This document shows, in pieces, positions 1 through 64,000 of a stretch of DNA of 64,000 bases. A program made the translations under genes and the position numbers. Under the pieces are notes generated by a model. The model saw nothing but the letters and a program-made list of their open reading frames with translations. It was not told the origin of the DNA and did no database searches. Source of the stretch: an uncultured Candidatus Cenarchaeum sp. (lineage in GTDB: Archaea; Thermoproteota; Nitrososphaeria; Nitrososphaerales; Nitrosopumilaceae); the NCBI GenBank assembly GCA_958295735.1, contig OY282369.1, positions 1,720,161 through 1,784,160 of the forward strand, read 5' to 3'. Position 1 is the stretch's first letter. The number at the start of each line of letters is the position of its first letter.

Positions 1-14
1 GGGCGTGCGGCATC

Positions 15-860
15 GTGACCCGCTGCGGCTTCAGGGTGGCCCCGGACGCCGGATGCGTCGACAGGGGCATGGAGATGCGCATAGCGAACCGCATACTGGA
101 GAAGGCCGGCGGGAAGAAGACGCGCCGCTCCGGCGCCGGCCGCTCCGACGGCTTCAAGGGGGGGAAGGTGGTCAACGAGGTGCTGGACAAGCCGACCGTG
201 ATGAGGCTGTACGGGATGATCAACTCGCGCATCATATCGTACGTGAACGGGGCGGTCAGCGCCGGGAAGGAGTCGGTCCTGTTCTGGGCGGCCGGCGCGG
301 GCGGCAGGAGGGACGTGGCCCTCAAGATCTACCTGGTCAGCACGGCCAGCTTCAAGCGCCGCGCCCCGTACATAACCGGCGACCCGCGGTTCGGCAGGAT
401 CAAAAAGGGGACCAGGAACATGGTGAACCTGTGGGCCAAGAAGGAGTTCGCCAACCTCCGCCTGTGCTTCGGGCGCGGCCTCCCGGTGCCCGAGCCGATC
501 CACGTCTCCGGCAACGTGCTGGCCATGGAGTTCGTGGGCGAGGGCGGCGCCCCGTGCCCCACACTGCAGGAGTCGGCTGGCGAGTGCGGGGAGGCCGACT
601 ACAGGGAGGCCGTCTCCATAGCGGGCAGGCTGTACAGGGAGGCCAACCTCGTGCACGGGGACCTCTCGCCGTACAACATGTTCAAGGAGGCGGGGGGGCT
701 GAGGCTGTTCGACATGGGCTCCGCCGTGGATGCCAGGCACCCCAACGCCGGCCCGCTGCTCAAGAGGGACATCGCGAACATCACGAGGTTCTTCGAGAAG
801 AGGGGGGTGGCGGTCGACGATCCGGGCAGGGTGCTGGAGGGGGTGCTGGCGCCGCCGTGA
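15..860 (+). CDS. rio1: RIO1-family atypical serine/threonine kinase, possibly 5'-incomplete
   Basis: RIO kinases act in maturation of the small ribosomal subunit. Visible kinase features are the invariant Lys in VALKIYLVS, the family motif YITGDPRF, the catalytic loop HGDLSPYNM near residue 214, and the metal-binding stretch DMGSAV. The frame is open to the window edge, so the start may lie upstream; GTG at 15 and ATG at 69 (MEMRIANR) are both possible, the latter giving a more usual RIO1 N-terminus. The stop overlaps the start of the KH-domain gene, which is the classic archaeal rio1-KH pair and indicates translational coupling. Length (about 260-280 residues) is normal for archaeal RIO1. 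Confidence 0.93.
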   Translation: MTRCGFRVAPDAGCVDRGMEMRIANRILEKAGGKKTRRSGAGRSDGFKGGKVVNEVLDKPTVMRLYGMINSRIISYVNGAVSAGKESVLFWAAGAGGRRDVALKIYLVSTASFKRRAPYITGDPRFGRIKKGTRNMVNLWAKKEFANLRLCFGRGLPVPEPIHVSGNVLAMEFVGEGGAPCPTLQESAGECGEADYREAVSIAGRLYREANLVHGDLSPYNMFKEAGGLRLFDMGSAVDARHPNAGPLLKRDIANITRFFEKRGVAVDDPGRVLEGVLAPP

Positions 861-1429
861 TGTTCGAGAAGGTGGTCAGGATACCGGCCGACAGGGTGGC
901 CGTCCTCATAGGCAGGGGAGGGGCCACCAAGTACGCCATAGAGGAGGCGTGCGGGGTGTCCGTGGGCGTGGACGGCGGCGAGGTGCGGGTGTCGTCCTCC
1001 TCCGCCGGCGGAGGCGGGGACGAGTTCCTCCCCTTCAAGGCGGCCGAGATCGTCTCCGCCATAGGCCGCGGCTTTTCGCCCGGCAACGCCATGCTGCTGC
1101 TCGAGGGGGACAACGCCCTGAACGTGCTGGACCTGAGGGAGTTCGCCGGCAAGTCGCGCGCCCAGATGGAGCGGATAAAGGGTAGGATAATAGGAGAGGG
1201 CGGGAGGGCGAGGAGGAACATGGAAAGCCTCACGGGGACGCGCATATCCGTGTACGGCAGGACCGTGGCCGTCATCGGCAGCGCGGCGGGCCTCCGCCAG
1301 GCCGTCGGGGCCATATCGTCGCTCTCCAGCGGGAGCATGCACGGCGCCGTGTACGGCAGGCTGGAGTCGGCCCGGCGCCGCGAGAAGGCCGAGAGGATGC
1401 TTCTGTGGGAGGGCCGCGATGCCGCCTAG
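860..1429 (+). CDS. KH-domain RNA-binding protein (archaeal Dim2/Pno1-like)
   Basis: 189 residues with two KH modules, each marked by a GxxG loop: LIGRGGATKYAIEE near the N-terminus and RIIGEGGRARRNMESLTG in the second half. Pno1/Dim2 proteins bind the 3' end region of pre-16S rRNA and are functionally linked to Rio kinases, which matches the position directly behind rio1. ATG at 860 shares bases with the rio1 stop, and the 3' end overlaps the top6B start by 11 bp, so the three genes form a tight operon. Function is assigned from domain and context. Confidence 0.9.
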   Translation: MFEKVVRIPADRVAVLIGRGGATKYAIEEACGVSVGVDGGEVRVSSSSAGGGGDEFLPFKAAEIVSAIGRGFSPGNAMLLLEGDNALNVLDLREFAGKSRAQMERIKGRIIGEGGRARRNMESLTGTRISVYGRTVAVIGSAAGLRQAVGAISSLSSGSMHGAVYGRLESARRREKAERMLLWEGRDAA

Positions 1430-3518
1430 GGAAAAATTCAACCAGATATCGCCCAGCGAGTTCTTCTACCGGAACCGGGACCTGGCCGGGTTCAGCAACC
1501 CCACCCGCTCGCTGTACACGGCGGTCAGGGAGTTCGTCGAGAACGGCCTGGACGCCTGCGACCAGAGCGGGACGCCGCCCGACATACGCCTGTCCATAAG
1601 GGCCGTCGACAGGGACAGGCCCGACCCGCGGCCGTACGTGCTCACCGTGGCCGACAACGGCCCCGGCGTGGAGTCCTCGCAGATCCCCCTGGCCTTCGGG
1701 ACGGTCCTGTACGGATCCAAGTTCGGCCTGAAGCAGGCCAGGGGCATGTTCGGCCTCGGGGCCACCATGGCCATACTGTACGGCCAGATAACCACCAACA
1801 GGCCGGTGGTGGTGAAGAGCTCCACCGACGGCAAGTGGAGGGACGAGTACGAGCTGCTGCTGGACATACAGAAGAACAAGCCGGTAATACTGAAGCACAG
1901 GAGGGTCGAGGCGGCCAAGAGGGGCCTCTCGGTGAGCATCAGCCTGGAGGGCGACTATTCCAAGGCCGGCTCCAGGATCCGCGACTACGTGTACCAGACG
2001 TCCCTGATCACCCCGTACGCGTCCGTCACGTTCGACGACCCGAAGGGCGCGCGGTTCCAGTACAAGCGCATAGTGGCGTCGATGCCCGAGCCGCCCACCG
2101 TGATAAGGCCCCACCCGTACGGGGTCGACGTGGAGACCATACGCAGGATGACCGTCGAGAACGCGCGCGAGATGCCGAGGGCCGACGAGGCCCTGGCCAA
2201 GAAGGTGAACAAGGAGCTTGGCATCGGCGGCAAGAAGGGCGGGAGCCTCGGCGATGCCCTGGCCGGCGCCAAGAAGAAGTGGACCAAGCTCACCGGCCAG
2301 GCTAGGCTCATGGCCGCGCTCATGGCGCTGCTCGGGAGGGACATGGCGGGGCTGTCCCGCGTGCGCGTGGACGACATCGACGCGGCCAACCGGACGGTCA
2401 CGTACTGGGACTACGACGCGTCCGAGTCCAGGACGGTGGGAATGGGGCCCGACGCCGACCACTACAAGGCGCTCGCGGAGATAGCCGCCGGCGACACCCT
2501 GACCGCGTTCCTGACCAAGAGGTTCCAGCGCGTGGGCAAGTCGACCGCAGAAAAATTCGCGAAGTTCGCCGGGTTCAGGCCGGAGCACCGGCTGGGCACG
2601 ATGACCAACCAGGAGCTGGTGAAGCTGAGCGAGGCGCTGCAAAAATTCACGGACTTTTTTCCTCCCGATCCCAGCTGCCTGGCCCCGCTGGGCGCCGAGC
2701 CGCTCGAGAAGGGGATCCGCAAGTTCTTCGAGCCCGACTTTTCGTCCGTGGTGCAGCGCTCGGCCTCCGCGTACTCGGGGTTCCCGTTCGTGGTGGAGAT
2801 GGGCGTGGCGTACGGGGGCGGCATACAGACGCGGGGGGCCAAGGTGTACAGGTTCGCCAACAGGATCCCCCTGCTGTACGACGAGGGGAGCGACGTGGTG
2901 CTGAAGGTCTCCAACGACATAGACTGGAAGAGGTACAGCGTGGGGCCCGACCCGCCGCTGGTGATAGTCTCGCACATATGCTCCACCCGAATACCGTACA
3001 AGACGGTGGGCAAGGAGAACGTCGCGGACAGGCAGGAGATCGAGAAGGAGATCAGGCTGGCCCTGCAGTATCTCCTGAGGAAGCTGGCCTCGTACATGAA
3101 GAGGAAGGGCAGGGCCGAGGCCGCTAAGAAGAGGGCCAACCTGTACTCGAAATACGTCCCGCTCATAGCCCAGTTCTGCACGGAGCTGGCAGGCAAAAAA
3201 TCCGAGCCCGACTACGGGGCGATGCTGGCCGCGGAGCGCGAGGCCGAGGCGGCGACCGGCGGGGCGGCGGCGGCGGCGGCCAAGCCCGGCGGGGCGGCGG
3301 CGGCGGCGGCCAAGCCCGGCGGGGCGGCGGCGGCGGCGGCCAAGCCCGGCGGGGCGGCGGCGGCGGCGGCCAAGCCCGGCGGGGCGGCGGCGGCGGCGGC
3401 CAAGCCCGGCGGGGCGGCGGCGGCGGCGGCCAAGCCCGGCGGGGCGGCGGCGGCGGCGGCCAAGCCCGGCGGGGCGGCGGCGGCGGCGGCCAAGCCCGGC
3501 GCCCGGGGAGGCCGGTAG
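1419..3518 (+). CDS. top6B: DNA topoisomerase VI subunit B with Ala/Lys repeat tail
   Basis: ATPase subunit of the type IIB topoisomerase that relaxes and decatenates DNA with subunit A. The GHKL ATPase motifs are clear: N-box EFVENGLDAC (residues 38-47), DNGPG (79-83) and the glycine-rich lid GMFGLGA (109-115), followed by the H2TH and transducer regions. 699 residues is longer than the usual 530-680. The excess is a C-terminal tail of eight perfect 10-residue repeats GGAAAAAAKP (nt about 3258-3499), ending GARGGR. The tail is low-complexity and basic and may contact DNA (inference). The operon continues into a small ORF and subunit A. Confidence 0.97.
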   Translation: MPPREKFNQISPSEFFYRNRDLAGFSNPTRSLYTAVREFVENGLDACDQSGTPPDIRLSIRAVDRDRPDPRPYVLTVADNGPGVESSQIPLAFGTVLYGSKFGLKQARGMFGLGATMAILYGQITTNRPVVVKSSTDGKWRDEYELLLDIQKNKPVILKHRRVEAAKRGLSVSISLEGDYSKAGSRIRDYVYQTSLITPYASVTFDDPKGARFQYKRIVASMPEPPTVIRPHPYGVDVETIRRMTVENAREMPRADEALAKKVNKELGIGGKKGGSLGDALAGAKKKWTKLTGQARLMAALMALLGRDMAGLSRVRVDDIDAANRTVTYWDYDASESRTVGMGPDADHYKALAEIAAGDTLTAFLTKRFQRVGKSTAEKFAKFAGFRPEHRLGTMTNQELVKLSEALQKFTDFFPPDPSCLAPLGAEPLEKGIRKFFEPDFSSVVQRSASAYSGFPFVVEMGVAYGGGIQTRGAKVYRFANRIPLLYDEGSDVVLKVSNDIDWKRYSVGPDPPLVIVSHICSTRIPYKTVGKENVADRQEIEKEIRLALQYLLRKLASYMKRKGRAEAAKKRANLYSKYVPLIAQFCTELAGKKSEPDYGAMLAAEREAEAATGGAAAAAAKPGGAAAAAAKPGGAAAAAAKPGGAAAAAAKPGGAAAAAAKPGGAAAAAAKPGGAAAAAAKPGGAAAAAAKPGARGGR
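3258..3499 (+). repeat. 30-bp tandem repeat in top6B, eight copies, in frame
   Basis: Eight near-identical 30-bp units encode GGAAAAAAKP. The period is divisible by three, so copy-number change keeps the reading frame. The units are so similar that recent expansion is likely. Confidence 0.97.
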
Positions 3519-3519
3519 C

Positions 3520-3939
3520 ATGCTCGACATGATGCTCGACGAAGAGTTCGTGCTAGGCGCTACCGCGCTCGGCGCTGCCCTGTTCGGCACCAAAGCGGCA
3601 AAGGCGGACAAGCCGGGCCAAAAGCCCGCGCCTTCGGGCTCACGCGGCGCCCGGCCTGGCGCCGCTGCCGCCGAGCCCGCCGACGGCGGCCCGCACTATT
3701 GCCACTTCATCGCGCGGGCAGGCATCAACGCCCGCACGTGCGACTTTACCGCCAGGGACGACGGGGCCGCCCGGGAGGCGGCCTGCCGCCTCATGGCGGA
3801 ATGGGGCGCCGAACGCTACCCTGCGGCCGATCCGGGCGCCGCCGGCCCGCTGATCAACGGCGCCGCATGGCGCAGGCGCCCCCTGCGCAGCATGAAGCGC
3901 GTGCTGATCGTGGCCTGGCCGAAGGCGGAGGCGGCCTAA
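3520..3939 (+). CDS. Hypothetical protein between top6B and top6A
   Basis: 139 residues, function not recognised. It starts 1 bp after the top6B stop and its TAA overlaps the top6A ATG, so it is co-transcribed and probably translated. The first 65 residues contain a hydrophobic patch (LGATALGAALFG) and an A/K/P-rich stretch; the second half holds HYCHFIARAGINARTCDF, then an Arg-rich segment. Two Cys and two His in that motif could bind metal (inference). Codon use differs from its neighbours (more GCT, fewer AGG and ATA), so it may be a late insertion. The alternative is a fast-evolving lineage-specific gene. Confidence 0.65.
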   Translation: MLDMMLDEEFVLGATALGAALFGTKAAKADKPGQKPAPSGSRGARPGAAAAEPADGGPHYCHFIARAGINARTCDFTARDDGAAREAACRLMAEWGAERYPAADPGAAGPLINGAAWRRRPLRSMKRVLIVAWPKAEAA

Positions 3940-5048
3940 TGGCCCGAAAGAGGCGCAAGGCGGCGGAGCGCGTCAGCGCCAAGGACAGGCAGAAGATTCT
4001 GCTCGGCCTGCTGAAGGAGCACGGCGCCAGGATATACGAGGAGCTGGACGGGGGGAAGTTCCCGAAGGTCTCCATACCCAGCAGGTCCGTGCGCAACATA
4101 GTGTACGACGAGCGCGTCAGGCAGTACGTGCTGGGCGAGAGCGCCGCCGTGCGCAGCTCGAAGAACACCTCGCAGCTCCGCTCGTTCACCCAGCTGATGT
4201 GGCTGGCGTTCTTCGCCAACAGGCTCACGAAGGAGAAAAAGTCGTCCACCCTCAGGGACGTGTACTATTCGTCGCAGGCGTTCGCGGTCGACTTTGACGA
4301 CCAGTCCGAGTCGGACAACATCATAGTGGACCTGGAGGCAGTCCTCGCCAAGCCCAGGGAGGACTTCCACGTGTTCCCCGAGGAGCGGAGCAGCGTGTTC
4401 GGCGACCTGGACATAGAGTACACGGTGCCCGGCTACGAGGGGAAGAAGATGAACCTGTCCAACCACCCCGACGGGTACGCCATCGGCCCCAGCCTCACCA
4501 CCGCCGACCTCGTGGGGACGGGGGCCGAGATAGTGATAGCCGTGGAGAAGGGCGGCCTGTTCACGCGGTTCGTTGAGGAGCAGGTGGACAAGAAGTTCAA
4601 GTCCATAATAGTGGACACGGGAGGGCAGGCGCCCCGCTCCACCAGGACGCTCCTGAGGAGGCTCCACGACGAGCTGGGCCTGCCCGTGATAATACTGACT
4701 GACGGCGACGTGTACGGCGAGCACATAGCGATGGTCATAAAGTCCGGCTCGGCCAACGCGGCCCACCTCCGGGAGCTCACGGTGCCCGACGCCAAGTGGG
4801 TTGGGGTGTGGGCCACCGACATAGAGGAGTACAAGCTGCCCACCATACCCATGACCGAGTCGGACATCAAGCGGTGCCACGACCTGAAGAAGGATCCGCG
4901 GTACAAGAAGGGCGTGTGGCGCAGGGAGCTGGACGTGTTCCTGAGGATCAAGCGCAAGGCCGAGCTGGAGGCGTTCTCAAAGTACGGCCTGACCAACATA
5001 ACCGACAAGTACCTGCCGCGGAAGCTCGAGGTCGCCAAGAGCATGTGA
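3939..5048 (+). CDS. top6A: DNA topoisomerase VI subunit A (Spo11-like)
   Basis: Catalytic DNA-cleaving subunit, 369 residues, normal length. The active-site tyrosine lies in STLRDVYYSS (Y109/Y110). The TOPRIM fold shows the conserved Glu in IAVEKGG (E203) and the acidic motif LTDGDVYG (D255, D257); the usual DGDPYG Pro is replaced by Val. Start is the ATG overlapping the preceding TAA. Partner gene top6B is upstream in the same operon. Confidence 0.97.
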   Translation: MARKRRKAAERVSAKDRQKILLGLLKEHGARIYEELDGGKFPKVSIPSRSVRNIVYDERVRQYVLGESAAVRSSKNTSQLRSFTQLMWLAFFANRLTKEKKSSTLRDVYYSSQAFAVDFDDQSESDNIIVDLEAVLAKPREDFHVFPEERSSVFGDLDIEYTVPGYEGKKMNLSNHPDGYAIGPSLTTADLVGTGAEIVIAVEKGGLFTRFVEEQVDKKFKSIIVDTGGQAPRSTRTLLRRLHDELGLPVIILTDGDVYGEHIAMVIKSGSANAAHLRELTVPDAKWVGVWATDIEEYKLPTIPMTESDIKRCHDLKKDPRYKKGVWRRELDVFLRIKRKAELEAFSKYGLTNITDKYLPRKLEVAKSM

Positions 5049-5067
5049 TGGCGGCCGGCCGGCTGGG

Positions 5068-5252
5068 CGGAAGGAAGAGGAGCGCCGCCCGCGCATCCGG
5101 CGACGCTGTTCTGACCGTGACGGAAGGAAGAGGAGCGCCGCCCGCGCATCCGGCGACGCTGTTCTGACCGTGACGGAAGGAAGAGGAGCGCCGCCCGCGC
5201 ATCCGGCGACGCTGTTCTGACCGTGACGGAAGGAAGAGGAGCGCCGCCCGCC
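5068..5252. repeat. 53-bp tandem repeat, about 3.4 copies
   Basis: Units begin at 5068, 5121, 5174 and 5227 (last one partial) and are essentially identical. The array lies 20 bp downstream of top6A in a non-coding spacer. The 53-bp period is not a multiple of three, and each unit contains stop codons, so it is not a coding repeat. Confidence 0.95.
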
Positions 5253-5317
5253 GCCGCGGCATCAGGATGCCGAGTAGTTGCGTTTTACCGCTTCCGATTA
5301 TTTGGGGACGGCGCCCG

Positions 5318-5779
5318 CTACTGCCCGCGTATGCGGAGGGTCAGGACGCCGTTGCGGTACTTGAAGTCGTTTATCTGCATGTCAGCGGATCCCTCGATGT
5401 CGACGTCTTTTGAAAACCCGCCCCCACCCCTGATGTACAGCACCCCGTCTATGAGCCTCACCATTATGCGGTCCTCGGGTCCCGGGACCTCGGCCACGAA
5501 GATGTACTCCGACTCCCCCTTCATGAGATCGTACACCCAGTTCTTCGTCTCCTTTTCGCGCGCGACGTACTGCGGCTTGTAGTCGGTCGCCAGCTTCCTG
5601 AGCACCCTCACCCAGTAGAGCATGGTCACTGCTGCGCCCCCGACCAGGATGAAGCTGACGAACCCCTCGCCGGAGCTGCTCGACATCACGTAGACTGCCC
5701 CCAGGAACAGTATGACTGCCACCGGTATGACGAAGTTGAGCGACTGCTCCGTGGAGTACGTCCCCTTGTAGCTTGCCAC
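5318..5779 (-). CDS. Membrane-anchored Hsp20/alpha-crystallin-like protein
   Basis: 153 residues. Two hydrophobic helices (about 14-33 and 38-57) form a hairpin anchor, followed by a linker and a C-terminal beta-rich domain (91-153). That domain has the alpha-crystallin pattern: EYIFVAEVPG, IMVRLIDGVLYIRG and a closing GVLTLRIRG strand. Soluble small heat-shock proteins lack such an anchor, so this would place a holdase-like domain at the cytoplasmic membrane (inference). GTG at 5779 is about 25 bp below the TATA-like TTTATATTT at 5798-5808, fitting a leaderless mRNA. Confidence 0.7.
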   Translation of the reverse strand: MASYKGTYSTEQSLNFVIPVAVILFLGAVYVMSSSSGEGFVSFILVGGAAVTMLYWVRVLRKLATDYKPQYVAREKETKNWVYDLMKGESEYIFVAEVPGPEDRIMVRLIDGVLYIRGGGGFSKDVDIEGSADMQINDFKYRNGVLTLRIRGQ

Positions 5780-5970
5780 GGCAAAGATCCCGCTCTGCCA
5801 AATATAAAGGATCGACGGGCGGCGCTCCCGATCTCGCCCCCTGCCGCGCGCCAGCCTACGGCCGCCCGGGCGCCCCGCGGGCGCGCCGGCCCCGGAGGGG
5901 AGGCGCGGGCGGATGCCCGGAGGCTCCCGCCGACTTGGTTTTTATTGCCGCCGGCGCCGTGCGCGCAACG

Positions 5971-6204
5971 TTGGGCGCCGGAGGAGGCGGGGGCGCGGGA
6001 CTTTCGACAAGGACTGAGCTGCTGCGGGGGACGGCCGTCGCGCTGATAGTGCTGGCGCCGTCGCTCTCCGCATTTGCCATAAGCTGGAGAATCTTGGACG
6101 ACGTCATACTGGCGTCCATAGTCGGGGTGGTGGTGCACATAGCCGCGATGGCGCTGGCCGTCAAGGTGGCCCGGAGGCTGTTCGTCAGGCCTAGGAGCAG
6201 GTAG
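5971..6204 (+). CDS. Small two-helix membrane protein, unknown function
   Basis: About 77 residues from TTG 5971, chosen because TTTTTATT at 5939-5946 lies about 27 bp upstream; the frame is open further 5' but in GC-rich spacer. Two predicted transmembrane helices, GTAVALIVLAPSLSAFAI and ILASIVGVVVHIAAMALAV, are followed by a short basic tail. Function not recognised. Confidence 0.55.
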   Translation: MGAGGGGGAGLSTRTELLRGTAVALIVLAPSLSAFAISWRILDDVILASIVGVVVHIAAMALAVKVARRLFVRPRSR

Positions 6205-6378
6205 GCGCGGGGGCGGGATCCGCGCCGGGCGCATGTCCGCGGGGTGGGCGCGGGGCGCCGCCGGGCCTGCTTGGCGATGCCGGGCCTCGCCCGGGCCGGG
6301 ATCGCGCGCCGCGGGCCCCCGCTAGCGGCTTCGGCGGCCGGCGCCGCCCGGCCGTAGCGCGCGCCTGCGCGGCTCCGC

Positions 6379-6465
6379 CGCCCGGGCGCGCAACCGCGCA
6401 ACGGCCCCCTTCCCCGCCCGGGCGCGCAACCGCGCAACGGCCCCCTTCCCCGCCCGGGCGCGCGC
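6379..6465. repeat. 36-bp direct repeat, 2.4 copies
   Basis: Units start at 6379, 6415 and 6451 (partial), each carrying CGCCCGGGCGCGCAACCGCG and a C-rich end. The array is in the spacer immediately upstream of the TATA-like TTTTTAGG that serves the next gene. Confidence 0.9.
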
Positions 6466-6505
6466 CGGGGGAACCGTTTTTAGGCCGGCGCGGCGGGCGC
6501 GGCCC

Positions 6506-6859
6506 GTGGACGGGGGCGAGGCGGAGCGCATCCTGGTGTCGGAGATCGGGCTTTCCCGCACGCAGGCCAGGGTCTTCCTGTTCGTCACCGCGGAGGGCAT
6601 GCAGACGCCGGGCCGGGCGGCCGCGGGACTGGGAATCCCCGAGGCCGAGGCGCGGCGGGCCGCCGAGTCGCTGGTAGCCGCGGGGTCCTTCATAGAGATG
6701 CCCGGCGGCCGGTTCGAGGCGACGCACCCGCGGTTCGCCGCGGTCAACATGTACAGGAGGGCGTGCGAGCGGTCGGGCGCGAAGTTCGGGCGCAACGACG
6801 CGGTCGACGCGGTGGGCGCCTCGCTGGAGGGCGCGTACGACTCTGCAAGGACTAAATAG
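6506..6859 (+). CDS. TrmB-like winged-helix transcriptional regulator
   Basis: 117 residues. The N-terminal half follows the TrmB pattern: GLSRTQARVFLFVTAEG, a recognition-helix region ending in ESLVAAGSFIEMPGGRFEATHP. It lacks the C-terminal sugar-binding domain of long TrmB proteins, so the effector, if any, is unknown. GTG 6506 lies about 27 bp below TTTTTAGG (6476-6483). Confidence 0.7.
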   Translation: MDGGEAERILVSEIGLSRTQARVFLFVTAEGMQTPGRAAAGLGIPEAEARRAAESLVAAGSFIEMPGGRFEATHPRFAAVNMYRRACERSGAKFGRNDAVDAVGASLEGAYDSARTK

Positions 6860-6880
6860 GCCGGGGCGCGGCCGCGCGCG

Positions 6881-7288
6881 TTGAGCCCGGATCCCGAGTC
6901 GTGCGCGCACCAGCCGGTGTACCTCGGGGTAGTCAACGTGAACGTGCAGGAGAGGACAATAGGCTCCGTCGACGTGTGGCACTGCGGGGCGTGCAAGAAG
7001 CAGTTCTGCGAGGAAAAGCAGCTCGGGATAGAGGCGATCGCCGAGCAGGTGGGCATGCCGAGGATAGGCCCGGACGAGAGGTGGGCGGTCGTCGTGTGCA
7101 GGCTGCAGAAGGGCAGGGACAGGTGGAGGCTGGTCAGGATGAAGGAGGGCGCGCCGGTGGGCCACGAGTGCGTCGGCGAGAAGGCGGTCTCGCTGCCCGC
7201 CAGGGGCTTCGCGGTGGACGAGGGCGAGGGGGGAGTGCACTGGAGCTTCCTGGTGGACGACCACGTTAACGAGGCCGTCGAGATATGA
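6881..7288 (+). CDS. Conserved-looking hypothetical protein with metal-binding Cys
   Basis: 135 residues, not recognised. A short knuckle VWHCGACKKQFC plus an earlier CAHQ and a later CRL and GHEC suggest Zn or other metal binding. TTG 6881 is the start because TAAATAGG (6853-6860) precedes it by about 25 bp. Its stop overlaps the ATG of the next gene, so the two are an operon. No transmembrane segment. Confidence 0.6.
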   Translation: MSPDPESCAHQPVYLGVVNVNVQERTIGSVDVWHCGACKKQFCEEKQLGIEAIAEQVGMPRIGPDERWAVVVCRLQKGRDRWRLVRMKEGAPVGHECVGEKAVSLPARGFAVDEGEGGVHWSFLVDDHVNEAVEI

Positions 7289-7578
7289 CGCGGCCGGACG
7301 TCAAAGTGCACGTGAGCAGCGTCCGAGGCAGCCAGATGGCCGCAAAGGTGGGCGGGAAGTTCGAGGTGGGCGGCCACGAGTTCAGGTTCACCGCCATAGC
7401 CTTCGGGCGCATAGGCGGGCAGAACGTCGGGGCCAAGCTGTCCGCGGAGACGGAGAGGCGGCTGGCGGCCCTCGGGCACGATCCCGACGAGGTGGTCATG
7501 GAGCTGCAGGCCCGTCTGGTGCGCGGCGAGATCACCGTGCCGGAGGGCCTGAAAAAGGAGTCGTTCGCGGACGGCTAG
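7285..7578 (+). CDS. Hypothetical protein, partner of upstream Cys-rich gene
   Basis: 97 residues, not recognised; mixed alpha/beta, no membrane segment. It overlaps the preceding gene by 4 bp (ATGA). A 35-bp piece of its 3' end (7516-7550) recurs at 48346-48380 with a single mismatch, evidence that a paralogue or duplicate has decayed elsewhere in this genome. Confidence 0.6.
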   Translation: MTRPDVKVHVSSVRGSQMAAKVGGKFEVGGHEFRFTAIAFGRIGGQNVGAKLSAETERRLAALGHDPDEVVMELQARLVRGEITVPEGLKKESFADG

Positions 7579-7593
7579 CCGCCCGAGGGGGGC

Positions 7594-8406
7594 CTAGAGC
7601 TTCGCCTCGGAGAGCGCGGCCTCGCACGCGCACCCGCGCTCCGCAGGGATCCGGCCAACCAGCGACGCCAGCAGCCCGCGGGTCCGCTCCGCGTTGCGCG
7701 AGAGCGTCTGCACCACGTCCTTCGCGGTGACCGGCCGCTCGGCCCACACGTCGTAGTCGGTGACCGTGGCCACCGAGGCGTAGCAGATCTGCGCCTCCCT
7801 GGCGAGCTGGCACTCCGGGACGAGCGTCATCCCTATCACGTCGGCCCCCGTGGAGCGGAAGAACCGCGACTCGGCCTTGGTGGAGAACCTCGGCCCCTCT
7901 ATGCAGACGTACGTGCAGTCGGGATGCACGTCCAGGCCCATCCTTCCCGCCTCCTCGGCCACCGCCGCGCGGAGCTGGGGGCAGAACGGGTCGGCCACGG
8001 ATATGTGCACCACGGAGCCCTCCTCCGAGAACGATCCCTTTCGGGACCTCGTGAAGTCCAGGAACTGCGAGGGGACCGCAAAGTGCCCAGGCGCCGCCTC
8101 CTCCCTGAGGCTGCCGACGGCCGAGGGGGCGATTATCCGGCTCACGCCCAGCTTTTTGAGCGCCCACACGTTGGCCCGGAAGTTGATCATGTGGGGGGGT
8201 ATGGAGTGCCCGCGGCCGTGCCTGGGCATGAACGCGACCCGCCTGCCCGACATGACGCCCACGGTCACGGAGTCGGAGGGGCTCCCGTACGGGGTCTCCA
8301 CGGCTACCTCGCGGGCATCCTCGAGCGCCCCGGGATCGTACATGCCGGTGCCGCCGAATATACCGATCTCGGCGGCCGGCTCCCCGCCCCCTCCCGCGCC
8401 CGACAA
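7594..8406 (-). CDS. mtnP: S-methyl-5'-thioadenosine phosphorylase (or MTI phosphorylase)
   Basis: Phosphorolyses methylthioadenosine, the by-product of polyamine synthesis, to adenine and methylthioribose-1-phosphate. Family hallmarks: [11 protein letters not shown] at the N-terminus, [28 protein letters not shown], and the purine-site region [17 protein letters not shown] 8406 gives 270 residues, the usual size, and is the only start placed just before IGIFGG. It follows apt by 5 bp, so adenine released here can be salvaged by APRT. A methylthioinosine-specific variant cannot be excluded by eye. Confidence 0.92.
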
Positions 8407-8411
8407 GGCGC

Positions 8412-8924
8412 CTAGTACCTCACCAGCGACAGGCGCTTGTACTGCGACACCCGGTCGGCGCCCCCCAGGTTGGTGAGCTCGACCATGAACGCAAAGCCGG
8501 CCACGGTCCCGCCCAGCCTCTCGACGAGCTTGGCGGCGGCCTTGGCCGTGCCCCCCGTGGCCAGGAGATCGTCGCATATGAGGACGCGCTCCCCCGCCTT
8601 GACCGCCCCCACCTGCACCTCCATGACGTCCTTGCCGTACTCCACGTCGTACGATGCCCTGCGCGTCTTTCCGGGCAGCTTTCCCGCCTTGCGCAGCATG
8701 ATCATGCCCTTGCCGCACCTGACCGCCAGCGCCGCGGCGACGAGGAAGCCGCGCGACTCGATCCCGGCCAGGACGTCGTAGCCCCGCGCGTGGAAGTGCC
8801 TCTGGAACTCGTCCAGCGCGAGGGACATGGCCTGCGGATCCCGGAGCAGGGGGCCGACGTCCCGGAACACGACGCCCCTTTTCGGAAAGTTCAGGTGCTT
8901 GTTTATCCTGTCCTTAAGATCCAA
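8412..8924 (-). CDS. apt: Adenine phosphoribosyltransferase
   Basis: Converts adenine plus PRPP to AMP. 170 residues with [29 protein letters not shown] and the PRPP-binding motif [20 protein letters not shown] 8924 is chosen because AAATAAA on the plus strand (8954-8960, TATA on the coding strand) lies about 30 bp upstream and because the protein then begins with the conserved [13 protein letters not shown]. Operon with mtnP. Confidence 0.92.
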
Positions 8925-9034
8925 CGCAGCCGCCGCTGCATGCGGCGCGCGGTAAATAAACGGTAGCTTTGGCCGCGCCGGGAAACCCGCGCCCGGCGGG
9001 CGCCCGCGCGCGGCGGGGCCGGGCCCGCGCCGCG

Positions 9035-11365
9035 CTAGGGCCCGCCGTACGCGAAGGTGGCGTTGGCCGTGTGTATGCCGTCGGTGGCCGTCATCGTGTA
9101 CGTGCCGCGGCCGAGCTCGGCGGGGACGGGCCACAACGAGGTATAGTCGGGCGACTTGCCTGGCAGCTTTATGACCTCGCCCACCGCGGTGCCGTCCTCG
9201 GCCACCACGGATATGATGAGCGTGTGGGATGCGCCGAGCACCCTGAACTCGACGACGTCGGCGGCCAGCGTGCTGGAGCGCTCCACGCTTTCCACCAGCA
9301 GGGTCAGCCCCTCGTCGCTCGCGCTGCCTGCCAGCACCTCGAACATCGCGTTGTCGAAGTTGTTCCCGCTCCTCGCGCTGACCGTCCATGTTCCCGGCCC
9401 CGCGTCGCGCGGCACCCTGAACGAGTCGACGGACAGCCTGCTCTTGTCCAGGGACGGCTCGGAGGCCGGCTCCGCGATGGCCTCCCTCGTGCTGATCGCC
9501 CTGCCGCCGGGATCCATCAGGGACAGCGTCACCAGGAAGTTCCCCCTGTTCTGCATGTCGCCGTACACCAGTATGGGGTCGCCGGGGAAGTACTCGGTCT
9601 TCGTGGTCCTGACGGAGATCTGCCCGGAGCCCGGCTGCAGCCCCACCGAGAAGACCTCCTCGGCCTGCGTGTTGCCGTGCGTGAGCACCACCGAGTACAC
9701 CCCCGACTTGTAGCCCGCCAGGTCCAGCACGTAGTCCTTCTTCCCCCCTGGGTCCAGCACCACCACGTCCGCGAACGCCTGCTGGTCGGACGAGTCTATG
9801 ACCAGCAGCGACATGAGGGCGGAGGGCGGGCCGTCGATGGCCACGTGCGCCTCGTCCCCCGCGTCGTAGTTGAGGCGGTCCGCCCTCGCCACGAGCCGCG
9901 GCGCCGGCGGCTCGCCCAGGCCCACGTGGGCGGTCGCCGTCAGGTCCCCCTGGAACGCGAACAGCACGTACGTGCCGGCCACGTAGTCGCGCGTCGTCTC
10001 GACCTCGAACGACACGGTGCCAGAGCTGTCCACGTCCACGGTGTCGTAGAACACCTCGGCGCCCCGCGGATCCTCCACAACCAGCACCAGCTCCCTGTCC
10101 GGCAGGACGGTCCCGTTGAACCGCACGGCGTCCCCCGGCTCGAACTGCCGCTTGGTGGGCTCGAGCAGCAGGGCGGTGCCGTGCTCCACCGAGATGTCCC
10201 GGGTCAGGCGCGCCCGGCCGTCGGTGACTGCTACCACGTGCGTGCCGATCTCGGCATCGAGCGGGACCAGCGTGCCGTACGACCACGTCCCGTCCGCGCC
10301 CGCCAGCACCTCGGTGGTGGTTATGGCCGCGCCGTCCCCTCCCGCGCGCGACACGGTCACGGTCAGGTGCGCCCCGGGGGCGGCGGTCCCGTCCATCCTG
10401 AACGTCCCGCCGGGGCTCACGGTGTCGGTGAATGCAGATATCGCGGGCGCCGCGCCGGCCCCCGGGCCGCCGCCCGCGCCGGCCCCCGCGCCGGCCGGGG
10501 CCTGCCTGGCGCCGAGCCGGACGCTGAAGGTCTTTTCGTTCCCCAGCGAGTCCGCCACGGAAAACTCGACCCTGTCCGCCGGCTGGTCGTCGGGGATACG
10601 CGACGTGATTATGAAGTTGCCGGATCCGTCCGTCCGGAACGCGGCGTGGGCCTCCCCCCCGATGTAAAAGTCGAGCGCCTGGGACCTGCCGAACCCCTGC
10701 CCCGCCACGCGCACGGTGGATCCCGCGCCGGGCTTTTCCGGCACCAGCCGGAACTCCGAGCCGGGAAGGACGCCGGGCTGCGGGGGCGGCGGCGCCGCGG
10801 GGGCCGGGGGAGGCGGCGCGGGCGGCGCGGGCGGCGGCAGCTCCACGGGCGGCGGCGCGGGCGGCGGCAGCTCCACGGGCGGCGGCGCGGGCGGCGGCTC
10901 CTCGGCGATCGGCCCCGACGGGGGGCCGGAGGCCACGGTGAGGCCCGAGCCGAGGCTGTTGCCGGCCCCGTCGAGCGCCCTCCAGTTTATTCCGGGCTCC
11001 TCGACGTCGGTCTTTATGCCGAACTTGATCGCCCCGCCCCTCTCCACCGGGACCGACGAGGACGTGAACACCAGCACCCCCTGCGGCAGCTTCGTTCCCG
11101 TCCACCCCTGCTCCGCCTTGAACGACTTGAAGGAGGCGTTCTGGCCGAGCCACAGCCGGAACGCCTCGGCGGCCGCGGCTCCCCCGTTCTCGAACTGTAT
11201 GACGGTGGTGCGCTCGAACCCCACGCTGCTCGCCAGTATGGCCTCCTGCCCCCAGGCATCCGGCCATGCGGGCGCGGCCAGGGCCAGGGCCAGGGCCAGG
11301 GCCGCGGCGGGCAGGGCCGCGCGCGCCGGCCGCGGGCCGCGCCGGCCGCCTCCGAGTACGGGCAA
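9035..11365 (-). CDS. Large secreted multi-domain beta-sandwich protein
   Basis: 776 residues from TTG 11365; the frame is open to ATG 11398, but a TATA-like TAAAATATA (11385-11394) sits about 25 bp above 11365. The N-terminus is a signal peptide (basic start, then PAAALALALALAAPAWPDAWGQ-type core; cleavage near AWGQ). A globular region is followed by a Pro-rich linker (nt about 10775-10905) with 27-bp repeats encoding PPPVELPPPA-type units, then four to six Ig-like/MG-like beta domains. No C-terminal membrane anchor is seen. It resembles thaumarchaeal surface or biofilm-type proteins; exact role unknown. Confidence 0.8.
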   Translation of the reverse strand: MPVLGGGRRGPRPARAALPAAALALALALAAPAWPDAWGQEAILASSVGFERTTVIQFENGGAAAAEAFRLWLGQNASFKSFKAEQGWTGTKLPQGVLVFTSSSVPVERGGAIKFGIKTDVEEPGINWRALDGAGNSLGSGLTVASGPPSGPIAEEPPPAPPPVELPPPAPPPVELPPPAPPAPPPPAPAAPPPPQPGVLPGSEFRLVPEKPGAGSTVRVAGQGFGRSQALDFYIGGEAHAAFRTDGSGNFIITSRIPDDQPADRVEFSVADSLGNEKTFSVRLGARQAPAGAGAGAGGGPGAGAAPAISAFTDTVSPGGTFRMDGTAAPGAHLTVTVSRAGGDGAAITTTEVLAGADGTWSYGTLVPLDAEIGTHVVAVTDGRARLTRDISVEHGTALLLEPTKRQFEPGDAVRFNGTVLPDRELVLVVEDPRGAEVFYDTVDVDSSGTVSFEVETTRDYVAGTYVLFAFQGDLTATAHVGLGEPPAPRLVARADRLNYDAGDEAHVAIDGPPSALMSLLVIDSSDQQAFADVVVLDPGGKKDYVLDLAGYKSGVYSVVLTHGNTQAEEVFSVGLQPGSGQISVRTTKTEYFPGDPILVYGDMQNRGNFLVTLSLMDPGGRAISTREAIAEPASEPSLDKSRLSVDSFRVPRDAGPGTWTVSARSGNNFDNAMFEVLAGSASDEGLTLLVESVERSSTLAADVVEFRVLGASHTLIISVVAEDGTAVGEVIKLPGKSPDYTSLWPVPAELGRGTYTMTATDGIHTANATFAYGGP
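10775..10910 (-). repeat. Pro-rich linker with short in-frame repeats
   Basis: The DNA repeats GGCGGCGGCGCGGGCGGCGG-type blocks, with CAGCTCCACG recurring at a 27-bp spacing around 10839-10880. It encodes alternating PPPAPPPVEL segments separating the N-terminal domain from the beta-sandwich domains of the secreted protein. Confidence 0.8.
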
Positions 11366-11430
11366 CGCCGCGCCGCGGGCCGCGCTATATTTTATCATTT
11401 ATTGTCGCGCCCGCCGGCCGGCGCCGCCCC

Positions 11431-13551
11431 CTACCGCGCGGCGGGGGCTGCCCGCCGCGCCGCCGCCCTGGCGGCCGCCTCCGCCTCGGAGCGGGACGCG
11501 GCGTTCTCGTACTGGCGTATGCGCTCGGCTATCAGCCGGTACAGCGACCGGAACTGGTCCTTGGTCTTGTCGGTGAGGAACTCGGTCTGGCCCAGCGTTA
11601 TCTTTTCGCACACGTACCTGGTGATCTCCTCGTTGTCGAACTTGCCCCAGCCGTCCTCCCTGCGGTCCTCCCACACGGCGTGCAGGCCGTCCAGCACGCC
11701 CTCGCGGCCGAGGGCCTCGACGTCCTCCCCGGTCAGCTTGGTGTACCCCTCCCGCCTCAGCTTGATCTCGTACGTCTGGTTGACGGCGTGCAGGTAGTCG
11801 TCGGCCACCATGTAGTCCTCGATGGAGCGGACCGGCCTGCCGTCCCTCTCGAAGAATATGGTCTGCACCTTGGAAAACCCGTTGTCCACCAGCTGCGCGG
11901 ATATCTGCTTGGACTCCTCGCTGTTGTCCAGCAGGACGAACGTCCGGTACCCGTGGTTCCTGTAGAATATCGCCAGCGGCATCACCGAGTTCTTGCTGAA
12001 CGCGGGCACCACGTTGAGCGGGTTCATGGAGATGTTGGGGTCCTGCAGGAACTTGTCGAACGCGTTGAGGTACATGCTGTCGGACATGGTCTCCACTATT
12101 ATTATGGGCCTCGAGTTCGTGCCTATCTCCCTGTCCACTATCGACTGGACCAGCCCCCTGGACAGCCCGTACAGGATGGGCGTGAGCGTGTTGTCGTCGG
12201 CGTTCCAGTAGTCGTAGAATATGCGGCTGAGGTGCCGCCTCTTGTCCAGCTCTACGACCAGCAGGTTGCCCGGCGTGTAGTCGAATATCATGAACGGCGA
12301 GTGCGTCGCGTACAGGACCTGGTTGGAGCCGGCCAGGTCCTTCAGCAGGTCCGATATGCCCATCTGCTGCGTGGGGTGCAGGTTGCGCGCCGGCTCGTCC
12401 AGCAGGAGTATGGCCTCCTTCAGCTCGGCCCTCTGCGTCTCCGCCGCGAAGTTCACTATGAACGAGAACGTCCACTTGAAGCCCTCGGCCCTCCTGTTGA
12501 GCAGCCCCGTGTTGGTTATGGTGCCGTCCCTGTGCACGTCCGATATCACCACGCTCATGATGTTGCCCGGCTGGTACCTGAGGTCCACGTGTATTGGGTC
12601 GCCCTTCCAGGCCGGGTTCAGGCGGTCCGTGAGGCGGTTGCTGGCCGTGTTGAGGAACTTTATGAGCCGCGACGGGCTGTCGTGCAGCCTCTCCATCTCG
12701 TCCACGTCCAGCTCGGCCAGGTAGAACAGGTTCCGCACCGTCTCGGCCCTGTCGAACTCCTCGATGTATTCCAGGCCGTCCCTCTTCTCCCCCTTGGACT
12801 CCTTTATGTACTCGTTCAGGTTGATGTTGCCGTAGATCTTTTTGTAGTCGGAAAAGTAGACGAACCGCGGGTGCAGGTTCTCCTCTATGAAGTGCTCCAG
12901 CGCGTCCAGATCGGTCGTCCCCGCGAGGAGGCTGGAGAACTGGTTCTCCTTGCTCCCGTACATCTTTTCCCACTCGTGGATCACCTTGGGCTCGTCGCCG
13001 GCCTTTACGTGGAACTGGTTGCTAAAGTCCGCCATGGCCGCATCGAACTCGTCACGCGTGGCGGGCGGGGCTCCCGGCCTGAAGAACGAGGCGTCGAGCT
13101 GGATCCTGATGTGGTTGGGTATGGAGTCGAGGAACGCGAGCATGCGCTCCCGGAAGTTCTCCCACGAGTTGAGCGCCTTGTTCTCCTCGCTGCTTATGTC
13201 CAGGTCCCCAAAGTCGTACTGCGCGTCGTCGCCCCTGTTGGTGCGGCATATGTGGAGCCTCGTCACGTCGGGCAGGCCGGGGAAGCGGTCCCTGATCATC
13301 GACGTCTCGTTCTGGTTGAGCACGAACTCGCCCTCCACCAGCTTGACCTCCTCCTTGAGCGCCTCGGCCAGCTCGTCGCACAGGTCGAGCTCGGACACGC
13401 GCACCCCCCTGTTGAGCAGCGTGAGCGCCTGCAGTATGGTGGTCTTGCCGCTCTCGTTGCGCCCCACGAACGCCGCGAGGTCCCCCACCATGATCTCCCC
13501 CGAGTCGTGGATGCACCTGTATGCCTGAACGCGGAACTTGCGGAGGCGCAT
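11431..13551 (-). CDS. OLD-family ATPase with TOPRIM-like nuclease region
   Basis: 706 residues. An ABC/SMC-type ATPase is split around the N-terminal half: Walker A GRNESGKTT (30-38), Walker B region ILLLDEPARNLHP and a following VLYATHSPFMI switch. The C-terminal part has a TOPRIM-like core (IIIVETMSDSMYLNAF, then FVLLDNSEES). OLD (overcoming lysogenization defect) proteins are DNA nucleases; several, such as GajA of Gabija, act in phage defence. No UvrD-like partner lies next to it. ATG 13551 is about 27 bp below the TATA-like GTTAAATC (13576-13583). The C-terminus is an Ala/Arg-rich tail. Confidence 0.82.
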   Translation of the reverse strand: MRLRKFRVQAYRCIHDSGEIMVGDLAAFVGRNESGKTTILQALTLLNRGVRVSELDLCDELAEALKEEVKLVEGEFVLNQNETSMIRDRFPGLPDVTRLHICRTNRGDDAQYDFGDLDISSEENKALNSWENFRERMLAFLDSIPNHIRIQLDASFFRPGAPPATRDEFDAAMADFSNQFHVKAGDEPKVIHEWEKMYGSKENQFSSLLAGTTDLDALEHFIEENLHPRFVYFSDYKKIYGNINLNEYIKESKGEKRDGLEYIEEFDRAETVRNLFYLAELDVDEMERLHDSPSRLIKFLNTASNRLTDRLNPAWKGDPIHVDLRYQPGNIMSVVISDVHRDGTITNTGLLNRRAEGFKWTFSFIVNFAAETQRAELKEAILLLDEPARNLHPTQQMGISDLLKDLAGSNQVLYATHSPFMIFDYTPGNLLVVELDKRRHLSRIFYDYWNADDNTLTPILYGLSRGLVQSIVDREIGTNSRPIIIVETMSDSMYLNAFDKFLQDPNISMNPLNVVPAFSKNSVMPLAIFYRNHGYRTFVLLDNSEESKQISAQLVDNGFSKVQTIFFERDGRPVRSIEDYMVADDYLHAVNQTYEIKLRREGYTKLTGEDVEALGREGVLDGLHAVWEDRREDGWGKFDNEEITRYVCEKITLGQTEFLTDKTKDQFRSLYRLIAERIRQYENAASRSEAEAAARAAARRAAPAAR

Positions 13552-13599
13552 GTGCGCCTGCTGACGATCACTTTGATTTAACTCATGCGAACACCGAAG

Positions 13600-13965
13600 C
13601 GCGGATCCGCGCGCCGGCGGGGCGGCGGGGGCGGAGCGCGGCCCGCCTGGGAACCGCCGGCGCGCCGGGAGCCCGGCCGGCGCGGCGCGGAGCCGCGGGC
13701 GCCGGGGGCCTCCGCCCGGCCGCGCGGCGCCGGGGGCCCTCCGCCGAGGGGGCGCCGGCGGGGGTCCGGGGAGCCCCCGCGCTCGTGCGGCGGGGGACCG
13801 CGGGGACCCGCGCCCCGCCGCCCGCGGGCGCCGCCTGGCGGGCGCGCCCCCGGCAGGGGGCGGGGGCGCGCCGCCCGGCCCTGCCCCGGCATCGCCGCCG
13901 CGCGCCGCGAGGGCGGCGGGGCGATGCGCGCGCGCGGCGGGCGCGGGGGATGCGCCGCTTTTCAG
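13600..13965. other. GC-rich spacer, no gene seen
   Basis: About 370 bp of extremely GC-rich DNA (very few A or T). Long open frames on both strands here reflect base composition only; they have no TATA-like element, no recognisable protein and strongly biased amino-acid content. Confidence 0.7.
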
Positions 13966-13969
13966 CGCG

Positions 13970-14058
13970 CAGGCCCATGCCCAAACCGGAACCGCGCCAG
14001 ACGGCGGCGCGCCGCCCCCCGGCCCCGCGCCTGGATCGCGGCGGGTCCGTGTCCGCCT
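13970..14058 (+). repeat. Dispersed repeat R1, copy 1 (diverged)
   Basis: Matches the R1 core CCAAACCGGAACCGCGCC and the later GCCGCCCCCC..CCCGCGCC..GGATC segment; the outer ends are degraded. It is followed in the same orientation by R2 copies, as at 31.6 kb and 44.3 kb. Confidence 0.75.
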
Positions 14059-14062
14059 TTCT

Positions 14063-14268
14063 GCGCACGAGGCCGCGCGCCCGCCAGTCACGGGCGCTAA
14101 AGCGCTTCTGCAGGTTTGGGCTCGTGCCCACGAAGCGGGAATTGCTGATCCCGCACCTTTCCGTGTGTGGGGTCGCGTACCCGCCAGCCACAGGCGTGAA
14201 AACGGCCCCGCTGATCTAGATTCGCGCCTGCGAAGCGGAAGCTGCTGACCGCGTACCTTTCCGTTCCT
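14063..14268 (+). repeat. Dispersed repeat R2, two diverged tandem copies (about 90 bp apart)
   Basis: Copy one begins GCGCACGAGGCCGCGCGCCC and copy two matches from GTACCCGCCAGCCACAGGCG. Shared blocks are CCCGCCAGYCACRGGCG, a GTGCCC/CGCCTG CGAAGCGG block, and TGCTGA...CACCTTTCCGT. They lie just upstream of the promoter of the secreted-protein gene at 14303. Confidence 0.75.
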
Positions 14269-14302
14269 TAAATAGATATATGGGAAAAACGCGCTTGGGA
14301 CG

Positions 14303-14770
14303 GTGGCCTCTAGGGTAGTTTACCTCGCATTCATCCTTCCGGTGCTGCTCTCGTTCGCCTTGGGGGGCTCCGTGATGGCCCAAGTTCTCCAGGAGCCGGG
14401 AAGGGAACTCGTAATGTGGCCGCCCGACAGGCCGGCGTCCGGCGCAACCGGCGACGGCACCCTGCAGATCCTTGGACTGAACCCGGCCTATTCGGCCACG
14501 GAGCCGGTGGCTATACAGGTGGCGGTTCGGGACGATGCGCTGGACTGCGGCGACCTGTACGTGACTATCTACGACGCGGCCACCGACGAGGTGGTGGCGC
14601 AGGACGGCTTTTTTGAGCAGTGCTTTGCGGGATCCAATTCCACCATTCCCCTGAACGGCGGGTTCTTGAAGACGATAGACGAGCCCGGAAACTACGAGAT
14701 CAGGGTTGTGGTCAGCGACGCGGCGGGGACGCGGACGGCCACGGCAGGGGATGTGTTTTCCGTAGGATGA
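14303..14770 (+). CDS. Small secreted protein of unknown function
   Basis: 155 residues with a clear signal peptide (VVYLAFILPVLLSFALGG, cleavage after VMAQ). The mature part is a single beta-rich domain with two Cys (LDCGDLYV and FFEQCFAG) that may form a disulphide. GTG 14303 follows the TATA-like TTAAATAGATATAT (14268-14281). Similar short beta-sandwich secreted proteins are frequent in thaumarchaea; the partner is unknown. Confidence 0.72.
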   Translation: MASRVVYLAFILPVLLSFALGGSVMAQVLQEPGRELVMWPPDRPASGATGDGTLQILGLNPAYSATEPVAIQVAVRDDALDCGDLYVTIYDAATDEVVAQDGFFEQCFAGSNSTIPLNGGFLKTIDEPGNYEIRVVVSDAAGTRTATAGDVFSVG

Positions 14771-14830
14771 AATCGACGTCGCACATCGGCACCGGCCCAA
14801 AAACGGGCGCGCCGCGCCTCGAGTGATCGC

Positions 14831-17800
14831 ATGGCTGACGAATTGCGCAACGATTCCGGGAGCGCGGGTTCCGGGCAGGGCGCATCCGGCGCCGGCGCGC
14901 CCGTCGGGCCGACGTCCCCCGCGCCTCCCGATCGCGGCGGCGTGGCCGGAGCGAAAAAAGGGGCGGAAGCCGCCGCCGACGCGGACGTCCGCGGGACGGG
15001 GGCGAGCGCCGCGGCGGCCGCAGATGCGGGGACCGAAACCGATGCCGGCCCGGGCGGCGGGGCCGAACCTGCCGCGCAACTACAGGAGGCCGGCAAAGCC
15101 GCAGGCGGCAAGAACGACGAGGCCAGGCAGCAAGATGCCGGAGGGGAGCCAAAGGACGCAAAGGCGGGAAGCGGCAGGAAGGCCGCGAAGGCGAAGCCCA
15201 GGCAAAAGGCGGCGGGTAGCAGCAAGGCCGCGGAGGCCGAGCCGTCGGGGCCTGCGCCGAGCGCGGAAAAAGATACAAAGGCGAAGGCGAAGCCCAAGCA
15301 AAAGGCGGCCGGCGGAGGAAAGACCGCGGGGGTTGTAGCGGCATCGGACGGCGGGAAAGCCGCCAAGGCTGGGGCGAAGCCTAGACAAAAGGCGGCGGGT
15401 AGCGGCAAGGCGGCGGGTAGCGGCAAGGCGGCGGAGGCCGAGCCGTCGGGGCCTGCGCCGAGCGCGGAAAAGGACAAAAAGGCGAAGGCGAAACCGGGGC
15501 AAAAAGCGCCGGGTGGAGGAAAGGCGAAGACGAAGGCGAAACCGGGGCAAAAAGCGCCGGGCGGAGGGAAGGACGGAAAGCCCGAGACCGAATCAGATGC
15601 CGGGAAAAAGAACGAGAAAGCCGGGGCCGCGCCGGACGGCGGCGAGGCGAAGGCGAAACCGGGGCAAAAAGCGCCGGGCGGCGGGAAGGACGGAAAGCCC
15701 GAGACCGCATCAGATGCCGGGAAGGTTAAGGCTACACCGGGTGTAGAAAATGTCTTGAAGGCGAAAGCGAAGCCCAGGCCGAAGGCCGGGAGCGCCGGAA
15801 AGAGAGACGGGAAGATGGAGGTTGCAGAGGCTGGAGGAAAGGATGTGGTTACAGGGGGCGCGAAGGATGCTGGCGGCAAGAAGGCGGCCCCGGCCACCGG
15901 CGGCAAGAAGGCGGCCCCGGCCACCGGCGGCAAGAAGGCGGCCCCGGCCACCGGCGGCAAGAAGGCGGCCCCGGCCACCGGCGGCAAGAAGGCGGCCCCG
16001 GCCACCGGCGGCAAGAAGGCGGCCCCGGCCACCGGCGGCAAGAAGGCGGCCCCTGCCCCGTCCCCGGCCCCGGCCCCCGGCGGCAAGAAGGCGGCCCCGG
16101 CCCCGGCCCCGGCCCCCGGCGGCAAGAAGGCGGCCCCTGCCCCGTCCCCGGCCCCGGCCCCCGGCGGCAAGAAGGCGGCCCCTGCCCCGGCCACCGGCGG
16201 CAAGAAGGCGGCCCCGGCCCCGGCCACCGGCGGCAAGAAGGCGGCCCCGGCCACCGGCGGCAAGAAGGCGGCCCCGGCCACCGGCGGCAAGAAGGCGGCC
16301 CCGGCCACCGGCGGCAAGAAGGCGGCCCCGGCCCCGGCCCCGGCCACCGGCGGCAAGAAGGCGGCCCCTGCCCCGTCCCCGGCCCCGGCCACCGGCGGCA
16401 AGAAGGCGGCCCCTGCCCCGTCCCCGGCCCCGGCCCCCGGCGGCAAGAAGGCGGCCCCGGCCCCGGCCCCGGCCCCCGGCGGCAAGAAGGCGGCCCCTGC
16501 CCCGTCCCCGGCCCCGGCCCCCGGCGGCAAGAAGGCGGCCCCTGCCCCGTCCCCGGCCCCGGCCACCGGCGGCAAGAAGGCGGCCCCTGCCCCGTCCCCG
16601 GCCCCGGCCCCCGGCGGCAAGAAGGCGGCCCCGGCCCCCGGCGGCAAGAAGGCGGCCCCTGCCCCGGCCCCGGCCCCCGGCGGCAAGAAGGCGGCCCCTG
16701 CCCCGGCCCCGGCCCCCGGCGGCAAGAAGGCGGCCCCTGCCCCGTCCCCGGCCCCCGGCGGCAAGAAGGCGGCCCCTGCCCCGGCCCCGGCCCCCGGCGG
16801 CAAGAAGGCGGCCCCTGCCCCGTCCCCGGCCCCCGGCGGCAAGAAGGCGGCCCCTGCCCCGGCCCCGGCCCCCGGCGGCAAGAAGGCGGCCCCTGCCCCG
16901 TCCCCGGCCCCCGGCGGCAAGAAGGCGGCCCCTGCCCCGGCCCCGGCCCCCGGCGGCAAGAAGGCGGCCCCTGCCCCGGCCCCGGCCCCCGGCGGCAAGA
17001 AGGCGGCCCCGGCCCCGTCCCCGGCCACCGGAGGCAAGAAGGCGGCCCCGGCCACCGGAGGCAAGAAGGCGGCCCCGGCCACCGGAGGCAAGAAGGCGGC
17101 CCCGGCCCCCGGCGGCAAGAAGGCGGCCCCGGCCACCGGAGGCAAGAAGGCGGCCCCGGCCCCCGGCGGCAAGAAGGCGGCCCCGGCCCCCGGCGGCAAG
17201 AAGGCGGCCCCGGCCCCCGGCGGCAAGAAGGCGGCCCCGGCCCCCGGCGGCAAGAAGGCGGCCCCGGCCCCCGGCGGCAAGAAGGCGGCCCCGGCCCCCG
17301 GCGGCAAGAAGGCGGCCCCGGCCCCCGGCGGCAAGAAGGCGGCCCCGGCCCCCGGCGGCAAGAAGTCGAAAAAGGCCGGCGCCTCCGCAAAAGGCGAAAA
17401 GACGATGGAGGAGGAGATGGAGGTGGCCCTGTCCGCCGAGGAGATAGCGAACTTCCAGATCGACAGGGTCGACATGAACGAGCTCACCAACAAGGTGTGC
17501 GAGATACTGGTGGACTACGAGTCGGCGGGACTGGTGCAGGCAGAGCTGTGGAAGAGGCTCAGGCCGTGGAAGAGGATAAAGCTTGACGACAGGGACGGGG
17601 CCAGGCTGGCCCTGAAGCTGGAGAGGTCGGGGATCATCACCAGGGAGAAGGTGCTGGAGAACGGCAGGTGGACGTACAGGCTGGTGCTGAAAAAGACGCC
17701 CGTAAGCACCCTGTCCATAGAAAAGGCGCCCTGCCTCACCTGCGACGTGGAGCAAAAATGCACCCCCGACGGGGAGGTGAGTCCCCGCACCTGCCTGCTC

Positions 17801-17848
17801 ATAGCGAACTGGGTCATGCCTCCGCTCAGGCCGAAAAGGCGGCCATGA
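14831..17848 (+). CDS. TFE-beta (RPC34/hRPC39-like) transcription factor with giant repeat domain
   Basis: 1005 residues. The last 145 are an archaeal TFE-beta: a winged helix (about 875-950, with ELTNKVCEILVDYESAGLVQ and LKLERSGIITREKV) and a Cys cluster CLTCDVEQKC...SPRTC (about 967-990). This matches the Fe-S motif of human POLR3F/RPC39. TFE-beta with TFE-alpha aids promoter opening by RNA polymerase. The first 860 residues are low-complexity: an acidic/Ala-rich start, K/A/P/G-rich segments, then about 44 GGKKAAP-type repeats (nt 15870-17375). Every unit is a whole number of codons and the frame is unbroken, so the tail appears to be selected. An internal ATG at 17405 could yield a short form. 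Confidence 0.85.
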   Translation: MADELRNDSGSAGSGQGASGAGAPVGPTSPAPPDRGGVAGAKKGAEAAADADVRGTGASAAAAADAGTETDAGPGGGAEPAAQLQEAGKAAGGKNDEARQQDAGGEPKDAKAGSGRKAAKAKPRQKAAGSSKAAEAEPSGPAPSAEKDTKAKAKPKQKAAGGGKTAGVVAASDGGKAAKAGAKPRQKAAGSGKAAGSGKAAEAEPSGPAPSAEKDKKAKAKPGQKAPGGGKAKTKAKPGQKAPGGGKDGKPETESDAGKKNEKAGAAPDGGEAKAKPGQKAPGGGKDGKPETASDAGKVKATPGVENVLKAKAKPRPKAGSAGKRDGKMEVAEAGGKDVVTGGAKDAGGKKAAPATGGKKAAPATGGKKAAPATGGKKAAPATGGKKAAPATGGKKAAPATGGKKAAPAPSPAPAPGGKKAAPAPAPAPGGKKAAPAPSPAPAPGGKKAAPAPATGGKKAAPAPATGGKKAAPATGGKKAAPATGGKKAAPATGGKKAAPAPAPATGGKKAAPAPSPAPATGGKKAAPAPSPAPAPGGKKAAPAPAPAPGGKKAAPAPSPAPAPGGKKAAPAPSPAPATGGKKAAPAPSPAPAPGGKKAAPAPGGKKAAPAPAPAPGGKKAAPAPAPAPGGKKAAPAPSPAPGGKKAAPAPAPAPGGKKAAPAPSPAPGGKKAAPAPAPAPGGKKAAPAPSPAPGGKKAAPAPAPAPGGKKAAPAPAPAPGGKKAAPAPSPATGGKKAAPATGGKKAAPATGGKKAAPAPGGKKAAPATGGKKAAPAPGGKKAAPAPGGKKAAPAPGGKKAAPAPGGKKAAPAPGGKKAAPAPGGKKAAPAPGGKKAAPAPGGKKSKKAGASAKGEKTMEEEMEVALSAEEIANFQIDRVDMNELTNKVCEILVDYESAGLVQAELWKRLRPWKRIKLDDRDGARLALKLERSGIITREKVLENGRWTYRLVLKKTPVSTLSIEKAPCLTCDVEQKCTPDGEVSPRTCLLIANWVMPPLRPKRRP
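15870..17375 (+). repeat. Coding tandem repeat, about 44 GGKKAAP units
   Basis: Each unit starts with GGCGGCAAGAAGGCGGCCCC and varies only in a following (AP)n, APSPAP or AT spacer, giving unit lengths of 27-45 bp in multiples of three. The order suggests block duplications (runs of AT units at both ends, long APSPAPAP units in the middle). Confidence 0.97.
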
Positions 17849-18441
17849 AGCCGGCCGAGGCCAGGAGGGACCACTACAGGAGGCTCGCCCGCGAGCAGGG
17901 CCTCAGGAGCAGGGCCGCCTTCAAGCTGAAGGAGCTGAACAAGTCGTACAGGATCATCGGGGCCGGGTTCAGCGTGCTCGATCTGGGCTGCGCCCCCGGC
18001 GGGTGGACGCAGATTGCCGTGAGGCTTGCCGGCAACCGCGGCAAGGTGATGGGCGTGGACACCGCGTACGTCGACGAGATAGAGGGGGCCGAGATCGTCC
18101 GCGGGGACGTGGAGGGCGACGGGAGCGTGCTGGAGGCGGCGCTGGAGTACTTTGGCGGCAGGGCCGACGCGCTGATATGCGACCTTTCCCCGCGGGTGAC
18201 CGGAAACTGGTCGGTGGACCACGCCAGGCAGATCTCCCTGGACTACGCGGCGGCCGAGGTCATGGAGGGGGTGCTGGCGCGCAAGGGCAACGCGGTGTTC
18301 AAGGTGTTCGACGGGGAGTACGCGACGGAGTTCTGCGGCCATATGGGGTCGAAGTTTTCCAAGGTGAAGGCCACGAAGCCGCAGGCCAGCCGCAAGCAGA
18401 GCAGCGAGCAGTACCTCGTGTGCCTGGGGTTCCGCGGGTAG
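17845..18441 (+). CDS. rlmE: RlmE/FtsJ-like rRNA 2'-O-methyltransferase
   Basis: 198 residues, typical length. SAM-binding motif VLDLGCAPGGWTQIAV, and the K-D-K-E catalytic tetrad positions can be seen (RAAFKLKEL, ICDLSP, FKVFDG, SSEQYLV). FtsJ-type enzymes methylate U2552-equivalent ribose in large-subunit rRNA. ATG 17845 overlaps the TFE-beta stop (ATGA), so the two are co-transcribed. Confidence 0.92.
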   Translation: MKPAEARRDHYRRLAREQGLRSRAAFKLKELNKSYRIIGAGFSVLDLGCAPGGWTQIAVRLAGNRGKVMGVDTAYVDEIEGAEIVRGDVEGDGSVLEAALEYFGGRADALICDLSPRVTGNWSVDHARQISLDYAAAEVMEGVLARKGNAVFKVFDGEYATEFCGHMGSKFSKVKATKPQASRKQSSEQYLVCLGFRG

Positions 18442-18445
18442 CGCG

Positions 18446-19633
18446 CTACGCGAACACCCCGCGCATCTCGGCGACGGCCGCATCCGTCCTGAACCCCGTG
18501 GGATCCAGCGACGTCGGGCTGGCCGAGAATCCGGCCCTGCGCAGGAGGGCCACAGCCCTGTCCAGGCGCGGCGGCGATATTCCCAGCCGCGAGGCCACCC
18601 CGTCCAGGGTGTGGTACGCGGCTGGCATCCCGCACTCCTGCGCCGCCCTGTCCAGCGTGCGCCGGCAGGCCCCGCCCACGTCCAGGCCGCGCGCCGCCGC
18701 GCGCATGTCGCGGAGGAACTCCCCGTCGAACAGCGGGCCGGTCCACAGCGGGCCCGCCAGGCCGGCCGGCCTGCCGCACGCGCCGCACGCGAACGGCCCG
18801 CCCCCGACAACGGCGGGCTGTTCCTTCCCGCCCTCCCCCGCCCTCCCCCGCTCCCCGCACTCCGCGCAGCTGAACACGTGCCCCATGTTGCTGGAGGTGT
18901 CCGGCCTGCCGAGGAGGCGCACGAACGCCCTGTAGTAGTGCTGGTCGCTCCCGACGAACAGCGGCTCGAACGCGAGCCCCAGCCGCGCGGTGACGCGGCG
19001 GAGGCATCCGAGCACCAGCCTGATGGCCACCTCGTTGCCGAATCCTGACCGGCGCACGGGGATCCCCCCGTACCTGCGCTCGCACGCGCCCGGAAACATC
19101 CCGTTGAGCACCTGCAGGTCGGTCGCCGTAACCGACAGCATTCCCCCGTGCTCCAGCGCCCTGACGCAGCAGTCCAGGAACGGCGCCGGCGAGCCGAAGG
19201 GATCCGCGTCGACTATGGCCCCGCGGCGACCGCGCGAGGAGCGCCCCGCCAGGAACCGGCACGCCTCCGCCTCGGAGAACTCCGCGCGGCCCTCGAGCCC
19301 GTTGGCCGCGGCCGACTCGGCGGCCAGGGCCAGCGCGCGCGGGTTTATGTCGTTGAGGACCGCCGCCTCCAGGCTGCCGGCTCCCGCCTCGTTGGCCACG
19401 CGCAGCCCCCTCGCGCCCAGCCCGGAGAGCGCGTCGAGCATGACGGCGGGCCCGTCGTAGCGTGCGAGGAACGCGGCGCACGCCGCCACGGAGACGTCCC
19501 TGGTCAGCCTGGCGCGCGGGTTGAAGAACGCCGGCTCCGCGGGCGGCGGCAGGCCGCCCAGCGAGGCCTCCGGCACCACCAGGCGGGTGGAGCCCTCCGT
19601 CACCGCGACCATCTCGGCGCCGAACCGCCTCAC
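18446..19633 (-). CDS. trm1: tRNA (guanine26-N2)-dimethyltransferase Trm1
   Basis: 395 residues from GTG 19633 (ATG 19612 also possible). Features: the N-terminal FFNPRARLTRDVSV, the SAM site LDALSGLGARGLRVANEAG, the catalytic DADPFGSPAPF, and a C-terminal zinc region with FSCAECGERG and FACGACGRPAGLAGPLWTGP. Trm1 modifies G26 of many tRNAs. It shares a short promoter region with the divergent rnhB gene and converges on rlmE with 4 bp between stops. Confidence 0.93.
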   Translation of the reverse strand: MRRFGAEMVAVTEGSTRLVVPEASLGGLPPPAEPAFFNPRARLTRDVSVAACAAFLARYDGPAVMLDALSGLGARGLRVANEAGAGSLEAAVLNDINPRALALAAESAAANGLEGRAEFSEAEACRFLAGRSSRGRRGAIVDADPFGSPAPFLDCCVRALEHGGMLSVTATDLQVLNGMFPGACERRYGGIPVRRSGFGNEVAIRLVLGCLRRVTARLGLAFEPLFVGSDQHYYRAFVRLLGRPDTSSNMGHVFSCAECGERGRAGEGGKEQPAVVGGGPFACGACGRPAGLAGPLWTGPLFDGEFLRDMRAAARGLDVGGACRRTLDRAAQECGMPAAYHTLDGVASRLGISPPRLDRAVALLRRAGFSASPTSLDPTGFRTDAAVAEMRGVFA

Positions 19634-19659
19634 AGCTGGCGCGGCCCGCCCGGCCCGCC

Positions 19660-19677
19660 TATAACGGTTTAATAACG
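19660..19677. promoter_or_regulatory. Shared divergent promoter of trm1 and rnhB
   Basis: The only A/T-rich stretch between the two starts is TATAACGGTTTAATAACG. On the plus strand TTTAATAA lies about 26 bp before the rnhB ATG; on the minus strand TTATTAAACC lies about 30-35 bp before the trm1 GTG. Confidence 0.7.
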
Positions 19678-19697
19678 CGCCGCCGGGGCCGCCGCCC

Positions 19698-20477
19698 ATG
19701 CTGGTCTGCGGGGTCGACGAGGCCGGCCGCGGCTCCCTGATGGGCCCGCTGGTGGTTGCCGGGGTGCGCACGAGCCGCCGCGGGGCCAGGCGCCTGGCGG
19801 AGATGGGCGTGCGCGACTCCAAGAAGCTCTCCCCCGCCAGGCGGGAAAAACTGTACGGCGCGATAGTCTCGGAGGCGGACGCCCACAGCATAGCCAGGGT
19901 GAGCCCCCCCGTGATAGACCGCAGCGTGAGGAGGCACCTGCTCAACCACCTCGAGGCGGAGAGGATGGCGGCGGTCATATCCCGGCTGGGGCCGGACGTG
20001 GCGTACGTGGACGCCTGCGACGTCAACGCGGCCAGGTTCGGGAGGCGCGTATCCTCGATGGTCTCCGGGGCCGTGGACGTGCGCTCGCACCACCGCGCCG
20101 ACGGCCGGTTCGCCGTGGTGGCCGCCGCGTCCATACTCGCAAAGGTGGCCCGGGACAGGGCGGTGGCGCGCATAGCGGCCGCGGAAAAGGGGAGCGGGGC
20201 GGTGGGAAGCGGCTACCCGTCCGACCGCAGGTCGGTCGAGTTCGCCAGGGCGCGCATCGCGGCGGGGGGCGGCCGCGTGCCCCGCTTCGTGAGGGCCAGC
20301 TGGAGGCCCGTGAGGGCGATGGTGGCCGAGATCGAGGAGGAGGCCGGCGGCCCGCCCGCGCTCACGCGGCGCGGTACAGGACCGCCGCCATCGCGTGGTC
20401 CCTGTCGTACGGCTCCAGCCCGACGAGCTGCGCCACCTCAAAGCCGCCCCTCATCTTCGCAAGCTCGCCTTCTATGA
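19698..20477 (+). CDS. rnhB: Ribonuclease HII
   Basis: Removes RNA from RNA-DNA hybrids. The active-site DEAGRG (residues 7-12) and DSKKLS motif are present, with VAAASILAKVARD further on. 259 residues is longer than the usual 210-220; the extra C-terminal Arg/Pro/Ser-rich 35 residues run over the 3' end of the convergent fibrillarin gene by about 115 bp and probably arose by loss of the original stop. ATG 19698 is leaderless below TTTAATAA. Confidence 0.92.
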   Translation: MLVCGVDEAGRGSLMGPLVVAGVRTSRRGARRLAEMGVRDSKKLSPARREKLYGAIVSEADAHSIARVSPPVIDRSVRRHLLNHLEAERMAAVISRLGPDVAYVDACDVNAARFGRRVSSMVSGAVDVRSHHRADGRFAVVAAASILAKVARDRAVARIAAAEKGSGAVGSGYPSDRRSVEFARARIAAGGGRVPRFVRASWRPVRAMVAEIEEEAGGPPALTRRGTGPPPSRGPCRTAPARRAAPPQSRPSSSQARLL

Positions 20478-21078
20478 CCTTGTCCGGGCGCCTTACCACG
20501 TCGATGCTCCTGGTCTTTATGACCAGCAGGAGCGTGCCGCCGCCCCTGAGGTACGCCCTGCAGTTCGACATGGCTATCTCCGTCTGGTCCGGCTGGGCAA
20601 TGTCCGCGTAAACCACGTCCACCTTGCCGTACACGGAAAAATAGGCGGAGGGGTTCCTGGCGTCCTGTATCACGGGCACCACGTTGCGGCGCCGCGAGGC
20701 GACCCTGTCCAGCAGGTCGCGCGCCACGCGGCTCGCGTGCTCCACCGCGAACACGACGCCGCCGCCGCCCACTATGTCCGAGACGTGGCTCACGGTGGTG
20801 CCCGTAGATGCGCCGAGGTACAGGACCGACGAGCGCCCTTCCAGCGGGAGCTCGTCGAGGCCGTTGAGCAGGGCGGCGGCCAGCTTGCTGCGGAACGGAT
20901 CCCACACGCGGTACTCCGTCCCCCCCGCGACCAGCGTCTTTTCCTTGTACGCGCGGTGGCCTGGGGCAAGGTTCGCCGTGGCCAGCCTGTCGTGGCCCTC
21001 CCACCGCACCCGGAAGACGCCGGGCCATCTGGTGGATGCCGGGGCTACCTTGTCACGGGGGGCCGCCGCTCCTGCCAC
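20362..21078 (-). CDS. flpA: Fibrillarin-like rRNA/tRNA 2'-O-methyltransferase
   Basis: Catalytic subunit of the box C/D sRNP. Motifs: NLAPGHRAYKEKTL, YRVWDPFRSKLAAALLNG, SAM site VLYLGASTGTTVSHVSD, VFAVEH, and VDVVYADIAQPDQ. GTG 21078, giving 238 residues, is preferred because it overlaps the nop5 3' end by 26 bp, the usual archaeal nop5-flpA coupling; the start is not certain. It lacks the N-terminal Gly/Arg domain of eukaryotic fibrillarin. Confidence 0.93.
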   Translation of the reverse strand: MAGAAAPRDKVAPASTRWPGVFRVRWEGHDRLATANLAPGHRAYKEKTLVAGGTEYRVWDPFRSKLAAALLNGLDELPLEGRSSVLYLGASTGTTVSHVSDIVGGGGVVFAVEHASRVARDLLDRVASRRRNVVPVIQDARNPSAYFSVYGKVDVVYADIAQPDQTEIAMSNCRAYLRGGGTLLLVIKTRSIDVVRRPDKVIEGELAKMRGGFEVAQLVGLEPYDRDHAMAAVLYRAA

Positions 21079-22780
21079 CCCGCTTCCTTCCCCCGCCCTT
21101 GCCCCTGCCGCGGCTGCCGCCCCCCGCCCTGCCCTTGGCGCCCCCGCCGCCGCGCCTGCCCGGCGGTCCCGCGCCCCCGCGCCCCCGGTCGTCTGCGGGG
21201 CGGCTTCGCCTGCCCGGCGGTCCCGCGCCCCCGCGCCCCCGGTCGTCTGCGGGGCGGCTTCGCCTGCCCGGCGGTCCCGCGCCCCCGCGCCCCCGGTCGT
21301 CTGCGGGGCGGCTTCGCCTGCCCGGCGGTCCCGCGCCCCCGCGCCCCCGGTCGTCTGCGGGGCGGCTTCGCCTGCCCGGCGGTCCCGCGCCCCCGCGCCC
21401 CCGGTCGTCTGCGGGGCGGCTTCGCCTGCCCGGCGGTCCCGCGCCCCCGCGCCCCCGGTCGTCTGCGGGGCGGCTTCGCCTGCCCGGCGGTCCCGCGCCC
21501 CCGCGCCCCCGGGGCCGGTCGTCTGCCGCGCCCCCGCGCCCCCGGGGCCGGTCGTCTGCCGCGCCCCCGCGCCCCCGGGGCCGGTCGTCTGCCGCGCCCC
21601 CGCGCCCCCGCTCCCGCGGCTCCGGCTCGCCCGGCGGCGGCGGCTCGCTGTACTTTTTGCCGATCTCTCCCACGCGGACGTTGAGCCGCTCCAGCAGGGT
21701 GGAGTTGATGCTTCCCTCGCTGTACACGTCAACCCTGGCCGCTATCGCGGCCTTTGCGGCCACGGCCCTGGCCACCTTTCCCCTCTGCCACCGCGGCGCG
21801 GCGTGCACCAGCGGGTGCTGGAAGAGGAGCCCGTGCTTCGGGGGCCGCGATCCGGTCTTGAGCGCCCTGAACAGGGCCTTTTCGGCCCCTATCACCTGTA
21901 TGGTGCTGGACGGCATGGATGCCAGCCGCTTGAGGCTGCCGGCCCTCGCCAGGATCCTGGCCCCCACCGATGCGCCCAGTATGGCGGACAGGTTGGGCGC
22001 GACCGCCCGCATCTGATCCTCCACGCGCGCCTCGAGCTCCCTGCGCAGGTCGTGCATGCCCAGCACCTGCCGCGCCATGCCTTGGACGGCCGCCAGATCC
22101 CCGTCGGAGATCTCGCCGCCGCGGCTGTGCCCGCAGGCGACCGAAAGCATCTGCACCTTGGCGTCGTCGAACCCGGCCCCCCTGAACGCCTCCTCGGAGA
22201 GGCCGTCGCGCCTCCCCGCCAGGACTATCCTGGCGTACCCCGCGGCGCCGTCAGCTATGTTGTCGAGCTCGGGAAAGTGCAGGCCGTACCATTCCCTGAG
22301 GCGCGAGCCGGCCGCGTTGCTCATGCGGTCGATCTCGTCGAGGGATCCTATGGCCTGTATGACGTGCATGTCGGGGCTGCCCGACGCCGCGGCCACCTTG
22401 GACGAGGAGAGCTGCATGGCGAAGTCGCGCAGCCGCTCCAGCGCCTCGTCCCTGTCCGCGGCCAGGCCGGACTCCACCAGCACGTCCGGCTTTGAGGACT
22501 GGATGCGCTCGCGGGCCTCCGCATCCATGAGCCTGCAGTCGTCCGCCCCGCCCTTCTTGAGCGCGAGCAGGAGCGGCTCGTCGCTCACGAGCGCCCCCGA
22601 GTCCAGGCCCGCCAGGTACCCTGCCAGCCCGGACAGCGGCTCCGGCACGCGGCCCGCCCTCGCCTCCACGTACTCGGATGCGGGATCGCTGCGCGAGAAC
22701 GGGAACACCCTGGCCGTCCGGCCGCCCTCGCCCCCCTCGCGCACGGCTACCCCGAGCTCGGTAAGCACTACCTCCATCAT
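21053..22780 (-). CDS. nop5: NOP5/Nop56-58 family protein with RG-rich repeat tail
   Basis: Scaffold of the box C/D sRNP joining fibrillarin to L7Ae and guide RNA. The NOP domain is seen in NLSAILGASVGARILARAGS, VIGAEKALFRALKTGSRPPKHG and LLFQHPLVHAAPRWQRGK. The conserved part takes about 400 residues. The remaining 150 are tandem RG-rich repeats (RGGAGPPGRRSRPADD about six times, plus shorter RGRGGAADDRP units) ending GGRSGGPP. ATG 22780 is about 28 bp below TTTTTTAAGAG (22804-22814). The tail resembles the GAR domain that eukaryotes carry on fibrillarin. Confidence 0.93.
   Translation of the reverse strand: MMEVVLTELGVAVREGGEGGRTARVFPFSRSDPASEYVEARAGRVPEPLSGLAGYLAGLDSGALVSDEPLLLALKKGGADDCRLMDAEARERIQSSKPDVLVESGLAADRDEALERLRDFAMQLSSSKVAAASGSPDMHVIQAIGSLDEIDRMSNAAGSRLREWYGLHFPELDNIADGAAGYARIVLAGRRDGLSEEAFRGAGFDDAKVQMLSVACGHSRGGEISDGDLAAVQGMARQVLGMHDLRRELEARVEDQMRAVAPNLSAILGASVGARILARAGSLKRLASMPSSTIQVIGAEKALFRALKTGSRPPKHGLLFQHPLVHAAPRWQRGKVARAVAAKAAIAARVDVYSEGSINSTLLERLNVRVGEIGKKYSEPPPPGEPEPRERGRGGAADDRPRGRGGAADDRPRGRGGAADDRPRGRGGAGPPGRRSRPADDRGRGGAGPPGRRSRPADDRGRGGAGPPGRRSRPADDRGRGGAGPPGRRSRPADDRGRGGAGPPGRRSRPADDRGRGGAGPPGRRSRPADDRGRGGAGPPGRRGGGGAKGRAGGGSRGRGKGGGRKRGGRSGGPP
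21154..21610 (-). repeat. 54-bp and 33-bp coding repeats in nop5
   Basis: Six to seven 54-bp units start at 21154 and continue every 54 bp to about 21478, followed by three 33-bp units up to about 21610. Both periods are multiples of three and encode the RG-rich tail of NOP5. Confidence 0.95.
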
Positions 22781-22802
22781 GCGCCCTTCCGGCCGGCCGA
22801 CT

Positions 22803-22814
22803 CTTAAAAAATCT
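22803..22814. promoter_or_regulatory. nop5 promoter, possibly bidirectional towards R1 copy 2
   Basis: CTTAAAAAATCT. On the minus strand it is 24-30 bp before the nop5 ATG. On the plus strand it is about 26 bp before the first base of R1 copy 2, the correct spacing for transcription of R1. Confidence 0.5.
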
Positions 22815-22830
22815 AACAGCGGCGGGGCGG

Positions 22831-22922
22831 CGCAGACTTGCGCCCGAACCGGAACCGCGCCCAGCTGCAACAAGCCGCCCCCCGATCCCGCGCCCGGATC
22901 ACGGCGGGCGTAAGTCTACGCG
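22831..22922 (+). repeat. Dispersed repeat R1, copy 2 (best preserved)
   Basis: Begins GCAGACTTGCGCCCGAACCG and ends GGCGGGCGTAAGTCTACGCG. The ends are inverted repeats able to form a stem of about 16 bp, and GATCCCGCGCCCGGATC forms an inner hairpin. Confidence 0.9.
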
Positions 22923-22980
22923 CGGGGCGGCGCGGGATCGCGCGCCCGCCGCCCGGCCGGCCGGGGGCCCCGCCCGCGCG

Positions 22981-23073
22981 TGTAGACTTGCGCCCAAACC
23001 GGAACCGCGCCTAGCAACGGCAAGCCGCCCCCCGACCCCGCGCCCAGATCACGATGGACGTAAGCCTGCACGC
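22981..23073 (+). repeat. Dispersed repeat R1, copy 3
   Basis: Begins TGTAGACTTGCGCCCAAACC and ends ATGGACGTAAGCCTGCACGC. Same order of blocks as copy 2, separated from it by about 58 bp. It ends about 50 bp before the geranylgeranyl reductase start. Confidence 0.9.
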
Positions 23074-23122
23074 CCGCGCCCGTCCCAGATATTTATTGGG
23101 CCGCCCCGCGCGGCGGCTCGGG

Positions 23123-24133
23123 TTGAGGATCGCCGTGATGGGGATGGGCGTGGCCGGCTCGTACCTCATGTCCCGACTCGCCGGCTCGGGGCACGAGGCG
23201 GTGGGGTACGAGCTGTCCAGCAGGGAGAGGCACGACTCCATATGCGCGTGGGGCACGATACGGCCCGTCCTGGAGGAGTTCTGCCGCAGGGCGGGGAGGA
23301 ACTTTGGCGACTACCTCATACACGACGGAAAAAGCATGAGGGTCCGCATGAGCGGCGGCGCGGGCTTCGAGATCAGGCTCAAGGGCCTGTGCACGTACGA
23401 CAAGCTGGCCCTCATCAAGGACTTCATGTCGGGCGGCGACGTGAGGTACGGCCGCCCCCCGCCCCTCCCCGACTTGGAGGCGGAGTACGACATGGTGGTG
23501 GACTGCACGGGGTTCAACAGGGCCTACCTGCCCAAGATCAAGGAGGACTTTTTCCTGCCCACGTACGAGTACAAGGTGGAGTACGACGGGGGGCTGCCGT
23601 ACGACGACTTTTACATAGAGCCGTTCGAGGGCATGTCCGGGTACTTTTGGTACTTTCCCCTAGGCGAGAGGTGGGCCCACATAGGCGCGGGCGACTACCG
23701 CAAGAACCACGTGAGGGCCACCAAGGCGTTCCTCGAAAAGCACGGCGGCAGGGTGGTCGCCACCAAGGGGCGCCCCATACGCCTGGCCACCCCGGACCGG
23801 TGCAAGCCGTACCATTCGGGGAAGGTGGTCGGCGTCGGCGAGTCCATAGGCACCGTGTACGCGCTGCTGGGCGAGGGGATAATACCGTCCATGCAGTGCG
23901 CCGAGCTGTTCTTGGACAACATGCGCGACATGCGGGCGTACGGGCGGGCCGTCGAGGAGCACTACGCGGTGTACGCCAAGGTGTTCAAGTTCGTCCAGTC
24001 CAAGATACGCGGGAACTTCGCGCTCGGGTCGCTGCCCGACTTCCTGTCCATATTCAGGTACATGAAGCGGAACGAGGACCGGTTCGGCATGCACGTGAGG
24101 ATGGCGGACCTCATCAAGGTCGCGAGGGCCTGA
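23123..24133 (+). CDS. Geranylgeranyl reductase-family flavoprotein
   Basis: 336 residues. N-terminal FAD-binding MRIAVMGMGVAGSYLMS (GxGxxG), a middle VVDCTGFNRAYLPKI, and the family region GYFWYFPLGERWAHIGAGDY, then VGVGESIGTVYALLGEGI. These enzymes saturate the isoprenoid chains of archaeal membrane lipids. TTG 23123 is about 27-30 bp below ATATTTATTG (23090-23099), and it removes a 23-residue N-terminal extension that would be encoded inside R1. Confidence 0.85.
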   Translation: MRIAVMGMGVAGSYLMSRLAGSGHEAVGYELSSRERHDSICAWGTIRPVLEEFCRRAGRNFGDYLIHDGKSMRVRMSGGAGFEIRLKGLCTYDKLALIKDFMSGGDVRYGRPPPLPDLEAEYDMVVDCTGFNRAYLPKIKEDFFLPTYEYKVEYDGGLPYDDFYIEPFEGMSGYFWYFPLGERWAHIGAGDYRKNHVRATKAFLEKHGGRVVATKGRPIRLATPDRCKPYHSGKVVGVGESIGTVYALLGEGIIPSMQCAELFLDNMRDMRAYGRAVEEHYAVYAKVFKFVQSKIRGNFALGSLPDFLSIFRYMKRNEDRFGMHVRMADLIKVARA

Positions 24134-24158
24134 GCCGCCCGGGGCCCGGCCGCCGATC

Positions 24159-24237
24159 GTGCAGACTTGCGCCCAAACCGAAACCACGCCTAGCGGCAAC
24201 AATCCGCGCCCAGATCACAATGGACGCAAGTCCACGC
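24159..24237 (+). repeat. Dispersed repeat R1, copy 4 (internally shortened)
   Basis: Begins TGCAGACTTGCGCCCAAACC and ends AATGGACGCAAGTCCACGC. About 15 bp of the central C-rich block is missing. It lies just upstream of the pyrD promoter. Confidence 0.88.
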
Positions 24238-24285
24238 CGCCGATCCGGGTCAACCGTTATATCCCGACGGCGGCCCTCCACCCCG

Positions 24286-25227
24286 ATGGCGCCGAGCCTG
24301 TCGACGGAGGTCTGCCCGTCCCTGACCATCGGCGCCCCGACCATGCTGGCGTCGGGGATACTCGGCATATCGGCCGACGTGTTCGCCAGGGTCGCGGAGG
24401 CCGGCGCCGGCGCCGTGGTCACAAAGTCGGTGAGCCGCGAGCCGCGCGACGGGTACCAGAACCCGACGGTGACCGGGGTGCGCGGGGGCGGCTGGCTCAA
24501 CGCGGTGGGCCTCTCGAACCCCGGGGCGGGGAGCATGGCCGGCATGCTGGCCGCGGCGGCCGGCGGCCGGCGCGGGGCCCCCGTCATAGTGAGCCTGGTG
24601 GGCTCGGCGGGGCCCGAGTTCGAGCAGATGGCGGGCCTGTTCGAGGAGGAGTGCGGGGGAGCCGTGGCCGCGTACGAGCTCAACCTGTCCTGCCCCCACG
24701 TGGCGAGGGTCGGGCTGGAGGTGGGCGACGATCCCGCGCTGGTGAGGGAGGTGGTCCGGGCCACGAAGGGCGCGACGGGCGCCCCCGTCATAGCCAAGGT
24801 CGGGCTGGGCTCCGCGCGCTACATGGACACGGTCGAGGCCGCGCTGGCCGCCGGCGCCGACGCCATAACGGCCATAAACACGGTGCGCGCCATGTCCATA
24901 GACGTGGCCGCGATGAGGCCCGTCCTGAGCAACGGCATAGGCGGGCTGTCGGGCCCCCCCATACGGCCGATAGCCGTGAGGTGCGTGTACGAGATAGCCC
25001 TGCAGCACGGGGCGCCGGTGATCGGCTGCGGGGGCGTCTCCTGCTGGGAGGACGCCGTGGAGTTCATGCTGGCCGGGGCTAGCGCCGTGCAGGTGGGCAG
25101 CGCCGTCGCGGGCGCCGGCTGGGTGGGCGTGTTCTCGGAGATAAACGCGGGGGTGCGCCGGTACATGGAGGACAACGGCTTTTCCGGGGTGCGGGAGGTG
25201 GTGGGGCTCGCCGTGCAGCGGCGCTAG
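24286..25227 (+). CDS. pyrD: Dihydroorotate dehydrogenase, class 1B catalytic subunit
   Basis: Fourth step of pyrimidine synthesis, cytoplasmic. 313 residues, TIM barrel with FMN. ELNLSCPHV carries the Cys base of class 1B enzymes, and later motifs are VIAKVGLG, ITAINTV, SNGIGGLSGPPIRPIAVR and VIGCGGVS. ATG 24286 is about 26 bp below TTATAT (24257-24262). The next gene is the PyrK-type subunit, consistent with an NAD-linked heteromer. Confidence 0.95.
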   Translation: MAPSLSTEVCPSLTIGAPTMLASGILGISADVFARVAEAGAGAVVTKSVSREPRDGYQNPTVTGVRGGGWLNAVGLSNPGAGSMAGMLAAAAGGRRGAPVIVSLVGSAGPEFEQMAGLFEEECGGAVAAYELNLSCPHVARVGLEVGDDPALVREVVRATKGATGAPVIAKVGLGSARYMDTVEAALAAGADAITAINTVRAMSIDVAAMRPVLSNGIGGLSGPPIRPIAVRCVYEIALQHGAPVIGCGGVSCWEDAVEFMLAGASAVQVGSAVAGAGWVGVFSEINAGVRRYMEDNGFSGVREVVGLAVQRR

Positions 25228-25249
25228 CGGCCCCCGGGACCGCGCCGCG

Positions 25250-26086
25250 ATGCGCGCGGTGGAGGAGGTCGTGCAGGAGACCCCCACGGTGCGCACCCTG
25301 GCGTTCACGGACGCGGCGATGCACGCGGCCCTGCCGGGGCAGTTCGCCATGGTGTGGGCGCCTGGCGCGGGCGAGCTTCCCATGAGCGTGATGGTGCACC
25401 GCGGGGAAGGAAAGGCGGCGTTCACGGTGCGCAGGCACGGGCCCGCGTCGTCCGGCCTGTTCGGGACCGCGGTGGGCGGCCTGATAGGGGTGCGGGGCCC
25501 GTACGGGAACTCGTTCGACGTGAGGCGCGGGAGGCTCCTGCTGGTCGGGGGCGGCACCGGCATGGTCCCCCTGATGAGGCTGCTGTCCCGCGCCGGCGGG
25601 GACGACGACGTGACCGTGCTGATCGGGGCGAGGACCGCGGGCGAGGTCTTCTTCGAGGAGGCCGCCGGCCGGCCGCCCGGGGGGAGCGGCTCCCGCGCGG
25701 TGGAGGTCTCCACGGAGGACGGCTCCCGCGGGCGGAAGGGCCTGGTCACCGCCGCGGCCGAGGAGGCGCTCGGCGCGGGCCGCTTCGATGCCGTGTACAC
25801 GTGCGGGCCGGAGCTCATGATGCTCGGGGTGGTGCGCGCGGCAACGGCGCGCGGGGTGTTCGTGCAGGCCAGCCTGGAGCGCGTGATGAAGTGCGGCGTG
25901 GGCATGTGCGGCAGCTGCTGCGCCGGCGCCGACATCGTGTGCCGCGACGGGACGGTCTTCGACGGCGACCACCTGCTGGCCAACCCCGACTTTGGCCGCT
26001 CGTACAGGAACAAGGCGGGGGCGCCCGAGGCGTACGGGGATGCCCGCGGAGCCCCCGCGCCGGGGGCCGGGATCGGGAGCCGCTAA
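25250..26086 (+). CDS. pyrK: Dihydroorotate dehydrogenase electron-transfer subunit
   Basis: 278 residues. An FAD/NAD ferredoxin-reductase-like domain (LLVGGGTGMVPLMRL; VYTCGPELMM) and a C-terminal [2Fe-2S] site with CGVGMCGSC (C215, C220, C223) and a fourth Cys in IVCRDG. It passes electrons from PyrD to NAD. It follows pyrD by 22 bp. The C-terminus after about residue 255 is a short Ala/Gly/Pro tail. Confidence 0.92.
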   Translation: MRAVEEVVQETPTVRTLAFTDAAMHAALPGQFAMVWAPGAGELPMSVMVHRGEGKAAFTVRRHGPASSGLFGTAVGGLIGVRGPYGNSFDVRRGRLLLVGGGTGMVPLMRLLSRAGGDDDVTVLIGARTAGEVFFEEAAGRPPGGSGSRAVEVSTEDGSRGRKGLVTAAAEEALGAGRFDAVYTCGPELMMLGVVRAATARGVFVQASLERVMKCGVGMCGSCCAGADIVCRDGTVFDGDHLLANPDFGRSYRNKAGAPEAYGDARGAPAPGAGIGSR

Positions 26087-26213
26087 ACGCGCGTTTGCCT
26101 TTTCCAGCCGGCCGCGGCCGGCCGTGCGGGGGCGCGCGGCATCGCGCGCACGTCCGGCGGATTCTAGCAAGGTTTAAAACAAATCCGCCGCGGGGAGGGG
26201 GCGTGCTCGTACG

Positions 26214-27944
26214 ATGGCCCGCCCCCGGATAGTGCTTACAGCCGACCGCACGCTCATGTCACCGTACAGGAACCTGTCGCTGGCCACGTTCTTCGGATGC
26301 GCCCCGGCGCTGGACCCGCACAGGGACCCGAAGAGCTTTTGGCACCGCGTGCTGGGCAAGCAGGTCACCCCGAAGATCCTGTTCGACTTCATCTGCAACT
26401 ACATCCCGCACACGGGCGGCGTGGCCGACTACGCCCCGTACGGCCTGAGGAAGGTGGAGGCGGGCCTGCTCCGCGACGGGTTCGCCAGGGAGGACGTGGT
26501 GGTGGCGCACCCCGACCACATAGAAAAATTCATCGGCCCCGAGACCGAGGTGGTCGGCACGTACGAGATGGATCCGCTGGGCATGGGCCCCGTCACGATG
26601 ACCTTCACGTACGGCCGCAAGCAGATCTCGTACGACGAGTACTACAGCAGGGAGATGCACATGAGGATCAACGCGGCCAAGGAGAGGACGGGGAGCCGCG
26701 CCAAGGTGATAGCCGGCGCGTCAGGCACGTGGCAGTACAACTACGCCCCGGAAAAGATAGGCGAGTACGGCCTGTACGCGGTGCTCGAGGGGGAGATGGG
26801 CGGCATAGCCCCCGAGATAGACGGGCACGCGGGCAGGTTCTTCAACTACCTCATGGACGGCGAGTTCGAGAACATGGACCCGTTCAGGAAGAGGAAGGAC
26901 TTCAAGGTGAACATAAAGGAGTTCGACAGGGGGGAGGGGAAGAAGATACACGGCCGCTTCGTCAACTTTTGGGACAGGCCGGACCTGGACGAGATACCCG
27001 AGATCGTGGAACCCAGCATGCACGGCATGATCGAGGTGATGCGCGGATGCGGCCGCGGCTGCAAGTTCTGCGACGTCACCCTCCGGTCCCTCAGGTACTA
27101 CCCGCCGGAGAAGGTCAGGAAGGAGATAGAGGTGAACCTCAAGAGGGGCGCGGAAAAGTCGGCATGGGTGCACAGCGACGACATTTTCGTGTACGGGATG
27201 GACCCCCGCACGAGCAAGGGCATGGAGCCGAACAGGGAGGCCCTGGAGGATCTGTTCGAGGTGATAATGTCGACGGGCGTAAAGCACACCAACCCCACGC
27301 ACGGCACCCTGGCCGGCGCCATAGCGGACGAGAGGCTCATACCGAACATCTCGCGGATAATAGGGTCGGGCCCCGACAACATGACCGGCATACAGTGCGG
27401 GTTCGAGACGGGCAGCCTCAGGCTGATCGAAAAGTACGCGGACAGGAAGCTGGCCCCCTACGCGCCGGAGGAGTGGCACTGGGTGGTGAAGGAGGGCGTC
27501 AAGACGTTCAACGAGAACTACTGGGTCCCGGCGTTCACCCTGATAATGGGGCTGGACAACGACGAGACGCCCGAGGACTCGTGGGAGACCATACAGGTGA
27601 TAAGCGAGCTGGAGAGGGAGCAGCCCGAGTCCATGTTCACCGCCACCCCGCTCACCTTCGTCCCCATAGGGCTGCTGGAAAAGTCGCAGTTCTTCAACAT
27701 CGGCAACGAGATGGACCCCGCCCAGCTCGGGGTGATGTACAAGACGTGGCAGCACAACTTCAAGTACGGGATACAGAAGTTCATGACCAAGACGGGCAGC
27801 GGCAACAGCGTCCGCAAGACGTTCTTCAACCTGATAGCGCGCTCCCTCGGGGGCGTCCCGCTGGGCGCCATGGAGAGGTACGCCAGGCGCAAGGGGCCAG
27901 AGCACGAGCGCGTCATCGAGAAGATCAAGGTAAGGTACTGGTAG
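26214..27944 (+). CDS. Radical SAM protein with N-terminal cobalamin-binding-like domain
   Basis: 576 residues. The Fe-S/SAM motif is CGRGCKFC (near residue 283), the usual CxxxCxxC form. About 270 residues precede it, with the layout of B12-binding radical SAM enzymes. Later regions are WVHSDDIFVYG, QCGFETGSLRLI and PAFTLIMGLDNDETPEDSW. Substrate is not known. Thaumarchaeal B12-radical SAM proteins include tetraether synthase and ring synthases, but this one cannot be assigned by eye. TTTAAAAC at 26172-26179 serves as TATA; ATG 26214. Confidence 0.8.
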   Translation: MARPRIVLTADRTLMSPYRNLSLATFFGCAPALDPHRDPKSFWHRVLGKQVTPKILFDFICNYIPHTGGVADYAPYGLRKVEAGLLRDGFAREDVVVAHPDHIEKFIGPETEVVGTYEMDPLGMGPVTMTFTYGRKQISYDEYYSREMHMRINAAKERTGSRAKVIAGASGTWQYNYAPEKIGEYGLYAVLEGEMGGIAPEIDGHAGRFFNYLMDGEFENMDPFRKRKDFKVNIKEFDRGEGKKIHGRFVNFWDRPDLDEIPEIVEPSMHGMIEVMRGCGRGCKFCDVTLRSLRYYPPEKVRKEIEVNLKRGAEKSAWVHSDDIFVYGMDPRTSKGMEPNREALEDLFEVIMSTGVKHTNPTHGTLAGAIADERLIPNISRIIGSGPDNMTGIQCGFETGSLRLIEKYADRKLAPYAPEEWHWVVKEGVKTFNENYWVPAFTLIMGLDNDETPEDSWETIQVISELEREQPESMFTATPLTFVPIGLLEKSQFFNIGNEMDPAQLGVMYKTWQHNFKYGIQKFMTKTGSGNSVRKTFFNLIARSLGGVPLGAMERYARRKGPEHERVIEKIKVRYW

Positions 27945-28016
27945 GCCCGCGCGCCGTTCCGGCGCGGCCCGCGCCCCGCGGGTAGGTTTATTTTCGCCGC
28001 GCCTCCGGCCGCAGCG

Positions 28017-29405
28017 TTGGCCGTGTTGCCTGTGGACGGGGGGAGGTACGGCTCCGCGGAGATGCTCGGGATATTCGGCGAGCAGAGGAGGATAGACTAC
28101 CAGCTCGAGGTGGAGGGGGCGGCGGCCGCGGCGCAGGCGGAGATCGGCGTGATACCGGGGGAGGCCGGCGCCGACATACTCCGCGCCTCCCGGAGCGGGG
28201 GCGTGACGGCGGCCCGCATCAGGAGGCTGGAGGCGAGGAGCGCCCACGACACGGCGGCCCTGGTCGAGGCGCTCTCCGAAAAGTGCGCCCCCGGGTCCAG
28301 GCCGTGGGTGCACTACGGCCTCACCAGCAACGACCTGGTGGACACGAGCAACTCGCTGCAGATGCGGGACGCGCTCGCGCTGGTGCGCTCCGGCTGCATC
28401 CGGCTGGCGTCCGCCCTGGCGGACAAGGCCTCGCGGTACGCGCGCCTGCCCGCCGCGGGGCGCACGCACGGCCAGCACGCCAGCGTCATGCCGTTCGGGC
28501 TCAAGTTCGCCAACTGGGCAGCCGAGATGGTGGCGCACGTGGAGAGGCTGGACGGCGTGCGGCGCCGCGCGCTGGTCTGCAAGACGCTGGGCGTGGTGGG
28601 CACCGGCTCCATGATGGGCGCCGCGGCGCCGCGCGTCCAGCGGCTGGTGGCGGCCAGGCTGGGCCTGCGCCCCGCGGAGATCGCCACCCAGGTGGTCCCG
28701 CGGGAGCGGTACGCCGAGTACGTGTTCCACCTGGCGCTGGCCGGGGCGACGCTCGAAAAGATCGCGGTGGAGGTGCGCAACCTGCAGAGGACCGAGATAG
28801 GGGAGGTCGCCGAGGCGTTCGCGAGGGGGCAGATGGGCAGCAGCGCCGTCCCCGTAAAGCGCAACCCCATAAAGAGCGAGAGGGTGACCTCCATGTCGAG
28901 GCTCCTGCGCGCCCAGATCTCCGTGGCCATGGAGAACGTGCCGCTCTGGCACGAGCGGGACCTGTCCAACTCGGCCAACGAGAGGTTCGTCCTGCCCACC
29001 GCCCCCATACTCCTGGACGACATGCTGCGCTCCATGGTCCTGGTGGTGGAGGGCCTGCGCGTGGACGAGGCCAGGATACGCGCCAACTTGGACGCGACGG
29101 GCGGGCAGATATTCGCCGAGTTCGTCCTGGAGGCGATGGTGCGCAAGGGCATCCACCGCATGGAGGCGTACCGCCACGTCCAGCGGGTGGCCTTCGCGGC
29201 GGGCGGCCGCGGGGAGGGGGAGTACCTGCGCGCGCTCAAGGCGGATCCCGCCGTGTCGTCCGCGCTGGACGCCGGCGAGCTCGAGCGCGCGTTCGATCCG
29301 GGCCTGCACCTGGGCGCGGCCCCGTCGATGATATCCGCGGTGTGCCGCAGCGTGCGCAGGGCCGAGGCGGCAGCGGCGAAGGGCGCCGCCCGCGCGCGGG
29401 GCTAG
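28017..29405 (+). CDS. purB: Adenylosuccinate lyase
   Basis: Acts twice in purine synthesis (SAICAR and adenylosuccinate cleavage). 462 residues. Family motifs: YGLTSNDLVDTSNSLQMRD, GRTHGQHASVMPFGLKFA with the catalytic His, and the signature GSSAVPVKRNPIKSE with the catalytic Ser loop. TTG 28017 is about 26 bp below TTTATTTT (27987-27994), a good leaderless example. Confidence 0.95.
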   Translation: MAVLPVDGGRYGSAEMLGIFGEQRRIDYQLEVEGAAAAAQAEIGVIPGEAGADILRASRSGGVTAARIRRLEARSAHDTAALVEALSEKCAPGSRPWVHYGLTSNDLVDTSNSLQMRDALALVRSGCIRLASALADKASRYARLPAAGRTHGQHASVMPFGLKFANWAAEMVAHVERLDGVRRRALVCKTLGVVGTGSMMGAAAPRVQRLVAARLGLRPAEIATQVVPRERYAEYVFHLALAGATLEKIAVEVRNLQRTEIGEVAEAFARGQMGSSAVPVKRNPIKSERVTSMSRLLRAQISVAMENVPLWHERDLSNSANERFVLPTAPILLDDMLRSMVLVVEGLRVDEARIRANLDATGGQIFAEFVLEAMVRKGIHRMEAYRHVQRVAFAAGGRGEGEYLRALKADPAVSSALDAGELERAFDPGLHLGAAPSMISAVCRSVRRAEAAAAKGAARARG

Positions 29406-30208
29406 GCGCCGCCCGCGCGCCTGAGCCTCGCCAGGGCCTTGTGTATGCCCGTCCCGTACTGCATCGCCTTCTTCCTCCTGCCCGCCGAGTCCTCCGGCAC
29501 GCCCGCGCTCCTGGCCATCTCCCTCACGGCGTGCTTGCGGAGCGCGTCCCCCGCGCCGCGTATCTTTCCGGACAGCGGGAGCGCCGAGGCGAACTCCACG
29601 AACCCGGGCGAGAGCAGCGGGCGCGCTATGCGGACCCCCGTCCCCGCCACGGCCGCGTCCACGGCGGCCATCATGCGGATCTCGGCGGCGACCTTCTCGC
29701 CCACCATCCTGCGGATCTCGCCGGGGCCGCCCCCGCGCTCCATCTCGCGCCTGTACGCGTCGTACCCGCAGAACAACTCGTCTATGCCGTTGGCCGCCGC
29801 CACCGTGCCCAGCCCGAGCCGCGAGGCCAGCGCCGCCACGTAGAGGAACGCTATGCAGTTCTCGTTCCACGACGGGTCGTCCGTCCCGGCGGCCTTCCTG
29901 GCTATGCGGGCCGCCTCCTCGAACGGGGGCGCGCCGGGCCCGCCTATCTCCAGCGAGGCGTGCGGCAGCCCCGCCCTTCCCGCGGCCGCGGCGGCGAACA
30001 GCATGTCGTGCGAGCCGGCGAACCCGACGGTCAGCAGCGTCACGTCGTGCCCCATGCCCGAGCAGACGGCGGCCAGGGCGGAGCTGTCGACCCCGCCCGA
30101 AAAGGCCACCCCGACCCTCCCGCCCGAGGGCCCGAGGGCCCCCGCCACGGCGCGCCTGAAGTTGCCCAGCAGCCCGCCGTCCCCCCCCTCCGCGCCCGCC
30201 GCCCCCAC
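29402..30208 (-). CDS. Asparagine synthetase-like protein lacking the glutaminase domain
   Basis: 268 residues. The ATP-pyrophosphatase P-loop GVAFSGGVDSSALAAV and GIDELFCGYDAYRREM correspond to the synthetase domain of AsnB. The N-terminal Ntn glutaminase domain is absent, so either ammonia is used directly or the substrate differs. GTG 30208 is about 26 bp below the divergent TATA box. Confidence 0.82.
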   Translation of the reverse strand: MGAAGAEGGDGGLLGNFRRAVAGALGPSGGRVGVAFSGGVDSSALAAVCSGMGHDVTLLTVGFAGSHDMLFAAAAAGRAGLPHASLEIGGPGAPPFEEAARIARKAAGTDDPSWNENCIAFLYVAALASRLGLGTVAAANGIDELFCGYDAYRREMERGGGPGEIRRMVGEKVAAEIRMMAAVDAAVAGTGVRIARPLLSPGFVEFASALPLSGKIRGAGDALRKHAVREMARSAGVPEDSAGRRKKAMQYGTGIHKALARLRRAGGA

Positions 30209-30228
30209 GCGGCCGCGGCGCGCCGATC

Positions 30229-30238
30229 ACCTTTTTAA
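30229..30238. promoter_or_regulatory. Shared divergent promoter, AsnB-like gene and pterin dehydratase
   Basis: CCTTTTTAAC is the only A/T-rich stretch in the spacer. It is 26-28 bp from GTG 30261 on the plus strand and about 25 bp from GTG 30208 on the minus strand. Confidence 0.7.
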
Positions 30239-30260
30239 CTTGGCGGGCGCAACGGGCCCC

Positions 30261-30554
30261 GTGGCGCCCCCCGAACGGCTCTCCGATGAGCAGATTGGCG
30301 AGGAGCTAGCGTCGGGATCCCTGCTGGGGTGGTCCGTCAGGGACGGCAAGCTGCACAAGGACTACGCGTTTTCCAGCTTCAACGAGGCGTTCGGGTTCAT
30401 GGCCAGGGCCTCCATGGAGATCGAAAAGATGAACCACCACCCCGAATGGCGCAACGTGTACAACCGGCTCTCCGTGGATCTCACCACGCACGATGCCGGC
30501 GGCATAACCGGCAACGACGTGAGGCTGGCCCGCGCGCTGGAGCAGCTGCGCTGA
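30261..30554 (+). CDS. Pterin-4a-carbinolamine dehydratase (DCoH/PCD)
   Basis: 97 residues, normal for the family. Contains the PCD motif [EDKH]-x3-H-[HY] in EIEKMNHHPEWRNVYNRLSV, and DAGGITGNDVRLARAL near the C-terminus. It recycles oxidised pterin cofactor. GTG 30261 is leaderless. A pterin-synthase (PTPS) fusion gene lies 2.3 kb downstream, beyond the accessory patch. Confidence 0.93.
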   Translation: MAPPERLSDEQIGEELASGSLLGWSVRDGKLHKDYAFSSFNEAFGFMARASMEIEKMNHHPEWRNVYNRLSVDLTTHDAGGITGNDVRLARALEQLR

Positions 30555-30569
30555 CCGTGGATCGGGGAC

Positions 30570-31343
30570 GTGGCCGGGGCTGGCACGAACGGCGGCGGGG
30601 CGGGCCCGCCCGCCCCGGAGCGCCCGCCTGGCGCGGCGCGCGGATCGCCCGCGCCCGACGAGCGCCGCAGGAGCCTGCGCCGCCTGTCGCGGGACAGGCT
30701 GGGCATGGTGATCGCGGGTAGGGTCTCGAAGGACAAGATCGTTGACACGATGGCAAAGTACGGCCGCGAGCTCCCCGCGGGCGACGTGCTCGGGAAGGAG
30801 GACGCGGAATCGCTGCGCGGCGCGGACGTCCAGGAGGCAGACAGGCCGCTGCTCGACGCGCATCTCGACGCGGTCGAGGAGGCTGCCCGGCACCAGGCCG
30901 CGCTCGAGGACGAGATGGCATCGACGTGCGGCGACGATCCCGGCGTCAGGCTGCTCATGACGATACCCGGAATCGGCCGCGCGACGGCGATCGGGCTGCT
31001 CTCCGAGATAGCCGACGTGCGCCGGTTCGAGACGGCCGAAAAGTTCACCGCGTACGCGGGAATCGTGCCGTCGCGAGGCGGCGGCGTCATAACGAAGACC
31101 GGTCCTGCATGGCTGCGCTGCGCGCTCTTCGATGCGGCCACAGCGGCGGCGCGCCACGACGGGAGGATGATGGAGAGGTACGAGCGGATAAGCGAGCGCC
31201 GCGGCAAGCGGAAGGCCGAGGTCGCCGTTACCAGGACGCTGGCCACGGTGATCTGGCACATGCTGACCGACGGCGCGGAATACAGGGCGCGGGACGGGGG
31301 CCCCGGGCGAGATGCGGGGGGCCGGGGCGAGCCGCCCGGCTGA
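30570..31343 (+). pseudogene. IS110-family transposase, N-terminally truncated
   Basis: 257 residues. Only the coiled-coil linker and the C-terminal IS116/IS110/IS902 domain are present: PGVRLLMTIPGIGRATAIGL, FTAYAGIVPS with the likely catalytic Ser region, and GVITKTGPAWLR. The DEDD RuvC-like domain (about 150 residues) that must precede it is missing; instead there is an A/P/G-rich start 15 bp after the PCD gene. It is therefore a relic or a domesticated fragment. The stop lies inside the first unit of a 22-bp tandem array. Confidence 0.75.
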
Positions 31344-31469
31344 CGGGGGCGAGCCGCCCGGCTGACGGGGGCGAGCCGCCCGGCTGACGGGGGCGAGCCG
31401 CCCGGCTGACGGGGGCGAGCCGCCCGGCTGACGGGGGCGAGCCGCCCGGCTGACGGGGGCGAGCCGCCC
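31331..31469. repeat. 22-bp tandem repeat, six copies plus a partial
   Basis: Unit GCCGCCCGGCTGACGGGGGC plus GA, starting at 31331, 31353, 31375, 31397, 31419, 31441 and 31463 (partial). Copies are identical, indicating recent expansion. It abuts and includes the 3' end of the IS110 relic. Confidence 0.97.
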
Positions 31470-31580
31470 TGGCCCGCGCGGCGCAGCCCATTCCCCCCGC
31501 CGCGCGCGGCCCCGGATCGGCGGGGGCGCCCCGGCTCCCGGGGCCGGCGGGAACCGCGGTCCGCGCCACCGCGCGCGCGG

Positions 31581-31660
31581 ACTCGGGTCCGAGCCGAAAC
31601 CGCGCCCGGCAGCGGCAAGCCGCCCCCCGATCCCGCGCCCGGATCACAACGGGCTCGCCC
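31581..31660 (+). repeat. Dispersed repeat R1, copy 5 (ends diverged)
   Basis: Core GAAACCGCGCCCGGCAGCGG and GATCCCGCGCCCGGATCAC are preserved. The outer inverted ends have changed to ACTCGGGTCCG and CGGGCTCGCC. An R2 copy follows directly. Confidence 0.82.
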
Positions 31661-31666
31661 GCGCTA

Positions 31667-31760
31667 CCGCGTGCGCGAGGCCGCGCACTCGCCAGCCGCG
31701 GGCGTGAAGACGGTTTCCTCGATCCGCATTCGTGCCCGCGGAGCGAGTGCTGCCGACTCA
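31667..31760 (+). repeat. Dispersed repeat R2, copy 3
   Basis: Blocks ACTCGCCAGCCGCGGGCGTG, ATCCGCATTCGTGCCCGCGG and AGTGCTGCCGACTCAC align with R2 at 14.1 kb. R1 is immediately upstream in the same orientation. Confidence 0.75.
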
Positions 31761-31808
31761 CGAGTTCTTGGTAAACCAACACGCGCGCTGCCCGCCCGCG
31801 GCGCGGTA

Positions 31809-32794
31809 ATGGCGGGAGGCGCCGATGCGGCCGCGCCCGCGCGCGGCGCGCAGCTGCGGATCGGCGGGCCGGCGGCGCGGCGCGCGGGGCAGCCGGGCAC
31901 GCGCGGGATAATGCGCGGCGACGCGCGCGAGGTGCTCGCGTCTCTCCCGGACGGGGCGGCGGACCTGAGCTTCTGGTCGTCGCCCTACGTGGGCAAGTCG
32001 CACGAGAAGCATCGGGACTTCGCCGGCTGGCAGGTACTGCTGCGGGGCGTGGTGGGCGAGCACGGGGGGAGGTGAAGCCGGGCGGGTTCGTGGCGGCGAA
32101 CGTCGGCGACATACTGCGCTTCGCCGACCCCGGCATGCCGAGGATACGGGCGGACAGCAGGGGGCGCAAGATGGCATCCGCGACACGGGCGGGCGCGCCG
32201 GCCGCCAAAAAGGCCAACCCCGGCGCCAGCAGGCACGGGCTGGCGGCCATCCCGGGATGCGGCGGGCAGGCGGTGCAGCGGCGCCTCGAGCACAACAACG
32301 TGAGGGGCAGCAAGCCGGCGCCGGGCACGGGGGCGATGCCCACGAGCGCCATGGTGTCGGGGCGGGCCGAGGCGGGCACGTGCCTGTACGACCGGCGCGT
32401 GCGGCACGAGGATCCCGCGCGGGCGGGCAGCGGGTGGCACTCCTCATCGTGCGGGGCGGTCGACGAGCACGAGCACGCGCTGGTGTTCTGGAACCCCGGC
32501 ATCACGGACTACGACCGCGGCCGCCCCGCCGACCCGGAGTGGGGCGAGTGGGGCCCGCGCGGGGCGTGGCGGATACCGCCCGTCCGGAGGAACTCCCGCC
32601 ACGAGGCCGAGTTCCCGGAGGAGCTGGCGCACCGCGTGATCCGGCCGCCGCCGCCCGGCGGGATCGTCCCGGATCCGTTCGCCGGCGCGGGGACCGCCGC
32701 GTGCGTGGCCGAGGGGGAGGGGCGCGGGTGGATCGGCATGGACTCCGACGAGGGATGCGCGAGGATGTCCGGGGGCCGGCTGGCTGCCGGCTGA
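31809..32794 (+). pseudogene. DNA methyltransferase (N4-C/N6-A type), frameshifted at a G6 tract
   Basis: The first frame (31809-32075) gives MRGDAREVLASLPDGAADLS and the catalytic motif IV as SSPYVGKSHE (usual SPPY). It then stops at TGA 32073. The second frame (32072-32794) continues the same protein: KPGGFVAANVGDIL, EWGEWGPRGAWRIPPVR, and the SAM-binding DPFAGAGTAACVAE. The join falls beside six G's (32064-32069); one extra G restores a single reading frame (GEVKPGGF). It may be a true lesion, phase-variable, or a sequencing error. The start is ATG 31809 below TGGTAAACC, or ATG 31911. Confidence 0.8.
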
Positions 32795-32894
32795 CCATGC
32801 CGCCCGCCGCGCGGACGGCCGCGCCCGCCAGGCGTTGCGCAACAGCGGCGCCGCCTTACAGAACTTATATACCGAGCGCCGCGGCCCGGAGCGG

Positions 32895-33731
32895 ATGGCC
32901 ACGCCGGCGGTCCCCGACTCGGACTTTAGGTACCTCGACAGGAAGAGCGGGGCCCTGATGAGGACGAGGACGGAGCTGTCGGTGGCGCAGATGCTCTCTT
33001 TCCTGGGCCACGAGTACGAGTACGGCCACGAGCTGGACGTCGGCGGGGAGCGGTTCCGCATCGACTTCAAGACGGCCCGCGGGCTCATCGAGGTGATAGA
33101 CGGCAGGGAGGACGCCGAAAAGTACGGCAGGGCGAGGGCCGCGCTGGAGCGGGCCGGCGGCCCGAGCATAATGGCGGTGGGCCGCCCGGGCGGCGCGGCG
33201 CGCATGGAGGAGCTCGGCGACGTCGCGTTCTGCGGGCCGGAGCCGCAGCCGGAGGCCGGTTCCATATTCATGGAGGACGAGTCGTTCACCTTCGACTACG
33301 CCCACGTGCTCCCGCTGGTCGAAAAGTGCTCCATACTGCACGGCCACACCTCCTCGGTCATGGTGGAGCTGGCCGGGCGCATGGAGGACGGCCTGCTGGT
33401 CGACTTCGGGGTGGCCAAGGGGATAATACGGCGGGCCATCTCCGCTCTGGACCACAAGTTCTTCGTCAACGAGAGGTACGTCGCGAGGGAGACGCCCACG
33501 CACTACTCGATATCGTTCGAGGGGCCCCGCGGCGCCTTCGACATACGCGTCCCCCGGGACACGGCATACCTGCTCAGGGGCGAGGCCACCGTGGAGAACC
33601 TTTCTACCGAGATAATATCGCTGCTGGCCCCCGGGCTGCCGGCCAACGTGGATGCCGTCGGCGTCTACGTGTACGAGGGGTACAACAAGGGCTCGCACGC
33701 CATATCGAGCCTCGCGGGGGCGCGGCGGTAG
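32895..33731 (+). CDS. PD-(D/E)XK-like domain fused to 6-pyruvoyltetrahydropterin synthase
   Basis: 278 residues. The first 100 follow a PD-(D/E)XK pattern: RTRTELSVAQMLSFLGHEYE, then the acidic FRIDF and LIEVID. The catalytic Lys position is Ile, so it is probably not an active nuclease. The rest is a PTPS/QueD domain with zinc-binding FDYAH and the HGH pair, the catalytic Cys in KCSILHGH, and a C-terminal YVYEGYN. PTPS-family enzymes feed pterin or 7-deazaguanine synthesis. ATG 32895 is about 27 bp below CTTATATAC (32864-32872). valS follows by 3 bp. Confidence 0.8.
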   Translation: MATPAVPDSDFRYLDRKSGALMRTRTELSVAQMLSFLGHEYEYGHELDVGGERFRIDFKTARGLIEVIDGREDAEKYGRARAALERAGGPSIMAVGRPGGAARMEELGDVAFCGPEPQPEAGSIFMEDESFTFDYAHVLPLVEKCSILHGHTSSVMVELAGRMEDGLLVDFGVAKGIIRRAISALDHKFFVNERYVARETPTHYSISFEGPRGAFDIRVPRDTAYLLRGEATVENLSTEIISLLAPGLPANVDAVGVYVYEGYNKGSHAISSLAGARR

Positions 33732-33734
33732 GGG

Positions 33735-36170
33735 TTGGGCCCGGAGGACGCGGGCCGGCCCCCGGCCCCCGAGCCCCTGCTCGGGGAGAAGGCGTGGGAC
33801 CCGTCGCTGGAGGCGGCCGTGCTGGACGGGTGGCGCGCCTCCGGCCTGTACCGGTACAGGCCGTCGGATGGGGAGGGGCGCGACTATACTATAGACACGC
33901 CCCCGCCGTACCCGTCGGGGCGGCCGTGGCACATAGGCGCGGCGGCGCACTACGCCCAGATAGACATGATAGCCAGGACGGCCAGGATGCGGGGCCGCAA
34001 CGTGTACTTTCCGGTGGGGATAGACCGGAACGGCCTGCCGGTGGAGCTGTACACCGAGAAAAAGCGCAACGTGCGGATGAGGGACACGGATCGCGAGGAG
34101 TTCCTGGGCATGTGCAGGGAGGCGCTGGACGATCTGGAGGGGGAGATGGTCCAGATCATGAGGGAGCTGGGCCTGAGCGGCGACATCGACGGGCGCTACA
34201 GGACCGACTCGGACGAGTACAGGGCGCTCACCCAGTCCACGTTCATAGAACTGTGGAAGAGGGGGCTGGTGTACAGGGCCACCCGCCCCAACAACTACGA
34301 CTGGGCGTCGGGCACGACGATAGCCGACGCGGAGATCTCGTACGAGGAGGCGCGGACGAGGCTGGTCTACATGAGGTTCGCCGTGGAGGGGGAGCCGGGG
34401 AGGAGCATCGTAGTGGCCAGCACCAGGCCCGAGCTGCTGTGCGCGTGCCGCGCGGTGGTGGTCTCGGCGGGGGACGCGCGGCACGCGGGGCTGGCCGGCA
34501 GGAGGGCGGTGGTGCCCCTGTACGGCCATTCCGTGGGCGTGCGGGAGCACGGCTCGGTGGACGAGGGGTTCGGATCGGGGGCCGTGATGGTGTGCAGCTA
34601 CGGCGACCAGCACGACGTGGAGCTGTTCAGGGAGCTCGGGCTGGAGGAGGTGGCGGCCGTGGGCCTGGACGGGCGCCTCACGGAGGCGGCCGGCGCGTAC
34701 GCCGGGCTGCGGCCCAAGCGGGCGAGGGAAAGGATAACGGCGGACCTGGAGGCCGCCGGCCTCGTGGAGAAGGCCGAGGAGATAACCCACAGGACGCCGG
34801 TCTCGGAGCGCAGCAAGAACCCCATAGAGATAGTCCCGATGGAGGAGTACTATGTCCGGCAGACCGGCTCGCTCGCCCGGCTCCGCGGCCTGGCCTCGGG
34901 GATAGGGTTCCGCCCCCCGATGCACAGGCGCATACTGGAGAACTGGCTGGACTCGGTCACCATAGACTGGCCCGTCTCCCGCAGGCGGTACTACGGCACG
35001 GAGATCCCGCTGTGGTACTGCGAGTCCTGCTCCGAGCCGCACGTGCCGGAGCCCGGAAAGTACTACCGGCCGTGGAAGGATCCGTGCCCCGCCGCCTCCT
35101 GCGGCAGGTGCGGCTCGGGCAGATTCGTGGGGGAGGAGCGCACGCTGGACACGTGGATGGACTCGAGCGTCTCGCCGCTGTTCGTGTCGCGCTTCGGAAA
35201 GGACGAGGGGTTCTTTTCCAAGACGTACCCCGCCGCCCTGCGGCCCCAGGCCAAGGACATAGTGAGGACGTGGCTGTACTACACGCTCCTGCGGTGCGAC
35301 CAGCTGACCGGCCGCGCCCCGTGGTCCGAGGCGTGGATAATGGGGTACGGGCTGGACGAGAGGGGCATGAAGATGAGCAAGAGCAGGGGCAACGCGATAG
35401 ACCCGCTGCCCCTCATACGCCGCGTGGGCGCCGACGCGTTCAGGTTCTGGAGCGCCAGCGAGGTCACCCACGGGTACGACTTTAGGTGCGGCGAGCAGAA
35501 GATAGAGTCGTGCAAGAAATTCCTCAGCAAGCTGTGGAACGTGTCCCGGTTCGTCTCGTCGGTGCCGCGGCCCGCCGCCCGGGCCGGGGGCGGCCCGCCG
35601 CCCGGGGCGCCGGCCGCCGACCGCTGGATACTGGGCGAGCTGGACAGGCTGGTGGCCGAGTGCGGCAGGGGGTACGACGAGTACAACTTTTTCGCGCCGG
35701 CCGTGGCGGTAAGGGAGTTCACTTGGAACGTGTTCGCCTCCCACTACGTGGAGATGGTCAAGGCCAGGGCGCGCGGCGGAGGGGGGTTCTCCGCCGCGGG
35801 GCGGGACTCGGCGGCGCGCACGCTGCACGAGGTCCTGTCGACGCTGCTCAGGCTGCTCGCCCCGATAGCGCCGTTCATAACGGAGCATCTCTGGCAGGCG
35901 CTGTATTCGGAGGGGGGGGGAAGCATACACGCGGAGGCGCTCCCCTCCGCGCGCGGCGGGGCGGAGGCGCGCCGGGGCCGCCAGGCCGGGATCACCAGGG
36001 CGCTGGCCGACTTCAACTCGGCCGTCTGGAACGCAAAGAAGGCCCGCGGCCTCTCCCTCAAGGACCGCATACGGATGGACGTGCCTGACGCGCTGGCCGG
36101 CTTTCGCGGGGACCTTGAGGCCATGCACAGCCTGGACCGCCCGGCGGGGCCCCGTCAGCAAACCCCGTAG
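33735..36170 (+). CDS. valS: Valyl-tRNA synthetase (archaeal type)
   Basis: 811 residues. Class I signatures are WHIGAAAHY (HIGH) and MKMSKSRGN (KMSKS). Val-specific features include IDTPPPYPSGRPWHIG, FPVGIDRNGLPVELYTEKK, the editing-domain VASTRPELLCA and GSGAVMVCSYGDQHD, and LDTWMDSSVSPLFVS. TTG 33735 is the start, 3 bp after the PTPS stop, so it is co-transcribed. The 3' end overlaps the convergent gene by 16 bp. Confidence 0.93.
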   Translation: MGPEDAGRPPAPEPLLGEKAWDPSLEAAVLDGWRASGLYRYRPSDGEGRDYTIDTPPPYPSGRPWHIGAAAHYAQIDMIARTARMRGRNVYFPVGIDRNGLPVELYTEKKRNVRMRDTDREEFLGMCREALDDLEGEMVQIMRELGLSGDIDGRYRTDSDEYRALTQSTFIELWKRGLVYRATRPNNYDWASGTTIADAEISYEEARTRLVYMRFAVEGEPGRSIVVASTRPELLCACRAVVVSAGDARHAGLAGRRAVVPLYGHSVGVREHGSVDEGFGSGAVMVCSYGDQHDVELFRELGLEEVAAVGLDGRLTEAAGAYAGLRPKRARERITADLEAAGLVEKAEEITHRTPVSERSKNPIEIVPMEEYYVRQTGSLARLRGLASGIGFRPPMHRRILENWLDSVTIDWPVSRRRYYGTEIPLWYCESCSEPHVPEPGKYYRPWKDPCPAASCGRCGSGRFVGEERTLDTWMDSSVSPLFVSRFGKDEGFFSKTYPAALRPQAKDIVRTWLYYTLLRCDQLTGRAPWSEAWIMGYGLDERGMKMSKSRGNAIDPLPLIRRVGADAFRFWSASEVTHGYDFRCGEQKIESCKKFLSKLWNVSRFVSSVPRPAARAGGGPPPGAPAADRWILGELDRLVAECGRGYDEYNFFAPAVAVREFTWNVFASHYVEMVKARARGGGGFSAAGRDSAARTLHEVLSTLLRLLAPIAPFITEHLWQALYSEGGGSIHAEALPSARGGAEARRGRQAGITRALADFNSAVWNAKKARGLSLKDRIRMDVPDALAGFRGDLEAMHSLDRPAGPRQQTP

Positions 36171-36904
36171 ACGTTGGGGATGCGCTCGCTCATCCCGAAC
36201 GTCTTGGCCAGCACGAAGTCGTCGCATCTTCCCTCGTCCTGGGGGGCGCCGGCCGGGAGCAGCACGAGCGAGTGCGAGTTGGAGGCGGCGCACTTTCCGT
36301 GGGGGCGCATCCACTGCAGCGTGGGCCGCGGCTCCCCGCCAATGCCGCGGCTGCGCCACTCCGCCGCGCCGGCCTCGACCTCCCCGTCCTGCGGGTAGTC
36401 GCCGCGGCGGACCATGGTCGCCTCCTTGCCGCAGCGGGGGCACGTGATCCCGATCCCCGCCTCGCGCGGGGAAAAGACGCGCTTCGCGCCGGCGCCGATG
36501 CAGCTCCCCTCCATGGTGGTGCCGACCTTCATGGTCTTTAGGTAGTCGCCGGAGGTCATCCTGGTGTCGAGGACGCGGTTGACGGTGCACATCACGTTCG
36601 CCATGCCGTACATGTTCTTGAGGTTCTCCAGCATGCCCGCGATGGCCCTGCGGCGCGCGTCCTTGCGCCTCTTTACCCGGATCCCGTCGAAGCATCCTAT
36701 CTCGATGACGCCGACCATTTTCGTTTCCTGAAAGCTGTAGTACGAGGGCACGATCATGTTGTAGTGCTCGTACACGATCTTCTTGATCCCGCCGTCGAAC
36801 TTGCCGGTGCTGTCCGCCGAGTACATCTGCGACTGCGGATCCACGCTGAAGCGGATTATGGCGGATCGGAGCGCGCTCCTCTTCACCGGCTCCCGCGCCT
36901 GCAA
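36155..36904 (-). CDS. Hypothetical protein, unknown function
   Basis: 249 residues from TTG 36904, chosen because TTTTTATA (36929-36937) lies about 28 bp upstream; the upstream open frame runs into R1. Features: an N-terminal alpha/beta part (IVYEHYNMIVPSYYSF, MVGVIEIGCFDGIRVKRR), a middle AGMLENLKNMYGMANVMC, and a single zinc-knuckle half CPRCGKEATMVRRGDYPQ followed by an isolated Cys. No membrane segment. Its composition, with few low-complexity parts, suggests a constrained, functional protein. Not recognised. Confidence 0.65.
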   Translation of the reverse strand: MQAREPVKRSALRSAIIRFSVDPQSQMYSADSTGKFDGGIKKIVYEHYNMIVPSYYSFQETKMVGVIEIGCFDGIRVKRRKDARRRAIAGMLENLKNMYGMANVMCTVNRVLDTRMTSGDYLKTMKVGTTMEGSCIGAGAKRVFSPREAGIGITCPRCGKEATMVRRGDYPQDGEVEAGAAEWRSRGIGGEPRPTLQWMRPHGKCAASNSHSLVLLPAGAPQDEGRCDDFVLAKTFGMSERIPNVYGVC

Positions 36905-36953
36905 CGCGGCGCGGCGCGGCCGGCCGGTATAAAAATTCTCGCGCGGCCCGCCC

Positions 36954-37045
36954 GCGCAGACTCGCGTCCGTCGTGATCCGGGCGTGGGATCGCGGGGCGG
37001 CTCGCCGCTGCCGGGCGCGGCTTCGCTTGGGCGCAAGTCTACGCG
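36954..37045 (-). repeat. Dispersed repeat R1, copy 6 (minus orientation)
   Basis: Read on the minus strand it begins GCGTAGACTTGCGCCCAAGC and ends ACGGACGCGAGTCTGCGCGG, with paired ends and the CGCGATCCCACGCCCGGATC inner block. It sits between two divergent genes. Confidence 0.9.
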
Positions 37046-37157
37046 CCCGCCCCCGGCCCGCCGCGATCCGGGCGCGGCTTCGGCCCGGACGGGCCCGCCG
37101 CGCCGCGCCGGCCCGGCGGGATCACTATTTATGATCGGATCGCGTGACCGCGCCGGG

Positions 37158-37547
37158 ATGGAAGTGACGGCCGGGACCGCGGAAAGCCCGCTGGTGAACC
37201 CGGGAATACGCATATGCATAGACTGCGGGAGCTCCAGGGTGTCGCTCACGCACCTGTGCGTGCAGTGCAGGGACTGCGGGGCGCAGCACAGGCGCGCCGC
37301 GCCGCACCGCCTCCGGTTCCGGCGGGGGGACTGCGTCAGGATGACGGATGCGGCGGGCGCGGACGGCGACGGGATGGTCTATACGGTGGAAGGGATCTCC
37401 AAGGACAGGGACGGGACGATCCGGTACGCCCTGACGTCGCCGCCGAGGCCGATCGCGCCGGCCCGCGCGGAAGGCCTCGAGTCCCGCCTGGTGCAGGTCG
37501 GGGCCGGGGGCGCGCCGGGCGCCCGCCCCGCGCGCAGCTTGAATTAA
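37158..37547 (+). CDS. Small zinc-ribbon protein, unknown function
   Basis: 129 residues. Two close Cys pairs, ICIDCG and LCVQCRDCG, form a probable zinc ribbon at residues 20-45; a beta-rich part (GDCVRMTDAAG, GMVYTVEGISKD) follows, resembling a small SH3/KOW-like barrel. ATG 37158 is about 26 bp below CACTATTTATG (37124-37134). Possible nucleic-acid-binding role is inference. Confidence 0.6.
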   Translation: MEVTAGTAESPLVNPGIRICIDCGSSRVSLTHLCVQCRDCGAQHRRAAPHRLRFRRGDCVRMTDAAGADGDGMVYTVEGISKDRDGTIRYALTSPPRPIAPARAEGLESRLVQVGAGGAPGARPARSLN

Positions 37548-37550
37548 ATG
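37542..37550 (+). promoter_or_regulatory. TATA-like element for the 28-residue microprotein
   Basis: AATTAAATG overlaps the stop codon of the zinc-ribbon gene. Its centre is 26-27 bp before GTG 37573, the same spacing used by the other leaderless genes here. Confidence 0.5.
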
Positions 37551-37572
37551 CGATCGCCGGGATCCGGGGGCG

Positions 37573-37659
37573 GTGTACGACATGTGGGTGATGGGCGCCG
37601 CCGTGGCCGGGATAGCGGCGTACCTCGTGATGCGCAGGCTCAGGGACGACGGGCCGTGA
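37573..37659 (+). CDS. Candidate 28-residue leaderless membrane microprotein
   Basis: GTG start, 28 residues, TGA stop: starts MYDMWVMGAAVAG, a hydrophobic stretch up to AAYLVM, then the basic tail RRLRDDGP. This is one transmembrane helix with a positively charged cytoplasmic end. A TATA-like element sits at the exact leaderless distance. The stop lies 12 bp before the convergent pdxT stop, so the gene would fill the entire spacer. Function unknown; could be a regulator or a small subunit of a membrane complex. Confidence 0.5.
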   Translation: MYDMWVMGAAVAGIAAYLVMRRLRDDGP

Positions 37660-37671
37660 TCCGGGCCGCCG

Positions 37672-38316
37672 CTACCGCTGCCGCCGCCCGTCCCGCGCGG
37701 CCGCGGCGCCGCCGATGAAGTGCCTGTACAGCGCCAGGTCGCCGGCCAGCTCCGGGTGGAACGCCGTCCCGATCACGGCGCCCTGCCTCACCGCCACTAT
37801 GCGGCCGCCGTGCCTGGCCAGGACCTCGACCCCCGGGCCCGCCTCGGACACGGACGGGGCCCTGATGAAGACGCCCCTCGTGCTGGGTATCCCGCACGGC
37901 TCCATGGAGACGTCGGCCTCGAACGACTGCCTCTGCCTGCCGAACGAGTTCCTCTCCACGCGGACGTCCAGCACGTCCAGGAGGGGCTGCCCCGTCGCGC
38001 CCACCGTCCTGTCGGAGGCGCCCCTCGAGAGCAGTATGAGCCCCGCGCATATGCCCAGGATCGGCGCGCCCGCCCCCGCCCTCTCCCTCACGGCCGCCGC
38101 GGCGCCGCTGACCAGCGACATGCCGCCGATGGCGGTGCTCTCGCCGCCGGGGATGACGAGGCAGTCCGACCCGGCTATCTCGCCCGGCGATGCCGCCTCG
38201 GCGACCGCGCCGTTCCCCCCCGCCTCGCTCTCCAGGGCCGCCTCGGCCGCCTCGACATTCTCGCGCACGTCGCCCTGCAGGGAAAGGACGCCCACGCGCA
38301 GCCCCGCGCCGCTCAT
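37672..38316 (-). CDS. pdxT: Pyridoxal 5'-phosphate synthase glutaminase subunit
   Basis: 214 residues. Class I glutaminase: [14 protein letters not shown], the oxyanion GGESTA, the nucleophile in [11 protein letters not shown], and the His/Glu pair in [11 protein letters not shown]. It supplies ammonia to PdxS. ATG 38316 overlaps the pdxS stop by 4 bp. The C-terminal [11 protein letters not shown] is an unusually basic end. Confidence 0.95.
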
Positions 38317-39290
38317 GCCAGCCCGCCGCGCTCCTGCATCCTCAGCTCCACGGATGCCGCGTCCAGCCCGAGCATGGAGCTCCTCTCGTCGATCATCTCC
38401 TGCGCCTCGGCTACCTTGGCGGGGTCCTTCCAGAACGTAGCGGCCAGCACCACCGCCCTGGCCCTCTCCTTCGGGTCGCCGGCCTTGAAGATGCCCGATC
38501 CGACGAACACGCCGTCGCACCCCAGGGACATGAGGTACGCGGCATCGGCCGGCGTGGCTATCCCGCCCGCCGCGAAGTTGACCACCGGCAGCCGGCCGAG
38601 CTCGGCGGTCTGATCCAGCAGCCCGAGCGGGACGCGCAGCTCCCTCGCCATCCTGACCATCTCCTGGCTGTCGCCGGCCTCGCGCGCGGCCCTCGCCGCG
38701 CGGACCCCGCCGTTGACCGCCTTTATGTGGGTGACCGCCTCGGCCACGTTGCCGGTGCCGGGCTCGCCCTTCGTCCGTATCATGGCCGCGCCCTCCTCGA
38801 TCCGCCTGAGGGCCTCGGCCAGGGAGCGGGCGCCGTTGACGAACGGGGCGGTAAAGTCCCACTTCCATATGTGGCGCATCTCGTCGGCCGGGGTGAGCAC
38901 CTCGGACTCGTCGACCATGTCCACGTCGGCCTCCTGCAGGACCCTGGCCTCGTAGACGTGGCCTATGCGGCACTTGGCCATGACGGGCACGGTGACCGTT
39001 CCCATGATGTCCCGTATGGCGCCCATGCCCGCGGTCCTCGCGACGCCGCCTGCCTTCCTCACGTCGGAGGGAAGCTTGTCCAGCACCATCACCGCCACCG
39101 CGCCGGCCTCCTCGGCTATGCGCGCCTGCTCCGCGTCGGTCACGTCCATCACCACGCCGTTCTTCAGCATGTGCGCGAAGCCCCTCTTGAGCGTCGGCGT
39201 CCCGCGGACCGACGCCGGCCCGCCCTCCTTTCCCTCCTCGCTCACTACCCCGCGCGCCCCGGCATCCGTCCCGACCGGAAGGGGGATCAT
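38313..39290 (-). CDS. pdxS: Pyridoxal 5'-phosphate synthase subunit PdxS
   Basis: Makes PLP from ribose-5-phosphate, glyceraldehyde-3-phosphate and ammonia. 325 residues. Features: [15 protein letters not shown], the catalytic Lys in [23 protein letters not shown] with the second Lys, [12 protein letters not shown] and [21 protein letters not shown] 39290 lies about 25 bp below the palindromic AAATAGCTATTTG (39303-39315), which overlaps the 3' end of the next gene. Confidence 0.96.
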
Positions 39291-39311
39291 GCGGCCGAGC
39301 TGCGCAAATAG

Positions 39312-39854
39312 CTATTTGTACCTATCACGCGCCGCCGCCGCCGCCGCGTCAAGCTCCTCCTGCACCAGGGTCACGATGGGCGGTATGAAGCCATCCGTGG
39401 CGTTCTGCTCCGGCCACTGCACCCTGCTGGCCGCCCCGTTCAGCGTGATCTTCAGGGACCGCCTCTCGTACTCCTGGACGTCGTCCCTGACGGGGAGCGG
39501 CCGGTCGGGGATAGCGGCGAACCCCGTCTCCTTTATCACCGCGGCCAGCCGCCTGTGGTCCGCCGGGTCCATGGATCCCGAGACCTCGGGGCGCGCGATC
39601 CCGTCCTCGACCAGCGTGTACCTGTACCCCCCGTCCGGGTCCACGGAGAGGATCTCGCTGCTCCGCGCCGCTATCCTCTCGGTGATCCCGTGCGACACGC
39701 GCACCATGCCGTGCTTTTCGTACTCGATCTCCAGCCTGTCGTTCGGGTTGGCCGCGGAGGACGGGATCTCCGGCTGGGCGATCAGGGGCACCGCGATGAG
39801 GGCCGCCACCACGGCCGGCACGGCCGCCGCTGCCAGCATGACCGGCCTCGCCAT
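39312..39854 (-). CDS. Secreted or membrane-anchored protein, unknown function
   Basis: 180 residues. N-terminal signal peptide or anchor (MLAAAAVPAVVAALIAVPLIA). The mature part has one alpha/beta domain with RLEIEYEKHGMVRVSHGI and YRYTLVEDGIARP, and no Cys. ATG 39854 is about 28 bp below TTTATTG (minus strand, 39879-39886). Not recognised. Confidence 0.65.
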   Translation of the reverse strand: MARPVMLAAAAVPAVVAALIAVPLIAQPEIPSSAANPNDRLEIEYEKHGMVRVSHGITERIAARSSEILSVDPDGGYRYTLVEDGIARPEVSGSMDPADHRRLAAVIKETGFAAIPDRPLPVRDDVQEYERRSLKITLNGAASRVQWPEQNATDGFIPPIVTLVQEELDAAAAAARDRYK

Positions 39855-39919
39855 CCTGCCGGCGCGGCCCGCGCGTTTGCAATAAACCTTGGCCGCCGCG
39901 GCGCGGCCGGGGGAAATGG

Positions 39920-39927
39920 CTTAAATT
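39920..39927 (+). promoter_or_regulatory. TATA box of the tRNA-Trp gene
   Basis: CTTAAATT, about 28 bp upstream of the first base of the mature tRNA at 39952; no start codon lies at that distance. Confidence 0.7.
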
Positions 39928-39951
39928 CGGGCTGGCCGGGGCACGGCGCGT

Positions 39952-40103
39952 GGGGTCGTAGCCTAGCCTGGTAGGGCGACAGTGCATACGCAATGTTCAC
40001 CGCAAGGGGCTCCAGAGGTCGAAAGCTATGCCTGATGGAAAGATGATGTAAGCTTGGAGCTGCAGTGACCCGTAGGTCACCGGTTCGATTCCGGTCGGCC
40101 CCA
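39952..40103 (+). tRNA. trnW: tRNA-Trp (CCA anticodon) with two introns
   Basis: Acceptor stem GGGGTCG/CGGCCCC, D-arm GCCT/GGGC, T-arm ACCGG-TTCGATT-CCGGT, variable loop AGGTC and discriminator A 40103 all fit. The anticodon CCA is at 40012-40014. A clean cloverleaf of 74 nt appears only if two introns are removed: about 39981-40006 (26 nt, between positions 28 and 29 in the anticodon stem) and 40016-40067 (52 nt, the canonical 37/38 site). Exons then give the stem ACGGG/CCCGT. A BHB-like pairing GTG/CAC with bulge ACA supports the first; pairing around the second is weaker. CCA is not encoded. Confidence 0.87.
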
Positions 40104-40113
40104 CATCCCAGAG

Positions 40114-42414
40114 CTAGCGGGCCCCCGCCCCGCCGCCCCCGCGCCGCAGGACGTTGAGGGCCGAGCCGGCGCGGAACCACTCCAGCTGGGGGGCGCTGTA
40201 CGAGTGGACCAGGTCCATCCGCTCCGAGGATCCGTCCGCGTGCGCCACCGCGCAGCGCACCGTCCCGCCCGGCTCCAGCGACGCGAGGCCGGACAGGCCC
40301 AGCCTGTCGCGCGCGTCGACTATCCTGTCATAGTCGGCGGGGTCCCCGAAGCGCAGCGCCAGTATGCCCTGCTTTTTGAGGTTGGTCTCGTGTATGCGGG
40401 CGTAGCTTTTGGCTATGACCGCGGCGCATCCGAGGTGCCTCGGGGTCATGGCGGCGTGCTCCCTGCTGCTGCCCTCGCCGTAGTTGTGGTCGCCCACTAT
40501 GGCCCAGCGGATCCCCCCGGCCTTGTACCTGCGGGCCACCGCGGCGCACGGCCCGGTCCCCCCCGCCAGCACGTCCGCGGCGGTGCCGACCCCCCCGGTC
40601 AGCGCGTTGGTCGCGCCCAGCAGCATGTTGTCGCTCAGGTTGTCCAGGTGCCCCCTGAGCGAGAGCCACGCGCCGGCGGGCGATATGTGGTCCGTGGTGC
40701 ACTTGCCCGCGGCCTTCGCCAGCACCGGCAGCCCCGCAAGGTCGCGGCCGTCCCACGGGGGGAACGGCTCCAGCCTCTGCAGGCGGCCGCTGGCCGCGTC
40801 GATCTCCACCTCGATCCCGCCCGGATCGCCGGGGGGCGCGGCGTACGCCCCGCCCACGCCGCCCCTCCCCGCGGCGAACCCCCCCGCGGGGACCTCCGGC
40901 GCCTCCCCCGGCGGCTCCAGCACGAGGCGCCCCCCGCCGTCCAGCTCGATGGCATCCGCCACGGGGTTGAACGTGAGGCGCCCCCCGAGCGCCATGGCCA
41001 CCACGATCTCGGGGCTTCCGATGAAGTTCATCGTGCCGCGGCTGCCGTCGTTGCGGCCCGGAAAGTTCCTGTTGAAGCTGGTGACTATGGTGTTCGGGGC
41101 GCCCTCCTTCATGTCCGGCCTGCTCCACTGGCCTATGCACGGGCCGCACGCGTTGGCCAGCACGGTGGCGCCTATGTCCCTGAGGGACCGCATCTGCCCG
41201 TCGCGCTCGATGGTGGCCCTTATCTGCTCGGAGCCGGGAGTCACCAGGAGCGGGACCCTCGCGGCGAGGCCGGCGGCCTTCGCCTGCTCGGCCACGGCGG
41301 CCGCCCTCGTCATGTCCTCGTACGACGAGTTGGTGCAGCTGCCCACCAGCGCGGCCGAGATCTCCTCGACATACCCGCCCTTCCTGGCATCCGCGGCCAG
41401 CCTCGAGACGGGCCTCGCCAGGTCGGGGGTGTGGGGCCCGGCCACGTGCGGCTCCAGGCCGGACAGATCGATCTCCACGACCCTGTCGAAGTGCGGCCCC
41501 GGATCCTCCTCGACCTCGGGATCGGCGGCGAGCAGGCCCCTGCGGGCATCGGCCAGTTCCGCCATGCGCGGGCGCCCCGTGGCCCTCAGGTACGCCCCCA
41601 TCCTCCCGTCGTACGGGAACAGGGAGCAGGTGGCGCCGATCTCCGCCCCCATGTTGGTTATGGTGGCCTTGCCGGTGCAGCTTATGGATCGGGCGCCTGG
41701 CCCAAAGTACTCCACCACCGCGTTCGTTCCCCCGGACACGGTGAGCTCGCCGGCCAGCTTCAGTATGACGTCCTTGGGGGCGGCCCACCCGCCGAGCCTG
41801 CCGGTGAGGCGGACCCCTATCCTTCTGGGGTACAGCACCTCCCAGGGCATCCCCGCCATCGCCTCGGCGGCGTCGACGCCGCCCACCCCCACCGCGGCCA
41901 TCCCGAGGCCCCCGGCGTTGGGGGTGTGCGAGTCCGTGCCGATCATCAGGCCGCCGGGAAACGCGTAGTTCTCCAGCACCACCTGGTGTATTATGCCGGC
42001 CCCGGGCCGCCAGAACCCGCAGCCGTACTTTGCGGCCGCCGACTCCAGGAACCTGAACACCTCGCCGTTCTCCCCCAGCGACGCCTCGGTGTCGGCATCC
42101 CCCTCGGCCACGGCCCGTATGAGGTGGTCGCAGTGTATGGTGGTGGGCAGGCTGGTCTGGCGCAACCCCGCCGACATGAACTGGAGCATCACCGTCTGGC
42201 CCGTCACGTCCTGCAGCGCGACCCTGTCCGGGCGCAGCAGCGCGTAGTCCTTCCCCGCGCGCGGCACGCCGCGCCACTCCGCGAGGTGGCCCGCCAGGAT
42301 CTTCTCGGCAAGCGTGAGCGGCCTGCCCGCCTCCGCGGAATACCGCGCGGCGCCTTCCTCGATCCTGGAGTACGCCGCATCCGCCATCTCCGGCGTGGTC
42401 TCGACCGCAGCCAT
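40114..42414 (-). CDS. acn: Aconitate hydratase (mitochondrial-type)
   Basis: 766 residues. The [4Fe-4S] ligands are in VGSCTNSSYED and ANACGPCIGQW. Other motifs are PTTIHCDHLI, GTDSHTPNAGGLG, FNRNFPGRNDG and YGEGSSREHAA. Interconverts citrate and isocitrate in the TCA cycle; the same protein fold also includes homoaconitase, which may matter given the lysine cluster here. ATG 42414 is about 26 bp below GTTAATTCC (42437-42445). A glycine-rich end (RRGGGGAGAR) follows the conserved domain. Confidence 0.93.
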   Translation of the reverse strand: MAAVETTPEMADAAYSRIEEGAARYSAEAGRPLTLAEKILAGHLAEWRGVPRAGKDYALLRPDRVALQDVTGQTVMLQFMSAGLRQTSLPTTIHCDHLIRAVAEGDADTEASLGENGEVFRFLESAAAKYGCGFWRPGAGIIHQVVLENYAFPGGLMIGTDSHTPNAGGLGMAAVGVGGVDAAEAMAGMPWEVLYPRRIGVRLTGRLGGWAAPKDVILKLAGELTVSGGTNAVVEYFGPGARSISCTGKATITNMGAEIGATCSLFPYDGRMGAYLRATGRPRMAELADARRGLLAADPEVEEDPGPHFDRVVEIDLSGLEPHVAGPHTPDLARPVSRLAADARKGGYVEEISAALVGSCTNSSYEDMTRAAAVAEQAKAAGLAARVPLLVTPGSEQIRATIERDGQMRSLRDIGATVLANACGPCIGQWSRPDMKEGAPNTIVTSFNRNFPGRNDGSRGTMNFIGSPEIVVAMALGGRLTFNPVADAIELDGGGRLVLEPPGEAPEVPAGGFAAGRGGVGGAYAAPPGDPGGIEVEIDAASGRLQRLEPFPPWDGRDLAGLPVLAKAAGKCTTDHISPAGAWLSLRGHLDNLSDNMLLGATNALTGGVGTAADVLAGGTGPCAAVARRYKAGGIRWAIVGDHNYGEGSSREHAAMTPRHLGCAAVIAKSYARIHETNLKKQGILALRFGDPADYDRIVDARDRLGLSGLASLEPGGTVRCAVAHADGSSERMDLVHSYSAPQLEWFRAGSALNVLRRGGGGAGAR

Positions 42415-42598
42415 GCCGCCGCCCGCCCGCCGCCCGGAATTAACGCTTCCGGCCCGCCCCCCCGGGCGGGCGGGGGGATGCGGGGGCCCGGCGGTCGCGG
42501 ATCGGGGCCCATTTAAACAGTTATAACTTAAAAATGCCGCCGCCCCGCGTGGGAAGGATCTACGAAGCGCCGTCGCCGCGGCGCCCCGCACGGCGGCC

Positions 42599-43234
42599 AT
42601 GGTGAACAGGGGGTTCCCAAAGTTCGGCGTCTCCCAGGCGGGGGCGTTCGTGGCGGCGCTCAAGAACTACAACCTGCCCGACTTCATACTGGAGATCGTG
42701 GCCAAGGACTGCGACTCCGACCTGCTCGAGCGGGGGCGCGTCGACGACCGCCTGCAGAGCATGAACGACGCCGCGCTGGCGCTGCTCCACCGCGTGTTCG
42801 TCGGCTGCGAGACCGACGAGGAGGGCAAGTACGCCCAGCTCCGGTTCTACGCGTACGTCTCCAGCATGTACCACAAGTGCGCGGTGGCCATAAACGAGCC
42901 GATCCCCGGGCGCTCGGGCAGGAACCACCGCGTGCAGATCGCCGTAAAGAGCAGCGGCATGTACGTGGCGGTGGCGCACAACAAGCCCGTCGGCAAGCCG
43001 GTCAACAGGCGGGACGCGATCCGCTTCTACGGGGCGGTGGACGACATAAAGCGGGGCGACCACGGGACGCAGCTGGCCGACGCCATATACGGCTCGTCGG
43101 TGGGGTTCAGGGACGAGGCGGTCGCCGAACTCGAGGATCTGAGCCGCTCCAGGAACGCGGCCGATCCGGAGAACCGCCTGGACTTCAAGGCGGCCAACTT
43201 CGAGAACAACATCTACTCCATAACGAAGTGCTGA
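42599..43234 (+). CDS. Hypothetical protein, possible PD-(D/E)XK-like fold
   Basis: 211 residues. C-terminal half VQIAVKSSGMYVAVAHNKPV, then RRDAIRFYGAVDDIKRG and ADAIYGSSVGFRDEAV, resembles the strand-helix order of Mrr/RecB-like nucleases, but the acidic catalytic residues are not obvious. N-terminal half is helical. ATG 42599 is the only start; TATA-like AACTTAAAAATG at 42525-42536 would leave a leader of about 45 nt. Function unknown. Confidence 0.6.
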   Translation: MVNRGFPKFGVSQAGAFVAALKNYNLPDFILEIVAKDCDSDLLERGRVDDRLQSMNDAALALLHRVFVGCETDEEGKYAQLRFYAYVSSMYHKCAVAINEPIPGRSGRNHRVQIAVKSSGMYVAVAHNKPVGKPVNRRDAIRFYGAVDDIKRGDHGTQLADAIYGSSVGFRDEAVAELEDLSRSRNAADPENRLDFKAANFENNIYSITKC

Positions 43235-43258
43235 GCCCGCCCCGCGCGCGGCGCGCCC

Positions 43259-43795
43259 TCAGCCCCGCCCCGCCCCGAGGCGCCCGCGGAACGAGGAGGC
43301 GTCGATCGTGAGAAAGTCCGGCCTTCCCTCCGTCCTGGAATGGTCGCCGCCGTACTGCTCGAACGGCAGGCCGGCGTGGAAGTGCCGCATCCACACGTCG
43401 TGCACGTCCTGCACGAACCGCCCGTACCCCGCCTGCCTCAGGAGCTCGTGGGCGATCTCGTGCGAGACCGCGGTGCAGTTGCGCTCCGCCATGAACGCCG
43501 CCGCGTCGCCCCCCCTGGGCCTCTGCCAGTACACCATCCCGAAGTTCTCGGCGTGGTACCCCTCGCAGGTGCAGTCCGTCCACGTGGGCCGGAAGTGGCA
43601 CAGGTAAAAGTGGTAGTCGCCCTCCCCGCGGGCCCTGTGGTCGGCCACCGCCGAGTGGGTGTCCAGCCTCCCCAGCAGCGCGCCGCGCCTGCCGGTCGTC
43701 ATCTCGTCGAACCTGACGCGCAGGTCTGCCGCGAACGCCTCGCCGGCCCAGTCGGCGAAAAAGCGCGCCATGCGGCCCGCGTACTCCACCTCCAC
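43259..43795 (-). CDS. HExxH metallopeptidase-like protein
   Basis: 178 residues from GTG 43795 (GTG 43789 also possible). A zinc-protease motif HEIAHELL occurs in TAVSHEIAHELLRQAGYG, followed by VHDVWMRHFHAG with further His. Upstream are CHFRPTWTDCTCEGYHAENF and a YWQRPRGGD region. No signal peptide. TTTTATTTTTA (minus strand, 43831-43841) is the promoter. Substrate unknown. Confidence 0.6.
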   Translation of the reverse strand: MEVEYAGRMARFFADWAGEAFAADLRVRFDEMTTGRRGALLGRLDTHSAVADHRARGEGDYHFYLCHFRPTWTDCTCEGYHAENFGMVYWQRPRGGDAAAFMAERNCTAVSHEIAHELLRQAGYGRFVQDVHDVWMRHFHAGLPFEQYGGDHSRTEGRPDFLTIDASSFRGRLGAGRG

Positions 43796-43872
43796 GCCGC
43801 GCGCCGCCAGCTCCGTGCTGTCCGCGGCCGTAAAAATAAAATGTAGCAGCAATCCGAAACGCGGGAGCCGCG

Positions 43873-44112
43873 CTAGGTCTGCCCCTCGATCCCCATGAGG
43901 GTCAGGGTGGAGCGGATCTTTTCGATCTTCCTTATCTTCCACGTGATGGTCTCCCTCAGCTTTTCGACGGTGTCCGACTCTATCTTCGCCAGAATGTCGT
44001 AAGCGCCAAAGGTCCCGTGCACCTCCTTTACGCCGTCGAGGCTCTTCAGCTGCTGTATGATGGACTCTTCAGAGCCGAGCTCGCAGTTTATCAGGACATA
44101 AGCCGTGGCCAT
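43873..44112 (-). CDS. Stand-alone Lrp/AsnC ligand-binding (RAM) domain protein
   Basis: 79 residues, a single alpha/beta RAM sandwich with AYVLINCELGSEESIIQQL, a GVKEVHGTFGAYDILAKIE core and a closing IRSTLTLMG. There is no helix-turn-helix, so it cannot bind DNA alone; such proteins may form mixed oligomers with full Lrp regulators or act as amino-acid sensors. Leaderless ATG 44112 below GATATAGTGG (44130-44139). Confidence 0.88.
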   Translation of the reverse strand: MATAYVLINCELGSEESIIQQLKSLDGVKEVHGTFGAYDILAKIESDTVEKLRETITWKIRKIEKIRSTLTLMGIEGQT

Positions 44113-44189
44113 GCACCTCCCCCGCCCCCGCCACTATATCAACATTCAATCCGGCCGCCCGCGCGGGGCCGGCAGCCCCCGCTCCCCGG

Positions 44190-44258
44190 GCGCGAATCCG
44201 GATCAACGGAGCGGCTTTCGCGCCCGCGGCTGGCGGGCACGTGGCCTCGTGCGGCCGC
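44190..44258 (-). repeat. Dispersed repeat R2, copy 4 (minus orientation)
   Basis: Read on the minus strand: GCACGAGGCCACGTGCCCGC, CAGCCGCGGGCGCGAAAGCC and TGATCCGGATTCGCGCCC. R1 copy 7 precedes it in the same orientation, as at the other two composite sites. Confidence 0.78.
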
Positions 44259-44312
44259 CCGCGCGGGGCCGGGCGCCCCCCCCCGCAGTCCCGAAAGCGT
44301 CCTCCCCCCGCG

Positions 44313-44406
44313 CGCGCAGGCGCGCCCGTCGCGATCCGGGCGCGGGATCGGGGAGCGGTCCGCCGTTGCCGGGCGCGGTTCCGGTTTGGGCGCAAGTCTA
44401 CGCGCG
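44313..44406 (-). repeat. Dispersed repeat R1, copy 7 (minus orientation)
   Basis: Minus-strand reading begins CGCGTAGACTTGCGCCCAAA and contains CCGGAACCGCGCCCGGCAAC and GATCCCGCGCCCGGATCGC; the far end is diverged (CGGGCGCGCCTGCGCGCG). Confidence 0.88.
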
Positions 44407-44417
44407 CGAGCATACTA

Positions 44418-44430
44418 CATTAATATAGAG
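44418..44430. promoter_or_regulatory. Promoter of the acyl-CoA synthetase gene, possibly bidirectional
   Basis: CATTAATATAGAG lies about 35 bp before ATG 44459. Read on the minus strand, CTATATTAATG lies about 20-24 bp before the first base of R1 copy 7, so it could also drive R1. Confidence 0.5.
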
Positions 44431-44458
44431 AGCGCCGGGCCCGCCGGCCGGTAGCCCA

Positions 44459-46591
44459 ATGTCGCACTCCACCGCCAGGAGAATCTTCGAGGCGGCGATG
44501 AAGACGGATCACAAGATAGTGACCGAGGATGATGCCAAGTCGATACTGGCCTCGTACGGCTTGGAAGTCCCGAGGCACGCGCTGGCGCGATCGGCCGACG
44601 AGGCGGAGAAGCGGGCCGCGGAGATCGGCTTCCCGCTGGTCATGAAGGTGGTCTCGCCCCAGATACTCCACAAGACGGACGTGGGCGGGGTCAGGGTGGG
44701 CATCGCCGGCGCCGCCGAGGCGAGGGCGGCCTTTTCCGAGATGCACGGCAGGCTGTCGAAAAAAAAGGGGGTGGACGTGAAGGGGATCCTGCTGGAGAGC
44801 ATGGTGTCCGGCGAGGGCGGCGTGGAGATGATAGTGGGGCTACAGAACGATCCCCAGTTCGGCCCCGTGATCATGGCGGGCATGGGCGGCACGCTGACCG
44901 AGGTGATGCGCGACGTCTCGTTCCGGATGCTGCCCATAACGGAAAAGGACGCGAGGTCGATGCTGGAGGAGCTGCGCGGGTACAGGCTGCTGGCCGGATT
45001 CCGCGGCTCAAAGCCGGCCGATGTGCCCGCGCTGGTCGGCGCGCTGGTGGGCATGGGCCGCCTGGGAATGGACCGCGCCTCCCACTTCGACAGCATCGAC
45101 TTCAACCCGGTGCTCGTCCGCCCGAAGGGATGCGTCGTGCTCGACGCGAAGATAATCCTGAAGGAAAAGCCCGATGCGGGCGCCGTGTCCCGGGCGTCCC
45201 CCGACACGCGGTTCCTGGGGCGGTTCTTCACCCCGCGCTCGGTCGCGCTGGTCGGCGCGTCGTCGTCCAAGGGAAAGATAGGCAACTCCATACTGGACAG
45301 CCTGGCCAACCACGACTTCAAGGGAGAGGTCTACCCGATAAACCCAAAGGCCGACGAGATATTCGGCCGCAAGTGCTACCCGTCGGTGGCCGACGTGCCG
45401 GGCAGCGTGGATCTCGTCGTGGTGTCGGTCGACCTTTCCCGCACCCCCGAGGTGCTCGAGGACTGCGCCAAGAAGGGCGTCCACAGCGTCGTCGTGGTGT
45501 CCGGGGGAGGGAAGGAGCTGGGCGGGGAGCGGGCAGACTACGAGGCCGAGGTCAAGCGCCTCTCCGCGAAGCACCGCATCCGGATCATCGGCCCCAACTG
45601 CATAGGCATGTTCAACGCGGCCAACCGGCTCGACTGCGCGTTCCAGGGGCGGGAGAGGATGGTCCGCGCGAAGCTGGGCCCCGTCGCCCTCCTCTCGCAG
45701 AGCGGCACCATGGGGATAAGCTTCCTCGAGACGGCCGACTCGTTCGGCCTCTCAAAGCTGGTAAGCTACGGGAACCGCTCGGACGTGGACGAGGCGGATC
45801 TCGTGTGGTACCTGGCCGGCGACCCGCAGACGGAGGTGATCGCCCTGTACGTGGAGGGGTTCGGCGACGGCCGCAAGTTCATAAACACCGCGAGGCGCGT
45901 CATGCGGGAGAAGAAAAAGCCGGTCGTCGTGTGGAAGAGCGGCCGCACCGAGATGGGCGCAAAGCAGGCGGCATCCCACACGGGCTCGCTGGGGGGCTCG
46001 GACAAGATAATAGCCGGCGCGTTCAGGCAGGCGGGGATAATCGCGGTCGACAGCTACCAAGAGCTGGCCGCGGTCACGAAGGCCCTGGCCTGGCAGCCCC
46101 ACGCGGCGGGGCCCAGGGTGGCCATGACGAGCAACGGGGCCGGCCCCATGATCGGCGGCATTGACCACTTTGAGCGGCTGGGACTGGAGCTGGCCAAGGT
46201 CTCGGCGAGGTCGCTCAAGGACATGAAGAGCCACTTTCCCCCCACCTACGTCATAGGCAACGGCAACCCGGCCGACGTCACGGGGGGCGCCACCGCCGAC
46301 GACTACAGGTTCGTCGTCAGGGCGTTCATGAACGACCCGGGGGTGGACATGGTGCTGCCCTGGTTCGTGTTCCAGGACGATCCGCTGGACATAGACGAGA
46401 TCGTGGGGCATCTGGCGGCGTTCTCAAAGGCGCGCAAGAAGCCCCTGCTGGTGGGGGCCAACGGGGGCCCGTTCACCGGAAAAGTGGCCGAGATGGTCGA
46501 GTCCGAGAAGATACCCGTGTACGACGACCTGAGGGACTGGGTCGCCGCCGCCTCGGCGCTCGCGCAGTGGGGCCGGATCCTGAAGGGCTAA
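44459..46591 (+). CDS. ADP-forming acyl-CoA synthetase (3-hydroxypropionyl- or 4-hydroxybutyryl-CoA synthetase)
   Basis: 710 residues. Domain order is ATP-grasp first ([39 protein letters not shown]), then CoA-binding ([20 protein letters not shown]), then the ligase-like domain with [12 protein letters not shown] and the phospho-His in [14 protein letters not shown]. This order is permuted relative to many ADP-forming acetyl-CoA synthetases. In thaumarchaea such enzymes activate 3-hydroxypropionate or 4-hydroxybutyrate with ADP rather than AMP as product. The adjacent crotonase resembles the arrangement in Nitrosopumilus, which favours the 3-hydroxypropionate enzyme, but substrate is not proven. 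Confidence 0.88.
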
Positions 46592-46795
46592 CTCGTCCGA
46601 AGTCCCCGCCCGCGCAGCGGGCCGGATCCCCCGGACCGCCCCCCTTTCCGCCGCCTTCCGATCGGCGGCGCCGTTGCCGCGGGCCGGCGACCGGGCAGCC
46701 CCGGTCTCGCGCGGGGGAGGCCGCCGCGCCCCGGCGCGCGATGCAGATCCGCGCGCGCAGGATACACCTTTAAACCGGCGCGCGGGGGAGGCCGC

Positions 46796-47557
46796 ATGGC
46801 GCTGGTCACCACGTCGGCATCCGACGGCATCTGCACCGTGACGATAAACCGGCCGGAAAAGCTGAACGCGATGAACACGGACGTGGCCCGCCAGCTCATA
46901 GACGCGTTTTCCGACGCGGCGCGGCGGGGCGACGTCAAGGCGATCATACTCACCGGCGAGGGGGACAAGGCATTCTCGGCCGGCGCCGACATTGAGTACA
47001 TGTCCGGCATCACTGCCGACGAGTCCGTGGAGTACGCCCGCCTCGGCCAGCTGGTCACCGAGACCATAGAGCAGGTCGACCAGCCGACGATCGCGGCGGT
47101 CAACGGCTACGCCCTGGGCGGCGGGTGCGAGGTGGCGATGTCGTGCGACATACGGCTGGCCTCCGACCGCGCCAAGATGGGCCAGCCCGAGGTCACCATC
47201 GGGATCCCGCCGGGGTGGGGCGGCACGCAGCGCCTCATGCGCATAGTGGGCATCGCCAAGGCCAAGGAGCTGGTATACACTGGAGCGGCGATCGGGGCAG
47301 AGGAGGCCCTGCAGATCGGCCTCGTGAACCGCGTGTTCCCGGCCTCCTCGCTGGCGGAGGAGGCCGAGAAGATGGCCCGCAAGATCGCCTCGAACTCCGC
47401 CATGGGCGTCCGGATGTCAAAGATCGCCATGAACAGGGGGCGCAACGCGGACCTGGACACGGGCCTGTCGATAGAGCTGCTCGCGTGGCGCAACTGCTTC
47501 ACGCACCAGGACCGCAAGCAGCGCATGAACGAGTTCCTGCAGCGGCCCAAAAAGTGA
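46796..47557 (+). CDS. Enoyl-CoA hydratase (crotonyl-CoA hydratase/3-HP-CoA dehydratase)
   Basis: 253 residues, crotonase fold. Oxyanion-hole regions [13 protein letters not shown] and [18 protein letters not shown] and the catalytic Glu area [19 protein letters not shown] are intact. In the thaumarchaeal carbon cycle one crotonase handles both 3-hydroxypropionyl-CoA dehydration and crotonyl-CoA hydration; the upstream synthetase supports that role. ATG 46796 is 26 bp below CCTTTAAACC (46768-46777). Confidence 0.9.
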
Positions 47558-47786
47558 CCGGGCCCGGGCGGTTGCCGGCGCGCCCGTCCCGCTCGCGCGG
47601 CCGGGGGTCGCGCCGTTGCTCGGCATCCCCCCGTTGCCCGCGCCGCGCGGGGCCGCCCCACCCCCTCCGCCACGCGCTAACTTGGATCGGCGGAGGCGTT
47701 CCGGCGCCGGCGGCCCGCGGGCGCGCGGCCCCGCATCGGGCCGATCCGCAAAGGTTCTTATAATTTGGGCCGGGAATCGGGACATC

Positions 47787-48137
47787 ATGGCTACAGAAAT
47801 GGCAGAAAGACTGGTGAGCGTCACCCCGAAAGCGGCCGAAAAGATCAAGGAATTCATGGCCGACGAGGCCGACAAGCCCTCGTACCTCAGGGTTTACGTG
47901 CAGGGGGGCGGCTGTTCGGGCCTCTCGTACGGCATGGGCTTTGAAAAAGCGGCCGAGGAGGACGACCTCGTGATCGAGGAAAGCGGCGTCAAGCTGCTCG
48001 TGGACAGCTACAGCCAGGACCACCTCAAGGGCGCGAATGTGGATTACATCGAGAGTCTGATGGGTTCGGGGTTCAAGATCAACAACCCGAACGTCACAAA
48101 GTCGTGCTCGTGCGGCCACTCCTTCAACACCGAGTAG
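47787..48137 (+). CDS. A-type Fe-S cluster carrier (HesB/IscA family)
   Basis: 116 residues. The three ligand Cys are in GGCSGLSYG and SCSCGHSF. It carries Fe-S clusters to targets such as aconitase. ATG 47787 is about 26 bp below TTCTTATAATTT (47755-47766). A T-rich stretch follows the stop. Confidence 0.95.
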   Translation: MATEMAERLVSVTPKAAEKIKEFMADEADKPSYLRVYVQGGGCSGLSYGMGFEKAAEEDDLVIEESGVKLLVDSYSQDHLKGANVDYIESLMGSGFKINNPNVTKSCSCGHSFNTE

Positions 48138-48144
48138 GCGCACA

Positions 48145-48159
48145 GATTTTCATTTTTCC
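48145..48159 (+). terminator. T-rich transcription terminator
   Basis: GATTTTCATTTTTCC, directly after the Fe-S carrier stop. T-runs are the usual archaeal termination signal and are rare in this GC-rich DNA. Confidence 0.5.
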
Positions 48160-49020
48160 GACGGCGGGGCCCTCCGGCCCGCGCCGCGGTGCGCGCCCCC
48201 TGCCGGACGCGGCCCGCCCGGCCTGCCGCGCAACCAGGGGGCGGGGGCGCCAGGCGCGGCGGACGCGGCCCGCCTAAAGCGCAATGCGTCCCGGCCGCAG
48301 AAGCCTGCCCCCGCCCCGCCTTCCCCCCGCCGGCGGTCCGGCTGGCTGGTGCGCGGCGAGATCACCGTGCCGGGGGGCCTCCCGCCCGCCTCCCCCCCGC
48401 CGGCGGTCCGGCTGGGCTGCGGGCCAGCCGCCGCGGCCAGCGCCGCGCGGGCGCCCTCTTCCACGGCCGCGCGCTTCGCGCGTGCGGTGGGGCGCGTCGA
48501 TCCTGCCCGCCGGGATCCCGGCGCCCCGGCCGCGGCGCTGCCGCGTGTCCGCCTCACGCCTTGGGCGGCCGGCGCCGCGGATCCCCGCGCGGGCGCGCCG
48601 GATGCGGCGCGGCGGGACGGGACGATGCGGCCTGCGGGCGGCGCCCCGGCGGCGCGGGGCGGGACCGCGCGCGGCCCCGGGAACTGGAGCAGGCCGCGGG
48701 TCCGCCTCCTCCGGGGTTCGGCCCGCCGGAGGGCCGGGCAGCGGCGCGGCGCGCAGGGATGCTGGCGCCTGGCAGTCCGGCGGCCGCGTGGCGGCGGGCA
48801 AAAGGGCCGCGGCGCGCTTCGCCCGCACGGCTGCCGGAAAAGGGGCCGCGGGATGCGGAAGGCTGGGGCGCGCTGCCGGGACAGCCTTCCCGGCGCGCGG
48901 GGATCCGGGGATGCGCCGGGCGCTTTTCGGGGACAGCTCCGCAGCCTGCCGGCGGCGCGGGCCCCGTCCTGCGGCTTTGCTCCCGCGCCGCGCCCGGCGC
49001 GGCGGAGCGCTGCCAAGTCG
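48160..49020. other. Gene-poor region with decayed sequence
   Basis: About 860 bp without a supportable gene. Long open frames on both strands have no TATA-like element and read as Arg/Pro/Ala/Gly filler. It contains a 35-bp remnant of the gene at 7285-7578 (at 48346-48380) flanked by two copies of CCGCCGGCGGTCCGGCTGG 70 bp apart, which suggests a degenerated duplication. Confidence 0.7.
48346..48380 (+). pseudogene. Remnant of a paralogue of the 7285-7578 gene
   Basis: 35 bp identical to 7516-7550 except one A to G change; it would encode LVRGEITVPGGL. Flanking sequence does not match, so only a fragment is left. Confidence 0.6.
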
Positions 49021-49022
49021 GG

Positions 49023-49411
49023 GCCGGAACGGCGCCCGATCGCCGTCCGCATTTTCGCGCAATCGTCACGGCGGAAGCGGCGGGGCCGGAACGGCGCCCG
49101 ATCGCCGTCCGCATTTTCGCGCAATCGTCACGGCGGAAGCGGCGGGGCCGGAACGGCGCCCGATCGCCGTCCGCATTTTCGCGCAATCGTCACGGCGGAA
49201 GCGGCGGGGCCGGAACGGCGCCCGATCGCCGTCCGCATTTTCGCGCAATCGTCACGGCGGAAGCGGCGGGGCCGGAACGGCGCCCGATCGCCGTCCGCAT
49301 TTTCGCGCAATCGTCACGGCGGAAGCGGCGGGGCCGGAACGGCGCCCGATCGCCGTCCGCATTTTCGCGCAATCGTCACGGCGGAAGCGGCGGGGCCGGA
49401 ACGGCGCGCGG
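49023..49411. repeat. 62-bp tandem repeat, six perfect copies plus a partial
   Basis: Units start at 49023, 49085, 49147, 49209, 49271, 49333 and 49395 (partial). Each holds an A/T-richer core, CCGCATTTTCGCGCAATCGT, in GC-rich flanks. Copies are identical. The period is not a multiple of three and there are no spacers, so it is neither coding nor CRISPR. It lies about 320 bp upstream of the dnaG promoter. Confidence 0.97.
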
Positions 49412-49670
49412 GACGCCCGCGCCCCGCGCGGACCCGCATCCGAGCCGGGGCCGCGCCCGGCGGCCCAGGGCCCCCAGTCCCGCGCCCGGGCCGCGCCTGC
49501 CCCCGCCCGCGCGGAAACGGGGGCCGCCTGCAGGCCGCGGCCGGCCGGCGGTTCCGCGCGCGCAGCCGGGCGGGCGGGGCGCGGGCCCCCCGCGCGGGGC
49601 CGCCCCCGAAGCGCGATCCGGGTCCGGCGGGGGCGCCACCGCGCCGGCGCGCGGCCCGATCGGGGCCCAT
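49412..49670. other. GC-rich spacer before dnaG, no gene seen
   Basis: About 260 bp rich in GCGCGG and CCGCCC blocks. Weak R1-like fragments occur (CCGAGCCGGGGCCGCGCCCG; CCAGTCCCGCGCCCGGGCC), too diverged to count as copies. Confidence 0.6.
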
Positions 49671-49678
49671 CCGATAGG

Positions 49679-49722
49679 CTAATATAGGCAATATCAAGGG
49701 CTAGGGCATGTCAGTTAAGGAG
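49679..49722 (+). promoter_or_regulatory. dnaG promoter and Shine-Dalgarno site
   Basis: TATA-like CTAATATA at 49679-49686 predicts a transcript start near 49708. AAGGAG at 49717-49722 is a Shine-Dalgarno motif 8 nt before TTG 49731. This is the one clear leadered, SD-bearing gene in the window. Confidence 0.7.
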
Positions 49723-49791
49723 ATGGGAAATTGCCTCAATCTGGAATCGTCAAATATCACGTCAAGCTTTCATACAACGTCGATGGGCTAG
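49708..49791 (+). other. Possible leaderless upstream ORF overlapping dnaG
   Basis: ATG 49708 falls at the predicted transcript start, about 25 bp below the TATA element. It opens a 27-residue frame (MSVKEMGNCLNLESSN at the start) that ends at TAG 49789-49791 inside dnaG in another frame. It could couple or tune dnaG translation; it may also be chance. Confidence 0.35.
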
Positions 49792-50927
49792 TTGAACGGG
49801 CGGATCTGATCGGCGCGATCTTCGGGCAGACCGAAGGCCTGCTCGGGCCGGAGATGAACCTGAACGAGCTCCAGCGCGTTTCAAAGATAGGCCGCATCGA
49901 GGTAACTACCCGTTCGACGACGAACGCCACCCTCGGGGACGTCGTGATACCGATGAGCACGGACATTGACACGTGCGCGCTCATAGCGGCCGCCATCGAG
50001 AGCATCGACAAGGTGGGCCCGTTCGACTGCAAGTTCCACCTGGAAGCGATAGACGACGTCCGCGCCGCCAAAAAGGACGACATCGTGCGGCGCGCCAAGG
50101 AGATCAAGCAAAAGTGGGCCACCAAGACCGTGAGCGAGGGCGACACGATGCTCAAGGACATACACGAGGGCAGCGGCGGCAAGGTGCAGGCGTACGGGAA
50201 CTCAAAGCTGCCGTGCGGCTCGGGCATACACAACTCGCCCTGGATAATACTGGTGGAGGGGAGGGCCGACATCATCAACCTGATGAGGGCCGGCTACAAC
50301 AACGCCATAGCCATACAGGGCGCCAGGATCGACGAGTCGATAAAGGATCTGTGCAGGTCGAAAAAGACCACCGTGGCGTTCATGGACGGCGACAGGGCGG
50401 GCGGGTTCATACTGCGCGAGCTGAAGTCGATGGTCCGCGTGGACTATGAGCTCCGCGCCGATCCGGGCATAGAGGTGGAGGAGCTCACCCCGCAGCGCGT
50501 CTCGGAGCTGCTGGATCCCGTGGCCGAGGAGATCAAAAAGGGCAAGCCGCCCGCGTCGCAGGAAAAGGCGGCGGCCGCGCAGCCCCCCGCGGGGGCGGCC
50601 GAGGCGGCGCCGGCGGAGGAGGACGCGAAGATGCTGGCCGCGGTGGCATCCAGGGCCTACTCGTCGCTCAACGAGACGCTGGAGGCCATGGCGCTGGACG
50701 CGGAGGAGAAGGAACTGTTCAGGGTGCCCATAAGCGAGCTGGTCAAAAAGCTCTCCACCCAGTCGGGGATAAAGTACTTGGTGCTGGACGGCATAATAAC
50801 GCAGCGGCTGCTGGACGGGGCCAGGGGCGCGGGGGTCAAGTGCGTGGCGGGCCACCGGATAGCCAGGATAAGCGACGGCGGGGACGGCATCGTGATCAAG
50901 ACCTTCCGCGACTTGGGCATCAACTAG
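49731..50927 (+). CDS. dnaG: Archaeal DnaG-like primase/exosome protein
   Basis: 398 residues. GAIFGQTEGLLG near the N-terminus is highly conserved. The TOPRIM core is IILVEGRADIINLM (Glu) and VAFMDGDRAGGFI (DxD). Archaeal DnaG can synthesise RNA primers and also docks with the exosome. A linker rich in A/P/E/K (about residues 275-305) precedes the C-terminal domain. TTG 49731 is chosen because of the SD motif and because PQSGIVKYHVKLS follows. The next gene starts at the base after its stop. Confidence 0.96.
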   Translation: MPQSGIVKYHVKLSYNVDGLVERADLIGAIFGQTEGLLGPEMNLNELQRVSKIGRIEVTTRSTTNATLGDVVIPMSTDIDTCALIAAAIESIDKVGPFDCKFHLEAIDDVRAAKKDDIVRRAKEIKQKWATKTVSEGDTMLKDIHEGSGGKVQAYGNSKLPCGSGIHNSPWIILVEGRADIINLMRAGYNNAIAIQGARIDESIKDLCRSKKTTVAFMDGDRAGGFILRELKSMVRVDYELRADPGIEVEELTPQRVSELLDPVAEEIKKGKPPASQEKAAAAQPPAGAAEAAPAEEDAKMLAAVASRAYSSLNETLEAMALDAEEKELFRVPISELVKKLSTQSGIKYLVLDGIITQRLLDGARGAGVKCVAGHRIARISDGGDGIVIKTFRDLGIN

Positions 50928-51623
50928 TTGCCGGCAGACCTGAGATCCCACCACCTGCGCACGCTGGCGTACCTGCTTTCCCGCGGGGCGCGCCACAACT
51001 TCGTCCCGGTAACCACGTCGGAGCTCGGGCGCGCCGTGGGGCGCTCGCAGCAGGCCGCGTCCAGGCACGTGCTGGACCTGGAGGAGGGCGGGCTGCTGGA
51101 GAGGGGCCCCGCCCCGGCGGCCGCTGCCGGGCGCGGCGTGTCGCTGCGCATAACGCAGCGGGGCTATTCCGAGATGGCGCGCGTGTACGAGGAGCTGCGC
51201 GGCGCCATGGAGTCGCATCCCTCCCACGTGGAGCTGGACGGGGTGCTGGTGTCCGGGATGGGGGAGGGCGCGTACTACATGTCGCTGGACGGCTACACCG
51301 CGCAGTTCCGCGAGCGCATAGGCTACGTCCCGTTCCCCGGGACGCTCAACGTGAGGCTGTCCGAGGCGCGGCACGTGAGCGCCGCGGTGAGGCTGGACCA
51401 GGTCGGGGGGGAGCTGATCGACGGGTTCTCCGACGGCAGGCGGACCTACGGGTGGGTGCGGTGCTTTGCGGGATCGGTGAACGGGGCGGTTGGCTGCCAC
51501 CTCATACGGCTGGAGCGCACGCACCACGATCCTGCCACGGTGGAGGTCATCTCGCGCTCGAACATACGGCGCGCCTGCGGCCTGGAGGACGGCTCGCCGG
51601 TATCCATACGCCTCCCGATGTGA
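50928..51623 (+). CDS. ribK: CTP-dependent riboflavin kinase with N-terminal winged helix
   Basis: 231 residues. First 90 are a helix-turn-helix (LGRAVGRSQQAASRHVLDLE, LRITQRGYSEM). The rest is the archaeal RibK barrel: GMGEGAYYMSLDGYTAQF, YVPFPGTLNVRL and the closing GSPVSIRLP. It makes FMN using CTP. TTG 50928 abuts the dnaG stop. The convergent ribL gene completes FAD synthesis. Confidence 0.93.
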   Translation: MPADLRSHHLRTLAYLLSRGARHNFVPVTTSELGRAVGRSQQAASRHVLDLEEGGLLERGPAPAAAAGRGVSLRITQRGYSEMARVYEELRGAMESHPSHVELDGVLVSGMGEGAYYMSLDGYTAQFRERIGYVPFPGTLNVRLSEARHVSAAVRLDQVGGELIDGFSDGRRTYGWVRCFAGSVNGAVGCHLIRLERTHHDPATVEVISRSNIRRACGLEDGSPVSIRLPM

Positions 51624-51650
51624 GCGCCGCCCGCCGGCGCCGCCCGCGCG

Positions 51651-52295
51651 TCACGTGCCGTGTATGGCGTCGCCGTACTCGCCCTCTATGGCGGAGCTGG
51701 AGATGCCGGGCACCGGGGACTGGAGCCTGGCCACCCTCGCGTCGAGGCCGACCCTCCTGCACCCGTCGACGATGTGCTTTTCTTGGTGGGCCTGGTCGTA
51801 CCCGAGGGCCACCACCTCGGGCCTGACGCGGGCGACCGTCCTGAACATGTCCTCCTCGTCGCCCACCAGGCAGGCGTCTACCATGACCAGCGAGGCGACC
51901 ATCTCCCTCCTCTGCTCCTGGGCGTGGAGCGGCGAGCGCTTTTTCATGCGCAGCGCCGTCGCGTCGGTGGCGACCACGGCCACCAGCACGTCGCCCAGCC
52001 TCCTGGCGGCGCCCAGCGTGTGTATGTGCCCCGGGTGTATTATGTCGAACACGCCGCCGGCCAGCACCACGGTGAGGGATGCCCTGCCGAGCTCGGTCGG
52101 GGCGGCCTCCCCCGGGCCGGCGCCAGGGGGTCCCGCCAGCCCGGCCTTCTCGAGCCTGGCGATCCCGGCCGCCGCGCAGGGGCCCTCCGCCCCGCGGCCC
52201 GCCCCGCCGAGCGAGCGCGCGTACAGCGCCGCCAGCACCGACTTGTCGGCCCTGCCGAGCCCGCCGCCGCCGGCCCCCGCCCCCTCCCCCCCCAC
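51651..52295 (-). CDS. ribL: FAD synthase (archaeal RibL type) with N-terminal extension
   Basis: 214 residues. Nucleotidyltransferase motifs: GGVFDIIHPGHIHTL (HxGH) and GISSSAIEGEYGD. A 70-residue N-terminal part, with VLAALYARS, LEKAGL and TELGRA, looks like a reduced winged helix. It converts FMN to FAD. GTG 52295 is 2 bp before the dphB stop codon on the same strand and gives the full helical extension. Last gene of the hcs-lysX-lysK-dphB-ribL run. Confidence 0.87.
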   Translation of the reverse strand: MGGEGAGAGGGGLGRADKSVLAALYARSLGGAGRGAEGPCAAAGIARLEKAGLAGPPGAGPGEAAPTELGRASLTVVLAGGVFDIIHPGHIHTLGAARRLGDVLVAVVATDATALRMKKRSPLHAQEQRREMVASLVMVDACLVGDEEDMFRTVARVRPEVVALGYDQAHQEKHIVDGCRRVGLDARVARLQSPVPGISSSAIEGEYGDAIHGT

Positions 52296-52297
52296 GC

Positions 52298-53341
52298 CTA
52301 CTCGGGCTCCAGCCCCTTGGCTATGCGGAGGGCGTCGACGAGGCCGTCGGCGTAGCCCACGGCCAGTATGGCCACCTCGTCCCTGCCCTCGGACAGGAAG
52401 TTCTCGGCGTCCCTCGCGTACGCCCTGGCGTTCTCCAGCACCTCGGCATCGGCGCTCCCGTCCCCGCCGCACAGGGGGGCCACCCTGTCTATGGCCCTGC
52501 CCACGGCCGGCACGTACCGCGCGATCATGCGCGCCGCGGCCCTCCCGACGCGGGCCGAGTTGTCGGCCGGCTCGCAGGAGCAGTCGGCCAGCGCGCGCAG
52601 CGCCTCGGCCTCCGTAAAGTGGAGCGAGCCCGGCACTATCACGGCGTGCGGCGGCGGCCCGAAGTCCCTGCCCGCCATGCCGGCCGCGTCGCCGGCCGCT
52701 ATGGCCTGGTCGCCCGAGCCCACCCTCGAGGCCACCACGACGAACAGCGGCCCGTCGAAGACCCCGAGCCGCTGGTCCGCCTCGGCCCCTGCGAGCAGCC
52801 CGAGCGCCTCCCCGGGGCCGAGGAAAAAGCCCCCCTCCCGGTCGTACTCCAGCAGCAGCACGGTGTGGCATCCCCGCGACAGGTTCTCGTGCACGGCGCG
52901 GTAGGTGGCGGGGGCCGCCGCCGGATCGGCGACCACGGTGGCCGTCCTGCCCACCTTGTAGTGGTGCAGCCCGCACTCGCCCACCGCCGCCGCGGGGGCC
53001 GAGGCCGCGTGCGCGGTCCTGGTGGGTATGCCCGCGCGCGCGGCCCGCGCGCGCAGCTCCGCGTGCGTGGTGGCCACGTACGGGTCGCCGTACGAGACCA
53101 GGGCCACATCGCCCCCGCCCCCCGCGCTGCGCAGTATCTCCCCGCCGTCCTCGACCGCCGCCCTCCCGGCGGCGACCACCCTGCCGCGCGCCGCGCCGGC
53201 CACCTCCCCGTACAGCCGCTCGCCGAAGGGGCTCGTGAACCGCTCCACGTACACGGTGTCCGCGCCGGCTATCGCCCCGCGCGCCTCGGCCGTGAGCGAG
53301 CCGGCCCCGCCCACGCCGGTGCCGACGAACCAGAGGGTCAC
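52298..53341 (-). CDS. dphB: Diphthine synthase DphB fused to a DUF357-like domain
   Basis: 347 residues; archaeal DphB is usually about 260. The methyltransferase part has LWFVGTGVGGAGSLTAEA, VYVERFTSP, VALVSYGDPYVATTH and VHENLSRGCHTVLLLEYD. It methylates the modified His of EF-2. The C-terminal 85 residues match the DUF357 helical pattern: LENARAYARDAENFLSEGRD then AVGYADGLVDALRIAKG. GTG 53341 overlaps the lysK stop. Confidence 0.85.
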   Translation of the reverse strand: MTLWFVGTGVGGAGSLTAEARGAIAGADTVYVERFTSPFGERLYGEVAGAARGRVVAAGRAAVEDGGEILRSAGGGGDVALVSYGDPYVATTHAELRARAARAGIPTRTAHAASAPAAAVGECGLHHYKVGRTATVVADPAAAPATYRAVHENLSRGCHTVLLLEYDREGGFFLGPGEALGLLAGAEADQRLGVFDGPLFVVVASRVGSGDQAIAAGDAAGMAGRDFGPPPHAVIVPGSLHFTEAEALRALADCSCEPADNSARVGRAAARMIARYVPAVGRAIDRVAPLCGGDGSADAEVLENARAYARDAENFLSEGRDEVAILAVGYADGLVDALRIAKGLEPE

Positions 53342-54579
53342 TCCGCGCCCCCCCTTCCGGCCGCCCTCGCGCCCGCGGCGCGCCGCCCGTGCAGCCTCCT
53401 GAGGTGGGCCAGCGCCTTCTTCAGGACCTCTATGCCCCTCAGGTACTCGCTTATGGAGACCTTCTCGGCGACCGTGTGCGCCTCGTGCGGGTCGCCCGGC
53501 CCGTACGTCACGACGGGTATGTTCAGCCGGTTCCCTATGACGTTCATGTCCCCGGTGCCCGTCTTCCTGATGAGCGTGGCCCTCTCCCCCTCCACCTCCA
53601 TCACGCCCAGCGCGAAGGCGCGCACCAGCGGCGAGTTGTGCGGCGCCTCGAACGGCTCGGTCTCGTCCAGTATGGTGTGGAACGCTTCTATCCCGCGCGC
53701 CGCCGAGAGCGACTGGACGCGGCCCGCCACCGCCTCCTCCACGCGCCTGCACGTGGTCCCCACGGGCACCCTGATGTCCATGGTGGCCTCGCACTCCATG
53801 GGGGTTATGTTGTGGCTCGTCCCGCCGCTGATCTTGGTCACGGTGGCCGTGATCCTCGCCCCCCTGCTCTTCCCCTCCTGCCCCGCCTCCAGGTCCTCCT
53901 TGAGGGCGCGGCAGAACAGCACGGCCTCCTCTATGGCGTTCTTGGACAGCCACGGGGCGCTCGCGTGCGAGCTGTCGCCCGCGCTCACCCTGAGGCTTAT
54001 GGCCAGCCTCCCCTTGTACGCGATGGTGACCTGCCGCAGGCCGCTCGGCTCCCCGAAGACCGCGTAGTCTATGCCGAGGTCCTGCTTTGCCAGGTGCTTT
54101 ATCCCCGCAGCGTTGCCCTCCTCGTCGACGGCCCCCACGAAGGTGACCGTCCCCTCCCCCCGCTTTGCCGCCGCCGCCGCGAACAGCATGGCCATCAGCG
54201 GCGCCTTGGCGTCGGACGCCCCCCTCCCGTACATGCTGTCCCCGTCGCGCCTCACCCTTATCTTGCCCGGCACCACGTCCATGTGCCCGCACAGCATGAC
54301 CCTCGGGGAGCCGGATCCCTTGCGCGCTATGAGGTTTCCCGCGTCGTCTATGCGGATGCCCTCGAAGCCCATGTCGTCGCACCTGTCCGCCAGGAACTCG
54401 GCGAGCGGCCTCTCGGAGAGGGACGGCGTGTAGAGCCTCAGGGCCTTCTCGAGCATCTTGACGGCGAACCGCGGGGTGGCGGCGAACGGGCCGCCCCCCT
54501 CGTGGGCCGCCCTCCCCGCGGGCCCCGCGTCCGCCGCGTAGTAGGGCCCCGCGGGGGGCGGGCCGGCCTCAGGCGCCAT
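53338..54579 (-). CDS. lysK: LysW-lysine/ornithine hydrolase (M20 peptidase family)
   Basis: 413 residues. Releases lysine or ornithine from the LysW carrier protein, the last step of the pathway. Metal-site motifs: VMLCGHMDVVPG, YGRGASDAKAPLMA, VGAVDEEGNAAG and VFGEPSG; PHEAHTVAEKVS near the end. The start at ATG 54579 overlaps the lysX stop by 11 bp. The first 35 residues are low-complexity, so ATG near residue 42 is an alternative. The C-terminus ends in an Arg/Ala/Gly tail. Confidence 0.9.
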   Translation of the reverse strand: MAPEAGPPPAGPYYAADAGPAGRAAHEGGGPFAATPRFAVKMLEKALRLYTPSLSERPLAEFLADRCDDMGFEGIRIDDAGNLIARKGSGSPRVMLCGHMDVVPGKIRVRRDGDSMYGRGASDAKAPLMAMLFAAAAAKRGEGTVTFVGAVDEEGNAAGIKHLAKQDLGIDYAVFGEPSGLRQVTIAYKGRLAISLRVSAGDSSHASAPWLSKNAIEEAVLFCRALKEDLEAGQEGKSRGARITATVTKISGGTSHNITPMECEATMDIRVPVGTTCRRVEEAVAGRVQSLSAARGIEAFHTILDETEPFEAPHNSPLVRAFALGVMEVEGERATLIRKTGTGDMNVIGNRLNIPVVTYGPGDPHEAHTVAEKVSISEYLRGIEVLKKALAHLRRLHGRRAAGARAAGRGGAE

Positions 54580-55453
54580 CCTTTCCGCGGGCCCTCCCCG
54601 CCGCGTAGCGCATTATGGCGGCCGGCACGTCCACCCCGCAGACCCTCACGGTGTTCTTGAACTCCGTGGTGTTGTTCACCTCGTGCACCAGATGCCCCCT
54701 GTCCCTGCTCTCCATCATGTCCACCCCGACCACCTCGCCGCCGACGGCCCGGGCCGCCTTGATGCAGATCTCCTCCATCTCGGCCGTCACGGGGCACGCC
54801 TCGGCCCGCCCCCCCGTGGCCATGTTGGTCTTCCACGAGGATCCCGAGTACCTGTATATGGCCGCCGCCGCCCTGCCCCCCACCATTATCACGCGTATGT
54901 CGCGCTCGGGCCGGTCGACGAACTCCTCCATGTAGTGCACGTGGTACAGCGGGTACATGCCCTCCCGCCCCTCCAGCACGCCCGCTGCCGCGTCCCTGCC
55001 CGTCAGCCTGGAGACCATGCGCCCCCAGCTCCCGACGGTCGGCTTTATGACCGCGGGGTACCCGGTGCGGTCCAGCGCCTCCAGCGCCGCATCCCTCGAG
55101 AACGCCACGCGCGCCTTGGGCACCGGCACGCCGCTCTTCTTCAGCAGCATGTGCGCGTACAGCTTGTTGCCCGCGAGCACCCCGGTCATCATGGGGTTGA
55201 TCACCGTCGCGCCCAGCCCCTCCAGGGCGGCCGTCGAGTGGACGCTGCGGTAGTAGCTGACGCATCTCTGCAGCACCACACCGTGCGCCGAGGCCGCATC
55301 GGCGGCGTCTCGCCCGTCCAGCTCCTGGGCCAGCCCCCTGCAGTCCACCATCCTGACGTCGATGCCCTCCCTGCGCCCGGCCTCCATGAGGGCCTTTTCC
55401 TCCCACCTCATGGCGTCGTACAGGACGGTGACCCGCGGCGCGGGGGACGTCAC
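54569..55453 (-). CDS. lysX: LysW ligase, LysX-type (ATP-grasp)
   Basis: 294 residues. Joins alpha-aminoadipate (or glutamate) to the LysW C-terminus. ATP-grasp features: VLYDAMRWEEKALMEA, VIKPTVGSWGRMVSRL, and VGVDMMESRD then HEVNNTTEFKN. GTG 55453 overlaps the homocitrate synthase stop by 4 bp. Linkage to homocitrate synthase suggests this is the lysine-branch enzyme; the second ligase lies near argG. Confidence 0.88.
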   Translation of the reverse strand: MTSPAPRVTVLYDAMRWEEKALMEAGRREGIDVRMVDCRGLAQELDGRDAADAASAHGVVLQRCVSYYRSVHSTAALEGLGATVINPMMTGVLAGNKLYAHMLLKKSGVPVPKARVAFSRDAALEALDRTGYPAVIKPTVGSWGRMVSRLTGRDAAAGVLEGREGMYPLYHVHYMEEFVDRPERDIRVIMVGGRAAAAIYRYSGSSWKTNMATGGRAEACPVTAEMEEICIKAARAVGGEVVGVDMMESRDRGHLVHEVNNTTEFKNTVRVCGVDVPAAIMRYAAGRARGKDGA

Positions 55454-56823
55454 CGCCCCCCGCCCCCGCCCCGGCGCCCCCCCTTCCCGGCCTTCGGCGG
55501 CGCGGCGGCGGCGGCGCGCCCCCCGCCCCGGCGCCCCCCCTTCCCGGCCTTCGGCGGCGCGGCGGCGGCGGCGCGCCCCCCCTTCCCGGCCTTCGGCGGC
55601 GCGGCGGCGGCGGCGCGCCCCCCGCCCCCGCCCCGGCGCGGCGCCTTCCCCGTCATCCTCCTTTCCAGCCTGTCGTCGAGGGGCACGTCGATGAGGTCCC
55701 CGGCCCCGAGCTCCTTGAGGCCGGCCGCCACGGCCGCGGCCGCCTTGCCGTCGCCGCCGCCGGGCAGCCCGAGCAGGGACATGAGGTAGGCGGCCCCCGC
55801 CCTGCCCGCCAGCCCGCCGAACACGATCCTCCTCCTGTTGCCCACGGCGCGCGGCGGCACGGGCTCGTACGCGGCCGGGTTCTTCAGGACCGCGGCCAGG
55901 TGGGTCCCCGCCTTGTGCTTGTACGCCGACGGGCCCACCACCGGCTTGGAGTCCGGTATCTTCACGGAGGTGTACCCCTCTATCATCCTGGAGAGATCCT
56001 GCAGCATGTCCAGCCTGAAGTCGTTCGTGGTCCCGTACAGGTACGTCAGCGCCACGGCGACCTCGGCCAGGGGCGGTATCCCGGTGCGCTCCCCCATCCC
56101 GTCTATGGTGGTGTGTATCTGGTCGGCCCCGGCATCGGCGGCCGCCAGCGCGTTGGCGACGGCCAGCCCCATGTCGTTGTGGACGTGCGCGTCGAGGGGG
56201 ATTCCCACCTCGGCGCGCACCATCCTCACCATGTCGTACATGCCGGACGGGCGCAGCGCCCCCACGGTGTCGGGCAGGCTTATCCTGTCGGCCCCCGCCT
56301 CCTCCACCGCCCTGCAGACCCTCAGCAGGAACCGCGGGTCGGCCCTGCTCCCGTCCTCGACGGTGAACCTTATCTTGAGGCCGTGCCGCTTGGCGTATTC
56401 CACGGTGTCGACGGCCCGCTCGACGGCCTCGTCCCCGGTTATCCCGAGCTTGTCCCTCATGTGCACCTCGGAGATGCCCAGGTACGCGGCGACCCACTCG
56501 GCGCCGCACCTGCGGGAGACGTCCACGTCGGCCCTGAGCGCCCTGCCGTGCGCCACGACGTCGGCCCGCAGCCCCTGCCCCAGTATGGATCTGGTGGCCT
56601 CCTCGTGGTCGGGGGACACCACGGGGGAGATCTCTATCTGGTCCACCCCGAAATAGTCCAGCATCCAGGCCGCCTGTATCCTCTGCTTGTTCGTGAACGA
56701 GACGCCGGGATGCTGCTCGCCCTCGCGCAGCGTGCTGTCCAGTATGCTCACCTTGCGGGGCTCGCCCCTGCCCCGCCCGTTGTACCGGTGCGCGTGCCTG
56801 TTGGGATCCCTCCTTCCGGCCAT
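55450..56823 (-). CDS. hcs: Homocitrate synthase with repeat-bearing C-terminal tail
   Basis: 457 residues. First step of the alpha-aminoadipate pathway to lysine. Motifs: ILDSTLREGEQHPGVSF, ISPVVSP, DRISLPDTVGALRP, LDAHVHNDMGLAVANALAA and YKHKAGTHLAAVL. The last 60 residues are three copies of RAAAAAPPKAGKGGR with G-rich spacers, absent from normal enzymes. ATG 56823 is about 30 bp below CTTATAACAGG (56847-56857). Confidence 0.92.
   Translation of the reverse strand: MAGRRDPNRHAHRYNGRGRGEPRKVSILDSTLREGEQHPGVSFTNKQRIQAAWMLDYFGVDQIEISPVVSPDHEEATRSILGQGLRADVVAHGRALRADVDVSRRCGAEWVAAYLGISEVHMRDKLGITGDEAVERAVDTVEYAKRHGLKIRFTVEDGSRADPRFLLRVCRAVEEAGADRISLPDTVGALRPSGMYDMVRMVRAEVGIPLDAHVHNDMGLAVANALAAADAGADQIHTTIDGMGERTGIPPLAEVAVALTYLYGTTNDFRLDMLQDLSRMIEGYTSVKIPDSKPVVGPSAYKHKAGTHLAAVLKNPAAYEPVPPRAVGNRRRIVFGGLAGRAGAAYLMSLLGLPGGGDGKAAAAVAAGLKELGAGDLIDVPLDDRLERRMTGKAPRRGGGGGRAAAAAPPKAGKGGRAAAAAPPKAGKGGRRGGGRAAAAAPPKAGKGGRRGGGGGR
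55455..55640 (-). repeat. In-frame tandem repeat in hcs C-terminus
   Basis: Blocks containing CCTTCCCGGCCTTCGGCGGC recur three times (around 55486, 55546 and 55588), encoding an Ala/Pro/Lys/Gly tail. Confidence 0.93.
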
Positions 56824-56903
56824 CCTCGGGATCCGCAGGCGGGCGGCCTGTTATAAGCATATTTGTGCAGTTTGTGGCGGTTACCGCCGGATCGGCGGCG
56901 GAT

Positions 56904-57455
56904 TCAGCCGCGCCGCTTCCGCCAGGGGGCCCGGTGCCCGCGGTCCTGCGGGGAGGGGGCGGGGGGGCGCCGCGCCGCGCCGCGGCCCTGCGCCTCCGCG
57001 GGCGCCGCGCCGCGCAGCGCGTCGGCCGGCGCCACGGTCTTGAGTATTATCACGGTGTTCGTGTCCGTGACGCCCTCCACCTTCCTGAGCGTGTCTATCC
57101 CCGAGTTGATCTGCGCCACGCTGGGCGCGCCCATTATCACGGCAATGTCGTACTGGCCGGTTATCTCGTAGACCGCCTTCACGCCGCGCAGCCCGGCGAG
57201 CTTTGCCGAGACCCTGGAGGTCTCGGTGGCCGACTCCACGGAGGCGAGCACTATCGCCTTGGTGGCCCGCGCCTCCTCGCCCAACTCCACGGTGAACCTG
57301 CGTATGGCGCCCCCGTCCAGCATGATCTTCACGCGGCGGCGCACGGCCTGCTCGGAGAGCCCGGCCGACTTTGCTATCTCCGAGTAGGTGGCGCGGCCGT
57401 TCTCGGCCAGCATGCCCAGTATGATCCTGTTGGTGTCGTCAACGTCCACCCGCAT
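56904..57455 (-). CDS. Lrp/AsnC-family regulator (possible LysM)
   Basis: 183 residues. Helix-turn-helix VDDTNRIILGMLAENGRATY then IAKSAGLSEQAVRRRVKIML, followed by a RAM domain VKAVYEITGQYDIAVIM. Sulfolobus LysM, an Lrp protein, controls lysine biosynthesis genes; the position directly after lysJ fits such a role (inference). ATG 57455 overlaps the lysJ 3' end by 17 bp. The final 34 residues are an Arg/Pro/Ala tail. Confidence 0.85.
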   Translation of the reverse strand: MRVDVDDTNRIILGMLAENGRATYSEIAKSAGLSEQAVRRRVKIMLDGGAIRRFTVELGEEARATKAIVLASVESATETSRVSAKLAGLRGVKAVYEITGQYDIAVIMGAPSVAQINSGIDTLRKVEGVTDTNTVIILKTVAPADALRGAAPAEAQGRGAARRPPAPSPQDRGHRAPWRKRRG

Positions 57456-58647
57456 CCCCCCCGCCCGCGATCCCCCTCCTCCCCTCCTCGGCGGAGAGCA
57501 GCCTGTCCACGGCCCCGAGCACCAGCCGCGCATCGTCCCGCGTGGCGACCAGCGGGGGGAGCAGCCTCAGCGTGTTCCTCCCCGAGTACAGCATGAGCAG
57601 GCCCTCGTCCCTTATGGCCCCGTGCAGTATGTCCCTCACGTCGAACCTGATCTCCACGCCGATCATCAGGCCCATGCCGCGCACCTCCCTTATCGAGGGG
57701 CGGCGCCCCGCCATTTCGCGCAGGCCTTCCAGGAGGACGCCGCCGACCTCGGCGGCGTTTTCCACCAGCCCGTCCTCCGCTAGCGCCCTGAGGGTGGCCG
57801 AGCCGGCCGCGCAGGCGAGCGGGTTGCCCCCGAAGGTGGACGAGTGCTCGCCGCGCCCCATGGCGGCCACGACGTCCGGCCTCGCGAGGGTGGCGCCCAT
57901 CGGGATGCCGCCGGCGATCCCCTTCGCCAGGCACATCACGTCGGGCGCGGTTCCCCAGTGCTCGGCCGCCCACATGCGGCCCGTGCGCCCCAGCCCCGAC
58001 TGGATCTCGTCGAAGACGAGGAGCGCCCCCGCCCTGTCGCACGCCTCCCTGGCCTCCCGCAGGAACCCGCCGGGGGCCGGGCGCACGCCGCTCTCCCCCT
58101 GGACGGGCTCGATTATCGCGAACGCCGTGTCCTCGTCCACGGCGCGGCGCAACGCGGCCGCGTCGCCGAACGGGACGAACTCGACGGGGCCGGGCAGCGG
58201 CTCGAAACTGCGCCTGTACTTCTGGCCGTGGGTGACCGAGAGGGCCCCGAGTGACTTGCCGTGGTACCCGCCCCGCATGGCCACGGCCTTCTTCCTGCCG
58301 GTGAACTTGCGGGCGAACTTTATGGCCGCCTCGACGGCCTCGGCGCCGCTGTTGGACAGGTGCGCGGCGCCCAGGCCCTCCGGCGCGGCGGCCACGAGCG
58401 CCTCCAGGAACCCGGCCCGCGCGGGGCTGTACAGGGAGGAGTGCACGGTGATTATCCTGTCCAGCTGCTCCCTGACGGCCCGCACGACCCTCCCGTTGCG
58501 GTGGCCGACCAGGGCCACGCCGTACCCGCCCATGCAGTCGAGGTACTCCTTTCCCGCGTCGTCCCTCACGCGGCAGCCCTCCCCGCTCACCACGGTCACG
58601 GGGAACCTCTGGTAGAGGCCGCCCGATATGTCGTCCTCAGCGCCCAC
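57439..58647 (-). CDS. lysJ: LysW-aminoadipate/glutamate semialdehyde aminotransferase
   Basis: 402 residues, class III PLP enzyme. Motifs: HLSNSGAEAVEAAIKFARKF, AFAIIEPVQGE, LLVFDEIQSGLGRTG and the PLP-Lys in MCLAKGIAGGIPMGA. Acts on both lysine and arginine branches in LysW systems. GTG 58647 overlaps lysZ by 11 bp. Confidence 0.93.
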   Translation of the reverse strand: MGAEDDISGGLYQRFPVTVVSGEGCRVRDDAGKEYLDCMGGYGVALVGHRNGRVVRAVREQLDRIITVHSSLYSPARAGFLEALVAAAPEGLGAAHLSNSGAEAVEAAIKFARKFTGRKKAVAMRGGYHGKSLGALSVTHGQKYRRSFEPLPGPVEFVPFGDAAALRRAVDEDTAFAIIEPVQGESGVRPAPGGFLREAREACDRAGALLVFDEIQSGLGRTGRMWAAEHWGTAPDVMCLAKGIAGGIPMGATLARPDVVAAMGRGEHSSTFGGNPLACAAGSATLRALAEDGLVENAAEVGGVLLEGLREMAGRRPSIREVRGMGLMIGVEIRFDVRDILHGAIRDEGLLMLYSGRNTLRLLPPLVATRDDARLVLGAVDRLLSAEEGRRGIAGGGDAGGR

Positions 58648-59458
58648 CGCGGATCACCGTGCACCCGTCGTGCGCCACGGCCGCCGAGACCGGGTTTTCC
58701 CTGGCCCCGCTGGCTATGAGCGCCTCGCCCACCCCGCCCTCCAGGGCCTCGGCGGCCGCGAGCAGCTTTTTTTCCATGCCGGGGCCGGCCCGCGACATGG
58801 CCTCCCTGGCCCCGGCCGCCCCGTCCAGCTCGGGGACGAGCCTTCCGGAGCCGTCCAGCAGCCCGTCCACGTCGGTGACGAACAGCACGCTGGACGCCCC
58901 GAGGGCGGCGGCCACCCTGGCGGCCGCCCTGTCGCCGTCCACGTTGAGCAGCTCGTGCCGCTCCTCGCCCATTGCGATCGGCGAGACGACCGGGGTCACG
59001 CCCCTTTCCAGCAGCGCGCCGAGCAGCCCCGCGTCCACCGACGTGATGCTCCCCGTGTACCCGCCCTCGACCGCCTGCCTCCTGCCCCTCTCGTTCACTA
59101 TGACCAGCCTGCCCTTGCGCCGCGCCCTGATGGTGCCGCCGTCCACCCCGGACAGCCCGGCCGCGTTGACGCCGCCCTCCTGCAGCATCCTCACTATGCC
59201 CGTGTTCACCCTGCCGGCCATCACCATGGCGAATATCTCGGCCGTCTCGGCGTCGGTGTAGCGGCTCCTGATGCCGCCGGGCGAGGTGACGAACTTGGGC
59301 TCCTTGCCGAGCTGCGAGCAGACCCTGGTCACCTCGCCCCCGCCGCCGTGCACTATGGCCACGCCCCCGCCGCCGGGCCCGGCCGCCCCCGCGATGTCGG
59401 CCACCGCGGTGCGGTGGAGCCCGTCCACTATGCTGCCGCCTATCTTCACGGTTATCAT
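58637..59458 (-). CDS. lysZ: LysW-aminoadipate/glutamate kinase
   Basis: 273 residues, amino-acid kinase family. Motifs: VKIGGSIVDG, IVHGGGGEVTRV, INERGRR-type loop as IVNERGRRQAVEGGY, and VLFVTDVDGLLDG. It phosphorylates the carrier-bound side chain. ATG 59458 is 3 bp from the lysY stop, so the genes are co-transcribed. Confidence 0.93.
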   Translation of the reverse strand: MITVKIGGSIVDGLHRTAVADIAGAAGPGGGGVAIVHGGGGEVTRVCSQLGKEPKFVTSPGGIRSRYTDAETAEIFAMVMAGRVNTGIVRMLQEGGVNAAGLSGVDGGTIRARRKGRLVIVNERGRRQAVEGGYTGSITSVDAGLLGALLERGVTPVVSPIAMGEERHELLNVDGDRAAARVAAALGASSVLFVTDVDGLLDGSGRLVPELDGAAGAREAMSRAGPGMEKKLLAAAEALEGGVGEALIASGARENPVSAAVAHDGCTVIRGGR

Positions 59459-59461
59459 GCG

Positions 59462-60514
59462 CTACACCGGGGTGAGGGGCGTGTGCCTCAGGCCGGCCGA
59501 CTCGTCGAACCCGCACATCACGTTCATGCACTGCACGGCCGAGCCGGCCGCCCCCTTCATCAGGTTGTCCGAGGCGGATATGGCGATCAGGCGCCGGTTG
59601 TCCGGATCGACGTCGAAGCCGATGTCGCAAAAGTTGGATCCCACCAGGAACTTGGGGTCGGGGAACTTGTACGCGCCGCCCTTGTCCCGTATGAGCCTGA
59701 CGAACCCCTCCCCGCCGTACGCCTCCCTGTACAGCCTCCACAGCGCCCTCTCGTCGGGGGGCTCCCCGCCCGCGAAGAACGTGTGGTTGGTGCACAGTAT
59801 GCCGCGCACCACGTCGACGGCGTGCGGGCTCATCGAGACGCGGATCTTTTCCCCCGCCGCGGCGCTAAGCTCCTGCTCTATCTCGCCGGTGTGCCTGTGC
59901 CTGGCCGGCTTGTACGGCCTTATGACGCCGGACCGCATGGCGTGGGCGGTCCCGGAGCCCGAGCCGGCGCCCGACGAGCCGATCTTGGAGTCGACCACTA
60001 TGTGGTCCGTGTCCACTATCCCCGCGCGCACCAGCGGGGCGAGGGCCAGTATGGACGTGACCGCCATGCAGCCGGGGCACGCGACCAGCCGCGCCCGCCC
60101 TATCTCCTCCCTGTGCAGCTCGGGCACGCCGTACACGGCGTTCTGCAGGTAGTCCGGGTGCGGGTGGTCCCAGCCGTACCACTTGCCGTAGTCCCCCGGG
60201 TCGTGCAGCCTGTAGTCGGCGCTGAGGTCCACGATCTTGACGCCCCTGTCGTACAGGGCCTTGACTATCTCGGTGGCGGTGCCGTGGGGCACCGCGGTGA
60301 ACACGAGATCGCAGCCGTCGGACAGCCTGTCGTAGTCCAGCTCGGAGAACCGCATCTCCGTGAACCCCTTGAGGCTCGGCTGCACCCTGTGCAGGTACTC
60401 GCCCGCGTGCTGCCTGGACGTGACCGCGGCTATCTCGGCCTCGGGGTGGTTCAGCAGGAGCCGGAGCACCTCGCCGCCGACGTACCCCGACGCGCCGACC
60501 ACGCCCACCTTCAT
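59462..60514 (-). CDS. lysY: LysW-aminoadipate/glutamate phosphate reductase
   Basis: 350 residues. NAD(P) site VGVVGASGYVGGEVLRLL, the catalytic Cys in LVACPGCMAVTSILAL, and HRHTGEIEQEL. Reduces the carrier-bound acyl phosphate to the semialdehyde. ATG 60514 is about 26 bp below AAATAAATAC (60536-60545). Confidence 0.94.
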   Translation of the reverse strand: MKVGVVGASGYVGGEVLRLLLNHPEAEIAAVTSRQHAGEYLHRVQPSLKGFTEMRFSELDYDRLSDGCDLVFTAVPHGTATEIVKALYDRGVKIVDLSADYRLHDPGDYGKWYGWDHPHPDYLQNAVYGVPELHREEIGRARLVACPGCMAVTSILALAPLVRAGIVDTDHIVVDSKIGSSGAGSGSGTAHAMRSGVIRPYKPARHRHTGEIEQELSAAAGEKIRVSMSPHAVDVVRGILCTNHTFFAGGEPPDERALWRLYREAYGGEGFVRLIRDKGGAYKFPDPKFLVGSNFCDIGFDVDPDNRRLIAISASDNLMKGAAGSAVQCMNVMCGFDESAGLRHTPLTPV

Positions 60515-60604
60515 GCGAGCGGCACGGCCGGGGCGTATTTATTTCCTGAGGGCGCGGGAGCGCGATCCGGGCCCCCGCCGCCGCCGGCCCGCGCGCCGCG
60601 CGGC

Positions 60605-61462
60605 CTAGGCCGCGGCCTCCGAGGCGGCGAACTCGACCATCTCCCGCGGTATGTTCCTGCTGGTGACGCTGGACAGCCCCCTGAACTCGACGGTGTTGTT
60701 GACCTCGTGCACCACGAGGCGCCCGCCGCCGGCCCTGTCCTCCATCATGTCCACCCCCAGTATGCCGCCCCCGACGGCCTCCGAGGCTTTTCCGGCCAGG
60801 TCCTCGATCTCCCCCGTGATCCTGCACGGGGACGGCTCGGCCCCGAGGGCCACGTTGGTCTTGAACCCCCCGTCCGGCGACTCGCGGTACATGGCCGCGA
60901 TCGCCCTGCCCCCGACGGTTATCACGCGTATGTCGCGGGGCGGCCGCTCCACCATCTCCTGCAGGTAGTATATGCGGTCCAGCGGCGTGTCGGAGAGCTC
61001 GCGCATCTCCAGTATGGCGTCCATCGTGTCGCGGTCGCCCACGGGTATGACGCCGCGCCCCCAGCTGCCCACCACCGGCTTGACCACGAGCGGGTACCCG
61101 GGGTCGCCGCCCTCCGCCGCCTCCATGGCCGCGTCCCTGGAGAACGCGAAGTGCGTCCTGGGAGTCGGGACTCCCCGCCTGTTGAGCCGCAGCGTCATGA
61201 ACATCTTGTTGCCGCACCGCTCGGCCACCTCGAACCTGTTGGTGACGGACACCCCCATCGACTCGAGGGCCGCCGTCACGTGGAGGCCCCTGTAGTAGCT
61301 GACGCACCTCTCCAGGACGGCCGCCCCGTCCAGCCCGAGGCCGGGGGCCGTCGTGTCCGTGCTCATCCGCGCCGCCTTCGCGTCGACGGCCGCCGCATCG
61401 TGCCCCATCGCCTCCGCCTCGCTCCGGAGCATCTTCTCCTCCTTCCTGATGCGGTCGTACAC
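60605..61462 (-). CDS. argX: LysW ligase, ArgX-type (ATP-grasp)
   Basis: 285 residues from GTG 61462. Motifs: VVKPVVGSWGRGVIPV, LGVDMMEDRAGG and HEVNNTVEFRGL. It is a paralogue of lysX. The neighbours lysW and argG suggest it loads glutamate for arginine synthesis (inference). The frame upstream reads SSRIRIV, the expected first beta-strand, but no usual start codon occurs there; either the strand is lost or a non-standard start is used. Confidence 0.85.
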   Translation of the reverse strand: MYDRIRKEEKMLRSEAEAMGHDAAAVDAKAARMSTDTTAPGLGLDGAAVLERCVSYYRGLHVTAALESMGVSVTNRFEVAERCGNKMFMTLRLNRRGVPTPRTHFAFSRDAAMEAAEGGDPGYPLVVKPVVGSWGRGVIPVGDRDTMDAILEMRELSDTPLDRIYYLQEMVERPPRDIRVITVGGRAIAAMYRESPDGGFKTNVALGAEPSPCRITGEIEDLAGKASEAVGGGILGVDMMEDRAGGGRLVVHEVNNTVEFRGLSSVTSRNIPREMVEFAASEAAA

Positions 61463-61479
61463 GATGCGGATTCTCGAGC

Positions 61480-61644
61480 TTACTCCCCCCAGTCCTCGCC
61501 GACGGTCTCCGCCTGCTTCAGGGCTACGTCGGATCCCTCCTTGGAGATCTCATAGTCCGCTCCGCAGTCGGGACAGGAGACAATCTCCCCGGTCACCGCG
61601 TCGTCGGGAATGCCGAGGCCTGCGTCGCATTCCGGGCAGTTCAT
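61480..61644 (-). CDS. lysW: LysW amino-group carrier protein
   Basis: 54 residues. Zinc ribbon with CPECD and CPDCG, and the diagnostic C-terminus EDWGE, whose terminal Glu is the attachment point for aminoadipate or glutamate. ATG 61644 overlaps the argG stop (ATGA). Acidic surface overall. It is the carrier for all LysX/ArgX, LysZ, LysY, LysJ and LysK reactions in this region. Confidence 0.97.
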   Translation of the reverse strand: MNCPECDAGLGIPDDAVTGEIVSCPDCGADYEISKEGSDVALKQAETVGEDWGE

Positions 61645-62840
61645 GCCTTCCGGCGCGCCGGCGCCTTCAATTTATTCGCTTCTGCCGTCTGCATCCCCCA
61701 CAGCCGGACGAACCCGCGCGCGTCCCTCTGGTCGAACTCCGAGCCCTCGCCGTACGTGGCCGCCCTCGCGTCGTACAGGGAGCATGGCGAGCTCCGGCCC
61801 ACGACCCTGACGCCCCCCTGGAACAGCCTCAGCCTCACCCTTCCGGTGACGGCCCGCTGGGCGGAGCGTATGAACCCCTCCAAGTCGTCCCTGAGCGGGT
61901 CGTCCCACAGGCCGGCGTACGCCAGCTCGGCCCACTCCCTGTCCACGGCCGCCTTGACGCGGGTCTGGTGCTTGGTGTGCACCATCTTTTCCAGGTCCTT
62001 GTGGGCCTCCACCAGGCAGATCGCGGCAGGCGTCTCGTAGACCTCGCGCGACTTTATCCCGACCGCCCTGTCCTCCACGTGGTCGACTATGCCGACGCCG
62101 GCCGCGCCGGCCTTTAGGTTCATGAGCTGTATGAGCCGCACCGTGTCCATCGCCCTGCCGTCTAGGGAGACCGGCGCGCCCGCCTCGAACCCCACCACCG
62201 CGTACGTGGGCCTGTCCGGCAGGCCGGACGTCCTCACCCACTCGAACGCGTCCTCCCGCGGCTCGCTGTACGGATCCTCCAGATCGCCGCCCTCTATGGC
62301 GCGGCCCCACAGGTTCTGGTCTATGCTGTACTTTTTTGACACGTCGTCCACATGTATGCCCCGCTCGGCCGCGAAGCGCAGCTCGGCGGGCCTGTCCAGG
62401 TTCATGTCGCGGACGGGGGCGATTATGGGCAGGGGCGAGCCCGCCTGCAGCGCGACGTCGAAGCGCACCTGGTCGTTGCCCTTGCCCGAGCAGCCGTGGG
62501 CCAGGGCGACGGCCCCCTCGGCCGCGGCCACCTCCAGCATCTTTTTCGCGATGAGCGGGCGCGCCAGGGCCGTGGCCAGGCAGTACTTTTCCTGGTACAG
62601 CGCGTTGGCCATTATGGCCGGCACGACGTACTCCCTGGCGAACTCGCGCCTGGCGTCCACGTGGACGTGCTTTGAGGCGCCGAGCTTTTTGGACTTGGCC
62701 GCTATCCTCCGGCGGTCGTCCCCCTGGCCCACGTCGACCGTGACCGTGACTACCTCCATGCCGTGGTCCTCCCTGAGGTACCCCACGGCCACCGAGGTGT
62801 CCAGGCCTCCGCTGAACGCGAGCACCGCCTTTCCGGCCAT
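61641..62840 (-). CDS. argG: Argininosuccinate synthase
   Basis: 399 residues. PP-loop AVLAFSGGLDTSVAVGYL, ALAHGCSGKGNDQVRFD, KYSIDQNLWGRAIEGG. Condenses citrulline and aspartate. ATG 62840 is about 26 bp below GATAAATC (62865-62872, minus strand). First gene of argG-lysW-argX, which ties the LysW system to arginine as well as lysine. Confidence 0.95.
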   Translation of the reverse strand: MAGKAVLAFSGGLDTSVAVGYLREDHGMEVVTVTVDVGQGDDRRRIAAKSKKLGASKHVHVDARREFAREYVVPAIMANALYQEKYCLATALARPLIAKKMLEVAAAEGAVALAHGCSGKGNDQVRFDVALQAGSPLPIIAPVRDMNLDRPAELRFAAERGIHVDDVSKKYSIDQNLWGRAIEGGDLEDPYSEPREDAFEWVRTSGLPDRPTYAVVGFEAGAPVSLDGRAMDTVRLIQLMNLKAGAAGVGIVDHVEDRAVGIKSREVYETPAAICLVEAHKDLEKMVHTKHQTRVKAAVDREWAELAYAGLWDDPLRDDLEGFIRSAQRAVTGRVRLRLFQGGVRVVGRSSPCSLYDARAATYGEGSEFDQRDARGFVRLWGMQTAEANKLKAPARRKA

Positions 62841-62879
62841 TGTAATGCGGGGGGCCCGGTAGTGATTTATCTCTTGCCT

Positions 62880-63845
62880 CGGCGGTCGGCCCCCCGCGCG
62901 CCCCGGCGGCCGCCGGTCCTGGATGCGGGGCCGGCGGGCCGCCCCCGCGCCGGCCGATCCGCATCCGCGGGGCCCCCACGCGCGCGGCACTCCCGCCCCC
63001 CCTGCCGGATCCCGGGCCGGCGCCTTCCCCGGCGGTTCCCGCCGCAGGGTACCCCGGGCAGTCCCGCCGCCCGGCGCTCGGGAGAATGGCATGGAAAGTC
63101 TGGCAGCAGACAGTTCGCATGATTGCATTTTGCAGGCAAATTCACGCTTGGCGGCGCGGCGCCGGCCGATTCCGAGCCCGGATTGCGTGGGGATCTGGGA
63201 GCGCGCGACAATTCCGCCGCGGGGGCGCGCGCCGGGCCAAGCGGCCGGCCGCGCAACGCCGATTAGCGCCCGGCCGCGGTTCGGGCGAGGCCCCGCGCCC
63301 GCCCGGCGCCGGCCGCCGCGCCCGCCCGGCGCGAACCCGGATCGGCGAACGCATCGCGCGCGGCCGGGCGATCGCGCAACGATAGTTCTGTCATGCTCTG
63401 CAAGTGCCGGATCGGATCGTGGGTACCGGCGCGCGCGGGCAACCGAAAAGGCGGGGCGCCGTCTTGGCGGCCCTGCTGGCGGCGGCCGCCGCTCCATTCC
63501 TGGACGGTCCCTTGGAATGTTGCTGCGGCATCGAGCTCTCCGAGTCCGACCCCGGCTACCTTCTGGCTTTGTATCTGGGCACTTTTGCGGGCTACCGGGC
63601 TGTTGCCCGCAAGGTGCGTGGCGTGAAAGGCGGCCGCCGCCGCGGGAGCCGGTTGCGGGGGCGCCGCGCGCGCGGCGCCGGGGCGGCGGGCCGCGCAGGC
63701 GAAGGCGCCGGCCTCCGCGAGGCCGGCCCGCGCTGCGGGGGCGATCGCCGCGGCCCGGACCGTGGCGCGCGGCCGGCCCGCCGCGGCCCGCCGGCTGCCG
63801 GCACTCCGGCTCCGCCGGGCCCGCGGCGCGCCGCGGCCGGAAAGG
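62880..63845. other. Large spacer, no supported gene
   Basis: About 970 bp. From 63386 the frame of the final methyltransferase is open, and around 63464-63620 it reads LAALLAAAAAPFLDGP, then ALYLGTFAGYRAVARK, which could be a decayed small membrane gene. There is no stop before the methyltransferase and no TATA-like element, so I do not call it. A short lower-GC patch at 63085-63145 (GATTGCATTTTGCAGGCAAA) is unexplained. Confidence 0.5.
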
Positions 63846-63874
63846 GATTTAGGGGAACTCCCGCCCGCCGGGCC

Positions 63875-64000
63875 ATGGGAAAGCCCGCGTACGCCAGGAA
63901 CGAGATCATCTGCGCGGACGCGGCCGATCTGTGCGAGCGCGTCGAGCCGGAGTCCGTGACGCTCACGGTGACCTCGCCCCCGTACAGGAACGCCATAGAC
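63875..64000 (+). CDS. DNA methyltransferase, N-terminal fragment at window edge
   Basis: The first 42 residues are visible. They include EIICADAADLCERVEPESV and the catalytic motif TSPPYRNAID, the SPPY form of N4-cytosine/N6-adenine methyltransferases. ATG 63875 is about 26 bp below GATTTAGG (63847-63854). It is the same family as the frameshifted gene at 31.8 kb, but here motif IV is intact. Confidence 0.8.
   Translation, partial: MGKPAYARNEIICADAADLCERVEPESVTLTVTSPPYRNAID

Follow-up and report, generated by a model that had tools for sequence, protein, structure and literature searches.

Introduction

Few parts of a genome are usually as conserved as its basal transcription factors. One of them, TFE-β, is the partner of TFE-α and acts as a clamp-binding initiation factor. 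The closest described system is TFE-α/β of Sulfolobus solfataricus, whose TFE-β is short and tail-less and has one winged helix with a four-cysteine domain behind it (PMC4495717). This winged helix is believed to extend over the DNA channel, and charge-reversal mutants in its wing show a reduced PIC stimulation; a tail is not mentioned in the accessible part of that paper, from 2015 (PMC4495717). A thaumarchaeal RPC34/TFE-β with an extended N-terminal low-complexity region was reported by Blombach in 2009, in one sentence; residues 244–362 of the Cenarchaeum symbiosum protein were used in that work, whose accessible part makes no mention of the charge or function of the tail (PMC2770514).

Here we describe a TFE-β gene located at 14831..17848 (+ strand) of the window, that is, the whole stretch of 64,000 nucleotides of DNA that was analysed. 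The gene (1005 codons, ATG start, TGA stop) shares with the S. solfataricus system the order of winged helix and four-cysteine domain as well as the presence of TFE-α in the same genome; it differs by an 858-aa basic arm and by 6 residues inserted in the winged helix. With the thaumarchaeal RPC34 of 2009 it has in common an orthologous gene, the N-terminal low-complexity extension and a context of RNA-modification genes. However, the C. symbiosum protein, which is very probably the 362-aa TFE-β of our same-genus relative G001, has a tail of 220 aa, as compared to 858, built of other units. The initial annotation knew of no such architecture for TFE-β, a view that is not supported, given the 2009 report (PMC2770514) and the orthologue tails of 39–295 aa described below. 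The thaumarchaeal tail as such has been known since 2009, while the 858-aa length, the conserved charge and the distribution over a single family appear to be undescribed; a limited literature search returned nothing on the charge, distribution or function of the tail.

Results

The conserved TFE-β/RPC34 domain (17405..17848, + strand) comprises 147 aa, residues 859–1005 of the protein, so that the winged helix and cysteine cluster initially placed in the C-terminal 145 or so residues are borne out. AlphaFold2 locates the winged helix at 17474..17689 (+ strand), with helices at 24–36, 45–52 and 62–74 and strands at 78–85 and 88–95 of the domain, and with a pLDDT of about 82–89 over most of its length; the model of the cysteine domain is poor (pLDDT below 50). 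The cysteine motif CxxC-x5-C-x10-C (17732..17794, + strand; C110, C113, C119 and C130 of the domain) fits the TFE-β/RPC34 signature CxxC-x(3-5)-C-x(4-10)-C (PMC2770514). Its four cysteines, invariant across 11 aligned sequences, are the expected ligand set of a predicted 4Fe-4S cluster. In the winged helix, an 18-bp imperfect duplication (17549..17584, + strand) adds 6 residues (LWKRLRPWKRIKL); it is unique to this species and absent from all other orthologues with a readable motif.

The profile searches gave a divided outcome. Taken as a single sequence, the domain matches PF05158 with E=0.0014 and 18.6 bits, under the curated cut-off of 28.4 bits, and RPC6 among the PDB profiles with E=0.009; a similarly weak match, with E of about 0.001, was seen by the authors of the 2009 report (PMC2770514). 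When the aligned family is used as query against the PDB, the RPC6 chain is found with E=8.5e-07. No Foldseek match reached E≤0.001, and the top matches, amid many winged helices, include RPC6 7d58_P and the RPC39 winged helix 2dk5. TFE-α is encoded in the same genome (PF02002, 56.5 bits against a cut-off of 22.9). Immediately downstream, the start of the RlmE/FtsJ rRNA methyltransferase gene (17845..18441, + strand; PF01728, E=4.6e-48) overlaps the TFE-β stop (ATGA), and beyond rlmE lie trm1, on the opposite strand, and RNase HII. This agrees with the RNA-modification genes found co-localised with the RPC34 orthologue in 2009 (PMC2770514). Since rlmE directly follows TFE-β in 55 of the 56 loci, orthology is secure. 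The RPC34/RPC6 profile matches, the cysteine signature, the rlmE synteny and the presence of TFE-α all support the identity first proposed, and we count the homology to TFE-β as shown.

The whole protein has a computed mass of about 94 kDa, a pI of 10.3 and a net charge of +116, of which +115 falls on the 858-aa N-terminal tail. The tail begins with about 347 aa (14831..15871, + strand) of low complexity, rich in A, G, K and E and containing short AKAKPGQKAPGGGK-type repeats. This part is followed by a tandem array of 1.5 kb (15872..17353, + strand; 494 aa, residues 348–841) consisting of 44 GGKKAAP units of 9, 11, 13 or 15 residues, and the tail ends with GGKKSKKAGASAKGEKT (17354..17404, + strand). 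The 860-residue KAP-repeat domain of the initial annotation is therefore correct as to the low complexity, which extends throughout, but the array proper covers only 494 aa and the first 347 or so are different. Allowing up to two mismatches, we searched the single-contig genome of 3,166,131 bp for the GGCGGCAAGAAGGCGGCCCC unit and obtained 44 matches, of which 40 are exact and 4 have one mismatch; they lie without exception on the + strand and within the TFE-β gene, and none is outside it; the reversed pattern, used as control, gave 0 matches genome-wide. A dispersed genomic element is thus rejected, 44/44 copies being inside this gene. A 45th GGKK runs on as GGKKSKK.

The distances from unit to unit are 27, 33, 39 or 45 bp, each divisible by 3, so that every boundary is in frame; this confirms the unbroken frame originally noted for about 44 repeats. 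The units are near-identical, with 13 DNA variants arranged in ordered blocks, and vary at Pro/Thr, Ala/Ser, CCG/CCT and GGC/GGA, the Lys-Lys being invariant. The array contains 92 Lys and 0 Asp/Glu. Lysine accounts for 17% of the tail, compared to a median of 2.5% for the ORFs of the same genome, and in a sample of 424 kb with 291 ORFs, window included, no disordered-type stretch is richer in lysine than that of the tail. Judging by its composition, the tail is predicted to be disordered. Neither the array nor the first ~346 aa gave a match in a Pfam search, and homology of the tail to H1, HupB or AlgP is rejected on these grounds; of the linker-histone or HupB-like K/A/P tail initially suggested, the likeness in composition is what stands. 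A DNA hairpin is also rejected, as either strand folds worse than all 200 shuffles. On the template strand, 18 G-quadruplex-type motifs are found between 16050 and 16990, within the longer array units; a DNA-level role is unlikely because they stem from Pro/Ala codons.

An array of 1.5 kb made of near-identical units is a classical site of collapse or expansion, and the repeat count could be an assembly artefact. This appears highly improbable: the genome is one contig of 3.17 Mb, which suggests long reads, and the array displays ordered variant blocks rather than one copy repeated. Furthermore, an artefact would leave the 347 non-array aa in place and the tails of the relatives unexplained.

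As to the start of translation, a Shine-Dalgarno-like GTGATC (14823..14828, + strand) is located 2 nt before the long start and represents a 6-nt match to GGAGGTGATC, in the register expected for the 3′ end of an archaeal 16S rRNA. Among the long starts of the 34 tailed orthologues, GGAGGTGATC is matched over 5 or more nt in 19 cases, compared to 9.9% of random positions. Alternatively, only a short form of about 143–147 aa could be made from ATG 17405 or 17417, the upstream frame being incidental. An AGGAGG lies 2 nt upstream of the internal ATG at 17417..17419 (+ strand), a possible, poorly spaced start that recurs in the same-genus relative, and both genomes are GC-rich, a condition under which chance open frames are common. 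Yet this AGGAGG codes for Glu-Glu and is too near the ATG, while no ribosome-site motif was found at ATG 17405 and the GTGATC of the long start occupies a position typical of the family. In addition, all array spacings are multiples of 3, whereas the other two forward frames hold 7 and 12 stops. Most orthologues have no domain-proximal ATG, save one inside the winged helix, and therefore could not produce a complete short form from an ATG. We regard an exclusive short form as very unlikely, and production from ATG 17405 alone, which the initial annotation saw as a potential refutation, is disfavoured. The sequence favours, short of proof, the long form, and full-length TFE-β is presumably expressed.

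The TFE-β gene was found in 58 of 60 relatives. Counting only same-family orthologues with a complete 5′ end, an N-terminal lysine-rich tail is present in 29/29 relatives of the family (which we infer to be Nitrosopumilaceae), with lengths of 39–295 aa and a median of 97. The comparison of orthologues called for at the outset thus finds the tail in every complete family member, and the rule that archaeal TFE-β is a protein of about 150 aa fails across this family. Twelve orthologues within the order but outside the family have ≤15 extra residues before the domain; one of these twelve (G045) has a brief run of K, A and P at its start. Across the phylum, the surveyed open frames measure 119–228 aa outside the family as compared to 194–1025 aa within it. 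On the domain tree, a 100/100 branch sets the tail-less sequences apart as a single group, a topology compatible with a single origin of the tail at the base of the family. An apparent tail-less family member (L006) was rejected, its gene being cut by the contig end. Judging by their size and GC, the tail-less f8 genomes may belong to mesophilic soil forms, which bears on mesophily as a possible sole cause of the tail.

In the genome set, all tails of at least 35 aa have a positive net charge, of +0.11 to +0.36 per residue, and this holds at 30–71% GC; the density in our species (+0.13) is near the low end of the family range. Hydrophobic residues are sparse in the family tails. The repeat units vary by species (KKEAAPKEKKPA, KKTAKKAEKPAK, AKPDATKP, KRSSPGKEVAKPMVKKKSALV and others), which argues that arrays repeatedly arise and are replaced. 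Some tails of relatives contain KKEEKK, and many open with a short helix-like IKAELxxLKEKxK ahead of the repeats, which our species lacks. A link between the tail and high GC is rejected, given that relatives at 30–45% GC are tailed too; the same observation leaves the proposed tethering of the polymerase to a GC-rich genome unsupported. On this comparative evidence the tail is an extreme form of a family-wide feature and no one-off, and what is conserved could be just "basic and flexible".

Tandem arrays make up 10.9% of the sampled bases of this genome, as compared to 1.2% and 2.8% in two relatives, and their density is 22.6 per 100 kb as compared to 5.0–7.0. Several further arrays deserve description. 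The Topo VI-B gene (1419–3518, + strand) carries a C-terminal tail of eight AAAAAKPGG-type units, with a 30-bp perfect repeat at 3256–3501; its relatives are without a repeat tail, the family open frames being mostly 612–640 compared to 774 here, and in G001 two separate open frames together cover the gene. An HMGL-like enzyme of the homocitrate/isopropylmalate synthase type (55450–56823, – strand) has an APPKAGKGGR repeat tail, APPKAGKGGRAAAAA, and an open frame of 466, compared to mostly 387–434 in relatives. A 257-aa basic protein (L066:685–1458; G000:C1:580001–600000) consists chiefly of ten perfect 54-bp units (KDAKAKIRGARKADAKAA) and gave no match in a Pfam search. Perfect tandem arrays at 49019–49407, 5068–5251 and 31324–31469 have units of 62, 53 and 22 bp, which are not multiples of three, and are probably intergenic. 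Finally, two long arrays (L075:5561–8705 and 12397–15568, same genome), built of about ten units with a length of 309–321 bp, probably encode large repeat-domain proteins.

These data bear on the possibility of neutral bloat, in which in-frame slippage and expansion of repetitive lysine-rich codon tracts would have generated the tail, or the greater part of the length seen here, with the protein tolerating it and selection removing only stops and frameshifts. The high share of tandem arrays in this genome, the repeat tails also present on Topo VI-B and the HMGL-like enzyme, and the 13 DNA variants among 44 near-identical units, whose similarity makes the expansion look recent, all point in this direction. 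On the other hand, neutrality leaves unexplained the basic tail of every complete family orthologue over the whole GC range, the tail-less state of the 12 non-family orthologues and the high lysine content of the tail in a genome with so low a median. Neutral bloat is possible, though we think it rather unlikely. The family trait accounts for the existence of the basic tail, and a species-wide repeat expansion probably for its extreme length; as the length coincides with this genome-wide expansion, the 858 aa may for the greater part be neutral.

Discussion

On balance, we hold it probable that the gene encodes a genuine TFE-β with a family-wide disordered polycationic arm which binds nucleic acids non-specifically and was lengthened by in-frame repeats. 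The arm would date back to the base of a single family of archaea (Nitrosopumilaceae, as far as can be deduced) and would have been kept net-positive and hydrophobe-poor in the complete orthologues while its repeat units turned over; in our species, in-frame tandem duplication would have stretched it to its present size. Being attached just before the winged helix, from whose N-terminus it would exit, the arm would lie next to promoter DNA and perhaps also to nascent RNA. There it could touch the phosphate backbone of DNA or RNA non-specifically, a contact that would hold TFE-α/β near the template and stabilise the initiation complex. Binding and the effect on initiation are suggested by analogy: the charge-reversal mutants of the S. 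solfataricus winged helix stimulate the PIC less (PMC4495717), AlgP KPAA peptides bind DNA (PMC9239181), and lysine-rich IDRs bring snoRNPs close to nascent rRNA (PMC11528048). From the winged-helix position and these lysine-tail analogies, a flexible, non-specific polyanion tether is the most likely role. The DNA-binding tail of the initial annotation is plausible in this respect, the tail being basic and found in every complete family orthologue; the part concerning a GC-rich tether is not retained.

The chief ligand of the arm might instead be RNA or polyphosphate, or the arm might act in polymerase condensates, rather than on promoter DNA. AlgP, with its KPAA repeats, sits at polyphosphate granules (PMC9239181), lysine-rich IDRs self-interact and collect near nascent rRNA (PMC11528048), and the TFE-β gene is linked with rlmE and trm1. 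However, archaeal snoRNPs are reported to be without lysine-rich tails (PMC11528048), and from sequence alone the polyanions are indistinguishable. We judge such a main role quite unlikely. In a widespread lineage of archaea, a basal factor has acquired, apparently on a single occasion, a long basic arm with its charge kept and its sequence scrambled. The arm makes up most of the mass of TFE-β in our species. The tailed protein allows one to test directly if polymerases of nucleus-free cells benefit from disordered polycationic tails, and the natural tail lengths, from 39 to 858 residues, offer a ready-made dose series in vitro.

Among the systems with comparable tails, AlgP/PhaF of Pseudomonas, itself associated with nucleic acids, likewise carries a low-complexity tail of K/A/P repeats, and the repeat number of AlgP varies among isolates (PMC9239181). 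That tail, however, is C-terminal, has KPAA units, measures 154 aa, and is bacterial and unrelated (PMC9239181). Ours is N-terminal and belongs to a basal transcription factor; its array consists of GGKKAAPAP/AT units and longer forms and contains no KPAA-type tandem repeats. The KKE/D IDRs of eukaryotic snoRNPs and of the Pol I subunit Rpa34 are also lysine-rich disordered extensions, and that of Rpa34, as here, sits on a polymerase-associated subunit (PMC11528048). These IDRs are strong polyampholytes (K-K-E/D), whereas our array is without acidic residues and contains no such repeats, the KKEEKK tails of the relatives being nearer; homology is not expected. More tentatively, and with considerable doubt, a fast-evolving arm of conserved charge may be a low-specificity handle on the transcription machinery, for nucleic-acid binding or condensates, which here may organise the polymerase on the chromosome. 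If this were true, the arm would resemble in its logic the disordered tails found on polymerase-associated factors of eukaryotes.
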